Below are positions 1-64,000 of a stretch of DNA of 64,000 nucleotides, piece by piece (position 1 is the stretch's first letter; the number at the start of each line of letters is the position of its first letter). The translations under genes and the position numbers were made by a program. This stretch comes from Asinibacterium sp. OR53 (lineage in GTDB: Bacteria; Bacteroidota; Bacteroidia; Chitinophagales; Chitinophagaceae): contig NZ_KI911562.1 of the NCBI RefSeq assembly GCF_000515315.1, positions 1,136,505 through 1,200,504 of the forward strand, read 5' to 3'. Under the pieces are notes generated by a model. That model was not told the origin of the DNA and ran no database searches. It saw nothing but the letters and a program-made list of their open reading frames with translations.

Positions 1-1
1 C

Positions 2-2497
<2,496 letters not shown>

Positions 2498-2514
2498 AAT
2501 TTAAAAATCAAAAA

Positions 2515-3810
2515 ATGAGAAAGCGATATTGGTCGATCATTGTTGTTATGTGTGTAGCAGGGTTATCCGCTTTCCGGGCAGCCGGCGATACAACGCTTAC
2601 AGTTCCTGTGGGTGGTAATTCCTGGGTTACTGTACGTGCAGGAAATGCATCGGAAAAAGTAACCAATGAAGGATGGAAAGAATGGCGGAATGTGAAAGCC
2701 GTGTTCAGCACTTATGTAAAATTAGCTAAGCCGGGAACATTGAAAATAACAGCTCCTGTTGTAGTAGAGAAAGGGCAATCGGAACTACAGTGTACCATTA
2801 ATGGTGTTGCGAAAAAAGTCAGGATAAGTGATGCTGCCCCAAAAGAATACGAGTTCGGCGAATGGACTGTTCCCGCAGGCTATGTTAAAATAGACATAGC
2901 GGGACTTAAAAAAACAGGAACTGAATTTGCAACGATCAGCGAGTTGCACCTCAGTGGTACATCGGTTGATGCCGAAGCAAAGTATGTAAAAGACAACCAG
3001 GGCAATTATTTTTATTGGGGAAGAAGAGGCCCTTCGGTGCATATCAATTATGATCTCTCCGGAACCGGCAACGAGGTAGCATGGTTCTATAATGAAATAA
3101 AAGTGCCCGTAGGAAGCGATCCTGTTGGTTCTTATTTTATGGCTGATGGATTTGCCGAAGGCTATTTTGGAATACAGGTAAATTCAACAACAGAAAGACG
3201 TATATTATTTTCTGTGTGGAGTCCGTTCAAAACCGATGATCCCGGATCCATACCCGAAGATCAAAAGATCAGGTTATTGAAAAAAGGAGAACAGGTACAC
3301 GCGGGAGAATTTGGCAACGAAGGCTCTGGTGGACAAAGCTACCTGAAATACAATTGGAAGGCCGGTCAAACTTATGGTTTCCTGTTGCATGCCGAGCCGG
3401 TTGCTAATGGGTATACCAACTATACCGCTTATTTCTATGCACCGGAAGCGCATAAGTGGTTATTGATTGCCAGCTTCAGCCGTCCGCATACCCATACTTA
3501 TCTAACGCGTTTGCATTCTTTCCTGGAAAACTTCGACCCCTCCATGGGGAATGTTACACGCAAAGCTTTTTACCAAAACCAATGGGTAAAACCCAGGAGT
3601 GGTGATTGGTTACCGCTTACCAAAATGGTGTTCACCGGCGATGCTACGGCACAGAAAGGATATCGCGTAGATTATAGCGGTGGAGAAGAGAATGGTGCTT
3701 TCTTCCTGAGCAACGGCGGATTTTTCAGTAACAATACGGTGTTGCGATCTGTGTTTGCGCATGCGCCTGCTACAGAGAAGCCCATGATTAATTTTGACAG
3801 TTTGCAATAG
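2515..3810 (+). CDS. Secreted DUF5077/DUF3472 domain protein
   Basis: 431 residues. Residues 1-24 form a signal peptide (basic MRKRY, hydrophobic core, cut near FRAAGD). Residues about 28-150 look like the DUF5077 beta-sandwich and about 165-420 like DUF3472, recognised from YFYWGRRGPSVHINYDL and the GYFGIQVNS region. This pair of domains is common in Bacteroidota beside glycoside hydrolases. The biochemical role is unknown; a carbohydrate-binding or carbohydrate-processing role is inferred only from the beta-galactosidase next door. A strong terminator follows at once, so this gene closes the operon. Confidence 0.85.
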   Translation: MRKRYWSIIVVMCVAGLSAFRAAGDTTLTVPVGGNSWVTVRAGNASEKVTNEGWKEWRNVKAVFSTYVKLAKPGTLKITAPVVVEKGQSELQCTINGVAKKVRISDAAPKEYEFGEWTVPAGYVKIDIAGLKKTGTEFATISELHLSGTSVDAEAKYVKDNQGNYFYWGRRGPSVHINYDLSGTGNEVAWFYNEIKVPVGSDPVGSYFMADGFAEGYFGIQVNSTTERRILFSVWSPFKTDDPGSIPEDQKIRLLKKGEQVHAGEFGNEGSGGQSYLKYNWKAGQTYGFLLHAEPVANGYTNYTAYFYAPEAHKWLLIASFSRPHTHTYLTRLHSFLENFDPSMGNVTRKAFYQNQWVKPRSGDWLPLTKMVFTGDATAQKGYRVDYSGGEENGAFFLSNGGFFSNNTVLRSVFAHAPATEKPMINFDSLQ

Positions 3811-3833
3811 CTGATACTTAAAAACCAATTAAT

Positions 3834-3880
3834 AAGTGGTCCTGACCGGTGTTCTTGCCTGCCAGGACCACTTTGTTTTT
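3834..3880 (+). terminator. Rho-independent terminator after the DUF3472 gene
   Basis: A perfect 11-bp stem (AAGTGGTCCTG at 3834-3844 with CAGGACCACTT at 3863-3873), an 18-nt loop, and a T-rich tail TGTTTTT ending at 3880. It sits 24 nt after the stop codon of the DUF3472 gene. The open frame of the next gene runs back into this hairpin, which argues for the downstream ATG at 3932 as that gene's start. Confidence 0.85.
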
Positions 3881-3931
3881 AAAGAACTTCAACGTACCTT
3901 AAATGCAAAGTCTTTGATTAATTCATCTGAT

Positions 3932-4741
3932 ATGAGTAAAGAAGCTTTTCGTTTTACAGGTAATGATGCGTCGAATTATGAACAATACCTTGGTCCGTTG
4001 ATCTTTGAACCCTCGGCCGTTGAGTTGTTGTCGCATCTGGTGTCTATGCCGGCTCAATCGGTTCTGGAAACTTCCTGTGGTACAGGCCGACTCACAAGGC
4101 ATTTGCGGCAATATTTTCCACCCACTACTCAACTCATTGCTACCGATATCAGTGCCGATATGATGTCACTGGCGGAAGAGCAATTGGCAAACACCGGCAT
4201 TACATTCAAAGTAGCCAATGCGCAGGAACTGCCTTTTGCAGATGCATCTTTCAATCTCGTGGTCAATCAATACGGATTGATGTTCTTCCCGGATAAACAG
4301 AAAGGTTTCAATGAAGCGTATAGGGTACTGAAGCCAGGCGGTTATTTTGTATTCGCTACCTGGGACCGCACAGATGATACTCCTTTGTTCAAACTGGTGA
4401 TCGATGATACCGTAATTCCTTTTTTCGAAGGAGAAGATACGAGCCGGTTTTATACACCTTTCTCATTGCACGATCCGGAGCAATTATTGGATTTCATGAA
4501 ACAGGCAGGATTCAAACATAATAAAGTGACGCTGGTTGAATTCAGCGGGCATACAGATTCGGTGATGAACATTGTGAGTGGGTTATTTGTAAAACATCCG
4601 TTGGGCCGGGAGGTGAAAGAAAAAGACCCTGCTGCATTCAACCGGATTGCAGCCGAACTGGAAAACCGCCTTACTGCATATTTCGGATCTTTACCATTTG
4701 ATTTCGCATTGAAAGCCTGGATCGGGATCGGTCAGAAATAA
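3932..4741 (+). CDS. Class I SAM-dependent methyltransferase
   Basis: 269 residues from the ATG at 3932 (MSKEAFRFTGNDASNYEQ). A GTG at 3836 is in frame but lies in the preceding terminator, so it is rejected. Methyltransferase_11-type Rossmann domain: motif I is VLETSCGTGRLTRHL, an acidic residue follows in LIATDISADMM, and then NAQELPFADASFNLV and LKPGGYFVFATWD. The substrate cannot be told from sequence; relatives are often annotated as UbiE-like. It is probably transcribed alone, between a terminator and a 198-nt gap. Confidence 0.85.
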   Translation: MSKEAFRFTGNDASNYEQYLGPLIFEPSAVELLSHLVSMPAQSVLETSCGTGRLTRHLRQYFPPTTQLIATDISADMMSLAEEQLANTGITFKVANAQELPFADASFNLVVNQYGLMFFPDKQKGFNEAYRVLKPGGYFVFATWDRTDDTPLFKLVIDDTVIPFFEGEDTSRFYTPFSLHDPEQLLDFMKQAGFKHNKVTLVEFSGHTDSVMNIVSGLFVKHPLGREVKEKDPAAFNRIAAELENRLTAYFGSLPFDFALKAWIGIGQK

Positions 4742-4793
4742 AGACTGCTGCGAAAAACCACATTAATTTATCAATTCTTTATTAAAATAGTTA

Positions 4794-4827
4794 GCAACCA
4801 AAGCAAATTTGGCTTGATATTGGTTGC
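4794..4827 (+). promoter_or_regulatory. Inverted repeat upstream of the actin/bactofilin operon
   Basis: GCAACCAA (4794-4801) is matched by TTGGTTGC (4820-4827), with a nested AAGC/GCTT pair inside. It lies about 110 nt before the start of the actin-like gene in an otherwise featureless 198-nt gap. It could be an operator or a 5' UTR hairpin. No clear TAnnTTTG box was found near it. Confidence 0.4.
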
Positions 4828-4939
4828 ATATTTCTGCCCATAGTAATACTTAAAGAATACCTGCTATTGCATCAACTCTACTTACTCTGAATGGAGTGCC
4901 TTTTCCCCTGTCTACCTGACTATTAAAATAAAGTATTAG

Positions 4940-6013
4940 ATGAAAGTATTAACTGTTAACTTCCCCAGCGTGCTGGAAACCACCTTCGGCAATACCGAAA
5001 ATTCTGCTAAGGACTTGCTGAACGGATTAAAAATCAAAAAAGAAGACACCTGGTACATGGTGGGCAACCTGGCAAAAAGAGCCGGTGTCAATCCCAACCA
5101 TGTCACCAATGCTTCACCACAACTGGAAGACTATGAAGTATTGTTTAAATCGGCGCTTGTTACCGTAGCCGCACAAGTAGAACAACCCGTTGCTATTACA
5201 ATGGGTTTTCCGTTTTCTACGTACAGTGTGTACAAGACAAACGCTGAACAATTCCTCAGTAAAAGGCATTTCATGGCTGAATACGATACCCAGACCTATA
5301 ATGTAAATGGAAGTGTTAAACGAACCACATTCGATGTTGATAATTTTGATGTCATACCGGAGATCGTAGGGTGTATCATCGGACTGAAAAAGATACTCGG
5401 CAACAAACCTCCTACGAATTTCATTGCCATCAGCCTGGGCTTTGGAACCATTGAAGGGGGGATGGCAACGGAAAACGGGCTCGTACACCGCACCTGCTTC
5501 AGCTCTTATGGATTACAATATGCCATCGATAATCTTCACCAGGAGTTAAGCAAGCGCTATTACCTCAAAATGAAAAACGTGCACCAATTGGATGATGCGT
5601 TTCGTAAGGGTTCTATTTTCATCAACCGTGAAAATGTAGATATCAAAGGTTTGCGCAAGAGTATACTCAACCAGTATTTCAGGGAAGTGATCTATTTGCT
5701 GCTGAACAAGTATTTCAACGACCAGGATTTTGAAATCTGTGAAAAAATTTACCTCATGGGTGGCGGCGCTTATTACCCGGAGCTGGTTGAAGCGTTTAAA
5801 AATGAATTCAATGGAAGTATCCAGGTGGAAGTGGCGCCAGAACCTGAAAAATTGGCCAGCATTGGTTACCTGTATAATTCATTCCGTATATCCGATGGCA
5901 AGCAGCAGCGAAGTGTGGGCATCGACATTGGGAATTCAAGCACTACGGTATCGGTATTCCAGGATAAAGACCTGACGCCAGCTACTCCCACACCCACTCC
6001 CCATAAGCAATGA
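4940..6013 (+). CDS. Actin-like ATPase-fold protein (ParM/StbA type), apparently circularly permuted
   Basis: 357 residues, no signal peptide or membrane segment. Elements of the actin/ParM fold are visible but out of the usual order. The protein begins at the strand that normally follows phosphate-1 (MKVLTVNFPSV). It then has the conserved YMVGNLA near 39-45, an ALVTVAA...AITMGFPFSTY segment near 72-92, phosphate-2-like IAISLGFGTIEGG (162-174), and the adenosine motif KIYLMGGGAYYPEL (269-282). The usual C-terminal end EKLASIGYLYNSF follows near 303-315. Only after that, at residues 326-340, comes phosphate-1: VGIDIGNSSTTVSVF with D329. A Thr/Pro-rich tail ends the protein. Phosphate-2 has Ser165 where ParM has a catalytic Asp. 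The gene overlaps the bactofilin gene by ATGA, so the two products are translationally coupled and probably form one cytoskeletal system. Family assignment is firm; permutation is inferred from motif order. Confidence 0.82.
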   Translation: MKVLTVNFPSVLETTFGNTENSAKDLLNGLKIKKEDTWYMVGNLAKRAGVNPNHVTNASPQLEDYEVLFKSALVTVAAQVEQPVAITMGFPFSTYSVYKTNAEQFLSKRHFMAEYDTQTYNVNGSVKRTTFDVDNFDVIPEIVGCIIGLKKILGNKPPTNFIAISLGFGTIEGGMATENGLVHRTCFSSYGLQYAIDNLHQELSKRYYLKMKNVHQLDDAFRKGSIFINRENVDIKGLRKSILNQYFREVIYLLLNKYFNDQDFEICEKIYLMGGGAYYPELVEAFKNEFNGSIQVEVAPEPEKLASIGYLYNSFRISDGKQQRSVGIDIGNSSTTVSVFQDKDLTPATPTPTPHKQ

Positions 6014-6465
6014 GCCTGTTAAGTCTGAAAAATATTTTACAAAGTGCACATACCGCTGGCTTTTTTCTTTCCAGGGGAGTGATCGTACACGGAAACATCA
6101 ACGCTGCCACAGCAGGAAGGATCGACGGCACGGTGATGGGTGATATCGTTGCAGAGGATAAGCTGGTAATTGGCGAAACCGGAGTGGTCAATGGGAATAT
6201 AGATGCGTCTGACCTGCTGGTATTCGGAACAGTGGAAGGAGATATTTCCAGCAGTAAGAAGGCCGTCATTGCCAATACTGCGCGTATCAGGGGTAAACTC
6301 AACTGCCCTGTACTGGATATTGAAGAAGGCGCCCAGGTAGAAGAAGCCCGGATACAACATAAAAAAACACGTCCCAAAAGCATCGCGCCTTTAAAGTCCG
6401 AGCCGGTGACAGGCGTCCAGAAAGGAGTGCCGCAGGAAGAAGACAGTATTGAGTCGTGGTTTTAA
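6010..6465 (+). CDS. Bactofilin (polymer-forming cytoskeletal protein)
   Basis: 151 residues. The core at about 20-115 is a right-handed beta-helix of the bactofilin type: VIVHGNINAATAGRIDGTVM, then short Gly/Val/Ile rungs (GVVNGNIDASDLLVFGTVEG). Disordered tails flank it; the C-terminal one is Lys/Pro-rich. Bactofilins self-assemble without nucleotide into filaments at the inner membrane, acting in cell shape, wall synthesis or polar localisation. The start codon lies in the stop of the actin-like gene (ATGA), so expression is coupled. The gene ends tail to tail with the regulator gene on the other strand, with a 4-nt overlap. Confidence 0.9.
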   Translation: MSLLSLKNILQSAHTAGFFLSRGVIVHGNINAATAGRIDGTVMGDIVAEDKLVIGETGVVNGNIDASDLLVFGTVEGDISSSKKAVIANTARIRGKLNCPVLDIEEGAQVEEARIQHKKTRPKSIAPLKSEPVTGVQKGVPQEEDSIESWF

Positions 6466-7517
6466 TACAACAGGTTCTGCAACTTGCCGATATCGGTAAT
6501 GATGATCTTGCTTTCTTTGATCTGTATCAGTTTTTCTGCTTTAAAATCGCTAAGGGTGCGAATGAGTGATTCCGTTGCAGTACCAATGTAATGAGCAATA
6601 TCGTCCCGGGATATTTCAATGGGGTTCGAACCCCCATTGCTGTTGTATTTACTATGAATGTCTACCAGGGCTTTTGCTACACGTTTTCTGAGAGAACTGT
6701 AAGCCAGGCTGATAAGCCTTTCTTCTTTCTCTTTGATGTTTTGTGTAATGATGTGTATGAATTTGGCGGCCACCTGGATGTCTTTATAGATCATCTGCAA
6801 AAAGTCTTCCCTGGGGATCTGCATGATCTCCGCTTCCTCCAGTATCATGGTACTGTCTGCATAATTCGAATCGTTGATCAATGCATGGTATCCGATGAAA
6901 TCGCCGTCGCTGAAAATATCGGTAATATATTCTTTGCCGTCTTCATGTATTTTAAAAGCTTTCACCTTCCCCCTTACGAGGTAATAGAGATAGCGGGGGC
7001 GCTTGCCCTCATGATATAAAGGTTGTTTTTTGCTGTATGTTTCGATGCTGTATTGCTCTGCCAGCTGACCAAAACTCCCCGTATCTTTTACATCTTTCAG
7101 GAACTGGCTGATACCGGATGGCGACATAGCGTAATGATGTCCCAGGAACTGTATTTTTTTCAGCCTCACTTCAATGGCATTCAGCAGTTCAATGTCTTCA
7201 AAAGGCTTCGTGATATAATCATCAGCCCCCATCTCCATACCTTTCCTAAGATCGGCACGTTCTGTTTTGGCTGTAAGAAAAATAAAGGGGGTGAATTGCG
7301 TCTGGGGGTTTTTGCGGAGCAGGTGCAGTACCCCATATCCATCGAGCTCGGGCATCATAATATCGCAAACGATCAGGTCTGGTTTTTCCCTGATGGCTAC
7401 CTCTACACCCTTCTTACCGTTTTCGGCAGTAAATGTTTTGTAACCGGACATTTCCAGGATTTCCGCGGTATTGTCGCGGATGTCTGTATTATCGTCGATG
7501 ACTAAGATGGTTTTCAT
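6462..7517 (-). CDS. Response regulator fused to a Crp/Fnr-type transcription factor
   Basis: 351 residues. A receiver domain (1-123) has D8/D9, phospho-acceptor D52 and K104. A cyclic-nucleotide-binding-type beta-roll follows (about 150-240), then a dimerisation helix and a Crp-type winged helix (about 275-345). The recognition helix TATESLIRTLS keeps E316 and R320 with the E-x3-R spacing of Fnr/Crp, whose residues read the TGA core of the half-site; the Fnr Ser is Ile here. There is no N-terminal iron-sulfur Cys cluster, so the signal should come by phosphorylation from the adjacent kinase (ATGA overlap). Likely targets are the CTGAT-N4-ATCAG palindromes at 9617, 17353 and 22742. Confidence 0.9.
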   Translation of the reverse strand: MKTILVIDDNTDIRDNTAEILEMSGYKTFTAENGKKGVEVAIREKPDLIVCDIMMPELDGYGVLHLLRKNPQTQFTPFIFLTAKTERADLRKGMEMGADDYITKPFEDIELLNAIEVRLKKIQFLGHHYAMSPSGISQFLKDVKDTGSFGQLAEQYSIETYSKKQPLYHEGKRPRYLYYLVRGKVKAFKIHEDGKEYITDIFSDGDFIGYHALINDSNYADSTMILEEAEIMQIPREDFLQMIYKDIQVAAKFIHIITQNIKEKEERLISLAYSSLRKRVAKALVDIHSKYNSNGGSNPIEISRDDIAHYIGTATESLIRTLSDFKAEKLIQIKESKIIITDIGKLQNLLY

Positions 7518-8752
7518 GAAGCAGGATGATTTACAGGAATGGATATGGTTACACGTGTTCCTTTTTGGAGTTCACTTTCCAATTTTGTTTGACCTTGCAG
7601 CAGATCGGTATAGCGTTTCACAATATGCAGCCCCAGCCCGGTACCGGCAATATTGTTGGCATTGGCTCCCCGGAAGAAACTGGAAAATAAATGCACCTGG
7701 TCTTCAGGTGCAATACCGATACCATGATCAGTTACCGTAATAGAGGCAATTTCATCGTTAACGGAGGTCTGTATGCTGATACCACTGTCTTCATCGGAAA
7801 ACTTAATGGCATTGGTAATGAGGTTAATGATAATATTCCGCAATAATTTTTTATCAGAATGAATGAAATGCTCCCCGGTATAATCTACCCGGATATGCTG
7901 TCCTTTTTTCAACAGACCCTTCATATCTTCCGTGGTGTCATCGATGAATGATTTGAGATCGAATCCTGAGATGGATATTGCTACTTTTCCCTCATCCAAC
8001 TTTCCGAGGGATAAAAAATCTTCCAGTATATCATTCAGGTGGCGTACAGAGCTTTTGATCTTATCGATATGCCTGCTCCGTTTTTCCTGCTCTTCGGTAG
8101 TGGTATATTTTGCTAATAGCGAAGCGGAAGATAAAACGGTGCTGAGAGGCGTTCTGAATTCATGCGAAGCCATAGAAACAAAACGACTTTTGATCTCACT
8201 CAATTGTTTTTCTTTATCAAGCGCTTCGCTCAGTTCTCTTTGCGACTGTTCCAGTTTTTGGAGCGCTTCTTTAAGGATAACCGTTCGTTCTTCTACTTTC
8301 ATTTCCAGCTCGGCGTTCAGCTTCCTGATCTCGGTAGATACTTTTTGCAGTTCTTTTTGCTGCTCCAGCATATTCTGTTCGATCTCTTTCCGGCGTGTAA
8401 TGTCTACGATAAAGGCGATCACGAACAGTTCGTCATCTTTTTTATAATGACTCAGGCTCACTTCAACGGGAATATTTGAGCCGTCTTTTTTTTTGCCAAA
8501 CAGATCCCGCCCCTGGCCCATCACACGGTTGGAAGGGGTTTTGTAAAACCCATCTCTCAAATGGTGATGGTGTGCCTTGAACTGCGCAGGGATCAATATT
8601 TCAATGGGCTGACCAATGATTTCTCTATTCTGGTAGCCAAACATACGCTCTGCTGCAGGGTTTACCAATACGATATTGCCATGATGACCCGTAAGGATGA
8701 TACCTTCGGTGGCATTCTCGAATAAAGACGTCATATGAGCCTGGTCCAGCAT
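7514..8752 (-). CDS. PAS-domain soluble histidine kinase
   Basis: 412 residues from the ATG at 8752 (MLDQAHMTSLFENATEG). The frame is open to 8986, but that extension lies within the upstream RIC-like gene and is not kinase-like. PAS domain about 8-122, coiled coil about 125-187, HisKA with phospho-acceptor H197 in SMASHEFRTPLS, then HATPase_c with LITNAIKFS, DHGIGIAPED and GTGLGLHI. No membrane segment, so it senses a cytoplasmic signal. The PAS resembles FixL (RVMGQGRDLFGKKKDG), but the position of the FixL heme ligand His is Arg76, so heme binding as in FixL is not supported. It partners the receiver-Crp fusion encoded immediately downstream. An oxygen, redox or NO-related input is inferred from context. 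Confidence 0.9.
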   Translation of the reverse strand: MLDQAHMTSLFENATEGIILTGHHGNIVLVNPAAERMFGYQNREIIGQPIEILIPAQFKAHHHHLRDGFYKTPSNRVMGQGRDLFGKKKDGSNIPVEVSLSHYKKDDELFVIAFIVDITRRKEIEQNMLEQQKELQKVSTEIRKLNAELEMKVEERTVILKEALQKLEQSQRELSEALDKEKQLSEIKSRFVSMASHEFRTPLSTVLSSASLLAKYTTTEEQEKRSRHIDKIKSSVRHLNDILEDFLSLGKLDEGKVAISISGFDLKSFIDDTTEDMKGLLKKGQHIRVDYTGEHFIHSDKKLLRNIIINLITNAIKFSDEDSGISIQTSVNDEIASITVTDHGIGIAPEDQVHLFSSFFRGANANNIAGTGLGLHIVKRYTDLLQGQTKLESELQKGTRVTISIPVNHPAS

Positions 8753-8810
8753 AGCGCAAATAGTAGGAGTAAATCTGTTTGTAAATATAATAAAGTGATC
8801 GTAATCTGCA

Positions 8811-9581
8811 TCAGGCCAGCAGGGCCTGTTCCACCTCAACAACCCTGGGTAGTAATATGGTATGCTCCAATTGCAGGTATTGCGTAAGTTCATGATCCAA
8901 TTCCCGCAATTTTGAAAAGCTAACGCGGTGTGTGGTACAGGCATTGCCAGGTAAATAATAATCTTTTGTAATAGAACGCAGCTCATCCAGCCATTTTATC
9001 ACTTCGCTGTATTCCTGCTGCATGGTTTCCTGCCATGGTTTGCGCAATGTTTTCACCAGCAGACCTGCATACGACTCATTGCGCAGGTAGGCATTGGTAA
9101 CCTGTTTGATATAAGGAAAGAAAGATTCTTCTTCGTTGTTCATGCGTTTGTTGATGGCCAATGACAGCTTGTGAAGAATCTCCGGTGTTTTTTCTAACTC
9201 GGGAAATTTTTTGAGATGCCCTTCGAGGAAGCGATTGGTATAATTGACAGTTGTCTCCAGCGCTTTTTTAAAATACCGGTGATAAACGTTTTGAATGAAA
9301 TCGATCAGAAAGCCGGTGCCCCAGTCTTCAAACCTGCTCCCTTGCGGGAGTTGTATCAACCGGCAGGCTTCTTCCAGTTCAAGTAATATAACAGCAGTAT
9401 CCAGTTGCTTGGATTCGCATACCATTTCCAGCGGCCATTTGCCTCCACAGCAGAATTCGATATCATATTTGAGAAATACATCGGCTGTACGGTAATCTTT
9501 CTGCACAATTTCCGTAACAGGCATTTGCTTATTTATCAATGGCAACTGATCGTCTTTGCCAGAAATGTTGGATGGCGTCAT
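8811..9581 (-). CDS. RIC/ScdA-like iron-sulfur repair protein with degenerate di-iron site
   Basis: 256 residues from the ATG at 9581. The ATG at 9611 is in frame, but a TAnnTTTG box lies between the two. DUF542 (ScdA N-terminal) domain about 18-60 keeps the Cys pair in YDIEFCCGGK (C44, C45). A hemerythrin-like four-helix bundle follows. Compared with YtfE-type RIC and with the second copy at 17469, the bundle keeps the first His (H101) and both Glu ligands (E150, E239). Three His ligands are replaced: Arg146 and Tyr at 191 and 235. A working di-iron centre is therefore doubtful. It is 58 nt upstream of the PAS kinase, so RIC-like protein, kinase and regulator probably form one operon. A repair role is family knowledge; a sensory role is only a possibility. 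Confidence 0.82.
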   Translation of the reverse strand: MTPSNISGKDDQLPLINKQMPVTEIVQKDYRTADVFLKYDIEFCCGGKWPLEMVCESKQLDTAVILLELEEACRLIQLPQGSRFEDWGTGFLIDFIQNVYHRYFKKALETTVNYTNRFLEGHLKKFPELEKTPEILHKLSLAINKRMNNEEESFFPYIKQVTNAYLRNESYAGLLVKTLRKPWQETMQQEYSEVIKWLDELRSITKDYYLPGNACTTHRVSFSKLRELDHELTQYLQLEHTILLPRVVEVEQALLA

Positions 9582-9586
9582 AGAAA

Positions 9587-9594
9587 CAAAAATA
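9587..9594 (-). promoter_or_regulatory. Bacteroidota -7 box for the RIC-like/kinase/regulator operon
   Basis: On the minus strand this reads TATTTTTG, a perfect TAnnTTTG. It would start transcription at or next to the ATG at 9581, giving a leaderless message. The centre of the CTGAT-N4-ATCAT site is then about 42 bp upstream of the start, the classical class II position of Crp/Fnr activators. Confidence 0.45.
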
Positions 9595-9616
9595 AAAATG
9601 CCTGTTTCCATCCTTC

Positions 9617-9630
9617 CTGATAAAGATCAT
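9617..9630. promoter_or_regulatory. Crp/Fnr-type operator CTGAT-N4-ATCAT
   Basis: CTGAT (9617-9621), AAAG, ATCAT (9626-9630): one mismatch from the perfect palindrome CTGAT-N4-ATCAG found at 17353 and 22742. It lies between the divergent RIC-like gene and the cytochrome c/nosZ operon, so it can serve both. Its centre is 51.5 bp before the -7 box of the nos operon. Confidence 0.6.
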
Positions 9631-9674
9631 TCACTTTTTTGAGATTGGTCATATACGAGGCACGGCAGGTAGGA

Positions 9675-9682
9675 TACTTTTG
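9675..9682 (+). promoter_or_regulatory. -7 box of the cytochrome c/nos operon
   Basis: TACTTTTG matches TAnnTTTG. It would give a leader of about 50 nt before the ATG at 9740. A weaker Fnr-like sequence, TTGAG-N4-GTCAT, lies at 9639-9652, about 43 bp before the predicted start. Confidence 0.5.
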
Positions 9683-9739
9683 ATCAATAAAAGACAAAAG
9701 ACTCTCTTAATAAACGTGCATTCACTAAAAAATAATACC

Positions 9740-10210
9740 ATGCAAATCATCCGACCATTAACGATCTGTTTACTCTCCGGAACCCTACTGGCAGTGGCTT
9801 GTTCAGAAGGGGTCAAAAAAGACGAAAAACCGGTAGATGTTCAGGAAATGACAAAAAACCAACCTGAAACACATGGCGCCGAATTAAAAGAATCCGATGT
9901 AGTTGTTTCAAACCCATTGAATACAGAATGGGTAAGCGCCGGTAAAGGCATTTATGAAATGAAGTGCCAGTCCTGCCACCGCCTTACCGGTGAAAAACTG
10001 GTGGGACCAGGATGGAAAGATGTTACCAAACGCAGAAAGCCTGTTTGGATCATGAATATGATTACCAACGTAGACATGATGCTGGAGAAGGACCCCGATG
10101 CACAAAAACTGCTGGAACAGTGTATGGTACGTATGCCCAACCAGAACCTGGCCAAAGAAGACGCCCGCAAAGTGCTGGAATTCATGCGGAACAACGACGG
10201 AGAAAAATAA
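9740..10210 (+). CDS. Monoheme cytochrome c lipoprotein, nos-cluster associated
   Basis: 156 residues from the ATG at 9740 (MQIIRPLTICLL). A signal peptide with lipobox LAVAC puts the lipidated Cys at residue 18. A low-complexity acidic linker leads to a class I cytochrome c domain with CQSCH (C76, C79, H80) and a probable Met axial ligand in VRMPNQN. Cytochrome c genes of this kind precede clade II nosZ in many Bacteroidota, and they are thought to pass electrons to NosZ. The upstream frame back to 9680 is rejected because it lacks a signal and overlaps the promoter. The nosZ gene follows after 24 nt. Confidence 0.9.
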   Translation: MQIIRPLTICLLSGTLLAVACSEGVKKDEKPVDVQEMTKNQPETHGAELKESDVVVSNPLNTEWVSAGKGIYEMKCQSCHRLTGEKLVGPGWKDVTKRRKPVWIMNMITNVDMMLEKDPDAQKLLEQCMVRMPNQNLAKEDARKVLEFMRNNDGEK

Positions 10211-10234
10211 CCCTATAACGCAAATAACAGACAG

Positions 10235-12244
10235 ATGAAATTCTTTTCCCACAAAACCCTGCTTGCAACACTGGTGCTGGCAGGTGCATCCTTGCAAATG
10301 TTGGGATGCAAACCCAAAGGCTCACAGGCTGCTATCAGCGGTGATGCTGCTTTGAAAACCTATGTTGCACCCGGTAAATACGATGAGTTTTACGATTTTG
10401 TTTCGGGAGGATTCAGCGGACAGATGTCGGTCTATGGTTTGCCATCCGGCCGGCTGCTCCGTGTGATCCCGGTTTTCTCTGTAGATCCGGAAAAAGGATA
10501 TGGCTACAGTGAAGAAAGCAAAGCCATGCTGAGCACATCCAACGGTTTTATTCCCTGGGATGACTTGCACCATATTGCATTATCAGAAACAAATGGCCTG
10601 CACGATGGAAGATGGGTGTTTGCCAATGCCAACAATACGCCACGTATCGCAAGGGTTGACCTGAAAACTTTCCGCACTGTTGAAATCATTGAGATACCCA
10701 ATAGTGCCGGCAACCACTCGTCACCATTCATTACGGAGAATTCAGAGTATGTAGTGGCAGGCACCCGTTTCAGTATACCCCTCGGAGATAATACCGATGT
10801 ACCGATTAGTTCTTATAAACAAAATTTCAAAGGAACAGTTAGCTTCATCAACATAGATAAAAATTCAGGTGAAATGAACCTGGCTTTCCAGATACTGACC
10901 CCTGGTGTCAACTTCGACCTGGCGCGTGCCGGCAAAGGGAAGTCACATGGCTGGGTATTCTTCAGTTGCTATAACTCAGAAAAAGCCAACACTTTGCTCG
11001 AAGTGAATGCATCTCAGAAGGATAAGGATTTTATTATGGCAGTGAACTGGAAAAAAGCGGAAGAATACCTGAAAGCCGGTAAAGGCGTTAAAAAAACAGT
11101 GAAATATACCCATAATCAATACGACGAGAAAAAACATTCGGCTACTTCAACTACTATGAATGAAGTATTGGTACTGGATCCGAAAGATTGTCCCGATATG
11201 GTTTATTTCATGCCCTGTCCCAAATCACCCCACGGATGCGATACCGATCCTACCGGTGAATACATAGTAGGCAGTGGCAAGCTGGCGGCTACCATTCCGG
11301 TGTTTTCCTTCACCAAAATACAGAAAGCGATTGCCGATAAAAATTTCGATGGCACGTATGACGATATCCCTGTGTTGAAGTACGATGCGGTCTTGCACGG
11401 AGAAGTGCAGAAACCAGGATTAGGCCCGCTGCATACAGAGTTCGACGATCAGGGAAATGCGTATACTTCTTTCTTTGTTTCATCAGAAATTGTGAAATGG
11501 AATATCAAAGACCTGAAAGTACTCGATCGTGTACCTACCTATTATTCTATCGGACACCTGAGTGTTCCAGGCGGACCTACCCGGAAACCCTGGGGTAAGT
11601 ATGTGATCGCTTATAACAAGATCACGAAAGACCGTTACCTGCCTACCGGACCGGAATTGTCGCAAAGTGCACAGCTCTATGATATCAGCGGTGATAAGAT
11701 GAAATTGCTGCTTGATTTCCCTACCATAGGAGAACCGCACTATGGAGAGGCCATCCCTGCAGAGCTGGTAATGAAGAACAGCCAGAAGATCTATAAGATA
11801 GAAGAAAATGCCCACCCGGCTGCAGCCAAAGGCGATAATTATACGAGGGTAGAACGCAAAGGCAATGAAGTGCATGTGTACATGACTGCTATCCGTTCGC
11901 ACTTTACGCCTGATAATATAGAAGGGGTGAAGCTGGGAGAAACCGTCTATTTCCATGTTACCAACCTGGAGCAGGACTGGGACATTCCGCATGGCTTTGC
12001 CATCAAGGGCGCCAACAATGCAGAGCTGCTGATCATGCCAGGCGAAACACAAACATTGAAATGGGTACCTGAAAAAGCGGGTGTGTTTCCCTTCTATTGC
12101 ACCGACTTCTGTTCTGCGCTTCACCAGGAAATGCAAGGATACATTAGGGTAAGCGCTCCCGGATCGAATGTTCCTATCATATACGGAACCGGTACAATTA
12201 AAGCGGCGGCTGATTATAAAGCAACCGATGGAAAAACCAAATAA
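10235..12244 (+). CDS. nosZ: Nitrous-oxide reductase, clade II (Sec-type)
   Basis: 669 residues. Reduces N2O to N2 in the periplasm. The N-terminus is a Sec/lipoprotein signal (LQMLGC, C25) rather than the twin-arginine signal of clade I. The seven-bladed propeller carries CuZ histidines, for example DLHH (112-113), H123 in NGLHDG, PHGCDTDPTG, GPLHTEFDD and GHLSVPGG. The C-terminal cupredoxin holds CuA: H586 in DIPHGF and C622, C626, H630, M633 in FYCTDFCSALHQEM. All expected copper ligands are present, so it should be active. It is followed by a strong hairpin and then nosL, nosD, nosF and nosY on the same strand. Expression is probably driven from the promoter at 9675. Confidence 0.97.
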   Translation: MKFFSHKTLLATLVLAGASLQMLGCKPKGSQAAISGDAALKTYVAPGKYDEFYDFVSGGFSGQMSVYGLPSGRLLRVIPVFSVDPEKGYGYSEESKAMLSTSNGFIPWDDLHHIALSETNGLHDGRWVFANANNTPRIARVDLKTFRTVEIIEIPNSAGNHSSPFITENSEYVVAGTRFSIPLGDNTDVPISSYKQNFKGTVSFINIDKNSGEMNLAFQILTPGVNFDLARAGKGKSHGWVFFSCYNSEKANTLLEVNASQKDKDFIMAVNWKKAEEYLKAGKGVKKTVKYTHNQYDEKKHSATSTTMNEVLVLDPKDCPDMVYFMPCPKSPHGCDTDPTGEYIVGSGKLAATIPVFSFTKIQKAIADKNFDGTYDDIPVLKYDAVLHGEVQKPGLGPLHTEFDDQGNAYTSFFVSSEIVKWNIKDLKVLDRVPTYYSIGHLSVPGGPTRKPWGKYVIAYNKITKDRYLPTGPELSQSAQLYDISGDKMKLLLDFPTIGEPHYGEAIPAELVMKNSQKIYKIEENAHPAAAKGDNYTRVERKGNEVHVYMTAIRSHFTPDNIEGVKLGETVYFHVTNLEQDWDIPHGFAIKGANNAELLIMPGETQTLKWVPEKAGVFPFYCTDFCSALHQEMQGYIRVSAPGSNVPIIYGTGTIKAAADYKATDGKTK

Positions 12245-12254
12245 GCAAATCTTG

Positions 12255-12282
12255 TGCGGTCTCTTATTATAAAGAGACCGCA
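12255..12282 (+). other. Stable intergenic hairpin between nosZ and the nosL fusion gene
   Basis: A perfect 11-bp stem (TGCGGTCTCTT at 12255-12265 with AAGAGACCGCA at 12272-12282) and a 6-nt loop. There is no U-run after it, so it is not a typical terminator. It more likely protects the 3' end of nosZ mRNA or lowers expression of the accessory genes relative to nosZ. Confidence 0.65.
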
Positions 12283-12297
12283 TATTAACCTATCAAT

Positions 12298-13326
12298 ATG
12301 AACAATCAATTGAGTATTGTATCGCGGATACTGGTGGCATTTGCATCAGGAGCATTGATTGTTGTTTTCTTTCTTCCTGCATGGCGTATTGATCTTTTTG
12401 CGCCACAGTACCCGGAGGGACTGACCATGAATATATGGATCAACGGAATATCGGGTGATGTGGATGTGATCAACGGCCTCAATCATTATATAGGCATGAA
12501 ACATATTACAGTTGCTATGTTTCCGGAATTCCGTTTCCTGCCTTATGTGGTGTTGTTTTTCATGTTACTGGGTGTAACAGTAGCTATTACCGGCAAGCGA
12601 AAGGTCTTATTCCTGTATTTATTACTCACCCTCCTGGGCGGGTTACTGGCTATGTATGATTTTTACCAGTGGGGCTATGATTACGGGCATAACCTGGATC
12701 CAAAAGCGCCTATACAAGTGCCGGGACTTTCCTATCAGCCTCCATTGTTAGGACATAAGCGGTTGTTGAATTTCGATGCCTATTCCCTGCCCGGTGTGGG
12801 TGGATGGGTAGTGATCGCTGCCGGCTGTCTCTCTTTCGTGGTATGGTTTATGGAATGGTATCGCCATAGAAAAGTAAGCAGGCGGGCGGCGCCTGCTGTG
12901 GCTGTAGTTTGCATAATGCTGTTTTTGCTGAACGCATGTTCTCCTGCATCACCTGAACCCTTTCAGCCAGGAAAAGATTTTTGTACGTACTGTAAAATGG
13001 GCATCAGCGATACCCGGTATGGAGGCGAGGTCATCACCAGAAAAGGAAAGACATACAAATTCGATGACCTGAAATGTATGATTTCCTATATGCGCATGAA
13101 TGACCGGAAAGATAATGGACTGGCGCAATCCTGGGTCGTTGATTTTGATCAGCCGAATACTTTTCTCAAGGCCCAGGATGCCAGTTTTTTAAACGGTAAC
13201 ACATTGAAAAGTCCGATGGGTGGCAATACAGCCGGCTTTAAAACAAAAGCTGCGGCCCAGGCAAAAATAGTTGATACATCTTATGTTGTACTGGACTGGG
13301 AAGCTGTACAGGCTAAATTGAAATAA
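12298..13326 (+). CDS. nosL: Fusion of a polytopic membrane domain with NosL copper chaperone
   Basis: 342 residues. Residues 1-190 contain about four membrane helices (near 10-28, 82-98, 103-120, 168-186) joined by a periplasmic loop. A fifth hydrophobic segment (about 198-213) ends in LLNAC, which looks like a lipobox. Residues about 215-342 form the NosL domain with CTYC (C229, C232) and the Cys-Met pair C260-M261 in DDLKCMISYM. NosL delivers Cu(I) for assembly of the copper centres of NosZ. In many Bacteroidota the membrane protein and the NosL lipoprotein are separate genes. Here there is no stop or frame change between them, so it is a true fusion unless the signal is processed internally. 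Confidence 0.88.
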   Translation: MNNQLSIVSRILVAFASGALIVVFFLPAWRIDLFAPQYPEGLTMNIWINGISGDVDVINGLNHYIGMKHITVAMFPEFRFLPYVVLFFMLLGVTVAITGKRKVLFLYLLLTLLGGLLAMYDFYQWGYDYGHNLDPKAPIQVPGLSYQPPLLGHKRLLNFDAYSLPGVGGWVVIAAGCLSFVVWFMEWYRHRKVSRRAAPAVAVVCIMLFLLNACSPASPEPFQPGKDFCTYCKMGISDTRYGGEVITRKGKTYKFDDLKCMISYMRMNDRKDNGLAQSWVVDFDQPNTFLKAQDASFLNGNTLKSPMGGNTAGFKTKAAAQAKIVDTSYVVLDWEAVQAKLK

Positions 13327-13330
13327 AGTA

Positions 13331-14563
13331 ATGCGGTTTTTATTCCTCATATCGTGGTTGATCTGTTCACATGTAACGCTGGCCCGCACTATTGTAGCGG
13401 GCGTTGGGCAACCTGTGAAAACATTGACAGCCGCTGTGCAACTGGCCAGGGACGGCGATACCATAAGGCTCCGCAATGGCGTATACAAAGAAGGCAGGAT
13501 AGTGATTACCCGGCCGGTCACTGTTTTGGGTGAAGGCAATACCATATTAGATGGTGATCATAAACAGGAATTACTCGTTATCAGCGGGAGCCATGTTACT
13601 ATTAAAAAATTGCAATTCCATCATGCGGGTTATTCGGCATTGAACGATTATGCTGCGGTAAAACTGATTGATGCCAGTTATGTATTACTGGAAGATAACC
13701 TGGTATATGATGCTTATTTCGCTTTTCATATTTCTAATGCAGCCTACTGCACTATCCGCAACAACAGGATCATAGGGATACCCAAGACGGAGCAACTGAC
13801 CGGCAATGGCATTCATTTATGGAAGAGTAACCATGCATTGATAGAAGGCAACCAGGTAACCGGCTACCGCGATGGCATCTATTTTGAATTTGTAACGGAA
13901 TCGGTTATCCGGAAGAACCTGAGTGAAAAAAATATCCGGTATGGCTTGCATTTCATGTTTTCCCATGGTGATCATTATATCGAAAATATTTTTCGTAACA
14001 ACGGAGCCGGGGTTGCTGTGATGTATTCCAAACATGTGACCATGGAGCATAACCACTTTGAAGCAAACTGGGGCGCTTCGTCATATGGACTTTTGCTGAA
14101 AGAGATCACAGATAGCCATATTGTTAGCAACCTATTCCTTAAGAACACAACGGGTATTTATATGGAGGGCGCGAGCAGGATAGAGATAGAGCGCAATATT
14201 TTCAGAAATAACGGCTGGGCTGTTAAAGTACAGGCGAGTTGCGACGATAACGTTTTTCATCACAACAATTTTTTTGGCAACAGTTTCGATTTGGCTACTA
14301 ATGGCACCATGGTGCTGAACAAATTGCACAACAATTATTGGGATAAATATGAAGGCTATGATATCGATAGAAACGGGGTTGGCGACGTACCCTATCACCC
14401 GGTAAGTATGTATTCCATGATTGTGGAGCAAACGCCCGGAACCATGATCCTTATGAGAAGCTTCATGGTAACCCTTCTCGATAAGGCGGAAAAGGCCATA
14501 CCCAGCCTCACACCGGAGAACCTGGTAGACCGTCAGCCGATGATAAAGCCATTGAAAATATGA
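13331..14563 (+). CDS. nosD: NosD, periplasmic copper-processing beta-helix protein
   Basis: 410 residues with an N-terminal signal peptide (about 1-18, cut after TLA). The rest is a right-handed parallel beta-helix (NosD/CASH repeats), with many rungs such as YCTIRNNRIIGI, HALIEGNQVTGY and ITDSHIVSNLFLKN. NosD is required for maturation of the CuZ site and works with the NosFY transporter. It starts 4 nt after the nosL fusion stop and overlaps nosF by ATGA, so the gene order nosL-D-F-Y is translationally coupled. Confidence 0.93.
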   Translation: MRFLFLISWLICSHVTLARTIVAGVGQPVKTLTAAVQLARDGDTIRLRNGVYKEGRIVITRPVTVLGEGNTILDGDHKQELLVISGSHVTIKKLQFHHAGYSALNDYAAVKLIDASYVLLEDNLVYDAYFAFHISNAAYCTIRNNRIIGIPKTEQLTGNGIHLWKSNHALIEGNQVTGYRDGIYFEFVTESVIRKNLSEKNIRYGLHFMFSHGDHYIENIFRNNGAGVAVMYSKHVTMEHNHFEANWGASSYGLLLKEITDSHIVSNLFLKNTTGIYMEGASRIEIERNIFRNNGWAVKVQASCDDNVFHHNNFFGNSFDLATNGTMVLNKLHNNYWDKYEGYDIDRNGVGDVPYHPVSMYSMIVEQTPGTMILMRSFMVTLLDKAEKAIPSLTPENLVDRQPMIKPLKI

Positions 14564-15327
14564 TCAGAATAGAAAACCTGAAAAAGAAATTCAAGCGACT
14601 GCAAGTGTTGGATGATATCAATGCGCTCTTTGCAGAGGGGCAGGTGGTATCCCTGATCGGACCTAACGGGTCGGGGAAAACAACACTTATCAAAATCTTA
14701 TTGGGCCTGGTAAGACCAGATGCCGGAAAAATATTCATCAACCGGCAACAGATTGGTAACGATCCGGCTTACCGGGAACACATCGGTTATATGCCACAGA
14801 TAGGCCGTTATCCTGATAATATGAGGGTAGGGCAATTGTTTACTATGATGAAAGACATCCGGATGAAAACGGAGGCAGCGCTGGATACCGACCTGCTCGT
14901 GAAATTCAACCTGGCTTCTATTTTTGACAAGCCCATGCGCACGCTGAGTGGCGGCACCAGGCAGAAAGTGAGTGCAGCCCTGGCTTTTTATTTCAATCCC
15001 GATATCCTCATCCTGGATGAACCAACCGCCGGTCTCGACCCGCTTTCATCGGAAATATTGAAAGCCAAGATCATGGAGGAGAAACAAAAAAACAAACTCA
15101 TCCTCATCACTTCACATATTCTCAGTGACCTCGATGATCTTACCACTCATGTTATGTATTTGCAGGAAGGGAAGATGATCTTTTTGAAAGGCATAGAACA
15201 GCTGCGAAAAGAAACTGGCGAAGAGAAATTAGGAAAAGCCATCGCCCGTATCATGAACGGTGAGAAAAAGAGCGCATTGTGGATTGACGAGGTGTTGATG
15301 CTGGAAACAAATAATCAATCAAATTAA
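14560..15327 (+). CDS. nosF: NosF, ABC transporter ATPase for NosZ maturation
   Basis: 255 residues. Walker A GPNGSGKTT (34-42), signature LSGGTRQK, and Walker B ILILDEPTAGLDP are all intact, and the switch His is in LITSHI. With NosY it forms the inner-membrane ABC complex that powers NosD-dependent maturation of the NosZ copper-sulfur centre. Its start overlaps the nosD stop, and nosY follows after 8 nt. Confidence 0.95.
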   Translation: MIRIENLKKKFKRLQVLDDINALFAEGQVVSLIGPNGSGKTTLIKILLGLVRPDAGKIFINRQQIGNDPAYREHIGYMPQIGRYPDNMRVGQLFTMMKDIRMKTEAALDTDLLVKFNLASIFDKPMRTLSGGTRQKVSAALAFYFNPDILILDEPTAGLDPLSSEILKAKIMEEKQKNKLILITSHILSDLDDLTTHVMYLQEGKMIFLKGIEQLRKETGEEKLGKAIARIMNGEKKSALWIDEVLMLETNNQSN

Positions 15328-15335
15328 TAAGCTTT

Positions 15336-16103
15336 ATGCGAAAACTATCACGTTATGTGCTGTATGATATTCTCCGTAACAGGGTAATCATTGTATATAC
15401 GCTATTCTTGCTGTTGGTTTCGCTTAGCTTGTTTCAACTGGAGGAGAATCAAAGTAAAGCCCTGATGAGCCTGCTTACCATTGTGCTGATCGTCATCCCC
15501 TTGATTAGTATGATCTTTACCACTATACATTATTACAACTCTTATGAATTCATAGAACTGATGCTGTCGCAGCCATTAAGCCGCACCCGGATACTTTTAA
15601 GCGAATACGTAGGTGTATCGGTATCTCTGACCGCTGCTTATTTGGTGGGAGTAGGGATACCGGTATTGATTTATGCTTTTGATGCAACAGGTATTTCGTT
15701 TTTGCTTACCGGATCGGCACTCACATTGGCTTTTACTTCTATCGCATTCCTTGCTTCTGTAAAAGCAAGGGATAAGGCAAAAGGTATTGGCGCCGCTTTA
15801 TTATTATGGTTTTATTTTGCATTGATATACGACGGACTTGTTTTACTGATATTATTCGCTTTCAGCGATTACCCGATGGAAAAATTCACTTTGTTATTAT
15901 CTGCACTCAACCCGATAGATCTTGGACGCATTTTCATTATGCTGAAGATGGATGTAAGCGCCCTGATGGGATATACAGGCGCTTTATATAAATCCTTTTT
16001 CGGAAGTGGTTGGGGTATTGCTTTTACCACGGGTATTATGCTGCTGTGGATAGCGCTGCCCTTGCTCCTTACACTGAAAATATTCAGGAAGAAAGATCTT
16101 TAA
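15336..16103 (+). CDS. nosY: NosY, ABC transporter permease
   Basis: 255 residues with six predicted membrane helices, first near 17-31 and last near 228-247. It is the ABC-2 permease partner of NosF. It ends the nos operon and overlaps the convergent membrane-protein gene on the other strand by 20 nt, with no terminator hairpin seen at the junction. Confidence 0.92.
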   Translation: MRKLSRYVLYDILRNRVIIVYTLFLLLVSLSLFQLEENQSKALMSLLTIVLIVIPLISMIFTTIHYYNSYEFIELMLSQPLSRTRILLSEYVGVSVSLTAAYLVGVGIPVLIYAFDATGISFLLTGSALTLAFTSIAFLASVKARDKAKGIGAALLLWFYFALIYDGLVLLILFAFSDYPMEKFTLLLSALNPIDLGRIFIMLKMDVSALMGYTGALYKSFFGSGWGIAFTTGIMLLWIALPLLLTLKIFRKKDL

Positions 16104-17340
16104 CCCAGATACCTAGAATGGCTACCGGGAAAAAACAGCTTGCAAGGAACAACCATGTTGTAAAATTGGGGATCTGAAAATCTGCCACTTCTCCCGTAGC
16201 CTGCAATAACAACAATCCTTCTGTGAATACCCAGGTTGCAATGAATAAAATGCTCCATTTTTTGGAAGACCTTTCTGTCGGTGGTTCATGCAAATGCATT
16301 GCACCCATGATGAAGAAAGTAACAAAACCCAATAATACCAGGTGGAGATACGCTATGATAAAATTCCGGTGAAGATAACTCATGTCTGCAATGGCTGGGA
16401 AAGCGCCGAGTAACTGCAGGATGATCTTCATGGCAAATATGCCCAGCGATAGCCTTACTAAACCATTCAGCCGGCGGTTACTGTTATTGTCAACGATATC
16501 GGCCAGCAGGTAAAACAGTGCAATCAACTGTAAAATAGCGGCTGCTGCAGCTATTATGAAAAATGCAGGTGCGGGATGGCTCCACAATACCGAAAGAAAA
16601 TAAGCGGGAATACAGGAGATGTTAAATAATGCGAAGGCGTTTTTGCTATAACGTCCTGGTGCATGACCGGTTATTTTATATAATACAGCCAGTAAGGCAA
16701 AAGTGAACCAGCCATTGTATTGAAAGTGCAGATAAAAATAAATGACGTTGAAATATAATGCGCTACCAGCCTTGCCCATGGCAATAAGAGGCGCCGTGGC
16801 GAACGGGCCGGCTGATGAAAGCACCAGGTAAAACAGGCCTGCACGGAGAAATTGATGCGCAATACTGTCTTTGCCTGAAACCCTAGCGCGCCACACCAGC
16901 CAGGCGAGATAAAAAGAGGCAATGATAGACAATGTAGAAAAGCAAATACTGACCGGACCATATCCCTGGAAGGGGAAACTGCCCAGCATGCCATATGCGG
17001 CTATCAGTAGCAGTACCGAGAGATTCCTCCAATGCTTGTATGCAATAGTGTTGGCCAGTTCAGGAAAGAACCGGATGATCAAGGCTACCAGCGCAGGCAT
17101 GATCCACCCGCCAAATGCGAAATGAGAATGGGCGTGTAATATATTTTTATACGACCCGGCCCAGATACTTGCTACCGGGGCAGAACGAAGGTACAAGCCA
17201 ATAAGTGAAACAAGAAAAAGATTGAATAAGGAGATCCGGTATAAACGCTTTTCCAACACGGGTAAAGAAGGGTGTTGTATAGATGTTCCGATTTGCACAT
17301 GCAAAGAAATAAAAGTGATGATTTTTTTATTATGATACAA
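16084..17340 (-). CDS. Polytopic heme-copper-oxidase-subunit-I-like membrane protein
   Basis: 418 residues, about 12 membrane helices. His-rich patches in helices (HAHSHFAFGGW, YFYLHFQYNGW, IIAYLHLVLLGF) recall the CcoN/NnrS-like proteins often placed beside denitrification genes. No complete heme-copper active site (HxxxY plus HH plus HxH) is present, so it is not a terminal oxidase. The open frame has no ATG. A TTG at 17340 is preceded by AGGAGG with 8-nt spacing, which favours that start. It is divergent from the RIC fusion operon across the operator at 17353. A role in heme, NO or copper handling is inferred from context only. Confidence 0.65.
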   Translation of the reverse strand: MYHNKKIITFISLHVQIGTSIQHPSLPVLEKRLYRISLFNLFLVSLIGLYLRSAPVASIWAGSYKNILHAHSHFAFGGWIMPALVALIIRFFPELANTIAYKHWRNLSVLLLIAAYGMLGSFPFQGYGPVSICFSTLSIIASFYLAWLVWRARVSGKDSIAHQFLRAGLFYLVLSSAGPFATAPLIAMGKAGSALYFNVIYFYLHFQYNGWFTFALLAVLYKITGHAPGRYSKNAFALFNISCIPAYFLSVLWSHPAPAFFIIAAAAAILQLIALFYLLADIVDNNSNRRLNGLVRLSLGIFAMKIILQLLGAFPAIADMSYLHRNFIIAYLHLVLLGFVTFFIMGAMHLHEPPTERSSKKWSILFIATWVFTEGLLLLQATGEVADFQIPNFTTWLFLASCFFPVAILGIWVKDLSS

Positions 17341-17351
17341 ATACCATGCCT

Positions 17352-17367
17352 CCTGATCTTAATCAGG
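17352..17367. promoter_or_regulatory. Perfect Crp/Fnr-type operator (CTGAT-N4-ATCAG)
   Basis: A palindrome with CCTGAT and ATCAGG arms around CTTA. It lies between the divergent membrane-protein gene (start 17340) and the DUF2249-RIC operon (start 17469). The same palindrome occurs at 22742, and a one-mismatch copy at 9617. Confidence 0.65.
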
Positions 17368-17416
17368 TGCCTCCATGATTCTGTTTCGTTTTATGTAAAA
17401 TAAAAGTAAGTAAATA

Positions 17417-17444
17417 CTTTTATTTTGACAAAAGTCTAATTTTG
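17417..17444 (+). promoter_or_regulatory. Promoter region of the DUF2249-RIC operon
   Basis: TAATTTTG at 17437-17444 fits TAnnTTTG and leaves a short leader before the ATG at 17469. Just upstream an inverted repeat, ACTTTT ... AAAAGT (about 17417-17435), covers the probable -33 region. It is a candidate site for the Rrf2 repressor encoded at the end of the operon. Confidence 0.4.
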
Positions 17445-17468
17445 TGCTATCATCAAAAAATAAACACG

Positions 17469-18449
17469 ATGGAAATAATCAATCAGAATATCCTGGATGT
17501 GACAATGCTGGAGCCACGCCAGAAGCACCCAACCATTTTCGACCGTTTTGATCAACTCAACGACGGAGAAACATTGACTATTCATAACGATCATGACCCC
17601 AAGCCCCTGTATTACCAGCTATTGGGGGAGAGAGGAAATATTTTTAAATGGGAATACACTGAACAAGGCCCCAGGTGGTGGAAAGTGAATATTATCAAGC
17701 GTTCCAGCGAGGAAAACGGCGAAACGATTGGCGAAATAGCGGCAAAAGACCTGCGCAAAGCAGAAGTGTTTAAAAAAAATGGACTTGATTTCTGTTGCGG
17801 GGGAAAGAAAACGGTGAAAGAAGCTTGTTTGGAAAAAGGATTGGATATAGTGAAGATCGAACAGGAGCTGCAACAAGCTAACGAGGCGCCCGTGTCTGCT
17901 TCACTTCCTTATAACGAATGGGAGCCCGGCTTTTTGGCCGATTACATCGTTAATGTTCACCATGCTTATACACGGAAAAACCTTCCTGAGATCAGGGGAT
18001 ATGCATTGAAAGTGTTAAGGGTACATGGAAAAGAGCACCCTGAATTAGCAGAGATACAGCGGCAGGTGGAAGTAATTTACGAAGAGATGATGGCACATAT
18101 GACGAAGGAGGAAAAAGTATTATTCCCTTACATAAAAGACCTGGCGGCGGCTCGTAACCAGTCTCAATTACACCAGGCAGCGCATTTCGGAACAGTAAAA
18201 AACCCTATCAATATGATGGAAATGGAACACGAGCTGGTAGGGGGTGCCATGCATAAGATCAGGACGCTCAGCGGAGGTTTTGCCATTCCGGAAGATGCTT
18301 GTGCCAGCTATAGCCTGCTGTATAAAATGTTAGCGGCATTTGAAACAGACCTGTATACGCATATCCACCTGGAGAATAATATCTTATTCCCTAAAGCAGT
18401 GGAAAGGGAAAAACAAATCACGGATAATGGAAGTTCATGCAAATACTAA
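17469..18449 (+). CDS. DUF2249-RIC fusion, iron-sulfur cluster repair di-iron protein
   Basis: 326 residues from the ATG at 17469. Domain order: DUF2249 (about 7-72, LDVTMLEPRQKHPTIF), ScdA N-terminal DUF542 with C109-C110 in DFCCGGK, then a hemerythrin-like bundle. All di-iron ligands of the YtfE family are present: H in NVHHAY, H and E in AHMTKEE, H in MEMEHELVG, and H-x3-E in HIHLEN. RIC proteins repair iron-sulfur clusters damaged by NO or oxidants. The fused DUF2249 resembles the SirA-like modules of the next gene. First gene of a five-gene operon ending in an Rrf2 regulator; the next gene overlaps it by 23 nt. Confidence 0.92.
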   Translation: MEIINQNILDVTMLEPRQKHPTIFDRFDQLNDGETLTIHNDHDPKPLYYQLLGERGNIFKWEYTEQGPRWWKVNIIKRSSEENGETIGEIAAKDLRKAEVFKKNGLDFCCGGKKTVKEACLEKGLDIVKIEQELQQANEAPVSASLPYNEWEPGFLADYIVNVHHAYTRKNLPEIRGYALKVLRVHGKEHPELAEIQRQVEVIYEEMMAHMTKEEKVLFPYIKDLAAARNQSQLHQAAHFGTVKNPINMMEMEHELVGGAMHKIRTLSGGFAIPEDACASYSLLYKMLAAFETDLYTHIHLENNILFPKAVEREKQITDNGSSCKY

Positions 18450-19221
18450 GATCAGCAATATACTCAAGGAGCATCCGGGAGCATTGGATGCTATAATGGG
18501 CATTAGTACACATTTTGAGAAATTACGCAATCCCCTGATCCGTAAGCTGATGGCGGCAAGAACCAGCGTTGCCATGGCTTGTAAAGTTGCCGGTTGTACC
18601 ATTGATGATTTTCGCAATAAGCTGGAACCGCTTGGTTTTAAGGTGGATACGGATACGGCAGCGGATCCGGTAAAAACATTACCTCATTCGGAAGCACGGA
18701 TATACCCGGACAACTTCATTGAACTGGATGTGCGACCCATCATTGCTGCAGGAAGAGATCCACTTCCCGATATTCTTGAACGAGTGAAACAATTACAGGA
18801 TCAACAGGCATTGAAGATCATCAATAGTTTTGAACCTACTCCTTTAATGCTGTTGTTAAAAAAACAGGGATTTGCCTCCTATGCAACAGCATTGCACAAC
18901 GGAGTAGTAGAAGCCTTTTTTTATAAGGAAGGAACTACCACTATACCGGAAGATAAACCTGATATGCATGATGACTGGTACCGGTTAATGACGGATTTTG
19001 AACACCGGTTACGTGAATTGGATGTGCGGATGCTTGCGATGCCTTTACCTATGATGAAGATCCTGGAAACATTGGATCAATTGGAACCTGGCGAGGCGTT
19101 ATTGGTTCATCACAAAAGAGTACCAGTGTTCCTGTTACCCGAACTGGAACAGCGACGCTTTAGTTATCGCATCAGGGAGTTGGGAAATGAAGGTGTGCAA
19201 CTATTGATCTATAAAAGCTGA
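18427..19221 (+). CDS. DUF1858 plus two DUF2249 domains
   Basis: 264 residues from the ATG at 18427; the open frame back to 18340 lies inside the RIC gene and is rejected. A DUF1858-like helical domain covers about 5-75 (ILKEHPGALDAIMG) and includes the Cys residues of ACKVAGC. Two DUF2249 (TusA/SirA-like) modules follow: IELDVRPIIAAGRDPLPDI (about 98-170) and LDVRMLAMPLPMMKILET (about 200-264). These families co-occur with hemerythrin/RIC proteins and NO-handling genes; their chemistry is not established. The gene is coupled to its neighbours on both sides. Confidence 0.85.
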   Translation: MEVHANTKISNILKEHPGALDAIMGISTHFEKLRNPLIRKLMAARTSVAMACKVAGCTIDDFRNKLEPLGFKVDTDTAADPVKTLPHSEARIYPDNFIELDVRPIIAAGRDPLPDILERVKQLQDQQALKIINSFEPTPLMLLLKKQGFASYATALHNGVVEAFFYKEGTTTIPEDKPDMHDDWYRLMTDFEHRLRELDVRMLAMPLPMMKILETLDQLEPGEALLVHHKRVPVFLLPELEQRRFSYRIRELGNEGVQLLIYKS

Positions 19222-19225
19222 TCTA

Positions 19226-20491
19226 ATGATCGCGAAAACAACACCCCATACAATAGTATTGCCTTTCTATGGGTATGCAGCCGTATCGCTATGCGTGGCG
19301 ATGTCATTGCTTTGCTTCTCGGTTCAGGCATTTACGGGACATTATTTTCATCCCCATATATTGGCTGTTACACACAGTATGGCCCTGGGTTGGGGCACGA
19401 TGATGATCCTGGGCGCCAGTTATCAATTGATGCCCGTTATTACCGAAAGTGATCTGTTCAGCGAAACGTTGGCGTATGTTTCGTTTTTTGCAGCGGCTGC
19501 CGGCATTCCGCTCCTGGTATATGCTTTTTACATTTTCGATATGGGTATACCCGCACAGGCGGGTGCTATACTGATCAATGTATCTGTTGCTTGTTATGTG
19601 ATTAACCAGGTGGGTAGTTATACCAGGAGCCGGCATCAAAACATGCATGGACTTTTCATGGTTGCTGCTGCCTGCTGGTTGTTACTGACCACATTGGTGG
19701 GTTTGCTGCTGGTATTCAATTTCAGTAACAATGTACTTTCAAAAGATTCCCTGTATTATCTTTCTCTTCATGCACACATGGGTATTGCCGGTTGGTTCTT
19801 GTTGATGATAGTAGGCGTGGGAACCAGGCTGATACCTATGTTCCTGTTATCGAAATATGAAAGTGTTCACTTATTGAAAATCATTTACTGGTTCATCAAT
19901 GCAAGCCTTATTGCTTTTGTTATTTTGTTCCTGGGACAGGCGCCCCCGGACTGGTATTTTGTACCTCTTACCGGCTTGTTAACGGCGATACTGCAATTTG
20001 GTTACTACTGCCGGCGGGCATACCAGGAACGTATTCGCAAAACAACCGATACACCGGTGAAAATATCCCTTCTGTCTATTGTGATGACTTTTTTACCTGT
20101 ATTGCTTCTCTTGTCACTATTGGCTGCGCCGGGAGTATCATCAGGTAAACTGGCGCTATTCAAAGCGTATGGCTTTGTGATCTTTTTTGGCTGGATCACC
20201 ACCCTGATATTGGGCATGACATTTAAAACGCTGCCTTTTATCATCTGGAACAAAAGGCGCTATGATGCGGTGGTTTCAGATAAGAAGCAGGGTCCGGGCA
20301 ACCTATACAATCATAAATGGTTTGTGGTGATGGCATTGGTTTACATGACCGGGTTCAGCGTTTTTCTGGCAGGCATTTTTACGGAACAGATCCCATTTCT
20401 GCAAACGGGTTCGATACTGCTGTTAATTGCTTCTTTGCTTTTTAACCTGAATGTGGCTAAACTATTCATGCATCAACCGGTTCACACATGA
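19226..20491 (+). CDS. Heme-copper-oxidase-subunit-I-like polytopic membrane protein
   Basis: 421 residues, about 12 membrane helices. Conserved segments ILAVTHSMALGWGTMMILGA and LHAHMGIAGWFLLMI are typical of the CcoN-like or NnrS-like proteins that accompany RIC and DUF2249 genes. The heme b-type His positions are plausible, but no oxygen-reducing active-site Tyr motif is seen. It starts 4 nt after the previous gene and overlaps the DUF59 gene by 4 nt. A function in NO tolerance or heme-iron homeostasis is inferred from the operon. Confidence 0.72.
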   Translation: MIAKTTPHTIVLPFYGYAAVSLCVAMSLLCFSVQAFTGHYFHPHILAVTHSMALGWGTMMILGASYQLMPVITESDLFSETLAYVSFFAAAAGIPLLVYAFYIFDMGIPAQAGAILINVSVACYVINQVGSYTRSRHQNMHGLFMVAAACWLLLTTLVGLLLVFNFSNNVLSKDSLYYLSLHAHMGIAGWFLLMIVGVGTRLIPMFLLSKYESVHLLKIIYWFINASLIAFVILFLGQAPPDWYFVPLTGLLTAILQFGYYCRRAYQERIRKTTDTPVKISLLSIVMTFLPVLLLLSLLAAPGVSSGKLALFKAYGFVIFFGWITTLILGMTFKTLPFIIWNKRRYDAVVSDKKQGPGNLYNHKWFVVMALVYMTGFSVFLAGIFTEQIPFLQTGSILLLIASLLFNLNVAKLFMHQPVHT

Positions 20492-20811
20492 ATGTAATGA
20501 CCAACAATAATATTAAGTGTACTATTGCACTGGCGGCGCTGCAACAAGTGATAGACCCGGAAATCGGATTGAATATTGTTGACCTGGGCCTGGTTTACCG
20601 GTTGGATTTTGATGACGCCTGCCAGAAAATAGAAGTTACCATGACCCTGACCACCCCTTTTTGTCCCATGGGAGCTTCTATTACCCATGCTGTTGAAAAG
20701 GTGTTGTCCGCTACTTTTGCCGGCGAACAGATTGCAGTCAACCTGAGTTTCGATCCGCCATGGAAGCACGACAGGATATCGGAGGCAGGCAAACTTTTTT
20801 TAAACCGTTGA
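20488..20811 (+). CDS. Metal-sulfur cluster assembly factor (DUF59/MIP18 family)
   Basis: 107 residues covering one DUF59 domain: LQQVIDPEIGLNIVDLGLVY and the reactive Cys in TPFCPMG. SufT/PaaD-like proteins of this family help insert iron-sulfur clusters. Placed between a membrane protein (4-nt overlap) and an Rrf2 regulator in a RIC operon, it fits repair or assembly of clusters under nitrosative stress. Confidence 0.9.
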   Translation: MNVMTNNNIKCTIALAALQQVIDPEIGLNIVDLGLVYRLDFDDACQKIEVTMTLTTPFCPMGASITHAVEKVLSATFAGEQIAVNLSFDPPWKHDRISEAGKLFLNR

Positions 20812-20815
20812 TACT

Positions 20816-21244
20816 ATGCTCAACCAGATGAGTCAGACAGCCATTAAAGCCGTTATTTACCTGGCTTCTCAAAAGGATGGTAACGATAACGCCGGTATCC
20901 GGGAAATTGCCGGCTATATAGATGCCAGCGAACATACAGTGGGCAAGGTATTGCAAACGCTGGCAAGAGCGGGGATCATCAACAGTGTGAAAGGGCCCTC
21001 GGGCGGATTTCATATTTCCAGAGAGCAGTTGAAACGCCCTATTATTCATATAGTCGATGCCATTGAAGGGAAGGAGTTGTTTACACAATGCGGACTGGGT
21101 TTGAAAAAATGTTCAGCATCGCGCCCCTGTCCCATACACTATGAGTATAAAGCGGCGCGTGAACTGACGTATAAAATATTTGCCAGCAAGAAGATCGCTG
21201 ACCTGTGCAACCCGGTAAACAACGGCCTGGCATATTTGATCTGA
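20816..21244 (+). CDS. Rrf2-family iron-sulfur transcription regulator (NsrR/IscR-like)
   Basis: 142 residues. Winged helix 1-80, then three Cys (C92, C99, C105) in QCGLGLKKCSASRPCPIH, which can hold a [2Fe-2S] or [4Fe-4S] cluster as in NsrR and IscR. The first spacing is six residues, one more than in IscR. It is the last gene of the RIC operon and probably senses NO or cluster status and controls this operon; the inverted repeat at 17417 is a candidate site. It converges on hemN with 14 nt between the stops. Confidence 0.9.
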   Translation: MLNQMSQTAIKAVIYLASQKDGNDNAGIREIAGYIDASEHTVGKVLQTLARAGIINSVKGPSGGFHISREQLKRPIIHIVDAIEGKELFTQCGLGLKKCSASRPCPIHYEYKAARELTYKIFASKKIADLCNPVNNGLAYLI

Positions 21245-21258
21245 ACAACAAATGGCTT

Positions 21259-22638
21259 TTATATTGCTTTGCTGAATAATGTTCTGCTATCTGCCACCGA
21301 GCTCCTTTGCAGGTACAGGTCGAAAGCGCTACAGACATTGCGGATAAAATAATGACCGATAGCTGTAAGCGAAGCACCTTTCAGATCATAATCGACCAGT
21401 CCATCTTTTTGCAATTGAGCCAGTATCGGAAAAGAATAAGTCTCCAATGGCTCCCTATCTTCTTTATTGAATGATGTAGAGCCCTTACAGGCAATCTCTT
21501 TGATATAACGCCTGAAATGAAGGTCTTCTTTATTGAGGAAATACCCCTTTTTTACTGCCAGCATGCCATTGCTGATAGCATGATAATAATCATGCAGGCT
21601 CTTTTCGTTCTGGGCGAAAGCATTACCGATATCGCTGATAGCGGATACACCGAGTCCCACCAGGAACTCATTATTTTGCGTAGTATATCCCATAAAATTA
21701 CGGTGCAGCTTGCCTTTTTCTTTGGCCAGGAACAGGGAGTCGTTGGGCAATGCAAAATGGTCCATGCCAATATCATGGTAGCCATTATTTATCAATAAAG
21801 ACCTGCCTTCCAGGTACAGTTGCATTTTCTCTTCCGGAGCCGGCAGTTGCGATTCGTTGAATAGCCGCTGCATTTTACTGGTCCAGGGAACATGCGCATA
21901 ACTATAGAAAGCGATCCTGTCGGGTTTCAGGGCCAGTACCTGGTTGAAAGTGTTTCGCAGTCCTGCCACTGTTTGCAGCGGCAAGCCATAAATGAGATCA
22001 AAATTCACAGAACTAAAACCTGCTTTTCTCGCCTCCTCTGTTGCATGTTGCACGTTTGCAAACGGTTGTATCCGGTTGATAACGCGTTGCACTTCCGGGT
22101 CCATGTCCTGCACGCCATAGCTGATGCGTTTGAATCCCAAAGACGCGAGTACTTTCAAATGCTCCGGTGTGGTATTATTCGGGTGACCTTCAATGCTGAA
22201 TTCATGCATGGGGTGTACGATGCTGTTCTTTAGTATAGTGTTAATTAGCCTGCGCAGGTTCAGCGGAGAAAAGAAAGTGGGCGTGCCACCGCCCAGGTGT
22301 AGTTCCCTTATCACCGGTGTTTGCTGCATCAGCCCCCTGTACAGTTTCCATTCTTTTTCTATGGTCTGCAAATAGGGCTCTTCCACCGCATGATTGGAAG
22401 TTATTTTTTTATTGCAACCACAATAAGTACACAGTGATTCGCAGAAAGGAAGGTGTATGTATATGCTGATTCCGTTGCGCACATTTTCGAGTGAGAACTC
22501 TTGCTGGAACCGGTCGGTCCATTGAGGCCGGGAAATACTATCCTGCCAGAAAGGAACGGTTGGATAACTGGTGTAACGCGGAACAGGCTGGTTGTATTTC
22601 TTGATCAAAAAAGAAGGTATGGTTATTTCATTCATCAT
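21259..22638 (-). CDS. hemN: Oxygen-independent coproporphyrinogen III oxidase (radical SAM)
   Basis: 459 residues from the ATG at 22638 (MMNEITIPSFLIKKYNQPVPRYTSYPT); an ATG three bases later is equally possible. The radical SAM motif is C66-x3-C70-x2-C73 in FCESLCTYCGCNK, with the extra Cys75 typical of HemN. It decarboxylates coproporphyrinogen III to protoporphyrinogen IX without O2 and supplies heme for the cytochromes and oxidases encoded around it. The open frame to 22800 is rejected because it contains the operator. The gene is divergent from the ba3 oxidase operon across the palindrome at 22742. Confidence 0.94.
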   Translation of the reverse strand: MMNEITIPSFLIKKYNQPVPRYTSYPTVPFWQDSISRPQWTDRFQQEFSLENVRNGISIYIHLPFCESLCTYCGCNKKITSNHAVEEPYLQTIEKEWKLYRGLMQQTPVIRELHLGGGTPTFFSPLNLRRLINTILKNSIVHPMHEFSIEGHPNNTTPEHLKVLASLGFKRISYGVQDMDPEVQRVINRIQPFANVQHATEEARKAGFSSVNFDLIYGLPLQTVAGLRNTFNQVLALKPDRIAFYSYAHVPWTSKMQRLFNESQLPAPEEKMQLYLEGRSLLINNGYHDIGMDHFALPNDSLFLAKEKGKLHRNFMGYTTQNNEFLVGLGVSAISDIGNAFAQNEKSLHDYYHAISNGMLAVKKGYFLNKEDLHFRRYIKEIACKGSTSFNKEDREPLETYSFPILAQLQKDGLVDYDLKGASLTAIGHYFIRNVCSAFDLYLQRSSVADSRTLFSKAI

Positions 22639-22741
22639 GCCCAAAACTAACATTGACTTTTTGTGCAGCAGGTGACGGATGTTAGTAATGCAACAGATAT
22701 TCATCAGCCCGGGATAAAACTGACCCATCTCAAGATGCCAA

Positions 22742-22755
22742 CTGATTAAAATCAG
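22742..22755. promoter_or_regulatory. Perfect Crp/Fnr-type operator (CTGAT-N4-ATCAG)
   Basis: CTGAT-TAAA-ATCAG between hemN and the divergent ba3 oxidase genes. Its centre is 52.5 bp before the -7 box at 22801, nearly the same distance (51.5 bp) as at the cytochrome c/nos promoter. Confidence 0.65.
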
Positions 22756-22800
22756 GTGTTCTAAATCCCCCAGGTCATGCTTAAGGCAGCGGGGTCTCAA

Positions 22801-22808
22801 TAGTTTTG
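22801..22808 (+). promoter_or_regulatory. -7 box of the ba3 oxidase operon
   Basis: TAGTTTTG, a perfect TAnnTTTG, 29 nt before the ATG of the small subunit gene at 22838. Confidence 0.5.
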
Positions 22809-22837
22809 TGCAATCATTTTCAGCAATACTTCAATTT

Positions 22838-22960
22838 ATGGATGCATCGAACGAAAAACCCTTCTTCCCTTCCGGCGCCATCGCATTTTTCATTGCGCTC
22901 GTAGTGCTGGCCCTGCTCTTCTGGTACAGTATTTATTTTTTAATGATTAACAGAACTTAA
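22838..22960 (+). CDS. Small single-helix oxidase subunit (IIa-like)
   Basis: A 40-residue product, MDASNEKPFFPSGAI..., with one membrane helix (about 14-36, rich in Ala, Leu, Val and Phe) and a short polar tail. It ends 11 nt before the subunit II gene. ba3-type (B-family) oxidases such as that of Thermus have a third subunit IIa of about this size and topology, encoded just before subunit II. The assignment rests on position, length and topology, not on a sequence motif. Confidence 0.7.
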   Translation: MDASNEKPFFPSGAIAFFIALVVLALLFWYSIYFLMINRT

Positions 22961-22971
22961 AATCAATAGCC

Positions 22972-23430
22972 ATGGCCATAGACAAAATAGAAAAGCGCAT
23001 CATCTTCTCTTCCATGGCAGTCATGGGCCTCTTTGTTTTTTCATTGCTCTATGCCATGAAAAAATACAAGAGTAATGTACCCGAATGCCTGCCTTATGAT
23101 AAAGCGTATGCAGAACCCAAAGTGAATAAGCTGGACGATAAGACCTACCAGGTTTTCAGCGTGGCTTCCATGTGGCAGTTCCAGCCGGCTGAGATATACA
23201 TTCCTGTGGGCAGTGAAGTGGATTTTTATGTAACGTCCAAAGACGTAGTGCATGGATTCAATATTGCACAGAAGAATGTGAACATGATGGCAGTATACGG
23301 ATCCATCAATAAAACAACTGTCAAATTTGATAAACCCGGCGTGTATGATATCGTATGCCATGAATATTGTGGCGTAGGACACCAAAACATGCACGCACAG
23401 GTATACGTGAATTATCCCGATGCTAAGTAA
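22972..23430 (+). CDS. ba3-type cytochrome c oxidase subunit II (CuA)
   Basis: 152 residues. One N-terminal membrane helix (about 14-29) and a periplasmic cupredoxin domain. The CuA ligands are complete: H94 in DVVHGF and C129, E131, C133, H137, M140 in VCHEYCGVGHQNM. The short single-helix architecture and GVGHQNM fit the B family. It accepts electrons from a cytochrome c, possibly the one at 25773, and passes them to subunit I, which starts 10 nt downstream. Confidence 0.93.
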   Translation: MAIDKIEKRIIFSSMAVMGLFVFSLLYAMKKYKSNVPECLPYDKAYAEPKVNKLDDKTYQVFSVASMWQFQPAEIYIPVGSEVDFYVTSKDVVHGFNIAQKNVNMMAVYGSINKTTVKFDKPGVYDIVCHEYCGVGHQNMHAQVYVNYPDAK

Positions 23431-23440
23431 AACCAACGTC

Positions 23441-25123
23441 ATGCAAGTATCAAAGACTTTTAAACGAATCATTTTCCTGGAATTGTCCATCCCCGTTGCG
23501 CTGCTGATCATTGGTATCTACCACGGATTGATGCAAACCATTTACCGTGCTGGTGTTTTGCAGGACACTTCTTTTGCCAAACTGAGTTATTACCAGGGTC
23601 TGACCCTGCATGGTGTGATCAACGCCATTGTGCTTACTACTTTTTTTGCAGTGGCGTTCGGTCACGCCACCATGACCTATTACCTCAAACAGGAGCCTAA
23701 TAAAAAATTAATGTGGTTCAGCTTTGCACTGATGCTGGGCGGAACGTTGATGGCATCATGGGCCATGCTGGCCGGAAAAGCATCGGTATTATATACTTTT
23801 TACCCGCCATTGAAAGCGCATCCTTTGTTTTATATCGGAACGGCATTGCTCATTGTGGGGTCGTGGGTACCCTTTTTTAACTGGGCCGTGATGTACACGC
23901 AATGGAAGAAAGTTCATGCCGAAACCAAGACGCCGTTGGCTGTTATCGGTACATTGATAAATTTCACCATTTGGTTTGTGTGCACCCTGGCAGTGGCATA
24001 TGAGGTATTGGTATTACTGGTACCCTGGTCGCTGGGCTGGACAACCACTGTAAATGTGGCCCTCGCCAGGACCCTGTTCTGGTTCTTTGGCCACGCACTG
24101 GTGTATTTCTGGTTGTTACCGGCTTATATCATGTTCTATACCATTTTGCCTAAAGTGGCGGGCGGAAAGCTCTACTCTGATCTGGCCGGCAGAATGGCGC
24201 TGTTCCTGTTCCTGCTCTTCTCTGTTCCGGTAGGTGTGCATCACCAATACAGTGATCCTTCCATCACACAAGGAGTTAAATTTTTCCAGGGAATGCTTAC
24301 CTATGGGGTAACCATCCCCAGTTTCATCACCGCTTTTACATTAGCGGCATCACTGGAATATGCAGGAAGACAAAGAGGCGCGAAAGGATTGTTCGGATGG
24401 ATGAAAAAACTACCCTGGTTCGATGAAAACAATTTCCTGTTCTCTTATTTTATATGCGGACTCATCCTTTTTATTTTCGGTGGCGTTACCGGTATCATCA
24501 ACGCTTCTTATTCCCTGAATACGGTAGTACACAATACAGCATGGTTACCCGGGCATTTTCACATGACGGTAGCCGGACCGGTATTCCTTGCTATTGTGGG
24601 TATGAGCCTGTATCTCTATTCAGGTATGAGTGGAAAACCGGTATTCATGCGTAAGATCGTTACCATCGTTCCCTACTTATGGATGATGGGTATGCTGATC
24701 TTCTCTTTCGGGATGAGCTGGGGTGGCCTGCGTGGAGAACCAAGAAGGACCAACCTGGGCATCAGTTATCTCAACCCTAAGAGCGAATTGTTCCGCAGCG
24801 ACTGGGTTCCTACGACCACACTGGCCATGCTGGGAGGCATTGTAATGTTCACTGCTGGTATGTTGTTTATTATAGCTTTCTTCGGAACCATTCTGCGGAA
24901 GAGAAAAGCAGCAGGCTCGCTGGAAATTCCGGTAAGCGAAGCTTATCATGATGAAAAAAGAGTGCCTTTGTTCGACCAGTTCAAACCCTGGATCATTGCC
25001 ATGATCATCATATTGGTACTGGCTTATACGCCTGCTTTGATCAATGTTAATAAGAACAGCGGACCGGGCGCTCCCCGATTCAATATCGATAACCCCACAC
25101 CGCTTGCAAGTGACAACAAATGA
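23441..25123 (+). CDS. ba3-type heme-copper oxidase subunit I
   Basis: 560 residues from the ATG at 23441; an ATG at 23420 overlaps subunit II and is less likely. About 13 membrane helices. Low-spin heme ligand H57 in LTLHGVINA; active site H218 and Y222 in FGHALVYFWLLP, H267-H268 in GVHHQYSD, H372 and H374 in PGHFHM. The cross-link Tyr is kept, so O2 reduction is expected rather than NO reduction. The residue after H218 is Ala, where most oxidases have Pro (HPxVY). B-family enzymes work at low oxygen, in keeping with the gene neighbourhood. It overlaps the SCO gene by 4 nt. Confidence 0.93.
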   Translation: MQVSKTFKRIIFLELSIPVALLIIGIYHGLMQTIYRAGVLQDTSFAKLSYYQGLTLHGVINAIVLTTFFAVAFGHATMTYYLKQEPNKKLMWFSFALMLGGTLMASWAMLAGKASVLYTFYPPLKAHPLFYIGTALLIVGSWVPFFNWAVMYTQWKKVHAETKTPLAVIGTLINFTIWFVCTLAVAYEVLVLLVPWSLGWTTTVNVALARTLFWFFGHALVYFWLLPAYIMFYTILPKVAGGKLYSDLAGRMALFLFLLFSVPVGVHHQYSDPSITQGVKFFQGMLTYGVTIPSFITAFTLAASLEYAGRQRGAKGLFGWMKKLPWFDENNFLFSYFICGLILFIFGGVTGIINASYSLNTVVHNTAWLPGHFHMTVAGPVFLAIVGMSLYLYSGMSGKPVFMRKIVTIVPYLWMMGMLIFSFGMSWGGLRGEPRRTNLGISYLNPKSELFRSDWVPTTTLAMLGGIVMFTAGMLFIIAFFGTILRKRKAAGSLEIPVSEAYHDEKRVPLFDQFKPWIIAMIIILVLAYTPALINVNKNSGPGAPRFNIDNPTPLASDNK

Positions 25124-25761
25124 GAACCAAAAAGACGATATGGTTTTTTGTGATATTGGTCTTTGTAATACCGGCAATCGCCTGGGTGGGAATGGATTGG
25201 TATGAGAACAGGGTTCAGGCTTTGCCGGTACTGGGACCGGTAACAGACAGCGCAGGCAGGCAATGGCAGCACACTATTGCAGACTTCAGGATGATGAACC
25301 AGGAAGGAGATATGGTGTCGGCCGGTGAGTGGAAAGACAAAGTTGTGGTAGTGGATTTTTTCTTCACGCATTGTCCGGCTATTTGCCCCAAACTAACCGC
25401 CAGTTTAAAAAAAATACAGGAACAATATCGCTCCAGTAACCGGTTATTGTTTTGCTCTTTTACAGTTGATCCGGAACGCGACAGCGCGACAGCGTTGAAA
25501 CAGTACGCTGTCCGCTTCGGTCTGGATACCCGTAACTGGCAATTGCTAACAGGGCGTAAAAAAGATATCTATAAACTGGCCCGTAACAGTTTCATGGTGG
25601 TGGCAACAGATGGCGATGGCGGGCCAACAGATTTTATTCATACAGAAAAGCTGGTACTCATTGATCAGCAGAAAAGGATCCGGGGATATTATACCGGAAC
25701 AGATGATGCAGCAATACAACAGCTGATTGCGGATATAAGAAAATTGAATGTTCAAGATTAA
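25120..25761 (+). CDS. SCO1/SenC-type copper chaperone for CuA assembly
   Basis: 213 residues. N-terminal membrane anchor (about 7-25) and a thioredoxin-like periplasmic domain with C85 and C89 in THCPAICPK and the third copper ligand His in DFIHTEK. Sco proteins load copper into CuA of oxidase subunit II, here two genes upstream. It overlaps the subunit I stop by ATGA, and the cytochrome c gene follows after 11 nt. Confidence 0.93.
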   Translation: MRTKKTIWFFVILVFVIPAIAWVGMDWYENRVQALPVLGPVTDSAGRQWQHTIADFRMMNQEGDMVSAGEWKDKVVVVDFFFTHCPAICPKLTASLKKIQEQYRSSNRLLFCSFTVDPERDSATALKQYAVRFGLDTRNWQLLTGRKKDIYKLARNSFMVVATDGDGGPTDFIHTEKLVLIDQQKRIRGYYTGTDDAAIQQLIADIRKLNVQD

Positions 25762-25772
25762 AAGTTCTAAAA

Positions 25773-26363
25773 GTGAAAAGACTAACTTTCTTTTTATGGT
25801 GCTGTCTTGCCGGATGGCTGCAACAAGCACAAGCCGGTGACACCGATCATGGTAAAACGATCTTCAATACACGCTGTGGCGCCTGCCATGCAGTGAATAA
25901 GGTAGTGGTTGGCCCTGCTCTCGGGGGAGTAGAACAGCGTCACCCGATCGAGTGGATCATTGGCTTCGTACACTCTTCACAGGGGATGATCCGTAAAGGA
26001 GATAAAGACGCAACGGCCTTATTTGAAAAGTTCAATAAAGTAACCATGCCCGATCATCCCGATCTGAGTGAAGAAGATATCAAGCATGTTGTTGCTTATA
26101 TCAAATTGGAAAGCGCTAAGTCGGAAGGGGAAGCCAAGGCGCCGTTTGCCAAACCCGGACGTAAAAGAGCAGCTTATACGCCCCCTTCTTCGCAGGATAG
26201 TACTTTCTTCATCATTTACATCGGTGCTGTGCTGGTGTTGGTGAGGGCGTTGGTGTATGCAGTACAGATTCGCTCCTATGCCCGTAAAATGAAAGCCGGT
26301 ACCGTAAATATTGTATCAGATGAGCTTAATCCAACACCGAGCAGGCAAAACCTTCCTTCCTGA
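25773..26363 (+). CDS. Membrane-anchored monoheme cytochrome c
   Basis: 196 residues from GTG at 25773 (the first codon reads gtg, product KRLTFFLW). Signal peptide about 1-21, cytochrome c domain with CGACH (C35, C38, H39) and probable Met ligand M91 in VTMPDHP, then a C-terminal membrane helix (about 143-164) and a basic cytoplasmic tail. It is the likely electron donor of the ba3 oxidase, or may link it to the nos branch. The 3' end overlaps the convergent small gene at 26326. Confidence 0.88.
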   Translation: MKRLTFFLWCCLAGWLQQAQAGDTDHGKTIFNTRCGACHAVNKVVVGPALGGVEQRHPIEWIIGFVHSSQGMIRKGDKDATALFEKFNKVTMPDHPDLSEEDIKHVVAYIKLESAKSEGEAKAPFAKPGRKRAAYTPPSSQDSTFFIIYIGAVLVLVRALVYAVQIRSYARKMKAGTVNIVSDELNPTPSRQNLPS

Positions 26364-26535
26364 CCAGGCGCATCACATCATCAACGATGAAATCGGGCCC
26401 CTCCAGGCGCAGTATCTTATCGCAATCCTCCAGGTCGAAATTGATCTTGCTTGAAGGAAAACGTTGCAGGAGCAAGCCCAGCAATTGACTGGCCTGCTCC
26501 TGCTTCACAACATTCGTTTTAAAGACTTCCACCAT
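26326..26535 (-). CDS. Small protein with ferredoxin-like (HMA-like) fold, no metal motif
   Basis: 69 residues. The pattern VFKTNV, a helix, then INFDLEDCDKILRLEG and a second helix resembles heavy-metal-associated domains, but the metal-binding CxxC is missing. Such proteins are common and uncharacterised in Bacteroidota. Its ATG overlaps the stop of the VOC gene by one base, so the two genes are co-transcribed. Confidence 0.7.
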   Translation of the reverse strand: MVEVFKTNVVKQEQASQLLGLLLQRFPSSKINFDLEDCDKILRLEGPDFIVDDVMRLVRKEGFACSVLD

Positions 26536-26981
26536 TATCCATTGACTTTAGGATCGAAGTTGAGCATCCATTGGATACCGAACTTGTCTATAAACATGCC
26601 AAAATAAGCGCCCCAGAACATATCGCTCATAGGTACGATCACCTGTCCGCCTGCAGAAAGACCGCTGAAAACCTTATCGGCTTCTGCTTTGCTATCCGGA
26701 CTCAACGCAATAGAAATATGATTGCCTGAAACCTCCGGCTGGCCCATTGAAGTAAGCACATCTGTTGCCATGAGCATACCGGTTTTACCGATGGGCAGTG
26801 CGATGTGCATGATCTTGTTCATGTCCTGCTCCGGAACGTTGGAGCAGCCGGGCTGGTCTTTCACGTCTTTGAAACGCTGCACGAAGGCGAATTCGCCGCC
26901 AAAAACAGATTTATAAAAATTGAAGGCTTCTTCGGTATTGCCGTTGAAGTTGATGTAGGGATTCATGTGTTGCATGGCCAA
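26535..26981 (-). CDS. VOC-family protein (PhnB-like)
   Basis: 148 residues, or 146 if the second Met is used (MQHMNPYINFNGNTEEAFNFY). Two beta-alpha-beta-beta-beta modules of the glyoxalase/bleomycin-resistance superfamily, with the typical end WGAYFGMFIDKFGIQWMLNF. The metal ligands are not fully those of glyoxalase I, and the substrate is unknown. It is coupled to the small gene downstream. Confidence 0.88.
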   Translation of the reverse strand: MAMQHMNPYINFNGNTEEAFNFYKSVFGGEFAFVQRFKDVKDQPGCSNVPEQDMNKIMHIALPIGKTGMLMATDVLTSMGQPEVSGNHISIALSPDSKAEADKVFSGLSAGGQVIVPMSDMFWGAYFGMFIDKFGIQWMLNFDPKVNG

Positions 26982-27101
26982 TGATTTTTGTTTTAAGGAT
27001 TGATTGTTTCACAAAGCTAAAGGGCTTTCTCCGGGGAAAAGTGGTGGTAATACGGCAATCTACGGGGTTGATTGCGACATCCATTTTTGTATCTTTATGA
27101 G

Positions 27102-28082
27102 ATGAAGCATATATCCATTATCGTACCTCGCGGAGCTGTACTTGGCAGTGTCGACGACCCCAGGCACCTGTTTCAATCTTTGAATGATTTTCTCCTGTCG
27201 GCCCGGCAACCGTCTATGTACAAGATACAATTGGTGGGTCTCGACCGCAAGGTTCCCCTGCATGATGGTTCTTTTACAGTAAACACCGATGCCTTGTTGG
27301 ATGAAGTGAAAAAGACAGACCTTGTCATTATCCCGGCGCTGAGTGGTGATATGAAAAACGCCATTGAGATCAACAAGGATTTCATACCCTGGATTGTGCA
27401 GCAACACCGTGGAGGTGCCGAAGTAGCCAGTCTCTGTATAGGCGCTTTCCTGCTGGCTGCCACCGGTTTGCTGGATGGGAAAAAATGCTCCACGCATTGG
27501 ATGTACGCCAACGAGTTCAGGAATATGTTTCCGCAGGTGAACCTGGTGGATGATAAAATTGTGACCGACGAAAATGGCATCTACTCCAGCGGCGGCGCCA
27601 AATCTTACTGGAACCTGTTGATCTATCTGACAGAAAAATATGCCAGCAGACAGATGGCGGTGATGGCTTCCAAATATTTCCTCATAGAGATATACCAGAA
27701 TACACAATCGCCTTTTACAGTGTTCAGAGGTCAGAAAGAACACGAAGACGAGCCCATCAAAAAAGCGCAGGAGTTCATTGAGGCCAATTTCCAGGAAAAA
27801 ATAACGGTAGACCAATTGGCTGGCATGCTTTTATTAGGCCGCCGCAGTTTTGAACGACGGTTCAAGAAAGCCACCTGCAATACGGTTGCCGAATACATCC
27901 AGCGTGTGAAAGTAGAAGCGGCCAAGAAAGATTTTGAGCTCAGCCGCAAAAACATCAACGAAGTCATGTACGAAGTAGGCTATTCCGATACCAAGGCTTT
28001 CAGGACCATTTTCCGTAAGGTAACAGGCCTTTCGCCGGTGGCTTATCGCAACCGGTACAATAAAGAAATGATCGCCGTTTAA
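27102..28082 (+). CDS. GlxA-type AraC regulator with DJ-1/PfpI domain
   Basis: 326 residues from the ATG at 27102; the frame extends to a TTG at 27072 but MKHISIIVPRG fits the family start. N-terminal DJ-1/PfpI-like domain (about 1-180) with Cys in ASLCIGAFLLA, and a C-terminal AraC domain (about 215-320) with LAGMLLLGRRSFERRFKK and MYEVGYSDTKAFRTIFRK. Probably a transcription activator for a metabolite response. It converges on the DoxX gene with a 4-nt overlap. Confidence 0.9.
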   Translation: MKHISIIVPRGAVLGSVDDPRHLFQSLNDFLLSARQPSMYKIQLVGLDRKVPLHDGSFTVNTDALLDEVKKTDLVIIPALSGDMKNAIEINKDFIPWIVQQHRGGAEVASLCIGAFLLAATGLLDGKKCSTHWMYANEFRNMFPQVNLVDDKIVTDENGIYSSGGAKSYWNLLIYLTEKYASRQMAVMASKYFLIEIYQNTQSPFTVFRGQKEHEDEPIKKAQEFIEANFQEKITVDQLAGMLLLGRRSFERRFKKATCNTVAEYIQRVKVEAAKKDFELSRKNINEVMYEVGYSDTKAFRTIFRKVTGLSPVAYRNRYNKEMIAV

Positions 28083-28453
28083 CTGGCAGGTACCGCTTTC
28101 TTCTTGTGATATAAAATATAAGACGCGAATACCAACAGGTGGCCGATCAATATGAAGCTCCATTGCGATGCGGGATCACCTACGGAAATCGATGAGTAAA
28201 GCGCTCCGGTAAGGTCAATGATCAAGCCGGCATAAGCCCACTCTTTGAGTCGCGGAAAGCCTGGAAACAAGATGGCAACTACTGCCAGCAATTTGGCAAT
28301 ACCCAGGAAGGGAATGAGGTAGTTGGGATAGCCGAGGTGTTTGAATAATGTAATTGATTCAGGTGTACTCATGGCATTCACTATGCCGCTGAAAGTCATC
28401 ATCAGGCACAGGATGCCGGTTACAATCCAGTAAGCGATTTTTACTTTTTTCAT
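28079..28453 (-). CDS. DoxX-like family membrane protein
   Basis: 124 residues, four membrane helices. The pattern MTFSGIVNAMSTPE, LGYPNYLIPFLGIAKLLA and WAYAGLIIDLTGA is that of DoxX-like proteins (DUF4260/DoxX_2 type). Function unknown. Probably transcribed alone; 94 nt separate it from the next minus-strand gene. Confidence 0.85.
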   Translation of the reverse strand: MKKVKIAYWIVTGILCLMMTFSGIVNAMSTPESITLFKHLGYPNYLIPFLGIAKLLAVVAILFPGFPRLKEWAYAGLIIDLTGALYSSISVGDPASQWSFILIGHLLVFASYILYHKKKAVPAS

Positions 28454-28547
28454 AGCGATGGTTTAGGAATGAATATACCGATTTTATTCATGAAGCCCAG
28501 GTGATGACGGTAGTATTATTTTGATGGATTATTCAAGGCTCTGATGA

Positions 28548-29045
28548 TCAGTTGACTACACAAGGGCTAGGGCAATTCTTACACCAACCTCCGGTAACAT
28601 AGCCATTTATCTTATAGGCAATATCGGAATAGAGTTTTTCCAGTGTCACATAATCGGTATTGATGGTAAAGTTAAAATCACCATCGTACACATAAGCGGT
28701 TACGGAAGCACCATAGTGACCGTAGTTATCATTGTTGAGTGTAATGTACAGGTTGAGGTTGGGTGTAACGCCATCGGCCAGTTTATACTTGGAATAATTT
28801 GCAATGTTGAGGTCGTCCAGTATAAGGGTGGGTCGTACGCGCTGCACTTCAGTCAAATCCTTCATGTTATAACTGCCGCTGATATTTACTTTTACCAACA
28901 CGGGACTGTAATTAATGGGTTGGTGTTTGGTGCAGGGCTGGGGCTTGGAATGATAAGTTTGGCGAGGGGGCGCACTTGCAACCGCCATCAACAGGAAGGT
29001 CAATACAATGGTAAACGACAGCAGGTCTGCTTTATTTCTTTTCAT
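28548..29045 (-). CDS. Secreted protein of unknown function
   Basis: 165 residues. A signal peptide (about 1-25, ending VASA) is followed by a Pro/Gln-rich stretch and a beta-rich domain with several N-x-N patterns. Three Cys lie near the C-terminus (GGWCKNCPSPC). I do not recognise a family. Its start overlaps the upstream membrane-protein gene by 14 nt, so the two form an operon. Confidence 0.7.
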   Translation of the reverse strand: MKRNKADLLSFTIVLTFLLMAVASAPPRQTYHSKPQPCTKHQPINYSPVLVKVNISGSYNMKDLTEVQRVRPTLILDDLNIANYSKYKLADGVTPNLNLYITLNNDNYGHYGASVTAYVYDGDFNFTINTDYVTLEKLYSDIAYKINGYVTGGWCKNCPSPCVVN

Positions 29046-29475
29046 ACAGGGGGAATATTAGACTTGGGAAAAGGATAATGGATGCGCATTCCACTGATCC
29101 GTAAGTGAGGAGGTCGTACCAGTCAAATGTTCCTTTGAGTAATCCGAACCCCTGTGCTGCTTCTATGGCGAATGGCAATAGTAAGATAAGCAATTTATTC
29201 CTGAAATACAATAACCTGTGTTCGGAAAGTACAACGGTTACCAGCATCAGTGCACTGCACCATGCAGCATCGGAAAAATAGCCGATTAAAAAAAGCTGTA
29301 AAAACGAATGATCGTTCAATGACCTTCGAACAGGATGGAATGGTTCGAAGAACAGTATCTGGGGTTGAAAAAGATAATAATTGATCAACCCGGCCAACAG
29401 CAAGCCTATGGCCAGTAACAGTAAAGTTTTGTGCCTGACCGATAACCTGGTGAACCAATGATAAACGCCGGACAT
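29032..29475 (-). CDS. Small VanZ-like membrane protein
   Basis: 147 residues with four predicted membrane helices. FAIEAAQGFGLLKGTFDWYDLLTY resembles the E-x2-Q and GTFDxxD signature of VanZ-like proteins; the match is partial. Function unknown. Overlaps the secreted-protein gene downstream. Confidence 0.6.
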   Translation of the reverse strand: MSGVYHWFTRLSVRHKTLLLLAIGLLLAGLINYYLFQPQILFFEPFHPVRRSLNDHSFLQLFLIGYFSDAAWCSALMLVTVVLSEHRLLYFRNKLLILLLPFAIEAAQGFGLLKGTFDWYDLLTYGSVECASIILFPSLIFPLYEKK

Positions 29476-29540
29476 ACAATGGTAAAGTTAATAAGGGATT
29501 CATGCAATTTTGAAAATGTGCTAACTTGTTATCTGAATAG

Positions 29541-30224
29541 ATGAGCAAGGAATACCATAAGCTAGATAACCCTGCCTGGTATGCGCTTACAGAAACGCAT
29601 GCAACATTTGCGATAGGCAATACAGTCGTGAAAAGATATCGGCCAGATGTGGTTGCCTTTGCAGCGTATCAGGCTGGAAATGAAAGTGTGCAAGATCAGT
29701 TTGATCAACTCATACAACCGGGAGAGTCTTTTTTTATTATCGGTGATCTGCCGCAGCTACCTGCGCATTACTCATTACTGACAAGATTGGTGTGCGAACA
29801 AATGGTTTGTAGTGCCCTTATCCCTACGTCTATTACTGAAACCATAATACCTTTAGGCGAAGCCAATGAAGATGAGGTGTACGAACTGATCAACTTAGTG
29901 CAACCAGGTTACTATAAACATAACACCCGCCTGATGGGAGATTATTTTGGTATCCGGATCGAAGGCCGCCTGGTTGCAGTTACCGGTGAACGGATGCGGA
30001 TGGATGGATTTACAGAAATCAGTGCTGTTGTTACACATCCCGATTTTGCCGGCCGCGGTTTTGCAAAGCAACTGGTAGCATTTGTATCTAATAAAAACCT
30101 GGAACAAGGCATCATTCCTTTCTTGCATGTAGCCCAAAGCAATGAAAGAGCCATCCGCCTGTATCAATACTTAGGGTTCAGTCGCAGAAGGAGCATTGAT
30201 TTTACCAAATTTTGCAGACAATAG
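29541..30224 (+). CDS. GNAT-family N-acetyltransferase
   Basis: 227 residues. The N-terminal half is a GNAT-related extension. The acetyl-CoA-binding domain is at about 110-225, with VVTHPDFAGRGFAKQLV (P-loop of the R/Q-x2-G-x-G/A type) and NERAIRLYQYLGF. Close in layout to FR47-type acetyltransferases. Substrate unknown. Divergent from the VanZ-like gene. Confidence 0.88.
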   Translation: MSKEYHKLDNPAWYALTETHATFAIGNTVVKRYRPDVVAFAAYQAGNESVQDQFDQLIQPGESFFIIGDLPQLPAHYSLLTRLVCEQMVCSALIPTSITETIIPLGEANEDEVYELINLVQPGYYKHNTRLMGDYFGIRIEGRLVAVTGERMRMDGFTEISAVVTHPDFAGRGFAKQLVAFVSNKNLEQGIIPFLHVAQSNERAIRLYQYLGFSRRRSIDFTKFCRQ

Positions 30225-30261
30225 CGTAAGATGAACGGATAAAATACATTAAATTTGAACT

Positions 30262-30486
30262 ATGAGCACAGTGCAAGTGGACATATTGAACCCGAAAGCA
30301 GGCAAACTTTTACAAGATCTTGCTGATATGAAATTGATTTCGATCAAGGAAATGTCAGACGATGGTTTTTTAGCTATTGTAAAAAAGATACGCAAAAAAG
30401 CACATAAAACCGTTCCATCACTGGAAGATATTACGAAAGAAGTAGAATCGGTTAGAGCCAAGCAATATGCCAAGCAAAAGAGATAA
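30262..30486 (+). CDS. Antitoxin-like small protein partnering a PIN toxin
   Basis: 74 residues, highly charged, mostly helical, with a Lys-rich C-terminus. The N-terminal beta-like stretch STVQVDILNPKAGKLL and DLADMKLISI is typical of small antitoxins that accompany PIN-family toxins in Bacteroidota. It overlaps the toxin gene by 20 nt, as expected for a co-regulated pair. Confidence 0.78.
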   Translation: MSTVQVDILNPKAGKLLQDLADMKLISIKEMSDDGFLAIVKKIRKKAHKTVPSLEDITKEVESVRAKQYAKQKR

Positions 30487-30880
30487 AATTATTCTCGATA
30501 CCAATCTGTGGATAAGCTTTTTGCTAACTAGTAATTTTTCCAAACTCGATAAATTAATCGCTAATAAATCTATCATTATTCTATTCAGTCAAACGCTGCT
30601 GAATGAGTTTATTGAGGTTGCTCAACGGCCTAAATTCAAAAAATATTTTACTTTATCTGACCTGGAAGAACTGTTGTTCAGAATACATACAGAAGTATTG
30701 TTTGTGCATGTTGTTAGTGATGTTGCAATTTGCCGTGATCCCAAAGACAATTTTCTGCTTTCCCTCGCTAAGGATGGAAAAGCTACTCATTTGATTACAG
30801 GAGACAAAGACCTGTTGGATATCAAAGTATTTGGGAAAACAAAGATTGTTACAATTGCTGACTATCTAACCAAGAAATAA
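30467..30880 (+). CDS. PIN-domain toxin (VapC-like ribonuclease)
   Basis: 137 residues. Acidic PIN residues are present: D11 in IILDTNLW, E47 in LLNEF, D91 and D94 in CRDPKDN, D113 in LITGDKDLL. This is the layout of the putative toxin PIN subfamily (COG1569-like), which cleaves RNA with Mg2+. Paired with the antitoxin gene immediately upstream. Confidence 0.88.
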   Translation: MPSKRDKIILDTNLWISFLLTSNFSKLDKLIANKSIIILFSQTLLNEFIEVAQRPKFKKYFTLSDLEELLFRIHTEVLFVHVVSDVAICRDPKDNFLLSLAKDGKATHLITGDKDLLDIKVFGKTKIVTIADYLTKK

Positions 30881-30952
30881 ATAGGTATTGTAGAGTTGTC
30901 AATAATATCTTACGGGTAATGATGGTTCGAAAAATTTATCGTATTTAATAAT

Positions 30953-31063
30953 ATGAAAATTGCATTGGCTTCGCCTCCGTTTCCTGCTTCTATTGCAGAT
31001 ATAGATCCTGCAAAAGCAACTGCTTTATTGGCCAGGCGGTTTAAGCATGTGCTGTATCAATAG
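30953..31063 (+). pseudogene. Possible 5' remnant of a carbon-nitrogen hydrolase gene
   Basis: A 36-codon frame starts MKIALASPPFPASIAD, which resembles the N-terminus of Bacteroidota carbon-nitrogen hydrolases (MKIALASPP...). The similarity fades after about 16 residues and the frame runs into the end of the convergent aminotransferase gene. It could be a decayed gene start or chance. Confidence 0.3.
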
Positions 31064-32162
31064 CGCTGATCAGTTTCTGCATTTCCGGTAAAGTGCCCAC
31101 AGTAATGCGCGACCATTTTCCCTGCTCTTCATAGATGCCGGTTCCCAGGATATTATTTTGTTTTAATTGCTCAAAGAAATCGGGTTGATGATTTGCCAGC
31201 GAGAAATAAATAAAGTTGGTATGTGAAGGGATACAAGGGATGTTCAGACGCTCCATTTGTTCAATGGTATACCTTCTTGCGTGTTGGTTCAAAGCATGGG
31301 TTTCTTTCACAAATTTTTCATCTTTTAATGAAGCGATAGCAGCGGCGGTAGATACCACGCTGATATCGCCATTGGGCCATGATTGCATACGGCTGAGCTG
31401 CTCAATAGTAGCAGGATGGGCCATGGCGTATCCTATCCTGGCGCCGGCCAGTCCGTATATTTTGGAAAAAGTTCTTGCAATTACCAGCTTCTTGTTTTCA
31501 TTAACGAGAGAAGATAAAGAACGTTCACTGGTAAAATCGATATAGGCTTCATCTACTAATACCCATGCTTTTTTGGATGCTTCCTCTACAAAGTGCACCA
31601 GTTCCTCATGATTACAAATGGTTCCTGTAGGGTTGTTGGGATTGCATAGATAAACGAGTTGCGTATCTGGTTGAATGGCTTTCAATATGGCTGACAAGTC
31701 GTTCTTTTTATCAGCTGTTAACGGAACACTGATCTTTTTCATTCCCAGGTTCTCCAGTGTTGCCGACCAGTAAGGATAAGTGGGAAACGACATCACAAAA
31801 CTACCTTTGTTCAACGCTGCCAATCTTGAAGCAAGATCAAGTACCTGGGTAGAACCTGCTCCTAATATTATGTGATCGGCAGTAAGGTTGTTTTTTTGCG
31901 CTAATGCCGTAATGAGATCCGGACCCAATTGCCAGCTATAGCGGTTGCTGGCAGTAATGTATTCGCTCATGGCCGCTCGTGCCATGGGTGAGGGGCCGTA
32001 GGGATTTTCATTTGAACTGAGCCGTACGGACTGGCCATCGGCAAGGTTATATCGAGGTATGTATGCCGGTGGTGCAGAAGCGAAACCGTTCAACCGGGAG
32101 ACACTGATGCTTAAAGCGCCCAGGCCCATTTGCTTCAGCCAATTTCTTCTGTTGGATAGCAT
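31041..32162 (-). CDS. Exported PLP-dependent aminotransferase, HisC-like
   Basis: 373 residues from the ATG at 32162 (MLSNRRNWLKQMGLG); an earlier in-frame start at 32201 is less likely. The N-terminus is a twin-arginine-type signal (NRRNWLKQ, then a hydrophobic stretch to about residue 28). The fold-type I domain has SSNENPYGPS, NPNNPTGT, VDEAYIDF and the PLP lysine in RTFSKIYGLAGARIGY. It resembles histidinol-phosphate aminotransferase. An exported copy is unlikely to serve histidine synthesis; its substrate is unknown. Confidence 0.87.
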   Translation of the reverse strand: MLSNRRNWLKQMGLGALSISVSRLNGFASAPPAYIPRYNLADGQSVRLSSNENPYGPSPMARAAMSEYITASNRYSWQLGPDLITALAQKNNLTADHIILGAGSTQVLDLASRLAALNKGSFVMSFPTYPYWSATLENLGMKKISVPLTADKKNDLSAILKAIQPDTQLVYLCNPNNPTGTICNHEELVHFVEEASKKAWVLVDEAYIDFTSERSLSSLVNENKKLVIARTFSKIYGLAGARIGYAMAHPATIEQLSRMQSWPNGDISVVSTAAAIASLKDEKFVKETHALNQHARRYTIEQMERLNIPCIPSHTNFIYFSLANHQPDFFEQLKQNNILGTGIYEEQGKWSRITVGTLPEMQKLISAIDTAHA

Positions 32163-32226
32163 AAGGATTGGTTTTATGCTATTAAAATTAAGCGTTTGCA
32201 TGGGGCCAGGGCTGTTAAAAATGCAT

Positions 32227-32724
32227 TTAATATTTCGTCAGCAATTCGTCGAGATTGCCATGCGCCATGGTGAATCCTTGCTGGAAGCCCATCTCCACAA
32301 TCTTTTCCAGGTCGGCTGCACTGTCAAAACTCACTTCCACCGTTACCAGCGTGCCATCGCCTGCAGTCTGGAAGCGTGTGTACCAATGCATGGAAGGCGC
32401 GATGCCGCTGTCGTTTCCGTTCTCATCACAAAAACTGTCTATCGCAGTGAAACTTTTTTGAGGCTCGATGCTTTTGAAACTCACTTTGCAAAAGTGTTGT
32501 TCGCCTTGCGGACTCACCATCACATAGAGCCAACGTCCGCCTGCTTTGAAGTCCATAGATTTGGTTTCGGTTTTGTAAGGCCTGGGCGCCCACCATTCAT
32601 CGAGCAAGCTGCTTTCCGTCCACGCCCTCCATACTTTTTCGATCGGAGCATTAAACTCCCTCGTCACAATCAGTTTTTTACCCGAAGGATCTCTCGTGAT
32701 CTTGGTTTCAAGTGTGTTAATCAT
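32227..32724 (-). CDS. SRPBCC/AHSA1-domain protein
   Basis: 165 residues from the ATG at 32724 ([12 protein letters not shown]). START-like hydrophobic-cavity domain with [16 protein letters not shown] and WWAPRPY, near the START pattern of AHSA1 proteins. It overlaps the ArsR gene upstream by 8 nt; ArsR/AHSA1 pairs are common, the regulator controlling the pair. Ligand unknown. Confidence 0.88.
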
Positions 32725-33052
32725 TGTTATTGTTTTTAAGTTTATCAAGTAAAGTGTCTAATTGATCAAAGCGCCCTTCCCACAGTTTGCGGAAAGGCTC
32801 GAGCCATGCATCGATCTCTTTCATTTTCTGTGTATTTAAGTGATAATAAATTTCGCGGCCTGATTGCTCCTGACGTACCAGGCCACAATCGGCCAGCACG
32901 CTCACATGTTTCGACACAGCCTGCCGGCTGCTGTTAAAATGTTCGGCCAGTGCATTGGGTGTCATGGCCTGTGCCAACAGGAGGCTTAAGATCGTTCTGC
33001 GGGTAGGGTCGGCGATGGCCTGGAAGACATCGCGACGGGCTATCATAACCAT
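32717..33052 (-). CDS. ArsR-family repressor (SdpR-like)
   Basis: 111 residues from the ATG at 33052 ([22 protein letters not shown]). Winged helix with [19 protein letters not shown] and the beta wing [12 protein letters not shown]. No metal-binding Cys pair, so it is not an arsenic sensor in the classical sense. A large inverted repeat begins 5 nt upstream of its start codon and is its probable operator. Confidence 0.92.
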
Positions 33053-33056
33053 AATA

Positions 33057-33102
33057 TGCAACTTTATGGTTGCAAATATAAATACGCAACCATAAAGTTG
33101 CA
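33057..33102. promoter_or_regulatory. Nested palindromic operator of the ArsR/AHSA1 pair
   Basis: GCAACTTTATGGTTGC (33058-33073) is inverted exactly at 33086-33101, and the outermost T/A pair extends the arms to 17 bp; the spacer is 12 bp and AT-rich. Each arm is itself a near-palindrome GCAAC-N6-GTTGC, so two repressor dimers could bind. Confidence 0.8.
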
Positions 33103-33242
33103 AGTGTTTTCTCAGAAATATTTTACCCCCTGGTACAATATTGCGGAAACCGTTGGTACCATTGGTAGCAGAAAAGGCGTGTTTCGTCGCAGAAAGGCCC
33201 GGACTACCTGCCGGGTGTGCAATAAATGTCTACTTTGCCACC

Positions 33243-34286
33243 ATGAAAAAGCCATGGTACCAGCAAAAATGGGCGGTGTTCTCTCTACACGTGATTACCT
33301 GGCTATTCCTGTTTTCTTTACCCTACCTGTTGCGCTCTTCTTATAAAAATGAAGGGCCTAAAAAACCGACAGACGAATCCGGGACTTTTTTCCTTTTTGG
33401 TCTTATCATGAATGCCATTTGGGTATCGGCTTTTTATTTCAATGCTTTCTGGCTGGTGCCGCGTTTTATTTACAGGAAACGTTACTGGTGGTTTGCATTT
33501 GCCCAGTTGCTGTTATTGTTCTTATTGATGTTCACCAGTGCTTCGCTGTTCCGCTTGCTGGTTAGCGCCAAGGCTTTCAGCGTGGGACCGCACCTGCTGA
33601 TCAATTTCTTCATTTACCTGCTCATTTTCTCTGCTAGCACCACTTATCGTATGGTGAGTGATAAAATTGGAGAAGACAGGCGCCTGTCTGAAAAAGAAAA
33701 CGAGAACCTGAAAACAGAACTGGCTTTGCTGCGCTCGCAGGTGAGTCCGCATTTCATGTTCAACGTACTGAACAATATGGTAGCGTTGGCCCGCAAAAAA
33801 TCTGACCTGCTCGAGCCCTCGCTGATCAAACTATCCTCCCTCATGCGTTATATGTTGTATGAGGCCGATGAAGAAAAAGTATCACTCGATAAAGAAATAG
33901 AATACCTGGAAAGTTATATCGACCTGCAGCGGCAGCGCTTTGGCAATAAAGTAAGGGTTGAGGTAAACCTGCATGCCGATAATGAGCATTACCAGATTGA
34001 ACCCATGCTGCTGATACCCTTTGTGGAGAACGCTTTCAAGCACGGCACCACGCTGCTTGAAGACCCGATGATCAACATCAACCTGCAGGCAGAAAAGAAC
34101 CTGCTGAACTTTTCCGTAGAGAATCGCTACAATGGAATGACTGTTGAAGAGAAAGACAAAACTTCAGGCATCGGCCTCGCCAACGTGAAAAGAAGACTAC
34201 AGTTGTTGTACAATGATGCCTATCAACTCAATATTTCCAACCACGATCACCTGTTTACCATTACCCTGCAAATACAACTTTCCTGA
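33243..34286 (+). CDS. LytS-type sensor histidine kinase
   Basis: 347 residues from the ATG at 33243 (MKKPWYQQKWAVF); the frame upstream to 33141 is rejected. Four membrane helices (about 12-30, 52-75, 85-105, 115-135) lead to a His_kinase domain with VSPHFMFNVLNN and an HATPase-like end with PFVENAFKHG and GIGLANVKRRL. Stop and start overlap by one base with the LytTR regulator gene, so they form a two-component pair. Confidence 0.92.
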   Translation: MKKPWYQQKWAVFSLHVITWLFLFSLPYLLRSSYKNEGPKKPTDESGTFFLFGLIMNAIWVSAFYFNAFWLVPRFIYRKRYWWFAFAQLLLLFLLMFTSASLFRLLVSAKAFSVGPHLLINFFIYLLIFSASTTYRMVSDKIGEDRRLSEKENENLKTELALLRSQVSPHFMFNVLNNMVALARKKSDLLEPSLIKLSSLMRYMLYEADEEKVSLDKEIEYLESYIDLQRQRFGNKVRVEVNLHADNEHYQIEPMLLIPFVENAFKHGTTLLEDPMININLQAEKNLLNFSVENRYNGMTVEEKDKTSGIGLANVKRRLQLLYNDAYQLNISNHDHLFTITLQIQLS

Positions 34287-34996
34287 TGTTAAAATGCATA
34301 GCCATAGACGATGAGCCGCTGGCGCTGGAACTGCTGGTAGATAATATTGGCAAAGTGCCTTTCCTGCAATTGGTGGCAGCCTGCGACGATCCCATCAAAG
34401 CACTGCAACTGTTGCAGACAGAAGAGATCGACCTGGTGTTTGTAGACATCCAGATGCCCGGCCTCACAGGGTTGCAACTCATCCAGAGCCTCACCAGGAA
34501 ACCCATGTTCATTCTCATTACTGCGTATGACAAATACGCGTTGGAAGGTTTTAACCTCGATGTGATCGATTACCTCGTGAAACCCGTTCCACTCGACCGC
34601 TTCATCAAGGCCTGTAACAAGGCACAGGAATGGCACCAGTTGAAATATGCAGTGCCGGTACAACAGGCAGCCGCCCCCGATTTTTTCTTTATCAAAGCCG
34701 ATTACAGCCTGGTAAAAGTTGCGTATGCAGATGTGATATGGGTAGAAGGATTGAAAGATTATGTGGCCATCCACCTGCAAAGTACTGCCAAACCGCTGAT
34801 AGCGAGGGTAAGCATGAAATCTGTTGAAGAGCAGTTGCCCCCGCCGCTCTTTCTTCGTATCCATAAGTCCTACCTGGTCTCCACCCGTTATATTACATCG
34901 GTGCGCAAACATGCTGTGTTCATTGGAACCCGGGAGCTGCCCGTTGGCGATGCTTACCGGGATGCGCTGGCGGCGCTGACCGGAAAAGCACTTTGA
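34286..34996 (+). CDS. LytTR-family response regulator
   Basis: 236 residues. Receiver domain (1-120) with D8/D9, D54 in VFVDIQMPG and K97-like Lys in DYLVKPV; LytTR DNA-binding domain (about 135-232) with FFIKADYSLVKV, DVIWVEGLKDYV and FLRIHKSYLV. Coupled to the LytS kinase. The next gene downstream encodes an outer-membrane barrel that could be its target. Confidence 0.93.
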   Translation: MLKCIAIDDEPLALELLVDNIGKVPFLQLVAACDDPIKALQLLQTEEIDLVFVDIQMPGLTGLQLIQSLTRKPMFILITAYDKYALEGFNLDVIDYLVKPVPLDRFIKACNKAQEWHQLKYAVPVQQAAAPDFFFIKADYSLVKVAYADVIWVEGLKDYVAIHLQSTAKPLIARVSMKSVEEQLPPPLFLRIHKSYLVSTRYITSVRKHAVFIGTRELPVGDAYRDALAALTGKAL

Positions 34997-35112
34997 GCAT
35001 GTCCGTTGGTATGGCATTGAGCCGTTTCGTCGCAATATTTTAACCACTCATCTCATTTACGGGATGCCGCCCCTTACCACAAGATATTTTTGTGCAAGCA
35101 AATGATAATGAT

Positions 35113-37734
35113 ATGAAAAAGTACCTGTACACATCTTTATTAGCGCTCTGCATGGCGTTTATGGCCGGCGCCCAAACGAAAGGCCCTATGAATGCCAATA
35201 TCGGGCATGTATATGGTAAAGTGGTAGACAGTACCGGCAAAGGCATCAGCGATGTGTCGGTTGTGATTACCAGGAATGCTTATGACAGCGTTTCCAAAAA
35301 GAAGAAAGACGTGCCTGTAAAGGCTTTCATCACGAAGTCCAATGGTGAGTTCAGTTTCGAGGAGCTGTCAATTTTTATGCCCCTGCAATTGAAAGTTGCC
35401 GCCACCGGTTATAAGCCTTATAAGCAAATGCTCAGTTTTCAGATGAAAATGCCGGCAGGCGGAGGCGCAGCGGGCCAGGGCCAATCGGGCGGCAACGCCA
35501 TGGCGGGATTGAGCGCAGCGCTCAATGCATTCGACAAAGACCTGGGCAATATCAAACTTGCCACAGATGTAACACAATTGCAGACCGTAACGGTTACCAC
35601 TACTGCCAAGCCTTTGCTGAGAATGGATATTGATAAAAAGGTATTCAACGTAGAGAAGAACCTGGTGAGCAGCGGCGGAACGGCTGTGGATGTAATGCGC
35701 AACGTACCTTCCTTACAGGTAGACATCGACGGAAATGTAAAGCTGCGCAATGCCGCTCCGCAGATCTATGTAGATGGCCGACCCACTACACTTTCGCTCG
35801 ACCAGATTCCGGCCGATGCCATTGAAAGTGTGGAAGTGATCACCAACCCTTCTGCCAAATACGATGCATCAGGCGGTACTGCAGGCATCCTCAACATCGT
35901 GCTCAAGAAAAATAAAAGAACGGGTTATAATGGAAACCTGATGGCAGGGGTGGACAGTCGCGGTGGTTTTAACGGAGGCGGTAACCTCAGCCTTCGCCAA
36001 AACAAATTCAACATCTCGCTGGCTACCATGACCAACCAGATGCGCAATCATACCAGCGGTACTACCAATCGTCTCAACTACGGCGATACGCTCACACACG
36101 TATTGCAGCAGAACGATAACAGAACCAAAGGCGGTTTTCTTTTTGGCAGATTAGGTGTGGATTATTTTGTTACCAACCGTACTACCATTTCACTGGCAGG
36201 CATCAAAGTACATGGTAAGTTCAAACCAGGAGAAACCATCGACATTCAAACAGATACTTTATTGACCGGTGGCAAACTGAGTGGATTGAGCCGGCGCACC
36301 ACCACGGGCGACCGTGAGTTCAATGCCAGCGGTTTGCAGTTCGGCATCAAACATAATTTTCCGAAAGCTGGTGAAGAACTTACTGCCGACATGAACTATT
36401 TCTCAGGTAAGAACGAAGGTAATTCCTTGTATACTACACAGTATTACCAGGGCAATAACGTAGCGGGCACACAATTGCAGCAGGTAGTGAGTGATGGAAA
36501 CAACCGGTTCATGACCATACAGACCGATTATGTGAAGCCCTTCAATGATAAAACAAAATTGGAGACCGGGTTGCGCGCGCAATTGAATCACCTGGTCAAT
36601 AACAACGAAACCTTTTTGCAAAGACCGGGTTCGCCTGATATGGTTAAGTTGGGTTCTGCCACCAACAATTACCAGAACGACAACAATGTATATGCAGCGT
36701 ATGTTTCGGTAACCAGCAAGATCAAGAATTTCGGTTACCAGGTGGGTTTGCGTGCAGAGCGCTCCGATTATACCGGTGAGCTTACCAATACAGGCGAGCA
36801 GTTCAGCAACAAGTATCCCATCAGCCTGTTCCCTTCATTGTTCCTGAGCCAGAAACTGAAGAAGCAGCAAGAGTTGCAGTTGAGCATTACCAGGCGCATC
36901 AACCGGCCGAATTTTTTCCAGCTCATACCTTATGTAGATTATACAGACAGCCTGAACATTACCAGGGGTAACCCGGCGCTTGCACCGGAGTTCACCTACT
37001 CGGGTGAAATGTCTTACGGCAAAACTTTCAAGGGCAACAACAGTCTCCTGTTTTCGGTATATTACAAATACACCGATCACCTGATTACGCGTTATCTTGA
37101 TAAATCTACGAACCCGCTTACCGGTAAGCAAGACCTGATCAATACATTCATCAATGCGAACTCGGCTTATTCTGCGGGAGCGGAACTTACTTCCGTGAAC
37201 AGCGTAACCAAATTCTGGGACCTTACCACCAATGTGAACCTGTACAATTCAAAGATCAACACCACTAATATAGGTAGCAGCCAGGATGCTTTGTGGAGCT
37301 GGTTTGGTAAACTGAACAGTACATTCAAACTGCCTTCAAATGTGAGCATACAGCTTACGGCCGATTACCAATCCAAAACCAACCTGCCGGTGAACAATGG
37401 TCCTGGTGGTTTTGGTCCGCCCATGCAACAGGCACAATCGGCTTCACAAGGATATGTAAGACCTTTCTGGGGCATGGATCTTGCGGTGAAGAAGAGTTTT
37501 CTCAAGAACAATGCAGCTACGGTTACTTTGTCTGTGAATGATATTTTCCGCACGCGTAAATCAGACCAACATTCAGAGAGCGCTTATTTCTCACAGGATT
37601 ATTATCGATTGAACAACCCGCAGATGGTGAGATTGAATTTCACTTACCGTTTTGGCAAGATGGATCTGTCGCTCTTCAAACGCCAGAATACCAAGAACCA
37701 GGGCGGGGGCATGGAAGGAGTGAACATGCAATAA
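35113..37734 (+). CDS. TonB-dependent-receptor-like outer-membrane barrel
   Basis: 873 residues from the ATG at 35113 (MKKYLYTSLLALCMAF). Signal peptide to about AGAQ. A carboxypeptidase-regulatory-like domain (about 32-105) and a Gly/Ala-rich linker are followed by a plug-like domain (VFNVEKNLVSSGGTAVDVMRNVPS, IYVDGRPTTLS, VEVITNPSAKYDASGGTAGILNI) and an OMP_b-brl_3-type barrel to the C-terminus. Members of this family are common in Bacteroidota; the transported substrate is not known. No adjacent SusD. Confidence 0.9.
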   Translation: MKKYLYTSLLALCMAFMAGAQTKGPMNANIGHVYGKVVDSTGKGISDVSVVITRNAYDSVSKKKKDVPVKAFITKSNGEFSFEELSIFMPLQLKVAATGYKPYKQMLSFQMKMPAGGGAAGQGQSGGNAMAGLSAALNAFDKDLGNIKLATDVTQLQTVTVTTTAKPLLRMDIDKKVFNVEKNLVSSGGTAVDVMRNVPSLQVDIDGNVKLRNAAPQIYVDGRPTTLSLDQIPADAIESVEVITNPSAKYDASGGTAGILNIVLKKNKRTGYNGNLMAGVDSRGGFNGGGNLSLRQNKFNISLATMTNQMRNHTSGTTNRLNYGDTLTHVLQQNDNRTKGGFLFGRLGVDYFVTNRTTISLAGIKVHGKFKPGETIDIQTDTLLTGGKLSGLSRRTTTGDREFNASGLQFGIKHNFPKAGEELTADMNYFSGKNEGNSLYTTQYYQGNNVAGTQLQQVVSDGNNRFMTIQTDYVKPFNDKTKLETGLRAQLNHLVNNNETFLQRPGSPDMVKLGSATNNYQNDNNVYAAYVSVTSKIKNFGYQVGLRAERSDYTGELTNTGEQFSNKYPISLFPSLFLSQKLKKQQELQLSITRRINRPNFFQLIPYVDYTDSLNITRGNPALAPEFTYSGEMSYGKTFKGNNSLLFSVYYKYTDHLITRYLDKSTNPLTGKQDLINTFINANSAYSAGAELTSVNSVTKFWDLTTNVNLYNSKINTTNIGSSQDALWSWFGKLNSTFKLPSNVSIQLTADYQSKTNLPVNNGPGGFGPPMQQAQSASQGYVRPFWGMDLAVKKSFLKNNAATVTLSVNDIFRTRKSDQHSESAYFSQDYYRLNNPQMVRLNFTYRFGKMDLSLFKRQNTKNQGGGMEGVNMQ

Positions 37735-37822
37735 CTAAACGTATCTTTAGCAAATGCAGGGCTGGTTATGTAAATAACCGGTCCTGCATTAATTATTGTT
37801 GAACGTTTAAACAGCTATATCA

Positions 37823-38401
37823 TTGACAGAAGAGATCAACCAGCCGTTTCCCAGCGCATATCATAACATTGTTACGGCCACGCAATTATCGGGGTTTACC
37901 ATGGCATCCGATGTGTTAACCTGTTCTTTGTTGAGAACCCTTGCTGCTTCCAGGCCATCGGGTAAATTGCTGGAATTAGGAACAGGTACGGGCCTGTCCA
38001 CCTCATGGATACTCGACGGGATGGATGCGGCAGCTACATTGATTTCTATAGACAACGACCCTTCTTTTCTGAAGATCGCCAAAGAAAATCTTGAACCTGA
38101 TGATCGCCTGAACCTGGTTGAGGCCGATGGTGGTGAATGGATAGCAAGCAATAGACATCAGCGGTTTGATTTTATTTTTGCCGATACCTGGCATGGAAAA
38201 TACCTGCTCCTGGACGAAGTGTTGGCGATGCTGAACAAGGGTGGTCTCTATATTGTAGACGATATGCTGCCGCAAGCCAATTGGCCGGAGGGGCACCAGG
38301 ATAAAGCAACAAAACTGGTCGCATGCCTTGAAGCAAGAGAAGACCTGGTGCTGACAAAACAAGCCTGGGCAAGCGGGATCATTATTGCAGTGAAAAAATA
38401 A
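37823..38401 (+). CDS. O-methyltransferase-like SAM enzyme
   Basis: 192 residues. The frame has no ATG near its start; TTG at 37823 (TEEINQPFPSAYHNIV) follows an in-frame stop and suits the family N-terminus. Methyltransferase_24-type domain: LLELGTGTGLSTSWIL, LISIDNDPSFLKIA and FIFADTWHGKY. Probably an O-methyltransferase, substrate unknown. Confidence 0.82.
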   Translation: MTEEINQPFPSAYHNIVTATQLSGFTMASDVLTCSLLRTLAASRPSGKLLELGTGTGLSTSWILDGMDAAATLISIDNDPSFLKIAKENLEPDDRLNLVEADGGEWIASNRHQRFDFIFADTWHGKYLLLDEVLAMLNKGGLYIVDDMLPQANWPEGHQDKATKLVACLEAREDLVLTKQAWASGIIIAVKK

Positions 38402-38517
38402 AACAGCAAAACAGGTTTGATCTGTCAAGAATATTGAAGCTGGCTACACATAACCTGCTTCCATTAGATGATAAGGGTAATGCTGTTTTTTAAAATGCTT
38501 TTCTTTTAAGAATATAA

Positions 38518-38763
38518 TTATAAGGGCTTCTTCGGCAGGAAATCCTGGAGGCTGCATTTCAGTATTTTCGCAAGATCATTGAGATGTTTAATATTGTAAT
38601 GGGTAGGGTAATTAGGGCTTTCAATCTTACCAATAAAGCCAACAGATACGTCAAGAGCATAAGCCAGATCGGCCTGGGACATACCCACTTTGAGCCTTCT
38701 CTCCTTGACCTTTCTAATCACATAGAGGTCGATTTTTGTTTTTTCCACTTGCTTATCGGTCAT
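38518..38763 (-). CDS. XRE-family helix-turn-helix regulator
   Basis: 81 residues. A basic N-terminal helix is followed by the HTH_3 domain (about 18-75): GMSQADLAYALDVSVGFIGKIES. Divergent from the pseudogene at 38940; the 176-nt gap between them carries a palindrome at 38868. A similar arrangement of a small gene plus XRE recurs at 43641-44347. Confidence 0.87.
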   Translation of the reverse strand: MTDKQVEKTKIDLYVIRKVKERRLKVGMSQADLAYALDVSVGFIGKIESPNYPTHYNIKHLNDLAKILKCSLQDFLPKKPL

Positions 38764-38867
38764 ATATAAAAATGAGCAAAACTTTCATAATAAACAATCA
38801 CCTATAAGGAAGTCTGAATACTGAATATGAAATAAAGAGAAGATTTCTTTATTAAACCGAATTAATC

Positions 38868-38886
38868 AGGTAGTTCTACCTAATCA
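38868..38886. promoter_or_regulatory. Palindromic element upstream of the small-gene pseudogene
   Basis: AGGTAG-TT-CTACCT is a perfect palindrome (38868-38881). Its right part, TTCTACCTAATCA (38874-38886), is repeated exactly at 43576-43588 upstream of the intact paralogue. In both places it lies 18-19 bp before a TAnnTTTG-like box. A probable binding site for an XRE regulator. Confidence 0.55.
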
Positions 38887-38905
38887 GGCACTGGGTTGTA
38901 ATAGA

Positions 38906-38913
38906 TATTTTTG
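38906..38913 (+). promoter_or_regulatory. -7 box of the small-gene pseudogene
   Basis: TATTTTTG matches TAnnTTTG. The counterpart upstream of the intact copy is GATCTTTG at 43607-43614, with one mismatch. Confidence 0.4.
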
Positions 38914-38939
38914 TTCTAAATATCTCAAAACTTTAAACC

Positions 38940-39217
38940 ATGATACAAACAACTGTTACAACCCCTCGAACTAAATTGTACAATCTATCGAACGATGAAC
39001 TCATTAACCCACATTTGGTAATTGCCGATTTGTTTTCTTCCTACCCCCACGAAAAAATAAAAGAGTTAATGTGGGAATGGTAAAAAAGTACATTTTGCGA
39101 AAATTTCGCCAGTGAATTAGATGCTCAGGAAAAGCTATGATCGCTATATTGTATGAGAAAATCGGGAAGCTTATCGATGCTGTTCATATCATTTATAATA
39201 ATGAGAGGCGGAGCTGA
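38940..39217 (+). pseudogene. Decayed paralogue of the small protein at 43641
   Basis: The frame starts MIQTTVTTPRTKLYN and runs 47 codons to a TAA at 39081, exactly where the intact copy reads on from WEW into LVSTFCENF. After the stop the match continues (KSTFCENFASELDAQEK), then one base is lost before 39137. The +1 frame resumes with MIAILYEKIGKLIDAVHII to a TGA at 39215. So it carries one nonsense change and one frameshift. The product family is unknown. Confidence 0.8.
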
Positions 39218-39282
39218 AAGAAGCTGCAACACAGAAGGTTGTATCAGTTTTGGCGTGGAACTTCTGTAACAGTCATAATAAA

Positions 39283-40626
39283 TTATTCTGTGGCTTTTTG
39301 TTTCTTCGGCTCTGTTTTAAAAAAATAGAGTATCATTTCTTTCTTTAGCTGAAAGATAATACCCATTTCACCTACACGCCATTCTCTTCCTTTCCAGTTG
39401 CCGTTCTCCAGTTCTTTTCGGTCAAACTTATTATTTTTTAATTCATCTGTCCCAAAATATTCAACGAGTATATTTACCATGCGTTCTAGCTCAACAGTCA
39501 GAATCGGGGAACCGATTTTCGGAAAGTTCTGAATGAAATAGTTATAGGTATGTCCGCCCGCGGTAGCGATGGTAAGAGTATTGAAATAACCTAAATAAGT
39601 ACCAGGAAGCGCTTTTTGTATAAAAGCCTCATCCAAATCATACTTTTCATAGAAGGTAGGAAGTTTTGGAGCATGATTGAACTGTGCGAATAACTCTGCA
39701 ACAGAATTAAATTCCGGTTTCTTTTTAGCGAGATGCTCCCCAAACTGCTGGGGGGTCATAACCATTGTGGCAATGTCCCATATCTTATACATCAATTCTG
39801 TTTTAGCAATCATATCCGTATCCCGAGTAACAAGTATATGCGCATGTCCAGCATAATAAGCATGTTTACCATCATTGAGCAAACTCATGAACTTTTGCTT
39901 TTTCGGTTTTCCTTTGACAATTCCGAAAAAATCAAGCGAGTGCTGCATTTCAATGAACAGATTGTAGAGGTCCTTTTGTGTACTTCGTTCGTAAACCATT
40001 TTCTTGAAAGACTCCGCAAAAGCTTCAAAGTCGGTAATCTCTTTTCCATTATATCCATAAATGCCCATTTTTTCAAACAGTGCATATTCACCCATCGAAC
40101 GATGCAAGTATTGCAACAACTGTTTAAACCGGAGTTGTTCCACAGAAAGGGCTTCAGACATATTAAGCATAGCTTCCATAAAGTCTAACATGGTAAATGG
40201 TTCCAGGATGACGGCTCGCATGTCTTCTGGAAAGTCAGCGGGAAGCTGTGAAGTGTCAAGGAATTGATTCCAATTCAGAGGAATCGTGCGAAAGGCTTCC
40301 CGGATGGTCGTAGAAATGGCATCATCAGAAGTCATTATATCTGTGCCGACATTCCAATGGAAATCCCTGTAATATTGATTTGGTGTCCTGAAACGTACAT
40401 CCATACTTTCTTTATCATGTGTCCAGCAATTGTTAGCTACAATGGTTTCCATAAAAGCCATATCGGCTAGTTTATGATCTGTTTTATCTTGCACCAAATC
40501 TTGAATATGGGCTTCTGAGAAACAGTAGTAGTTATCTTCAGTATCAGCAAGGATCAAATCATAGAGGCCCTTGTTTTCTGGCTTTTCCAAGTATTGAAAA
40601 ACATTTGTGTCAAGATATATGCGCAT
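39283..40626 (-). CDS. Large PIN-like domain protein of unknown function
   Basis: 447 residues, no signal peptide. The N-terminus MRIYLDTNVFQYLEKP (D6, N8) and CFSEAHIQDL (E38), with a later HAHILVTRDTDMIAK near 270-285, outline an extended PIN-like nuclease active site. The remaining mostly helical sequence, about 150 residues between these motifs and 160 after, is not recognised. Lies 22 nt downstream of a secreted barrel-like protein gene. A defence or RNA-processing role is possible, but nothing in the sequence proves it. Confidence 0.65.
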   Translation of the reverse strand: MRIYLDTNVFQYLEKPENKGLYDLILADTEDNYYCFSEAHIQDLVQDKTDHKLADMAFMETIVANNCWTHDKESMDVRFRTPNQYYRDFHWNVGTDIMTSDDAISTTIREAFRTIPLNWNQFLDTSQLPADFPEDMRAVILEPFTMLDFMEAMLNMSEALSVEQLRFKQLLQYLHRSMGEYALFEKMGIYGYNGKEITDFEAFAESFKKMVYERSTQKDLYNLFIEMQHSLDFFGIVKGKPKKQKFMSLLNDGKHAYYAGHAHILVTRDTDMIAKTELMYKIWDIATMVMTPQQFGEHLAKKKPEFNSVAELFAQFNHAPKLPTFYEKYDLDEAFIQKALPGTYLGYFNTLTIATAGGHTYNYFIQNFPKIGSPILTVELERMVNILVEYFGTDELKNNKFDRKELENGNWKGREWRVGEMGIIFQLKKEMILYFFKTEPKKQKATE

Positions 40627-40648
40627 ACTTACAAAATACTAGAAGCCG

Positions 40649-41743
40649 TCACTTTTGTTCGGGATTAGCTAACGCTATACTGAAGCCCGGACGGTAGGAT
40701 AATTTGCCATTACCATCAACGACAATATTTATAGAGAAATCACCCCAAATACCATTAAGAATATTGAATTGACAACCAATACTACCTGTAAAATTATTCA
40801 TATTGTTTTTATACTCATATTGAGTCTGCAAAAAAGCTCTTACACTATTACTTCCATAAAAGATACGCTCTCCTAGTGATACGTTGGTATTCCACTGAAC
40901 ACTATCTATGATACCTAACTTGGCTCCAAACAATAATTGCCCTTTCTTCCCCAAGGGGAACCCAGCCGTACTCCAAAATCCCACCTGTGAGAGGTGAAGG
41001 TTCTTGACGAGGGAATCTGAAGAGGTCTGTAAAGCAGCCGCTCCTACTTCCCAAATACTAGCATTCCACAATTCTTGCTTTCGACGTGCCCGGTACGCAC
41101 TTAAAGCAGATGGATCCGTAGATCTGTCAGATAGAAATTGAAGCGAAATTTTTTTTATTCTATTCTGCAAAACCGTATCCGGATGTTCTTCATCTCCAAG
41201 CTTACGAAATACATCATTGGTATTGATATCGTTTTGTGCTGCATACAATGCTATTGCTTTGCTCTTTGCTTCTGCATCTTTTTGTAAGTATTGCCCAAAA
41301 AAAACATCCAGCTCCTTGTCTGTTCGAAGATCACTTCTATCTACGATGGTGAATCTAATGCCTTCCGCCACACCATAGCCACCATTACTTAAAGTACTAG
41401 TCCCTAACGAAAAACGAAATCGGTACCAGAATTTATTTTTATTATAATCGTATAGGCTAATATTTCTATTAAACAGTAAAGGTGAAATTTCAACAGCTAA
41501 GCTTTTAGGAATAGTACTACCTGAGGATAAAAAATAATTACCTACACTCAAAGCCACCGTCCTCACGGATGTTGGTTTGAGAATATTATCTGGATTACTT
41601 CCTAGTAATTTAAAAGCAGGTGATTCGGGAATCGCATAATCCAATGTGCCCCAACCGACTTTTATGACATGTGAACTGTCTATCTGTGCAGCGATGTGAT
41701 TACATAAAATAAGCAGGGCCAAAATGAGAGAGAATCTTTTCAC
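40649..41743 (-). CDS. Secreted, probably outer-membrane protein of unknown function
   Basis: 364 residues starting at GTG 41743 (MKRFSLILALLI). The signal peptide ends near HIAAQ. The body has alternating amphipathic strands (FWYRFRFSLGTSTL, GQLLFGAKLGII, FGDFSINIVV-like) that suggest a beta barrel, ending in a hydrophobic strand. The start overlaps the stop of the upstream gene as GTGA, giving translational coupling. No family recognised. Confidence 0.65.
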   Translation of the reverse strand: MKRFSLILALLILCNHIAAQIDSSHVIKVGWGTLDYAIPESPAFKLLGSNPDNILKPTSVRTVALSVGNYFLSSGSTIPKSLAVEISPLLFNRNISLYDYNKNKFWYRFRFSLGTSTLSNGGYGVAEGIRFTIVDRSDLRTDKELDVFFGQYLQKDAEAKSKAIALYAAQNDINTNDVFRKLGDEEHPDTVLQNRIKKISLQFLSDRSTDPSALSAYRARRKQELWNASIWEVGAAALQTSSDSLVKNLHLSQVGFWSTAGFPLGKKGQLLFGAKLGIIDSVQWNTNVSLGERIFYGSNSVRAFLQTQYEYKNNMNNFTGSIGCQFNILNGIWGDFSINIVVDGNGKLSYRPGFSIALANPEQK

Positions 41744-42114
41744 AGCGGGATATTTATATGAAATTGCGGGTACCTGGTTACCGTTTCGTCCTGGGTTTTT
41801 CCTTGCATACTAATAATGGGCGTTAGCTCACTACTATTCTGCACGACTGAAAAATTGATCTTATAGGTATTACCCTCACCATTAGGATCTGCTATATCGA
41901 TAATTCCGTTAATAAAGCATCCTCCATATTTACCTGCTTTTGATTTGAGAGGAATAATAGCTGTATCCTGATTCTGTCCCAAATTACCACTATAAGTTTC
42001 CAACTGCTTTCCTTTAGCATCATTTATGGAAATGGAGTATCCCACATTCTGCTGGGAATTTACTTTGGTTTTCACTGCTAGGTCTTGCGAAGGGTCCAAA
42101 TAAATATCAGGCAT
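41740..42114 (-). CDS. Small beta-rich protein of unknown function
   Basis: 124 residues, no signal peptide. Repeated short strands (DLAVKTKVNSQQ, VGYSISIND, YKINFSVVQN) suggest a beta sandwich. First gene of a three-gene operon with the secreted protein and the PIN-like protein. It starts 114 nt from the edge of the IS element, so its promoter region may have been changed by the insertion. Confidence 0.6.
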   Translation of the reverse strand: MPDIYLDPSQDLAVKTKVNSQQNVGYSISINDAKGKQLETYSGNLGQNQDTAIIPLKSKAGKYGGCFINGIIDIADPNGEGNTYKINFSVVQNSSELTPIISMQGKTQDETVTRYPQFHINIPL

Positions 42115-42257
42115 AGGACGTTTTTATTTATTCTGTTTTCAGTTAATTTATATATAAATGATTGCGCCTCAGAACCATGTTCTGATTACATCTATATTCA
42201 ATAAAAGTGGGTGGGGGTAAGGAACTAGTGTCGGCTCCCCTTTATTTTTACCCACGC

Positions 42258-43076
42258 TTAGTTAGAGTTTTCTAAGATAAGGTTTTTTCGTTCTTCCATC
42301 ATTTGCGCATACCTGATCGGTGAGAGATAACCTAACGATTTGTGTGGTCGTTCAGTGTTATAGTCGATCCTCCACTCTTCGGTCTGTTCTCTCACTTCTG
42401 ACAAACGATAAAACAGGTAAGCATTCAATACTTCTCTTCTGATGCTTCCATTCTTCCTTTCTATGTATGCATTTTGTGTGGGTTTCCCCGGTTGAATAAA
42501 TTGTATCGTAATCTGTCTTTGCTCATCATTGCACCACTCTTCCAGTTTGTGGCTGATAAACTCTGGGCCATTGTCGCAACGGATATTGGCAGGCTTGCCT
42601 CGCTGAACAATCAGTCTTTCCAGTACCCTGATCACCCTGAGTGCCGGAAGTGAGGTGTCAACCTCTATCGCCAGCGATTCACGGTTAAAATCATCCATCA
42701 CATTGAACAATCGGAACCTTCTGCCATCTACGAGCGTGTCGGTCATAAAATCAATGCTCCATACCTGGTTAGGTGCTGTTGGAACGTTTAAGGGTTGCTT
42801 TATCCGCTCTGGGAGCCGTTTCTTGCCTCTGCGACGGATATTCAGCTTCATATCTGTGTATACCCGATAGATCCGTTTATGATTCCATTCATGCCCTTTA
42901 TTCCAAAGACGATAGCAACACTGCCAAAATCCAATGGCAACATGTTTGGTTGTTAAAACCGTCAGTGCATCCTGAACTTCACTGTCATCCTTAGGTTTTG
43001 GTTGATACCGGTAGGTGTTGCGGGATATACCTGCCAGTTCGCACGCCTTACGGTTACTTAACTGCTCTTCTTCCAT
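42258..43076 (-). CDS. IS3-family transposase OrfB (rve integrase core)
   Basis: 272 residues from the ATG at 43076. HTH_21-like N-terminus (about 1-90) and an integrase core with catalytic D109 (WSIDFM), D168 (IRCDNGPEF) and E206 (NAYIERKNGS). It is probably expressed as an OrfAB fusion by -1 frameshifting, because its frame runs upstream to the slippery run near 43118. All catalytic residues are intact, so the element may be active. Confidence 0.92.
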   Translation of the reverse strand: MEEEQLSNRKACELAGISRNTYRYQPKPKDDSEVQDALTVLTTKHVAIGFWQCCYRLWNKGHEWNHKRIYRVYTDMKLNIRRRGKKRLPERIKQPLNVPTAPNQVWSIDFMTDTLVDGRRFRLFNVMDDFNRESLAIEVDTSLPALRVIRVLERLIVQRGKPANIRCDNGPEFISHKLEEWCNDEQRQITIQFIQPGKPTQNAYIERKNGSIRREVLNAYLFYRLSEVREQTEEWRIDYNTERPHKSLGYLSPIRYAQMMEERKNLILENSN

Positions 43077-43111
43077 CAGATGATGAACAGTTTCCCGTTT
43101 CGCTTCAGGCG

Positions 43112-43387
43112 TTAAAACTTTTTTGCGATCAGGTTCTTCATTGCCCGGTTCTCCAGGCTTAACTCCGCCACGATCTTCTTGTACTCACTGATCTCAGCTT
43201 CCATCTGCTTCATTTTTACAACATCACTCACTTCCATGCCTCCATACTTAGCCTTCCAATTGTAAAACGTTGCTTCGCTGATACCCATCTCTCGGGCAAT
43301 CTCTTTAACAGCAATTCCTGATTCCTGTTTCTTCATTGCAGATACAATCTGCGCTTCGGTAAATCTTCCTTTTTTCATGTGTTTCAA
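43112..43387 (-). CDS. IS3-family transposase OrfA (helix-turn-helix)
   Basis: 91 residues. HTH_Tnp_1 domain (KGRFTEAQIVSAMKKQESG, REMGISEATFYNWKAKYGG) and a leucine-zipper-like coiled coil (about 55-85). It ends in ENRAMKNLIAKKF. A run AAAAAAG on the coding strand (43124-43118) just before its stop is a classic -1 frameshift site leading into OrfB. Confidence 0.92.
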   Translation of the reverse strand: MKHMKKGRFTEAQIVSAMKKQESGIAVKEIAREMGISEATFYNWKAKYGGMEVSDVVKMKQMEAEISEYKKIVAELSLENRAMKNLIAKKF

Positions 43388-43575
43388 AGTTTAAAGTTAA
43401 CAAGCTTTTGGTCGTTAACTCTAACCTCACATGGGTAACATTCAGGGGAAGCTTACAAAGCGCCATAAGCTAGTAGTTTATGCAAGTGATAAATGATCGG
43501 AGAAAGGTTCACTATCTTGTGAAATTAAGGGAAATTTTGAAGCCTTACACAAAAGGTACTTTCAAAAATGCGTAT

Positions 43576-43588
43576 TTCTACCTAATCA
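43576..43588 (+). promoter_or_regulatory. Repeated TTCTACCTAATCA element upstream of the small gene
   Basis: Exact 13-bp copy of the element at 38874-38886, 53 bp before the ATG at 43641 (54 bp in the other copy). Only half of the palindrome seen in the other copy is kept. Confidence 0.5.
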
Positions 43589-43640
43589 TAGAGTGAAATG
43601 AAAAAGGATCTTTGCTATTCATCCTTAAACCTTATGTATT

Positions 43641-43919
43641 ATGGTAACTGCTATTGTGCCAAATATTCGAATTTCGACACACAAACTTTCAGAAGAAGAA
43701 TGTCAAAACCCTAATTTGGTAATTAAAGACCTATTTTATACATTCTCTTATGATGAAATAAAAGTGCTTATATGGGAATGGTTAGTAAGTACATTTTGCG
43801 AAAATTTCAGTACAGGATTTGATTCAGACGAGAAAGTGATGATTACGGTTTTGTATGAAAAAATCGAAAGACTCATAGATGCAGCTCATATTCTTTATAG
43901 TAATGAAAAGCAATTATGA
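43641..43919 (+). CDS. Small acidic protein, intact copy of the duplicated small gene
   Basis: 92 residues, cytosolic, mainly helical. Features include EECQNPNLVIKDLFYTFS, LIWEWLVSTFCENFS and VLYEKIERLIDAAHILY. I do not recognise a family. A decayed relative lies at 38940-39217. Here an XRE regulator gene follows convergently (44033-44347), while the decayed copy is divergent from one. A function linked to the XRE regulators is inferred. Confidence 0.72.
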   Translation: MVTAIVPNIRISTHKLSEEECQNPNLVIKDLFYTFSYDEIKVLIWEWLVSTFCENFSTGFDSDEKVMITVLYEKIERLIDAAHILYSNEKQL

Positions 43920-44032
43920 TGCTTTTCTTAACGAAAAGTCAAGGATGAAAATAGAGCAGTTATGATAAGATTTTATCTTCCTCTTGCTTAAGGGATATCA
44001 TTCTCAATATCTTAGAGTCAGGTAGCATTTTT

Positions 44033-44347
44033 CTAAAGTTTTTCTACTCTTTTAATAAATTCAGAAAGAGAAATGTCAAAGAATTTGCATAGGGTTGATA
44101 ATGTACTAATTGTAACATTCACCTTTGCAGTTTCAATTCGTCCTATATGAATATTAGTTTCATTAAAGATTTCTTCTTGAGTCAGACCTTTGGTTTCTCG
44201 TAACTGCTTTAATACAAGAGAAATTTTTTGCAAAAGTTTGGTATCTTTTATCTGCTTCACGTAATACCAAAGGGACCGAGAAAGATTTTTTCTAACAATG
44301 ACGAATTTGTCATTATTTTTACTATCTTTATCATCTACACTTAGCAT
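44033..44347 (-). CDS. XRE-family regulator with N-terminal extension
   Basis: 104 residues. A charged extension (1-40) precedes an HTH_3 domain (about 42-98): LRETKGLTQEEIFNETNIHIGRIETAK and LCKFFDISLSEFI. Convergent with the small gene at 43641. The region upstream of its start contains the large hairpin at 44418. Confidence 0.85.
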   Translation of the reverse strand: MLSVDDKDSKNNDKFVIVRKNLSRSLWYYVKQIKDTKLLQKISLVLKQLRETKGLTQEEIFNETNIHIGRIETAKVNVTISTLSTLCKFFDISLSEFIKRVEKL

Positions 44348-44417
44348 TTTATCAAATACTAAGTTGACATTTGCGATACTTCGATAGAATTAATTGAAGC
44401 TATTCGCTTTGAGTCTT

Positions 44418-44521
44418 GTCTTGAAACCTAGGAAATTTCAAAGCCACATGACAATAAGTGAAGGGCTCATGCTACGGCGTGGGCTCCCTTATTGTGGCTT
44501 GGCTTCCTAGGGCCTCAAGAC
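44418..44521 (+). ncRNA. Candidate structured RNA, 104-nt hairpin with UACG tetraloop
   Basis: Successive paired blocks close one long stem: GTCTTGA/TCAAGAC (44418-44424 with 44515-44521), CCTAGGAA/TTCCTAGG (44427-44434 with 44504-44511), AAGCCACA/TGTGGCTT (44441-44448 with 44493-44500), ATAAG/CTTAT, and GGGCTCATGC with GCGTGGGCTC (44463-44472 with 44477-44486). The last block needs three G-U pairs, which exist only if the + strand is transcribed. Its loop is C(UACG)G, a UNCG-type stable tetraloop. No known RNA family was recognised. It could also be a DNA structure such as a transfer origin or recombination site. Confidence 0.5.
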
Positions 44522-44606
44522 AGTAAGTGGAGTTCCACGTCCTTTTTCTCCACAATACAGACTCTGGATCAATTGTAAACGGTTTAACCGCTAAAAAAAG
44601 CTGGGT

Positions 44607-44867
44607 ATGACTTTATGGATTGATTTAGAAAAACTTATACAGAACCGTTTGATGATTCAAGCGACAATGGCTATCATTTTAGCCAATCTAATCAAAAGTC
44701 GATTCCTTTTCGGAAGAACAGACTTCTCCACTCTTTACAAGCATTTTAAAATCTGTAGCATCGCTAAATTTTTTCAAAAGGCACCTTGGATTCTCTTATT
44801 TCTCCATAGCGGTCTTCTTTCCCATCTGAAATCTCAGTACGCAAAAAAACCTAAAAATCCGGTGTGA
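44607..44867 (+). CDS. Doubtful small ORF, 86 codons
   Basis: MTLWIDLEKLIQNRLM... rich in Ile, Leu, Phe and Lys, with no recognisable domain. It follows the hairpin by 85 nt. The composition fits either a small membrane-associated protein or a chance frame in AT-rich DNA. The sequence before it contains a stem GTGGAG/CTCCAC (44527-44553) and a short palindrome CGGTT-T-AACCG near 44580. Confidence 0.25.
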   Translation: MTLWIDLEKLIQNRLMIQATMAIILANLIKSRFLFGRTDFSTLYKHFKICSIAKFFQKAPWILLFLHSGLLSHLKSQYAKKPKNPV

Positions 44868-44925
44868 GGTTAGGGTGCCCATTCATTTTTTTTCACCTGA
44901 TTTTTTACAAACCTAACTGCAAAAC

Positions 44926-47900
44926 ATGCGCTACTTTTGCTTGCCGCTACTGCTTTGCCCATGGCTAAGCATCGCTCAACCTATCCCCCACAAGATACTT
45001 TCAGGAACCGTCCACTCAGCTGTGGCTCCCTTTCATCCCCTCGCTGATGTGAACCTATATTTGGTTCATTCCAGGCGCCCCAGTTCAAGTAACGAACTGG
45101 GGCAATTTAACCTAGCCATCGACAAGCTGCCCGATACGCTTGTTGTGAATCTAACCGGCTATCAGTCTCAGCAGATCGTTATTCGCGACCCATCACCGAT
45201 CCATTTGTCTCTGATACCCATTTCTGCCACACTCACTGAGGTGATTGTCAATACAGGTTACCAGCAATTACCTAAAGAACGTTCAGCAGGCTCTTTTACG
45301 CAGGTCAGTACGGCACTGCTGAACAGAAGGGTTGGTGCCAATATTCTTGACCGCCTGGATGGTATTGCTAGCGGGCTCATCTTCAACCGGAACAAAACTC
45401 CGGCGGCCAACGAATCCGGCATTATGATTCGCGGGCGCAGTACCATCTTTGCCAATCCAGAGCCCCTGATTATTGTAGACAATTTCCCTTACCAGGGAGA
45501 TATTAATTCCATTAATCCTAATGATGTAGAAACCATTACACTGCTCAAAGATGCAACAGCCTCTTCTATCTGGGGTGTACGTGCTGGTAACGGTGTAATC
45601 GTTATTACCACAAAAAAAGCGGGTCTAGACAAAAAAAACAACGTACAGGTGCTGGCAAACCTGACTATTGGCAGTAAGCCTGATTTGTTTTACCGCCCCA
45701 CCATCAGTGCCGAAGATTACTTAGGGTTGGAAGCATTTTTATTCAACAAAGGGTATTATAACTATCGGATCAGTTCACGGTTTCAAAGCTTGCCCGCGGG
45801 CATCGAACTGCTGGCCCGGCAAAAGGCCGGAATAATTAGCCCAACCGAAGCAGCGGCCCAATTTGAACTGCTTTCCAGGCAGGATAGCAAGGCAGGGCTT
45901 CTCAAATATTTCTACCAACCTTCAATTGCTCAACAATATGCAGTTTCTCTAAGTGGTGGCAGTGCACAGCAATCCTATTACTTTTCTACAGGGTATGACC
46001 AGTCTAGCGGACCTGTAATCGGAGACTATCAGAACCGGCTCAGCATTCGTGGCGTTAATACTTACCAATTGCTTTCCGGAAAACTGTCGCTACAGTCGGA
46101 AGTGAACCTGACAACTTCAAGATCACAAAGCCCTTCCTCAGCTTATAGCTTATCATATCCCATTTACACCCTTTTTGTAGATAATAATGGTAATGCTCTG
46201 CCCGTATACAGAGATTACCGTAAGCAGTGGCTTGATACCATCGGGCAGCGTCAGTTGCTCGACTGGACATATGTACCACTACGGGAGCGCGATCTCATTA
46301 ACAAGCAAACCAATCTCGTTGAATACCGGCTGGTGCAACACCTAAAGTTCAGGATCAACAGATCGATCGATGCTGCGCTATACTACCAGTTCCAGAAGGG
46401 TAATGCCGCCAGTAACAATTTACAAGCCCAGGATAGTTATTATACCAGGGATTTGATCAATCGCTACTCACAACCGAATTATATGAACAGCATTGTGGCA
46501 AGGGCAATTCCTCTAGGAGATATTTTTGATAGAACAATTACCGAGTATCATACACACCAAGCCAGAGCACAGGTCCATTTTCGTCAGCAATGGGGCGATA
46601 AGCATAAGCTGGATATTCTAACGGGGGCAGAGATAAGTGATTACAAAAACTTTAGTGAAAGTATTCGCAAATACGGATACAATGCTGACAATACTACCGA
46701 TGTCGCGGTTAATCTGGTAACTCCCTTTTTCACATTGCCTTATGGATTTACCAGCCGCATTCCCCTGATGAATAGTCAAAAAGGGCTCACAGATCGTTAC
46801 CTGTCTTACTTCTCTAATATTGGATACCAATTCAAAGACCGTTACCTGGTTAATATCAGCGCTCGCAAAGATGCTTCCAACCTCTTTGGTGTCAACGCCA
46901 ACCAGCGAAGTATTCCGCTATGGTCTATTGGGGCCGGCTGGGTAGTTTCCAAAGAATCTTTTTTTAAAGCGCGAAATATTGACCACCTGAAAGTCAGATT
47001 GACTTATGGTTACAGCGGAAACGTAGATAAATCAACCACTGCAAAAACTACTGCCGGGGTTTTTTATACCAGTTTCTTTCAGCAGCCTACGGAATATCTT
47101 ATCAATCCGCCTAACCCGGATTTGTCGTGGGAAAAAATCAGTACACTAAATACAGGAATAGATTTTTCATTCAAAAAAGACTTGTTATCGGGCAGCCTGG
47201 ATGTTTTTGTGAAACAGGGCAGAGACCTGATGGGCAATAGCCCTGTTGCTTCACAGACTGGCGTAAGTCTGTTCAGACAAAATGTGGCTGATATGCATAC
47301 GAAAGGGTTTGATGTCGTGCTCAACGCACATCCTGTGAAAGGCACCTGGGACTGGTCCATCAGTATGCTATATAGTTATGCGGCCGAGGAGATTACCCGT
47401 TATCTCGTTAAACCTGATCAAGCCAGCTATGTTGTTACGTCCATAGCCAACAATCCAGTACAAGGTAAACCCTGGAGTGCAGTGTTTGCCTATCCTTGGG
47501 CAGGGCTGAATAATGAAGCCGGTCATCCACAAGGGATAGTAGAAGGAAAAACCAGTACGGATTATTACCGGCTAATCAATCCTTTATCAATAGATGAACT
47601 GCTCTACAAGGGGCCGGGAAGACCCACCAGTTTTGGTGGACTGCGACATGAACTCGGCTGGCGAGGTTTCAAGTTTTCAGCAAATGTTACCTATGAATTC
47701 GGGTACTATTTCAGGAGAAATTCTATCCATTACTATAATCTTTTTGCCGCCACAGCTTCTACCGGTACGCTTGTGAATGCAGATTACAATTTACGCTGGC
47801 AAAAACCGGGAGATGAAATGCATACTATTGTGCCTTCTATGGTATATCCTGCAGGATATGCGAGAGATGAATTCTACCAGTACAGCGATCCGCTTATTGA

Positions 47901-48111
47901 AAGAGGAGATCATATCAGGCTCAAAGACATCCGGCTTTCTTATGATTGGGCACTGTCTACAAAGAGCGGCAAGATCACCTGTCAATTCTATGGTTATGCA
48001 AATAACCTGGGCATTCTTTGGCGAGCCAATAAAGCAGGAATGGACCCTAATACTGTTAACAGCTATCCCGTTCCTACTACTTATAGTGTTGGCGTTCATC
48101 TCAAATTCTAA
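44926..48111 (+). CDS. SusC/RagA-type TonB-linked outer-membrane receptor
   Basis: 1061 residues. Signal peptide (about 1-18), a shortened carboxypeptidase-like domain (about 25-95), plug (TEVIVNTGYQQLPKERSAGS, NRRVGANILDRLDGIASGL, ESGIMIRGRSTIF, NDVETITLLKDATASSIWG) and a 22-stranded barrel ending VGVHLKF. It should form the transport pore for the SusD-like lipoprotein encoded 17 nt downstream. No ECF sigma or STN domain is linked to this copy. The following TlpA-like gene hints at peptide or redox-related cargo, but this is uncertain. Confidence 0.93.
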   Translation: MRYFCLPLLLCPWLSIAQPIPHKILSGTVHSAVAPFHPLADVNLYLVHSRRPSSSNELGQFNLAIDKLPDTLVVNLTGYQSQQIVIRDPSPIHLSLIPISATLTEVIVNTGYQQLPKERSAGSFTQVSTALLNRRVGANILDRLDGIASGLIFNRNKTPAANESGIMIRGRSTIFANPEPLIIVDNFPYQGDINSINPNDVETITLLKDATASSIWGVRAGNGVIVITTKKAGLDKKNNVQVLANLTIGSKPDLFYRPTISAEDYLGLEAFLFNKGYYNYRISSRFQSLPAGIELLARQKAGIISPTEAAAQFELLSRQDSKAGLLKYFYQPSIAQQYAVSLSGGSAQQSYYFSTGYDQSSGPVIGDYQNRLSIRGVNTYQLLSGKLSLQSEVNLTTSRSQSPSSAYSLSYPIYTLFVDNNGNALPVYRDYRKQWLDTIGQRQLLDWTYVPLRERDLINKQTNLVEYRLVQHLKFRINRSIDAALYYQFQKGNAASNNLQAQDSYYTRDLINRYSQPNYMNSIVARAIPLGDIFDRTITEYHTHQARAQVHFRQQWGDKHKLDILTGAEISDYKNFSESIRKYGYNADNTTDVAVNLVTPFFTLPYGFTSRIPLMNSQKGLTDRYLSYFSNIGYQFKDRYLVNISARKDASNLFGVNANQRSIPLWSIGAGWVVSKESFFKARNIDHLKVRLTYGYSGNVDKSTTAKTTAGVFYTSFFQQPTEYLINPPNPDLSWEKISTLNTGIDFSFKKDLLSGSLDVFVKQGRDLMGNSPVASQTGVSLFRQNVADMHTKGFDVVLNAHPVKGTWDWSISMLYSYAAEEITRYLVKPDQASYVVTSIANNPVQGKPWSAVFAYPWAGLNNEAGHPQGIVEGKTSTDYYRLINPLSIDELLYKGPGRPTSFGGLRHELGWRGFKFSANVTYEFGYYFRRNSIHYYNLFAATASTGTLVNADYNLRWQKPGDEMHTIVPSMVYPAGYARDEFYQYSDPLIERGDHIRLKDIRLSYDWALSTKSGKITCQFYGYANNLGILWRANKAGMDPNTVNSYPVPTTYSVGVHLKF

Positions 48112-48128
48112 TCTTAATCTTTTACACC

Positions 48129-49511
48129 ATGAAAAATATTTGTTTATACCTATTCGTGCTGTTTTCTATTCTGGCTGTACCAGGCTGCACCAAAACGAGC
48201 TTCCTGGATGCCAAGCCTAATACCAATATTGTGATTCCCAGTACCCTTACTGACTTAAGAGCGTTGTTGAACAATACATATGTATTCAGTTATTCACCTG
48301 GTATTGGAGAAGTTTCTGCTGATAATTATTACCTGGAGCCAGATGATTGGAATGCTCTTTCGGCATTGGAACACAATCTCTATATCTGGGAGAAAAATCT
48401 ATATGGGGCCCAGCGGCAATTAGACGATTGGAGTATTCCTAATCAACAAATATTATATACCAATATAGTTTTGGAACAATGGGAAAAGATACACCCGTTG
48501 TCCAGAGATACCGTTGAGTGGAGGGACATCAAAGGTGCAGCTCTTTTTTTAAGAGCGTATGCTATGGCTCACCTGATTTTTCATTTTGCCCCCGCATACG
48601 ATAGTACCAGTGCAGGAACACTTGATGGGATACCCATTCGTTTGTCAACAGATATCCATACTATCAAGCAGCGTAGTAAGCTGCAAGTATGTATAGATCA
48701 AACCATTGCCGACACCAGGGAATCACTTCAATGGCTACAAAATGCTATTCCGCTGAGGGAAAAGAACAGGCCTAGCCGAACAGCGGCCTATGCATTGCTT
48801 TCCCGTATCTATCTTGCCTGCCGCCAATATGATTTAGCCGGGAAAATGGCAGACAGCGCATTGATGCTCTATCATAAATTGATAGACTATAATACGATCG
48901 ATACAAGAACAAACACTCCCTTCGACCGGTACAATGAGGAATCTATTTATTTTTCTCAAAGCATGCCAACATTAGAAGTGGCTGTTACTTATTCCAATGT
49001 AGTGTTTGCAGATACGAATGTCTATAAATCTTATTCAAGTAATGACCTTCGCCAACAGATTTATTTTCGATCTATTAGTGGTTCCCCTGGAAAAATTGGG
49101 TTCAAAAGTGGTTATAGCGGTACTATTCTACTTTTTACTGGCCTTACAACCGATGAACTGTATCTAAATAGGGCAGAAGCGTTTGCAAAAGTGGGTAATA
49201 CATCCGCCGCTCTAAATGATTTAAATCATTTGCTCTCAAAAAGATGGAAAATGGGCTTTTATATTCCGTACCAGGCAAATTCAGTGCAGGAAACACTTCT
49301 GCTTATTCGGCAGGAGAGGCGGAAAGAGTTGATTTGGAGAGGGCTTAGATGGATTGATCTAAAAAGATATAACCAGGAAGGAGCCAATATTACCCTTACT
49401 CGTCAGTTAACCCCAAACAGTTATACGCTCTCTCCCAACGATCCCAGGTATATTTTTCCTTTTCCGGACGACGAAATTACCTTGAGCGGCATCGCCCAAA
49501 ATCTCAGGTAG
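48129..49511 (+). CDS. SusD/RagB-like nutrient-binding lipoprotein
   Basis: 460 residues. Lipoprotein signal with C20 in LAVPGC. TPR-like helical scaffold typical of SusD (WEKIHPLSRDTVEWRDIKGAALFLRAYA is the characteristic RALFY-like helix; then LLSRIYLACRQYDLAGKMAD), and the C-terminal region LIRQERRKELIWRGLRWIDLKRYN. Works with the SusC partner as a lid. Ligand unknown. Confidence 0.92.
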   Translation: MKNICLYLFVLFSILAVPGCTKTSFLDAKPNTNIVIPSTLTDLRALLNNTYVFSYSPGIGEVSADNYYLEPDDWNALSALEHNLYIWEKNLYGAQRQLDDWSIPNQQILYTNIVLEQWEKIHPLSRDTVEWRDIKGAALFLRAYAMAHLIFHFAPAYDSTSAGTLDGIPIRLSTDIHTIKQRSKLQVCIDQTIADTRESLQWLQNAIPLREKNRPSRTAAYALLSRIYLACRQYDLAGKMADSALMLYHKLIDYNTIDTRTNTPFDRYNEESIYFSQSMPTLEVAVTYSNVVFADTNVYKSYSSNDLRQQIYFRSISGSPGKIGFKSGYSGTILLFTGLTTDELYLNRAEAFAKVGNTSAALNDLNHLLSKRWKMGFYIPYQANSVQETLLLIRQERRKELIWRGLRWIDLKRYNQEGANITLTRQLTPNSYTLSPNDPRYIFPFPDDEITLSGIAQNLR

Positions 49512-49533
49512 CTCGCACTTTAAAATAATAGAC

Positions 49534-51057
49534 ATGAAAAAATATTTTTTGATTTTAATACTTCTCGGCCTATTTCGTTGGGGATATTCCCAAAGATTTA
49601 AAAATGGGAGTAATAGTGCGTGTTTGAAGTTTCAATTCAATGACTTCAGAATTGACACGATGACGCTATTGATATATCCTCAAAAACTTGGGATAACCAG
49701 AGTAGCTTCCACAGCCTATCGAGTTCCTATCCATAACGGTAAAGGTGAAATCATCATTCCTTTAGCGAATAACCTTTGCTATTTTCAAGCTGAATCCAAC
49801 CATTGGCCCAGGCTCTATCTGGATAACTATCTATTGGAACCTGGTGACCATGTATTGATAAGTGTAGACACTACAGGGATCAAACCATCTGAAAATATCA
49901 TGAACCAAGGGCTTCGCTTTAATGGAAAAGGAGCAACCAAGTATGAGGTGAACTTTCGTTTAGATAGTTTAAGAGAGGTAATCAGGAAAGAAGCTTTTAC
50001 ATCAGGCCCGCCACGATTTTTGGAGCAGAAGAACCTGGAAGATCGGTGGAGATACCATGATAGTATTCTTGGAGACTCCAGAAGCAGGCTATTGAAAGAA
50101 TTAGGCCTTTACAAAGGCAGAGTTTCTTCGACTGTCTTCGGTACTATGAAAGCTGATATTTATTACGTTATCCTGGAAGAACTAATGGGTGATTGGAGAA
50201 CAGAATGGTCAATTGCAAAACGCTCTCCCGACTCTACAGCCCAATTGGAAAGGCTGAAAGTTATTTATCATCAAAGACTCTGGGATGAGATGGAAAGGTA
50301 CACGACCAGTAAAGAAGGGAGGATTCATTCATCAGCTTATCTGGATTACCAGATAAGCAAAGTGCTTTCAAAAGCTAGAATGTTAAACCCTAATCATATT
50401 CAGTATTTGCCAAAAGCTATTGAATATCTGCCCATCATGAGAATGGTAGAACAGCGGCAATTTGCCAGATTAGCTACCGGCTTTATAGCTTACTTATTAT
50501 CTTATACCATTCCGGTTGGTCGTTTGGATGAAATGCTTCTGCACGTAATGAATGACCAGAACAATATGATTTACCAGCACTTGTTGAAGGACATGTACGA
50601 ACGCTATTTTTCAATAAAGGATTGTTATCCATTTACACTTACCAGTGTTGGGGGTAAGAAAGTGAGCCTAGAAGAGCTGAAAGGAAAGAAACTGCTGATT
50701 GATATTTGGTTCACTGGTTGTATGCCCTGCATTAAACTTGCAACGAAACTTAGCGAATTGGATGAACTGCTGAAACATGATGACTCCTTTGTATTGGTCA
50801 GCATTTGCATGGATCAGGAAGAATCAATCTGGAAGGAAAGTGTAGCTTCAGGTAAATACACGAGTAAAGACCATCTGAATCTTTATACAGATGGATGGGG
50901 CGTACAGCATCCTTTTTTGCAACATTATGGAATTGGAGGAGCGCCTAAGCTTCTGCTTGTAGATAGCAGGGGGCGACTTCATGATTCCAATGTTTTTATA
51001 CCCATTACTAAAGAAGATGTTGATCGGCTAGCTACTCAAATTGCTGCTATACCGTAA
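49534..51057 (+). CDS. TlpA-like thioredoxin-domain protein
   Basis: 507 residues. Signal peptide (about 1-19). A long N-terminal part (about 20-355) has a DUF4369-like beta start and a helical middle. The C-terminal thioredoxin domain has C396-M-P-C399 in WFTGCMPCIK and the cis-Pro region IGGAPKLLLVD. It probably acts as a periplasmic disulfide oxidoreductase serving the SusC/SusD system. Ends at a bidirectional terminator. Confidence 0.88.
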   Translation: MKKYFLILILLGLFRWGYSQRFKNGSNSACLKFQFNDFRIDTMTLLIYPQKLGITRVASTAYRVPIHNGKGEIIIPLANNLCYFQAESNHWPRLYLDNYLLEPGDHVLISVDTTGIKPSENIMNQGLRFNGKGATKYEVNFRLDSLREVIRKEAFTSGPPRFLEQKNLEDRWRYHDSILGDSRSRLLKELGLYKGRVSSTVFGTMKADIYYVILEELMGDWRTEWSIAKRSPDSTAQLERLKVIYHQRLWDEMERYTTSKEGRIHSSAYLDYQISKVLSKARMLNPNHIQYLPKAIEYLPIMRMVEQRQFARLATGFIAYLLSYTIPVGRLDEMLLHVMNDQNNMIYQHLLKDMYERYFSIKDCYPFTLTSVGGKKVSLEELKGKKLLIDIWFTGCMPCIKLATKLSELDELLKHDDSFVLVSICMDQEESIWKESVASGKYTSKDHLNLYTDGWGVQHPFLQHYGIGGAPKLLLVDSRGRLHDSNVFIPITKEDVDRLATQIAAIP

Positions 51058-51060
51058 AAA

Positions 51061-51096
51061 TTAAAACAAGGCCATCAATTGATGGCCTTGTTTTAA
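51061..51096. terminator. Bidirectional terminator between TlpA-like and DUF6520 genes
   Basis: A perfect 36-bp palindrome: 16-bp arms with the GC-rich core AAGGCCATC and a 4-nt AATT loop, flanked by A-runs on one side and T-runs on the other. It can end transcripts from both converging genes. Confidence 0.9.
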
Positions 51097-51104
51097 TGGC
51101 CGAT

Positions 51105-51359
51105 TTACCTTAATGAGACAAACACTTTATTAGGTGTCTGACCTGGTAACGGATTAGCGAAAGAAGGGTCCTGGTAGAGGCAATAACTAGATCCAGCATT
51201 GCATTTGTAAGTGACATTGACATCCTCTACGTTGACCTGCTTCCACTCTGTTCCTGTATAACCGTAAGCGGTGGTCTGTATTACAGGTTTAGTGGCAGTG
51301 AAAGCGCTGGCAACCGCAATGACAAAGGCGCCCATCAATAAAAAACTGAACTTTTTCAT
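51105..51359 (-). CDS. DUF6520-family small exported protein
   Basis: 84 residues. MKKFSFLLMGAFVIAVASAF is a signal peptide of the DUF6520 type; two Cys (CNAGSSYC) lie near residues 58-65. Members are short secreted proteins of Bacteroidota, often beside MauE/DoxX-like genes as here. Function unknown. It follows the MauE-like gene on the same strand. Confidence 0.82.
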   Translation of the reverse strand: MKKFSFLLMGAFVIAVASAFTATKPVIQTTAYGYTGTEWKQVNVEDVNVTYKCNAGSSYCLYQDPSFANPLPGQTPNKVFVSLR

Positions 51360-51406
51360 AAATTAAGATTTGGATCAACAATTTGCCTACTCTTTTCTAC
51401 AGGTTT

Positions 51407-51838
51407 TCAGCTACTCCTGTTATACATGTATAATTTTTGATTGGACGAACAAAACGACCAAAAACTCGCTATTGATAAGATAAGAGTGAAGAACAGGTGT
51501 TGCAGCCAGGTCATTTCACCAATGAATCCTCCGCAACTGCATGGTATCCTGCTAAAGCCGCCTATTATAACAGCATATGCATACAGTGTAAAAGATAATA
51601 ACAGTACACTCGAAAGCAACAGAGCCATTTTTCTAAACTTTTCGGCAAGCAGCCCCAGTGCAATAGCCAGCTCAACAACAGGTAAAGTGTAAATCAATGA
51701 TTCTGCAACCCAATGAGCAATCGGCTGGTTCATCATTTCGTTACGAAACTTTATAAAATCCGCCCACTTACTGGTAGCTGTATAGCTGTATAAGGCTACC
51801 AGCAATAGAACGATGAGTTGATAAAATAGTCTTTTCAT
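51407..51838 (-). CDS. MauE/DoxX-like redox-associated membrane protein
   Basis: 143 residues with four membrane helices. A C100-S-C102-G-G motif (SRIPCSCGG) lies between helices 3 and 4, as in MauE-like proteins. These are thought to transfer electrons across the membrane to periplasmic thiol proteins. The partner here may be DUF6520 (48 nt downstream) or the convergent TlpA-like protein. Confidence 0.85.
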   Translation of the reverse strand: MKRLFYQLIVLLLVALYSYTATSKWADFIKFRNEMMNQPIAHWVAESLIYTLPVVELAIALGLLAEKFRKMALLLSSVLLLSFTLYAYAVIIGGFSRIPCSCGGFIGEMTWLQHLFFTLILSIASFWSFCSSNQKLYMYNRSS

Positions 51839-51949
51839 AGGATTGAACTATCATTGAAGATGTGAAATTAGAAACGCCCTAAACGGAATACAATAGCCTT
51901 AAAGACATATTGCTTTTTTGGTACAAAAAATTGCTGATTTGTCATATCA

Positions 51950-52915
51950 CTATAACCAGCAAGTATCCAATACATCAGAGGCAATGAGCATTTGTAAGAG
52001 ACGCTGCAATTTCTTCCATGCAGTGAGGGTCATTTTTTCCTTTGTATAAAATAATCTGTGGAGGTTTTTATAGGTAATAAAACCGCAGCGTTCTGCGATG
52101 GCAGCAAGGCTGAGATCAGGTTCTTCAACAGCCATCTTTTTAGCAGCTTCCAGGCGCATTTCCAACAAATAGTTATAGGGCGTAACACCAAAAACCTGGT
52201 TGAACAAATATTTAAAAGTTGTAAGGTTCATTTGCGCCTGTGAAGCCCAGGCTTTCAATCCTGCTTTCTTGTGCAGGTCTAGTTTCATCTGTTCCTGCAC
52301 ATAGAAAAGATTATCTACCTGTCTTTCACTGATAGGCCATTCTTTGGCAGTATTGCCGGTAACTGTTCGTACAACCCATTCGAACAACTCTTTCGGCAGG
52401 CCATCCTTGTTAGGTGCCTTCATCACCTTTTCAAAGCTTTCCAGCATTTTGTAATGGCCCCATACAGGTTTACTAATCAGATGGCGGGCCTTTGCAAGGG
52501 GTAATAACCATTCAGGAGGTATTGGTATAGCAAGCATTTCATATACACACCCCGCTTTCAGGTAAAAACTATGTTCGGTAAGTTTTTTCTCACCCAGCAA
52601 TACCTGCCCTTGCAAATACTTAAATGTTTTGCCATTAGATTTCCCGGTAAGATGGCTTTTATAGATCAATTGGCAAGACCAGTATTCGTCAACAGATTGT
52701 ACACTTAACACACTGTCTTCATGTACATGAACAATACAATGAAATAAACTGAATGAATTATTTGAGAAGTACTGATAAAAAATATCAACAGCCATACTGG
52801 ATGCTTCAAAAGCTTCTCCCTCTGGAATATAAAAGGCCGGATAAATTCTCCGTGTAGTTAGCCGTTGTTTGTGAAAATGCATTTTCCCATGCGCAAGCTC
52901 CGATACTATTACCAT
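51950..52915 (-). CDS. AraC-family transcription regulator
   Basis: 321 residues. N-terminal ligand-binding part of about 200 residues without a clear family; C-terminal AraC domain (about 215-315): WASQAQMNLTTFKYLFNQVFGVTPYNYLLEMRLEAAKKM and IAERCGFITYKNLHRLFYTKEK. A perfect palindrome lies 10 nt upstream of the start codon. Possible regulator of the MauE-like and DUF6520 genes that follow on the same strand. Confidence 0.88.
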   Translation of the reverse strand: MVIVSELAHGKMHFHKQRLTTRRIYPAFYIPEGEAFEASSMAVDIFYQYFSNNSFSLFHCIVHVHEDSVLSVQSVDEYWSCQLIYKSHLTGKSNGKTFKYLQGQVLLGEKKLTEHSFYLKAGCVYEMLAIPIPPEWLLPLAKARHLISKPVWGHYKMLESFEKVMKAPNKDGLPKELFEWVVRTVTGNTAKEWPISERQVDNLFYVQEQMKLDLHKKAGLKAWASQAQMNLTTFKYLFNQVFGVTPYNYLLEMRLEAAKKMAVEEPDLSLAAIAERCGFITYKNLHRLFYTKEKMTLTAWKKLQRLLQMLIASDVLDTCWL

Positions 52916-52924
52916 AGCAGAAGA

Positions 52925-52940
52925 TGTTTACAGGTAAACA
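52925..52940. promoter_or_regulatory. Palindrome upstream of the AraC regulator
   Basis: TGTTTAC-AG-GTAAACA, a perfect 7-bp inverted repeat with a 2-bp spacer, 10 nt from the start codon at 52915. A related half, TGTAAATGTAAACA, occurs near 53028-53041. Probable autoregulatory site. Confidence 0.5.
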
Positions 52941-53242
52941 GTTGATGACGGGGGAACTGAAGCAACATATAAGGCAGGATCAACACCTGGATGGCCTCAT
53001 ATGGTAGTAAATACATGCATGGTGCTGTAAATGTAAACAACTCTTGTTTCAGAAGACGCAGTATGAGTCATTTATATTCAAATAAATAAAATGTGAAACA
53101 AGGTATGCCAAACAAAAAGGCCGCATCGAAATTGATGCTGCCCCATTCTTTTTACCCATTACAACTGTTTTCGCTGATAAAACAAAGGCTGATACGAGGC
53201 TTTATTCCTGATAATCAATAAATTGATAAAAAATTGGGAGTA
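52941..53242. other. Intergenic region without a recognised gene
   Basis: The gap from 52916 to 53242 holds the palindrome at 52925, a related half-site near 53028-53041 and a terminator-like hairpin at 53119. No coding frame of convincing composition was seen. Confidence 0.6.
53119..53153 (+). terminator. Terminator-like hairpin in an empty region
   Basis: GGC-C-GCATC (53119-53127) pairs with GATGC-T-GCC (53134-53142), one internal mismatch, then CCATTCTTTTT. An A-run precedes it. No + strand gene lies upstream before 51057, so it may end an unrecognised short transcript. Confidence 0.45.
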
Positions 53243-53467
53243 ATGACAACCATGAAAGAAAGAAATGAGAAAGAGTTCAAATTGGAAATTGGGCTCCGTC
53301 AGGGTAGGAAATGGAATAAGGATAAAATTGCTCGAATGCACAAATTTATTAAAGATAAGTCTGCCGAACGCTCGCAAGAGCAAAAACGAAAAAACGATTT
53401 GTTTGCTAACTTATATCAAACGGAAGAGAATGCTGAGAACAACTCTATTCGTGAAAACATTGGTTAA
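53243..53467 (+). CDS. Small basic hypothetical protein
   Basis: 74 residues from the ATG at 53243 (MTTMKERNEKEFKLEIGLRQG), preceded by TTGGGAG. Very rich in Lys, Arg, Asn and Glu, no hydrophobic core, no family recognised. It may be a real small gene or a chance frame. Confidence 0.4.
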   Translation: MTTMKERNEKEFKLEIGLRQGRKWNKDKIARMHKFIKDKSAERSQEQKRKNDLFANLYQTEENAENNSIRENIG

Positions 53468-53597
53468 GAATAAGTAAGATTTTCATTCCGCAATCGGTTG
53501 TGTGATTTATTGCACTTACATCAATGTATAAAACAAGTCACTAGATTTGGTAATGCTAAGTTAATCTGACGGCGAACCATTGAATTTTCAGTGGTTT

Positions 53598-53605
53598 TAC
53601 CTTTG
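53598..53605 (+). promoter_or_regulatory. -7 box of the ECF sigma gene
   Basis: TACCTTTG matches TAnnTTTG, 35 nt before the ATG at 53641. Confidence 0.45.
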
Positions 53606-53640
53606 CCTCCGATTAATCAAATCACTTAGGTGATACTGTT

Positions 53641-54222
53641 ATGTGTAATGAGAAATACCTGCTTGAACAATTGATTGCCGGTGATGAAGCGGCATTTAAG
53701 CAGCTCTATTTTTTATACAGTGAAAGATTATACGGCAACTTATTAAAACTGCTTAAATCTGAATCGATAGCCCAGGAAATATTGCAGGATGTGTTCATGA
53801 AAATATGGGACCGCCGGCAGCATATCGATACAGAAAAATCTTTTCGCTCCTATCTTTTTCGCATTGCAGAGAACATGGTCTGCAACTTCTATAAAAAAGC
53901 CTCCCGCGAAAAAGCGCTGCTACAACAACTGGTATCCAAATCTTCCGAAGAATACGCACACGTAGAAGAAACCCTTTTTTCCAAAGAACAAAAGAGTTTC
54001 CTGCACAATGCCATAGAATCCTTGCCGCCCCAGCGCAAGCAGGTATTTGAGCTTTGTAAGGTAGAAGGCAAAAGTTACGATGAAGTCAGCGGTCTGCTGG
54101 GCATTTCCATCTCCACCATCAGCGACCATATTGTAAAAGCCAACCGCTTTCTCAGGGAATATTGTATCAAAAACAAAGAATTCATCATCCCTGCCTTGTT
54201 GGTTACCCTTTGGAGCTGTTAA
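53641..54222 (+). CDS. ECF RNA polymerase sigma factor (FecI-like)
   Basis: 193 residues. Region 2 (about 10-80) with FKQLYFLYSERLYGNL and ILQDVFMKIWDRR; region 4 (about 120-175) with SLPPQRKQVFELCKVEGKSYDEVSGLLGISISTISDHI. First gene of the ECF sigma/FecR/SusC/SusD arrangement in which substrate uptake by SusC signals through FecR to this sigma factor. Confidence 0.93.
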   Translation: MCNEKYLLEQLIAGDEAAFKQLYFLYSERLYGNLLKLLKSESIAQEILQDVFMKIWDRRQHIDTEKSFRSYLFRIAENMVCNFYKKASREKALLQQLVSKSSEEYAHVEETLFSKEQKSFLHNAIESLPPQRKQVFELCKVEGKSYDEVSGLLGISISTISDHIVKANRFLREYCIKNKEFIIPALLVTLWSC

Positions 54223-54299
54223 CAATAAGGAAACATAGTTTTTTAATTTCCGGGCAGAGGGATTTTTCCCCAGGATTGTATTAGCTATAAAGCAAAATT

Positions 54300-55490
54300 T
54301 TGTCTCCACACGAAAGACTGGAAGAATTGTTCGCCCGTTTCCTGAACAACGAATGCTCAAAGGAAGAAACCGAGTGGTTGATGAAGGAATTCGAGACAGG
54401 AAACGACCCCGAACTACTGAAAAGCCTGGTACAAAGGCAACTGGAATCCTTGCCCGACAGGGAATCGTACACTGCCGAAGTAAAACAAGTGTACCAAAGC
54501 TTGTCCGAACATATTCAGGCATCTGCTTTAAAGAAACAACCAACCGGTAAAGTGGTAACTGTTTTATGGAGAAGAATGGCAGTGGCCGCTTCTGTACTGG
54601 TGGCAGTAGCAATCGGTTATGGACTGTTCTTCAACAAGCAAGGAAAAAACATCCATGAAAAAAGCCCGCTTGCTGTTAAAGATTTCAAACCGGGTGGCGA
54701 TAAAGCGATACTTACATTGGCCGATGGATCTACCATCCTGCTCGACAGCGCCCACAACGGTACCCTGGGCCAGGAAGGCAATACTAAAATATTGAAGCTG
54801 AACAACGGTGAGCTGGCTTATAACACAGCCAGCGGCAACACAGGAGAAATACGGTACAATACCATCGCCACACCCAAAGGCGGTCAGTACCAGGTTGTGC
54901 TTTCAGACGGAACAAAGGTTTGGCTCAACGCCGCTTCATCACTGCATTTTCCCACTGCTTTTGCAGGTAAAGAAAGAAGGGTGGAGATCACCGGCGAAGC
55001 CTATTTCGAAGTGGCGCACAATGCCGCCATGCCTTTCATTGTAAAGAATGGCGATAACGAAATACGTGTACTCGGTACCCATTTTAACGTGAATGCTTAC
55101 AACGATGAAGCTGCTGTGAAAGTAACCCTGCTGCAGGGTAAAGTAAATGTTACCCAGCTCAACACCCATCGCTCACAACTGTTGGCGCCTGGTCAGCAGG
55201 CGAGTATGCATGCCAACAGCGACATCAAACTGAATAACGACGTGGACCTGGAAGCTGTGATGGCATGGAAGGATGGCCTCTTCGATTTCAGCAATGCCGA
55301 TATCAAAACCATCATGCGCCAGATAGGAAGGTGGTACGATATTGAAGTGAGCTATGAAGGCAATACTCCCGAGCGCGAGTTCTCAGGAAAGATCAGCAGG
55401 AACACCAATGCTTCGAATGTGCTGAAGATACTGGAGCAAAGCAATATTCATTTCAAAATAGAAAACAAAAGAATTGTAGTAATGCCCTAG
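54300..55490 (+). CDS. FecR-family anti-sigma factor
   Basis: 396 residues. The frame has no ATG near its beginning; TTG at 54300 (SPHERLEELFARFLNNE) follows an in-frame stop. Cytoplasmic anti-sigma part (about 1-88), one membrane helix (92-111), periplasmic FecR domain (about 170-270, IATPKGGQYQVVLSDGTKVWLNAAS) and a DUF4974 end (about 320-396). It controls the sigma factor at 53641 and receives the signal from the STN domain of the SusC partner downstream. Confidence 0.93.
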   Translation: MSPHERLEELFARFLNNECSKEETEWLMKEFETGNDPELLKSLVQRQLESLPDRESYTAEVKQVYQSLSEHIQASALKKQPTGKVVTVLWRRMAVAASVLVAVAIGYGLFFNKQGKNIHEKSPLAVKDFKPGGDKAILTLADGSTILLDSAHNGTLGQEGNTKILKLNNGELAYNTASGNTGEIRYNTIATPKGGQYQVVLSDGTKVWLNAASSLHFPTAFAGKERRVEITGEAYFEVAHNAAMPFIVKNGDNEIRVLGTHFNVNAYNDEAAVKVTLLQGKVNVTQLNTHRSQLLAPGQQASMHANSDIKLNNDVDLEAVMAWKDGLFDFSNADIKTIMRQIGRWYDIEVSYEGNTPEREFSGKISRNTNASNVLKILEQSNIHFKIENKRIVVMP

Positions 55491-55586
55491 CATAAAAAAC
55501 CGGATTCCGTTGGCCCGGAACCCGGAGAATGTCGGGCTAATCCATAAATACAATTGTTGACACTGCTTATTTTTTAACCCAAACCT

Positions 55587-55605
55587 GTTCCGAGGTCATC
55601 GGAAC
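55587..55605 (+). promoter_or_regulatory. Hairpin just before the STN-SusC start codon
   Basis: GTTCCGA-GGTCA-TCGGAAC, a perfect 7-bp stem 11 nt upstream of the ATG at 55617. It could affect translation initiation or mark the end of the leader. A second weak hairpin (CCGG-A-TTCC with GGAA-C-CCGG, about 55500-55525) follows FecR. Confidence 0.4.
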
Positions 55606-55616
55606 AAAACAAAGTT

Positions 55617-58600
55617 ATGCATTTACCAGCTCTTTGCAGTTCCCCCTGCGGTAAAAAAAGGAGGAATTCAATTGCTCAAATGTTATTGGTCATGAGACTC
55701 GTTATTTTATTCTTCATCGTGGGCCTGCTGAAAGCGAACGCCAGCGGCTACTCGCAAACCGTTACCCTCTCGGAACGGAACGCCCGCCTGGAGCAAGTCT
55801 TCAAAAAGATCGAAAAACAGACCCGGTTTTTTTTCTGGTACGAGAACAAGACCCTGAAAGAATCCAGGAAAGTAAACATCGATGTACAGAACGCATCGCT
55901 GGAGCAGGCCCTGAATCAATGTTTTGCAAATCAACCGCTCAGCTATGTGATCATCGATAAGACGATCGTGGTAAAAGAGAAAAAGGAGGCCGTTGCTGTT
56001 GAGCATGCAGTGATTACACCTATACCAGCTCCCCCACCGCCACCCACCATCAAGGTGAAGGGAAGCGTAACTTCTGCCGAAGGACAACTGCTATCCGGCG
56101 CTTACATCAAACTGAAAGGAAGTAATAGAGGCACTACGGCAGCCAACGACGGCAGCTTTACCCTGGAGATACCCGAACAGGGCGGTACCCTGGTGATCTC
56201 TTATGTAGGTTACCAGTCCGTTGAGATACGTGTTACCAAAAACACCACGCTCAACATTGTAATGGAGCAGCAGAAATCCAATGTAGATGAAATCGTAGTA
56301 GTGGGTTATGCTTCACAGCGCAAGGCCAACCTTACCGGTGCTACCGATAAAGTGGGTGCTAAAGAATTCGAAAGCCGCCCCATCAATAATATTGGCTCCG
56401 GATTGCAAGGGTTGGTTGCCAACCTCAATATTACCAATGGCGATGGAAGACCTAACACCGCTGCTGCATTGAACATACGCGGCGCCGTTTCCATCAATGG
56501 CGGAGAGCCGCTGATACTGGTAGACAATATTCCCGCTACACAAGCCGAGCTCACTTACCTGAACCCTACCGATGTAGAAAGTGTAACTGTGCTGAAAGAC
56601 GCCGCTTCCGCTGCTATATATGGCGCCAGGGCTTCTTTTGGTGTGATACTGGTTACTACCAAATCGGGCAAGAACAATAAACTCAACGTTAACGTCAATG
56701 CCTATTCTTCGTACAGAACCGTGGGCAAACTGCCTGAGATTGTTACCGATCCGTACACTGCGATCACCATCAAGAACCAGGCGGCCTTTCCCCTGTACAA
56801 CCCGGCATGGCCTGCTTATATGGTAGACTATGCCAAGCAGCGTTCACAGAATCCATCACTGCCTGCAGTGATCGTGAATCCGAATAATCCCAACAAGTAC
56901 CTGTACATGGGCAATACCAACTGGCTCGAAGAAGGGTACAATAAAACTGCTCCTTCACAGGACATCAACCTGAACCTTTCACAGAAGACAGATAAACTGG
57001 CGTATTACTTTTCTATGGATTATTATAACCAGGATGGTATCATACGTTACAACCCCGATACCTACAAGCGTTACAACATGCGCGCTAAGGTTGACTTCAA
57101 TGTAACACCCTGGCTTACGTTCAGTAATAACACCAGCTTCGCCAACATACTGTATAATTCACCCACTTACCTCGACGGGAATTATTTCTGGAACCTCAAC
57201 AGGCAATCTGCTTTCGATGTGCCCAAGAACCCCGATGGTAGCTGGACTTCGGCAGGCGCCAACCAGTTGGGATCTATACAGCAGGGCGGCCGCTCCGATT
57301 CAAGACTGAATGATTACCAGAGCACATTCTCTTTCAATGCTTCTATTCTGAAAAATTTGTGGAGCATCAAGGGAGACGCTACTTTCAAGAGAACATCCAG
57401 TCTCGAAAAAAGATATGAGAAACCTGTTCCATACATAGACGGACCCAATGGGCCTGTGAAATATGCGGGCGGACTTACCGGATCATCTACCAATAAAACG
57501 AACAACACCAGTTACAATGTGTACAATCTTTACACAGACGCGCATAAAAAATTCGGTGACCATTTCATAAGCGTACTGGCCGGTTTTAACCAGGAAGAAC
57601 GCAGCAGTATTTCCAATTCAGCAGTAAGAAATGGATTGATCTCCTATAACCTGCCTACCGTAAACCTCAGTACGGGTTCCATGACAGAATCTGAAACCAT
57701 TCGCGAATGGGCGGTGCAGGGCTTCTTCGGCAGGTTGAATTACAATTTCAAAGACCGTTACCTGCTGGAACTGGATGGCCGTTACGATGGTAGTTCACGT
57801 TTCCCTAAAAACGATCGCTGGGGCTTCTTCCCCTCTGCTTCTGCAGGATGGGTGATCTCTGAAGAATCTTTCTTTGCCGGTATTAAGAAAGCCACAAGTA
57901 TCGACTTCCTGAAATTTAGGGCATCTTATGGTTCATTGGGTAACCAGGCATCTGTATCGGAATATGGTTATATACCTACTATGAGTTTTACGCCGCAGAT
58001 AGGCCAGATACTCGGAAGCAGTCTGCCTTCTGCCGTAAATGTTCCCGGCGCCGTATCACCCAGCTATACCTGGGAGAAAGTGAATACCACCAACTTCGGA
58101 GTAGACATGTTGTTACTGGATAAACGCCTGGAACTGAACTTCGATAAATATTCCAGGGTAGTGAATGGCATGCTGGTACCTGGTAAAACATTACCTGCTG
58201 TTTTTGGTACTGGTGTACCTATGGTAAACGCAGGTGATATGCAAACCAAAGGATTTGAATTGAAATTATCATGGCATGATAAAGTGAAAGTTGGCGGCTC
58301 TGATTTTTATTACAACTTCACAGCTTCACTGGCCGACAGCAAGGCATTGATTACCCGGTTCGATAATCCTACCCTTTCACTCAATAACTATTATAAAGGA
58401 CAGGAACTGGGAGAGATATGGGGTCTTGGTGTAGACGGTTTCTTCAAATCGCAGGATGAGATCAATGCCAAAGATTATTCTGCAGTGGGTGAAGACGATA
58501 ACAACTACACTTTCTATGTAGGTGATCTCAAATTCACCGACAGGAACAAAGATGGCAAAGTGAATTTTGGAAAGTATACAGTCAATGATCCGGGCGATTT

Positions 58601-59126
58601 GTATAAGATCGGCAACGCTTCACCGCACCTTCCCTACAGTTTTGAATTTACTGGTTCCTGGAAGGGCTTTGATGCGCGCATCTTCATGCAGGGAATTGCA
58701 AAGAGAGATTGGTATCCGGAGCCCAGCAATATTTATTTCTGGGGAATTTACGCCCAGCCATGGACCAACGTTACCGTTCAGAACCTGGATCGGTGGACAC
58801 CCACCAATCCCAATGGTTATTTCCCCAGGGTGAAATCTTATATAGCGGAAGACTGGATGCAGGAATTGGCTATACCTAATAACCGCTACCTGCAAAATGC
58901 CAGCTACCTGCGTTGTAAGAACCTGACCGTTGGTTATACGCTTCCACAATCGTTGTTGAGAAGGGCCGGGATCAGCAGGCTGCGTTTCTACGCCAGTGCT
59001 GAAAACCTGTTCGAGTTCACACATACCAAAGTAAGGCTCGACCCGGAATCACTGGGTGCTAAACGCGGCGGAGATATCTATCCTTTCCAGCGCACCTATT
59101 CGTTTGGCTTAAACCTTAACTTTTAA
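55617..59126 (+). CDS. SusC/RagA-type TonB receptor with STN signalling domain
   Basis: 1169 residues. Signal anchor (about 22-44), STN domain (about 50-125: VFKKIEKQTRFFFWYENK, ALNQCFANQPLSYVIID), Pro-rich linker, carboxypeptidase-like domain (about 142-225), TonB box/plug (DEIVVVGYASQRKANLTG, NIRGAVSINGGEPLILVDN, DVESVTVLKDAASAAIYG) and barrel ending FGLNLNF. The STN domain contacts FecR, so transport is coupled to induction. Pairs with the SusD gene 18 nt downstream. Confidence 0.95.
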   Translation: MHLPALCSSPCGKKRRNSIAQMLLVMRLVILFFIVGLLKANASGYSQTVTLSERNARLEQVFKKIEKQTRFFFWYENKTLKESRKVNIDVQNASLEQALNQCFANQPLSYVIIDKTIVVKEKKEAVAVEHAVITPIPAPPPPPTIKVKGSVTSAEGQLLSGAYIKLKGSNRGTTAANDGSFTLEIPEQGGTLVISYVGYQSVEIRVTKNTTLNIVMEQQKSNVDEIVVVGYASQRKANLTGATDKVGAKEFESRPINNIGSGLQGLVANLNITNGDGRPNTAAALNIRGAVSINGGEPLILVDNIPATQAELTYLNPTDVESVTVLKDAASAAIYGARASFGVILVTTKSGKNNKLNVNVNAYSSYRTVGKLPEIVTDPYTAITIKNQAAFPLYNPAWPAYMVDYAKQRSQNPSLPAVIVNPNNPNKYLYMGNTNWLEEGYNKTAPSQDINLNLSQKTDKLAYYFSMDYYNQDGIIRYNPDTYKRYNMRAKVDFNVTPWLTFSNNTSFANILYNSPTYLDGNYFWNLNRQSAFDVPKNPDGSWTSAGANQLGSIQQGGRSDSRLNDYQSTFSFNASILKNLWSIKGDATFKRTSSLEKRYEKPVPYIDGPNGPVKYAGGLTGSSTNKTNNTSYNVYNLYTDAHKKFGDHFISVLAGFNQEERSSISNSAVRNGLISYNLPTVNLSTGSMTESETIREWAVQGFFGRLNYNFKDRYLLELDGRYDGSSRFPKNDRWGFFPSASAGWVISEESFFAGIKKATSIDFLKFRASYGSLGNQASVSEYGYIPTMSFTPQIGQILGSSLPSAVNVPGAVSPSYTWEKVNTTNFGVDMLLLDKRLELNFDKYSRVVNGMLVPGKTLPAVFGTGVPMVNAGDMQTKGFELKLSWHDKVKVGGSDFYYNFTASLADSKALITRFDNPTLSLNNYYKGQELGEIWGLGVDGFFKSQDEINAKDYSAVGEDDNNYTFYVGDLKFTDRNKDGKVNFGKYTVNDPGDLYKIGNASPHLPYSFEFTGSWKGFDARIFMQGIAKRDWYPEPSNIYFWGIYAQPWTNVTVQNLDRWTPTNPNGYFPRVKSYIAEDWMQELAIPNNRYLQNASYLRCKNLTVGYTLPQSLLRRAGISRLRFYASAENLFEFTHTKVRLDPESLGAKRGGDIYPFQRTYSFGLNLNF

Positions 59127-59144
59127 TCCATCCAATCACTAATC

Positions 59145-60935
59145 ATGAAACGATATATTAAATACATAACGCCGTTTTGTTTGATCGCTGCTTTAACGGG
59201 ATGTACCAAAGATTTCCTGCAACGCGATCCTAAAACAGAGATCACAAGCGACCAGTTCTTCAAAAGCCCTGGCGACCTGGAAACCTATACCAATGGTTTC
59301 TATTCCATGATGGGCGCTGCTTACGGCGATCCTTCTGCCGATAATTTCTCCGATGACATATCCATTTATAACGGAGGTGCTGAACTGGATAACCTCATCA
59401 GGGGTAAACTCTCTCCCGATAATGTGGGAGGATGGAACAACTGGGATAAACTGCGTCGCATCAATTTCATGCTCGACAATGTGTCCAGGACCACCGGCGA
59501 TCAGGCTGCTATCAACCATTATATTGGTATAGCCCGTTTCTACCGCGCACTCTTTTATTTCAATATGGTGAAAAGATATGGCGATGTGCCATGGTATTCA
59601 CACGTGATGCAAACCTCAGATCAATCGCTCTACAAAGCCAGCGATCCGCGCGCTATGGTAATGGATTCCGTGATGAACGACCTGGAATTTGCTGCCACCA
59701 ATGTGAGCGCTTCCATGAACAACGGAACCAATACCCGCGTTACCAAATGGGCAGCATACACTTTGCTGGCAAGGGTAGCACTTTTCGAAGGTACATTCAG
59801 GAAGTACCATACAGAGTTGAACTTGCAGAACACTGCCCCGCGGTTTTTGCAGCGGGCCGCTTCTGCAACAGATACGGTGATAGCGAATGGCGGTTTCTCC
59901 ATTTACAACACCGGCGCGGGTGCAACGAATTTCCGTGCGATGTTTTCCAGCAACAACCTGTCGGGCAACAAAGAAGTCATCTTCCTGCAAAAGAACGATC
60001 AAAGCCTGGGTGTGGCCAATAACACACATGTGGTGCTCGACTGGCAGTGGGCATTGAGTCGTAGCCTGGCCAACGATTTTCTTATGAATGATGGTACGCC
60101 TTTCACATCTCAGGCTGGTTTCGATAAACAAGATTTTGTACAGATGTTCAAAAACCGCGACCCGCGCATGGCTGAGACCATCATGCCTCCGGGATTTTCT
60201 ACCACGCCAGGCGGACAACCCTACCTGATCAAACCGGATTTTGGAGGAATGTTGCAAGTGAAATTTTATCCGCGCGATCCGAACCTTCGCCAGGGATGGG
60301 TAGCCGATTATACCGACTTGCCTATTTTCCGTTACGCCGAAATATTACTAACCAACGCAGAAGCCAAAGCAGAACTGGGAACACTGGGACAGGCAGACCT
60401 GGATAAAACCATCAACCTCTTACGCAGGCGGGTGGCGATGCCCGATCTGAATATGGCCGCCGCGAATGCCAGCCCCGATCCGGCGCAAATAGCCAGGTTT
60501 CCTTTAACCGGTGGAAACAACCAGGGCGTTTTATTGGAGATCAGGAGAGAGCGTCGCGTTGAAATGGCCTGTGAAGGACTGCGCTGGAACGACCTGCTGC
60601 GTTGGAAAGCAGGACCCGCATTGGCACAAGCTTCGCAAGGTATTTATGTAGCAGCTTTGGGTGGCATAGATGTAACCGGCGATGGCATACCGGATATTGC
60701 GATCTGGCAGAATGCACAATCTGCACAACCGGTTCCCGGTTTGCCGGCGAATGCACCGGTCTATTACCTCGATGGTAGCAGCTATTATTTGTCAAATGGA
60801 ACATCGGGTAACATCATGTTCAGCAAAGACGTGAGTCAGCCCCGCAATTTCATCGACCCCAAGTATTATTATTTCCCAATACCCTTACAGCAAACCGTGC
60901 TGAACACGAATTTGAAACAGCCTTCCGGCTGGTAA
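59145..60935 (+). CDS. SusD/RagB-like nutrient-binding lipoprotein
   Basis: 596 residues. Lipobox with C20 in IAALTGC. SusD-like helical repeats (IGIARFYRALFYFNMVKRYGDVPW, AAYTLLARVALFEGTFRKYH) and a C-terminal domain with LEIRRERRVEMACEGLRWNDLLRW. Surface partner of the STN-SusC receptor. The ligand is unknown. Ends before a terminator. Confidence 0.95.
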   Translation: MKRYIKYITPFCLIAALTGCTKDFLQRDPKTEITSDQFFKSPGDLETYTNGFYSMMGAAYGDPSADNFSDDISIYNGGAELDNLIRGKLSPDNVGGWNNWDKLRRINFMLDNVSRTTGDQAAINHYIGIARFYRALFYFNMVKRYGDVPWYSHVMQTSDQSLYKASDPRAMVMDSVMNDLEFAATNVSASMNNGTNTRVTKWAAYTLLARVALFEGTFRKYHTELNLQNTAPRFLQRAASATDTVIANGGFSIYNTGAGATNFRAMFSSNNLSGNKEVIFLQKNDQSLGVANNTHVVLDWQWALSRSLANDFLMNDGTPFTSQAGFDKQDFVQMFKNRDPRMAETIMPPGFSTTPGGQPYLIKPDFGGMLQVKFYPRDPNLRQGWVADYTDLPIFRYAEILLTNAEAKAELGTLGQADLDKTINLLRRRVAMPDLNMAAANASPDPAQIARFPLTGGNNQGVLLEIRRERRVEMACEGLRWNDLLRWKAGPALAQASQGIYVAALGGIDVTGDGIPDIAIWQNAQSAQPVPGLPANAPVYYLDGSSYYLSNGTSGNIMFSKDVSQPRNFIDPKYYYFPIPLQQTVLNTNLKQPSGW

Positions 60936-60949
60936 TGAAAAGCTATCAA

Positions 60950-60983
60950 AAAGGATCCCGACTCACCGGGGTCCTTTCATTTT
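60950..60983 (+). terminator. Rho-independent terminator after the SusD gene
   Basis: AAAGGATCCCG (60950-60960) pairs with CGGGGTCCTTT (60967-60977), 11 bp with one U-G pair, a 6-nt loop, then CATTTTG. It separates the Sus operon from the phosphoesterase gene. Confidence 0.8.
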
Positions 60984-61001
60984 GTATCAACCAGGTATTA
61001 T

Positions 61002-61910
61002 ATGAACAGAAGAAACCTTTTAAAGAACATAGGATTAACAGCAGGTACGCTGGCATTGAGTGGTGTTGGGGCTGTTACAGCCGAAGCGGCTGCACGGTCA
61101 TCTAATAGAATATTGCGTATTGCACATATTACCGATGTGCATATGCGCCCCGAACTGGATGCGCCCAACCGTTTCAGGAAATGCATGGAGCTGATCAAGC
61201 AACACAAAGTGGATTTCTTTTTGAACGGTGGCGATACCATCTATGCTGCCGATTACGGCAATATCACCAGGGAGAGAGTGAACGAACAGTGGAATATATG
61301 GCACCGGCTGCGTAAGGAATTCAGTGAGTATGAAATGTACAGTTGCCTGGGCAACCACGATATGTGGTGGGCTGCGCCTGATAAAAGCGATGCCATGTAT
61401 GGAAAAGATTATGTGGTGCAACAACTGAATATCCCGCATCGCTATTACAGTTTTGATAAAAAGGGATGGCACTTTATTGTGCTCGACAGCAATAATAAAA
61501 ATGCCGGCTCACTCGATGATGAACAAAGGGACTGGCTGGAGAAAGACCTGGCTGCATTACCTGCCGGAACACCCACTTTGCTCATGAGCCACTATCCTTT
61601 GCTGGCAGCCTGTTGTTATATGGATGGAGGCGGCATGCATACCGATTATAAATACCTGGTGAACTTGTTTTATAAGCATAAGGGAAAAGTAAAGACCTGT
61701 ATCAGCGGTCACATTCATTTGCTCGACAATGTTGTGTACAATAATGTGCAGTACTGTTGTAATGGCGCTTTAAGCGGTTTCTGGTGGGAGGATGGAGATA
61801 AAAATTCTGCTGGTAAAGGGTATTGCCAGCAGACCCCTCCCGGTTATGCCATCATCGATTTATTTGATGATGGAACGATGCATAATGCTTATCACCCGCA
61901 TTCGTTTTAA
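61002..61910 (+). CDS. Exported calcineurin-like metallophosphoesterase
   Basis: 302 residues. Twin-arginine-type signal (MNRRNLLKNIGL, hydrophobic stretch, cut near AEAAA). Metal-binding motifs of the family in order: ITDVH, NGGDT, GNHD, SHYP and GHIH. This is a complete two-metal site. Substrate unknown; the location after a Sus operon with a terminator between suggests a separate transcript. Confidence 0.92.
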   Translation: MNRRNLLKNIGLTAGTLALSGVGAVTAEAAARSSNRILRIAHITDVHMRPELDAPNRFRKCMELIKQHKVDFFLNGGDTIYAADYGNITRERVNEQWNIWHRLRKEFSEYEMYSCLGNHDMWWAAPDKSDAMYGKDYVVQQLNIPHRYYSFDKKGWHFIVLDSNNKNAGSLDDEQRDWLEKDLAALPAGTPTLLMSHYPLLAACCYMDGGGMHTDYKYLVNLFYKHKGKVKTCISGHIHLLDNVVYNNVQYCCNGALSGFWWEDGDKNSAGKGYCQQTPPGYAIIDLFDDGTMHNAYHPHSF

Positions 61911-61975
61911 ATAGGAGCTGAGTCTTAAATTTCTCCCAATTTACTTGCTAAATTAGCCTCGCAAAATTATCACCC

Positions 61976-62923
61976 ATGAAAACCCTCTTCATTTCAGCAG
62001 TAGTTTCCATTGTTTTAGCAAGTTGCAATAACCAGCCGGCAGGTGAGAGCGCTATGCATAGCGCTGGTCAAAAAGATACCATTGCTTGTCCGCCCGGCAG
62101 CAGCAAACTGGATGTGGCAAAAATAGAACAGCTCACCGGCATGAAAGGAATGGCCAAGAACGGCGAGTATAAAATAACCGTACCGCAAAACGACCTGAAG
62201 ATTGTAGTGGATGGATTCAAGATCATTCCGCCGATGGGATTGGGTAGTTGGATCGCATTCACTTCCTGTGCCGACAGTGTAATGGCCATGGGTGATATTA
62301 TTGTAACAGAGACCGATTTAAAACCGGTACAGGCTGAAGTAATTAAACAGGGTTTTCAAATTACCGCCATACACAACCATTTTGTGCGCAACCATCCCAA
62401 CGTGATGTACATGCACGTAGATCGCAGAGGTAATATGGAAACTGTTTGCAGCGGTGCCAAAGCCATATTCGATAAAGTAAAGCAAGTGCGTGGCAAAGAT
62501 CCTAAAGAAGGCAAACCCGATAGCGTAGTAAACAAATTGAATATTCCCGCGCTCGATTCTGTGATGGGTTATAAAGGTGAAATGGGTAAAGGCGTTTATA
62601 AGTACACCATTGGCCGGCCTGACATAACATTAACAGAGCACGGTATTGCGATAAGCACATTCATGGGATTCAATACCTGGGCGGCCTGGCAGGGTACCCC
62701 TGAGAGAGCGGCCGTAGCCGGCGATTTCACCATGCTGGAATCGGAAGTAGCGCCCGTAATAAAAGCATTGGTTGAAAATGGCATCGAAGTAGTGGCCGTA
62801 CACAACCACATGGTACACGAGCAGCCGCGTATATTTTTCCTGCATTATTGGGGCGTGGGACCTGTTGAACAGTTGGCAAAAGGATTGAGACTGGCCCTGG
62901 ATCAAACGAAGGCAAAAAAATAG
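61976..62923 (+). CDS. DUF1259 lipoprotein, tandem repeat
   Basis: 315 residues. Lipoprotein signal with C16 in LASC. Two similar halves each contain a His-rich motif (AIHNHFVRNHPNVMYMHV near 138 and AVHNHMVHEQPRIFFLHYWG near 282), the DUF1259 duplication. The function is unknown; paired His may bind metal. Transcribed convergently with the nucleotidyltransferase gene. Confidence 0.88.
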   Translation: MKTLFISAVVSIVLASCNNQPAGESAMHSAGQKDTIACPPGSSKLDVAKIEQLTGMKGMAKNGEYKITVPQNDLKIVVDGFKIIPPMGLGSWIAFTSCADSVMAMGDIIVTETDLKPVQAEVIKQGFQITAIHNHFVRNHPNVMYMHVDRRGNMETVCSGAKAIFDKVKQVRGKDPKEGKPDSVVNKLNIPALDSVMGYKGEMGKGVYKYTIGRPDITLTEHGIAISTFMGFNTWAAWQGTPERAAVAGDFTMLESEVAPVIKALVENGIEVVAVHNHMVHEQPRIFFLHYWGVGPVEQLAKGLRLALDQTKAKK

Positions 62924-62954
62924 TGGCTGTACTACACGCGGACTTTGCAATCAA

Positions 62955-63563
62955 TCAGCCGATCAGTTTCCGGTAGTCTTCTGCAGTGTCTACATCTATA
63001 TTCCCTTCAGGAAAGGGAATGAATGCACCCTCATTTAGGTGACGGCGTATGATGCTTTTGGCTCCTGCATCACCGGTCAATTGCAGTAGTTCAGGGAAAA
63101 TGTTTTTGTGAAACAACGCAGGCGTGCCAAAGCTATCGCCGTACGCACTGGCAACAATGTGCTTGCCGGTTGCCTGGTAGGCGGCGATTAAATGCTTCAA
63201 TGACGAAGTGGTTACATAAGGCTGGTCGGCCAACATCAGCACCACCGCTTCTGCAAGCGGGTTCAGTTCAGTGAATGTTTTTATTCCATAACGAATGGAA
63301 GATGCGATTCCTTCCTGCCATTCAGTATTGATGACTGTATGTGCCGCGTTGTTGTTAAGCGCTTCCTGGATAAGACCGGCATTGGCTCCTAAAACAACAA
63401 TAACGGCACCTGCATTGGCATTGATGGCTGCTTCGCATGCATGTTGTACCAGTGTTTTGCCGGCATATAAGAGTAACTGTTTGGGAGTGCCCAATCGCGA
63501 AGAAGCTCCTGCGGCGAGTATGATAACTCCAATGTTGCCGGTATGCATTTTCTCTTCTGCCAT
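62955..63563 (-). CDS. MobA-like NTP transferase (molybdenum cofactor cytidylyl/guanylyltransferase type)
   Basis: 202 residues. IILAAGASSRLGTPKQLL is the nucleotide-binding loop of the MobA/MocA family, and VLMLADQPYV the metal-binding Asp region. MocA-type enzymes add CMP to molybdopterin for xanthine-dehydrogenase-like enzymes, and the XdhC gene 11 nt upstream supports that reading. Confidence 0.88.
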   Translation of the reverse strand: MAEEKMHTGNIGVIILAAGASSRLGTPKQLLLYAGKTLVQHACEAAINANAGAVIVVLGANAGLIQEALNNNAAHTVINTEWQEGIASSIRYGIKTFTELNPLAEAVVLMLADQPYVTTSSLKHLIAAYQATGKHIVASAYGDSFGTPALFHKNIFPELLQLTGDAGAKSIIRRHLNEGAFIPFPEGNIDVDTAEDYRKLIG

Positions 63564-63574
63564 TGATCTGGTGT

Positions 63575-64000
63575 TTAGTGTGCAGCACTTGCTTCCAGCA
63601 GCATGAATGCTGTGCGCGGGTGAATGCTCACCAACCTGTTACGCAGAAAGCCGCCTTCGCAATCTGCCAACACCGCTTTTATTTCTGCCAGCACCGATAA
63701 GGCGATCTCTTCTGCTGCCTCTGCACCGATATCAAGACCTGTTGGACCATGTATAACTGCACTTTGTTCATCGCCTATATGTATGCCCTGTTCCTGAAAT
63801 GCAGCCATCATGCGCTCCAATCGTTTCTTTGGTCCCAGGGTACCTATGTACCTGCATTGCATGGGCAGGAGCAGTTCCAGCATGGCCAGGTCGTAATTAT
63901 AATTGTGCGTCATCAACACAAAAACAGTTCTCAGATCTATTGTTATTTGTTTGATGATGGCTGCGGGCTCTCCAACAATGATCTTGTACACGTTGGGAAA
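63575..64000 (-). CDS. XdhC-family protein, C-terminal part, cut by window edge
   Basis: About 142 residues of the C-terminal domain: VFVLMTHNYNYDLAMLELLL, RYIGTLGPKKRLERMM and GLDIGAEAAEEIALSVLAEI. XdhC binds molybdenum cofactor and aids insertion, after sulfuration, into xanthine dehydrogenase. The frame is open across 64000, so the N-terminal half and the start are outside the window. Confidence 0.88.
   Translation of the reverse strand, partial: FPNVYKIIVGEPAAIIKQITIDLRTVFVLMTHNYNYDLAMLELLLPMQCRYIGTLGPKKRLERMMAAFQEQGIHIGDEQSAVIHGPTGLDIGAEAAEEIALSVLAEIKAVLADCEGGFLRNRLVSIHPRTAFMLLEASAAH

Follow-up and report, generated by a model that had tools for sequence, protein, structure and literature searches.

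The window analyzed here is a stretch of 64,000 nucleotides of Asinibacterium sp. OR53, and the site of interest within it belongs to the 3.7-Mb main contig of a single-contig genome. On its forward strand lies an actin-like gene (4940-6013, 357 aa) followed by a bactofilin gene (6010-6465, 151 aa). The actin ORF is intact, and an in-frame TAG stands immediately 5' of its ATG. As a first reading made from the sequence alone had claimed, the two genes overlap in an ATGA at 6010-6013, where the TGA stop codon of the actin gene (6011-6013) overlaps the ATG of the bactofilin gene. The product of 6010-6465 matched the Pfam Bactofilin family (PF04519; 2.6e-23, 82.5 bits, curated cut-off 27.9) over a beta-helix domain at residues 19-111 (6064-6342, forward strand), and it ends in Trp-Phe (6457-6462), a short conserved motif closing a variable tail. 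The actin-like protein matched Pfam ALP_N over residues 5-141 (4952-5362, forward strand; 1.3e-10), which correspond to positions 18-145 of the 148-position profile and end at the catalytic-Glu position E141. Because this match begins only at profile position 18, the phosphate-1 (P1) part of the domain is absent from the N-terminus. Pfam MreB-like_C matched residues 187-278 just below its curated cut-off (2.8e-5), and Pfam FtsA gave a weak match at the C-terminus (residues 326-345). Further forward-strand features are a phosphate-2 (P2) segment (residues 162-173, 5423-5458), an adenosine motif GGG (residues 274-276, 5759-5767), and a C-terminal P1 beta hairpin (residues 326-340, 5915-5959) of the sequence VGIDIGNSSTTVSVF, with G327, D329, G331, N332, and T335; the last two elements were found where the sequence-only reading had placed them. 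The 300 nt preceding the actin ORF contained no P1 motif when all three forward frames were read. A PDB search with the window protein as a single sequence gave no meaningful match, and an AlphaFold model from the single sequence had a pLDDT of 35, too low for the model to be used.

We examined the order of the fold elements with an alignment of twelve diverse family members, used both as found (unrotated) and rotated, and took ten ordinary plasmid ParM-like proteins as the canonical reference. In the unrotated comparison, hhalign placed the family on the reference in two pieces; the body (3-312) fell on canonical positions 29-353, and residues 321-340 fell on canonical positions 4-23, which are exactly the P1 hairpin. 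When the unrotated alignment was cut at approximately 40 points, the hhalign score rose to a sharp peak of 177.2 at cuts 316-320 and fell off on both sides, the unrotated score being 152.9. At these cuts only, the alignment to the canonical proteins ran end to end (positions 3-352 of 368, E 2.6e-24). As a control, 60 rotated alignments with column-shuffled tails scored 154.4 +/- 1.4 (maximum 159.1), the true rotation lying about 16 SD higher. The rotated window protein matched ALP_N at positions 1-145 in one stretch with 48.0 bits, compared with 42.1 bits for the unrotated protein. The nearest solved structure, pCBH ParM (6ixw), was matched from chain residue 28 at 5.5e-8 without rotation and at 3.6e-8 with it, and a chromosomal ParM (8x1i) was also among the nearest solved structures. 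In addition, the rotated profile gave a weak match across the junction to CorM (PDB 9rmi; E 0.0097, chain 46-193), and the C-terminus of the unrotated profile gave a separate weak match to the N-terminal P1 of DnaK (E 0.34).

The same arrangement was found throughout the family. Close to the C-terminus, G-[ILVM]-D-[LIM]-G-N is present in each of the 50 homologues, and their first 70 residues are in every case free of a DxG..T/S motif; the canonical order, with P1 at the N-terminus before P2 and the adenosine motif, occurs in none of them, P1 being C-terminal in 50 of 50. The rotated order first proposed for the window protein is thus borne out by both the scan and the homologues, the C-terminal DxGN..T/S segment about whose conservation that proposal had asked is conserved, and a second P1 at the N-terminus, named beforehand as the sign that would speak against it, appears in none. 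An artefact, whether from a frameshift or rearrangement in this one gene or from a DxGN falling at the C-terminus by chance, is refuted by these fifty homologues from across the phylum with their C-terminal G-x-D-x-G-N; the column-shuffled control argues against it as well, and a frameshift or an overlooked upstream P1 is further ruled out by the intact ORF and the upstream frames, leaving this explanation a negligible probability. At the level of sequence, we regard it as nearly certain that the window protein is a ParM/ALP-type actin whose P1 hairpin has been relocated from the N- to the C-terminus.

D329 of P1 and E141 are invariant in the alignment of twelve diverse members, and G274-G276 as well as G327, D329, G331, and N332 are invariant in the family alignments. 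P2 reads S-L-G-F-G-T-I-E in the window protein, with Ser165 in place of the canonical Asp, whereas canonical members have D-x-G. The P2 segment predicted at residues 162-174 stood as to its position (about 161-173) but not as to its motif, for the usual Asp is missing from all 50 homologues (S in 47, G in 2, N in 1); it is present in most of the ten canonical ParM-like proteins. In actin and ParM this Asp coordinates the metal-bound water, and its loss suggests that ATP hydrolysis by the permuted actin is probably slow or altered. This bears on the composite cytoskeleton put forward in the sequence-only reading, in which the permuted actin would form a dynamic ATP-dependent filament of its own that runs along, or is bundled with, static bactofilin filaments. 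Filament-forming ParMs are indeed its closest solved relatives, bactofilins are polymers, and the two genes are coupled. However, the P2 Asp of dynamic ParM-type ATPases is gone from the whole set, which speaks against fast turnover, and we consider such a composite possible but rather unlikely.

Profile sampling covered Bacteroidota genomes only. Within Chitinophagaceae, the family of the source organism, 22 of the 399 sampled genomes and 13 of the 104 genera gave matches. Every full-length match in the order sample fell within this family, and one marginal partial match was seen (G558). In the wider samples, carrier genomes beyond the order but within the class numbered 4, and those beyond the class but within the phylum 18; these matches cover practically the whole model, the C-terminal P1 included. 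No relative of the permuted actin was found in the 36 same-genus genomes searched or in the plasmids, phages, and viral contigs searched, and a contig scan with the window protein alone had as its sole match a near-identical protein of Sediminibacterium magnilacihabitans DSM 22423. Pfam ALP_N detected no ordinary ALP in 101 relatives, a count that is uninformative because the permuted copies were missed too. The source genome has a second actin-bactofilin pair (L002; G000:C1:2488603-2492628), whose actin is approximately 57% identical to that in the window and is again directly followed by a bactofilin gene. After GN, the P1 of this second actin, GIDLGNAFSALSFF, departs from that of the window copy, and the bactofilin of the second pair ends in RWI; these differences suggest divergent roles for the two pairs. 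We also considered the permuted actin as a replacement for MreB and rejected this, since MreB was found in 16 of 16 carriers tested, which makes the actin-bactofilin pair an extra system.

The bactofilin neighbor, whose conservation was likewise at issue in the sequence-only reading, proved to be a steady companion. A bactofilin gene lies 3' of the permuted actin in 42 of 51 loci, both copies of the source genome included, and nine loci have no bactofilin adjoining the actin. In Chitinophagaceae it is downstream in 27 of 27 loci, mostly overlapping or no more than about 30 nt away; the source genome's first copy, that of the window, is represented among these by the near-identical L007. In the rest of the phylum it is downstream in 15 of 24 loci, with a TPR gene intervening in two. 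Furthermore, actin and bactofilin distances are correlated (r 0.80, 38 pairs), which fits joint descent, although vertical inheritance is expected to account for part of such a correlation. At L056, L058, and L072 (9113-10246), the gene for a 377-aa protein, TPR-like by eye, separates that of the permuted actin from that of the bactofilin, and its product is possibly a third component. L064 and L065 have a permuted actin without a bactofilin neighbor and, upstream in the same orientation, a gene for a protein of approximately 1235 aa. The source genome carries two more bactofilin genes, arranged divergently at G000:C1:3177103-3181005 (L005, L006), without an actin and without a terminal Trp; a similar divergent pair occurs in G077 and G118.

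We next compared the actin-linked bactofilins with 41 unlinked ones, drawn from two sources, the same bacterial family and those carriers that possess unlinked bactofilins. A Trp lies within the last three residues of 37 of 40 linked bactofilins and of 0 of 41 unlinked ones (Fisher p ~6e-20, a value that is indicative only because the sequences are related). The chain ends in Trp-Phe-COOH in 25 of these 37, and the rest of the tail is variable. Conversely, a membrane-targeting-like N-terminal motif, M[hydrophobic]..K, is found in 2 of 40 linked but 32 of 41 unlinked bactofilins; the window bactofilin has no such MFxK-like peptide. Canonical bactofilins, such as BacA, CcmA, and BacM, share the bactofilin domain with the linked proteins, but they have an N-terminal membrane peptide and tails that are mostly poorly conserved (PMC12448750), unlike the linked ones, which lack the membrane peptide in 38 of 40 cases and end in Trp. 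By these sequence features, the actin-linked bactofilins are a distinct class, marked by a terminal Trp and by a membrane motif that is nearly always missing. The terminal Trp is not confined to bactofilins. Three actins with no adjoining bactofilin (L037-L039) have a Pro/Ala-rich tail of their own of approximately 92-94 residues that ends in ..KTGMW or ..ISGTW, and the sole bactofilin found elsewhere in their genomes is without the Trp. The six other actins lacking a bactofilin neighbor (L045-L047, L049, L051, L054) have no such Trp. Since the Trp is found either on the linked bactofilins or on the tails of the L037-L039 actins, it travels with the permuted actin.

What the Trp does can be read in more than one way. 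The MFSKQAKS-type N-terminal peptide is a known membrane anchor (PMC12448750), and loss of the N-terminal motif accompanies gain of the Trp, L050 and L052, the only linked bactofilins with the motif retained, being two of just three without Trp. The terminal Trp might therefore be a membrane anchor that has replaced the N-terminal amphipathic peptide, with the actin acting as a separate regulator. Against this, a single Trp or Trp-Phe anchors weakly, the residues before it are often acidic (SIESWF, DFGIDW, LSTIEW), and the tracking of the motif with actin linkage would be left unexplained; we hold this anchor to be unlikely. The Trp could also bind a third protein. The reading that we prefer is that the permuted actin is the most likely docking site of the Trp(-Phe) tail, by analogy with the tail of FtsZ on FtsA.

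Around the permutation, the gene linkage, the Trp tail, and the absences of the membrane motif and the P2 Asp, all of which are features of the sequences themselves, we propose the following model. In a ParM/ALP-branch actin, the N-terminal beta1-P1-beta2 hairpin would have moved behind the C-terminal helix, the new termini being located at the beta2-beta3 turn. The permuted protein probably binds ATP, and the hairpin, as judged from the alignment, most likely sits in the P1 pocket and completes the nucleotide site in cis, within the same subunit. Two features make closure in cis the most likely arrangement: in the actin fold both chain ends lie side by side in subdomain IA, and body and hairpin are joined by a short, mostly constant linker (median 18 residues between the GY motif and GxDxG). 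The hairpin stands at the chain end, where a swap in trans is allowed, and it could in principle enter the next subunit and link a polymer as in donor-strand exchange, but the same short linker and adjacent termini make such a domain swap very unlikely. Loss of the P2 Asp would alter Mg2+ coordination, render hydrolysis slow or absent, and give a long-lived nucleotide-bound state. The bactofilin, with its N-terminal membrane-targeting motif gone and a C-terminal Trp(-Phe) tail acquired, would be bound by the actin, whose nucleotide state would set the place or time of assembly of the bactofilin scaffold, possibly for cell shape or organization. The chances seem about even that a permuted Bacteroidota actin lineage and a specialized bactofilin are joined in this manner by the Trp peptide, with a nucleotide-dependent actin controlling a nucleotide-free scaffold. 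For the full mechanistic model, in which one gene of the pair specifies a permuted actin-like nucleotide switch and this switch serves a dedicated bactofilin scaffold, we would put the probability at roughly 55%. A role as an adaptor, as FtsA has for FtsZ, fits the evidence equally well as a co-filament.

Among known systems, ParM/StbA and ALP_N (PF17989) proteins have the same fold elements, give the best sequence matches, and align over their full length once the sequence is rotated; the permuted actin differs from them in its C-terminal hairpin, its replaced P2 Asp, and its bactofilin partner. ParMRC-type segregation actins are located on plasmids or phages and have the DNA-binding adaptor ParR, unlike the permuted actin with its main-contig location, its lack of plasmid or phage matches, and its bactofilin neighbor. 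CorM, a relative of ParM that is encoded on the chromosome of cyanobacteria and serves their cell shape, is a precedent for the recruitment of a ParM as a shape-giving cytoskeleton, but it has the normal order in the matched stretch and is not known to have a bactofilin partner. The working analogy is with FtsA and FtsZ, in which an actin-like gene stands beside that of a polymer-forming partner with a conserved C-terminal peptide. The FtsZ peptide docks on FtsA, and similarly a PilN peptide docks on PilM. The permuted actin nevertheless differs from FtsA in that no FtsA-specific subdomain was recognized, its partner is a bactofilin and not FtsZ, and the terminal motif is another one. Chromosomal ParMs are already known (PMC12270681). 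BeeR, which recently added another filament to the known bacterial actins (PMC11929497), and MreB belong to the bacterial actin superfamily like the permuted actin, but they have the normal order.

In the open-access literature, outside which most subscription journals and preprints lie, we found no described cytoskeletal actin in this order, as the sequence-only reading had supposed, and neither a permuted bacterial actin nor an actin-bactofilin operon. Membership in the actin superfamily is familiar, and the permuted order and the bactofilin partnership appear to be new. Few folds are as conserved as that of actin, and we found no described natural circular permutant of it. The existence of a conserved permuted family shows that the nucleotide-binding pieces need not follow one order, and it yields new termini at another site on the subunit. 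If the model is true, the pair would provide an early, concrete example of actin-type and bactofilin-type cytoskeletons working together, and the short terminal motif and steady linkage make this cooperation directly testable.

Other genes surround the pair in the window. The reverse strand at 6462-8986 encodes a PAS histidine kinase and, beside it, a response regulator carrying a fused CRP-type domain (receiver, cNMP-binding, and HTH). These genes run in the opposite direction to the actin pair, and a ScdA/hemerythrin-like gene is nearby. On the forward strand, 9680-14563 appears by eye to hold a nitrous oxide reduction cluster, comprising genes for a cytochrome c, a NosZ-like lipoprotein, and NosL-like and NosD-like proteins.
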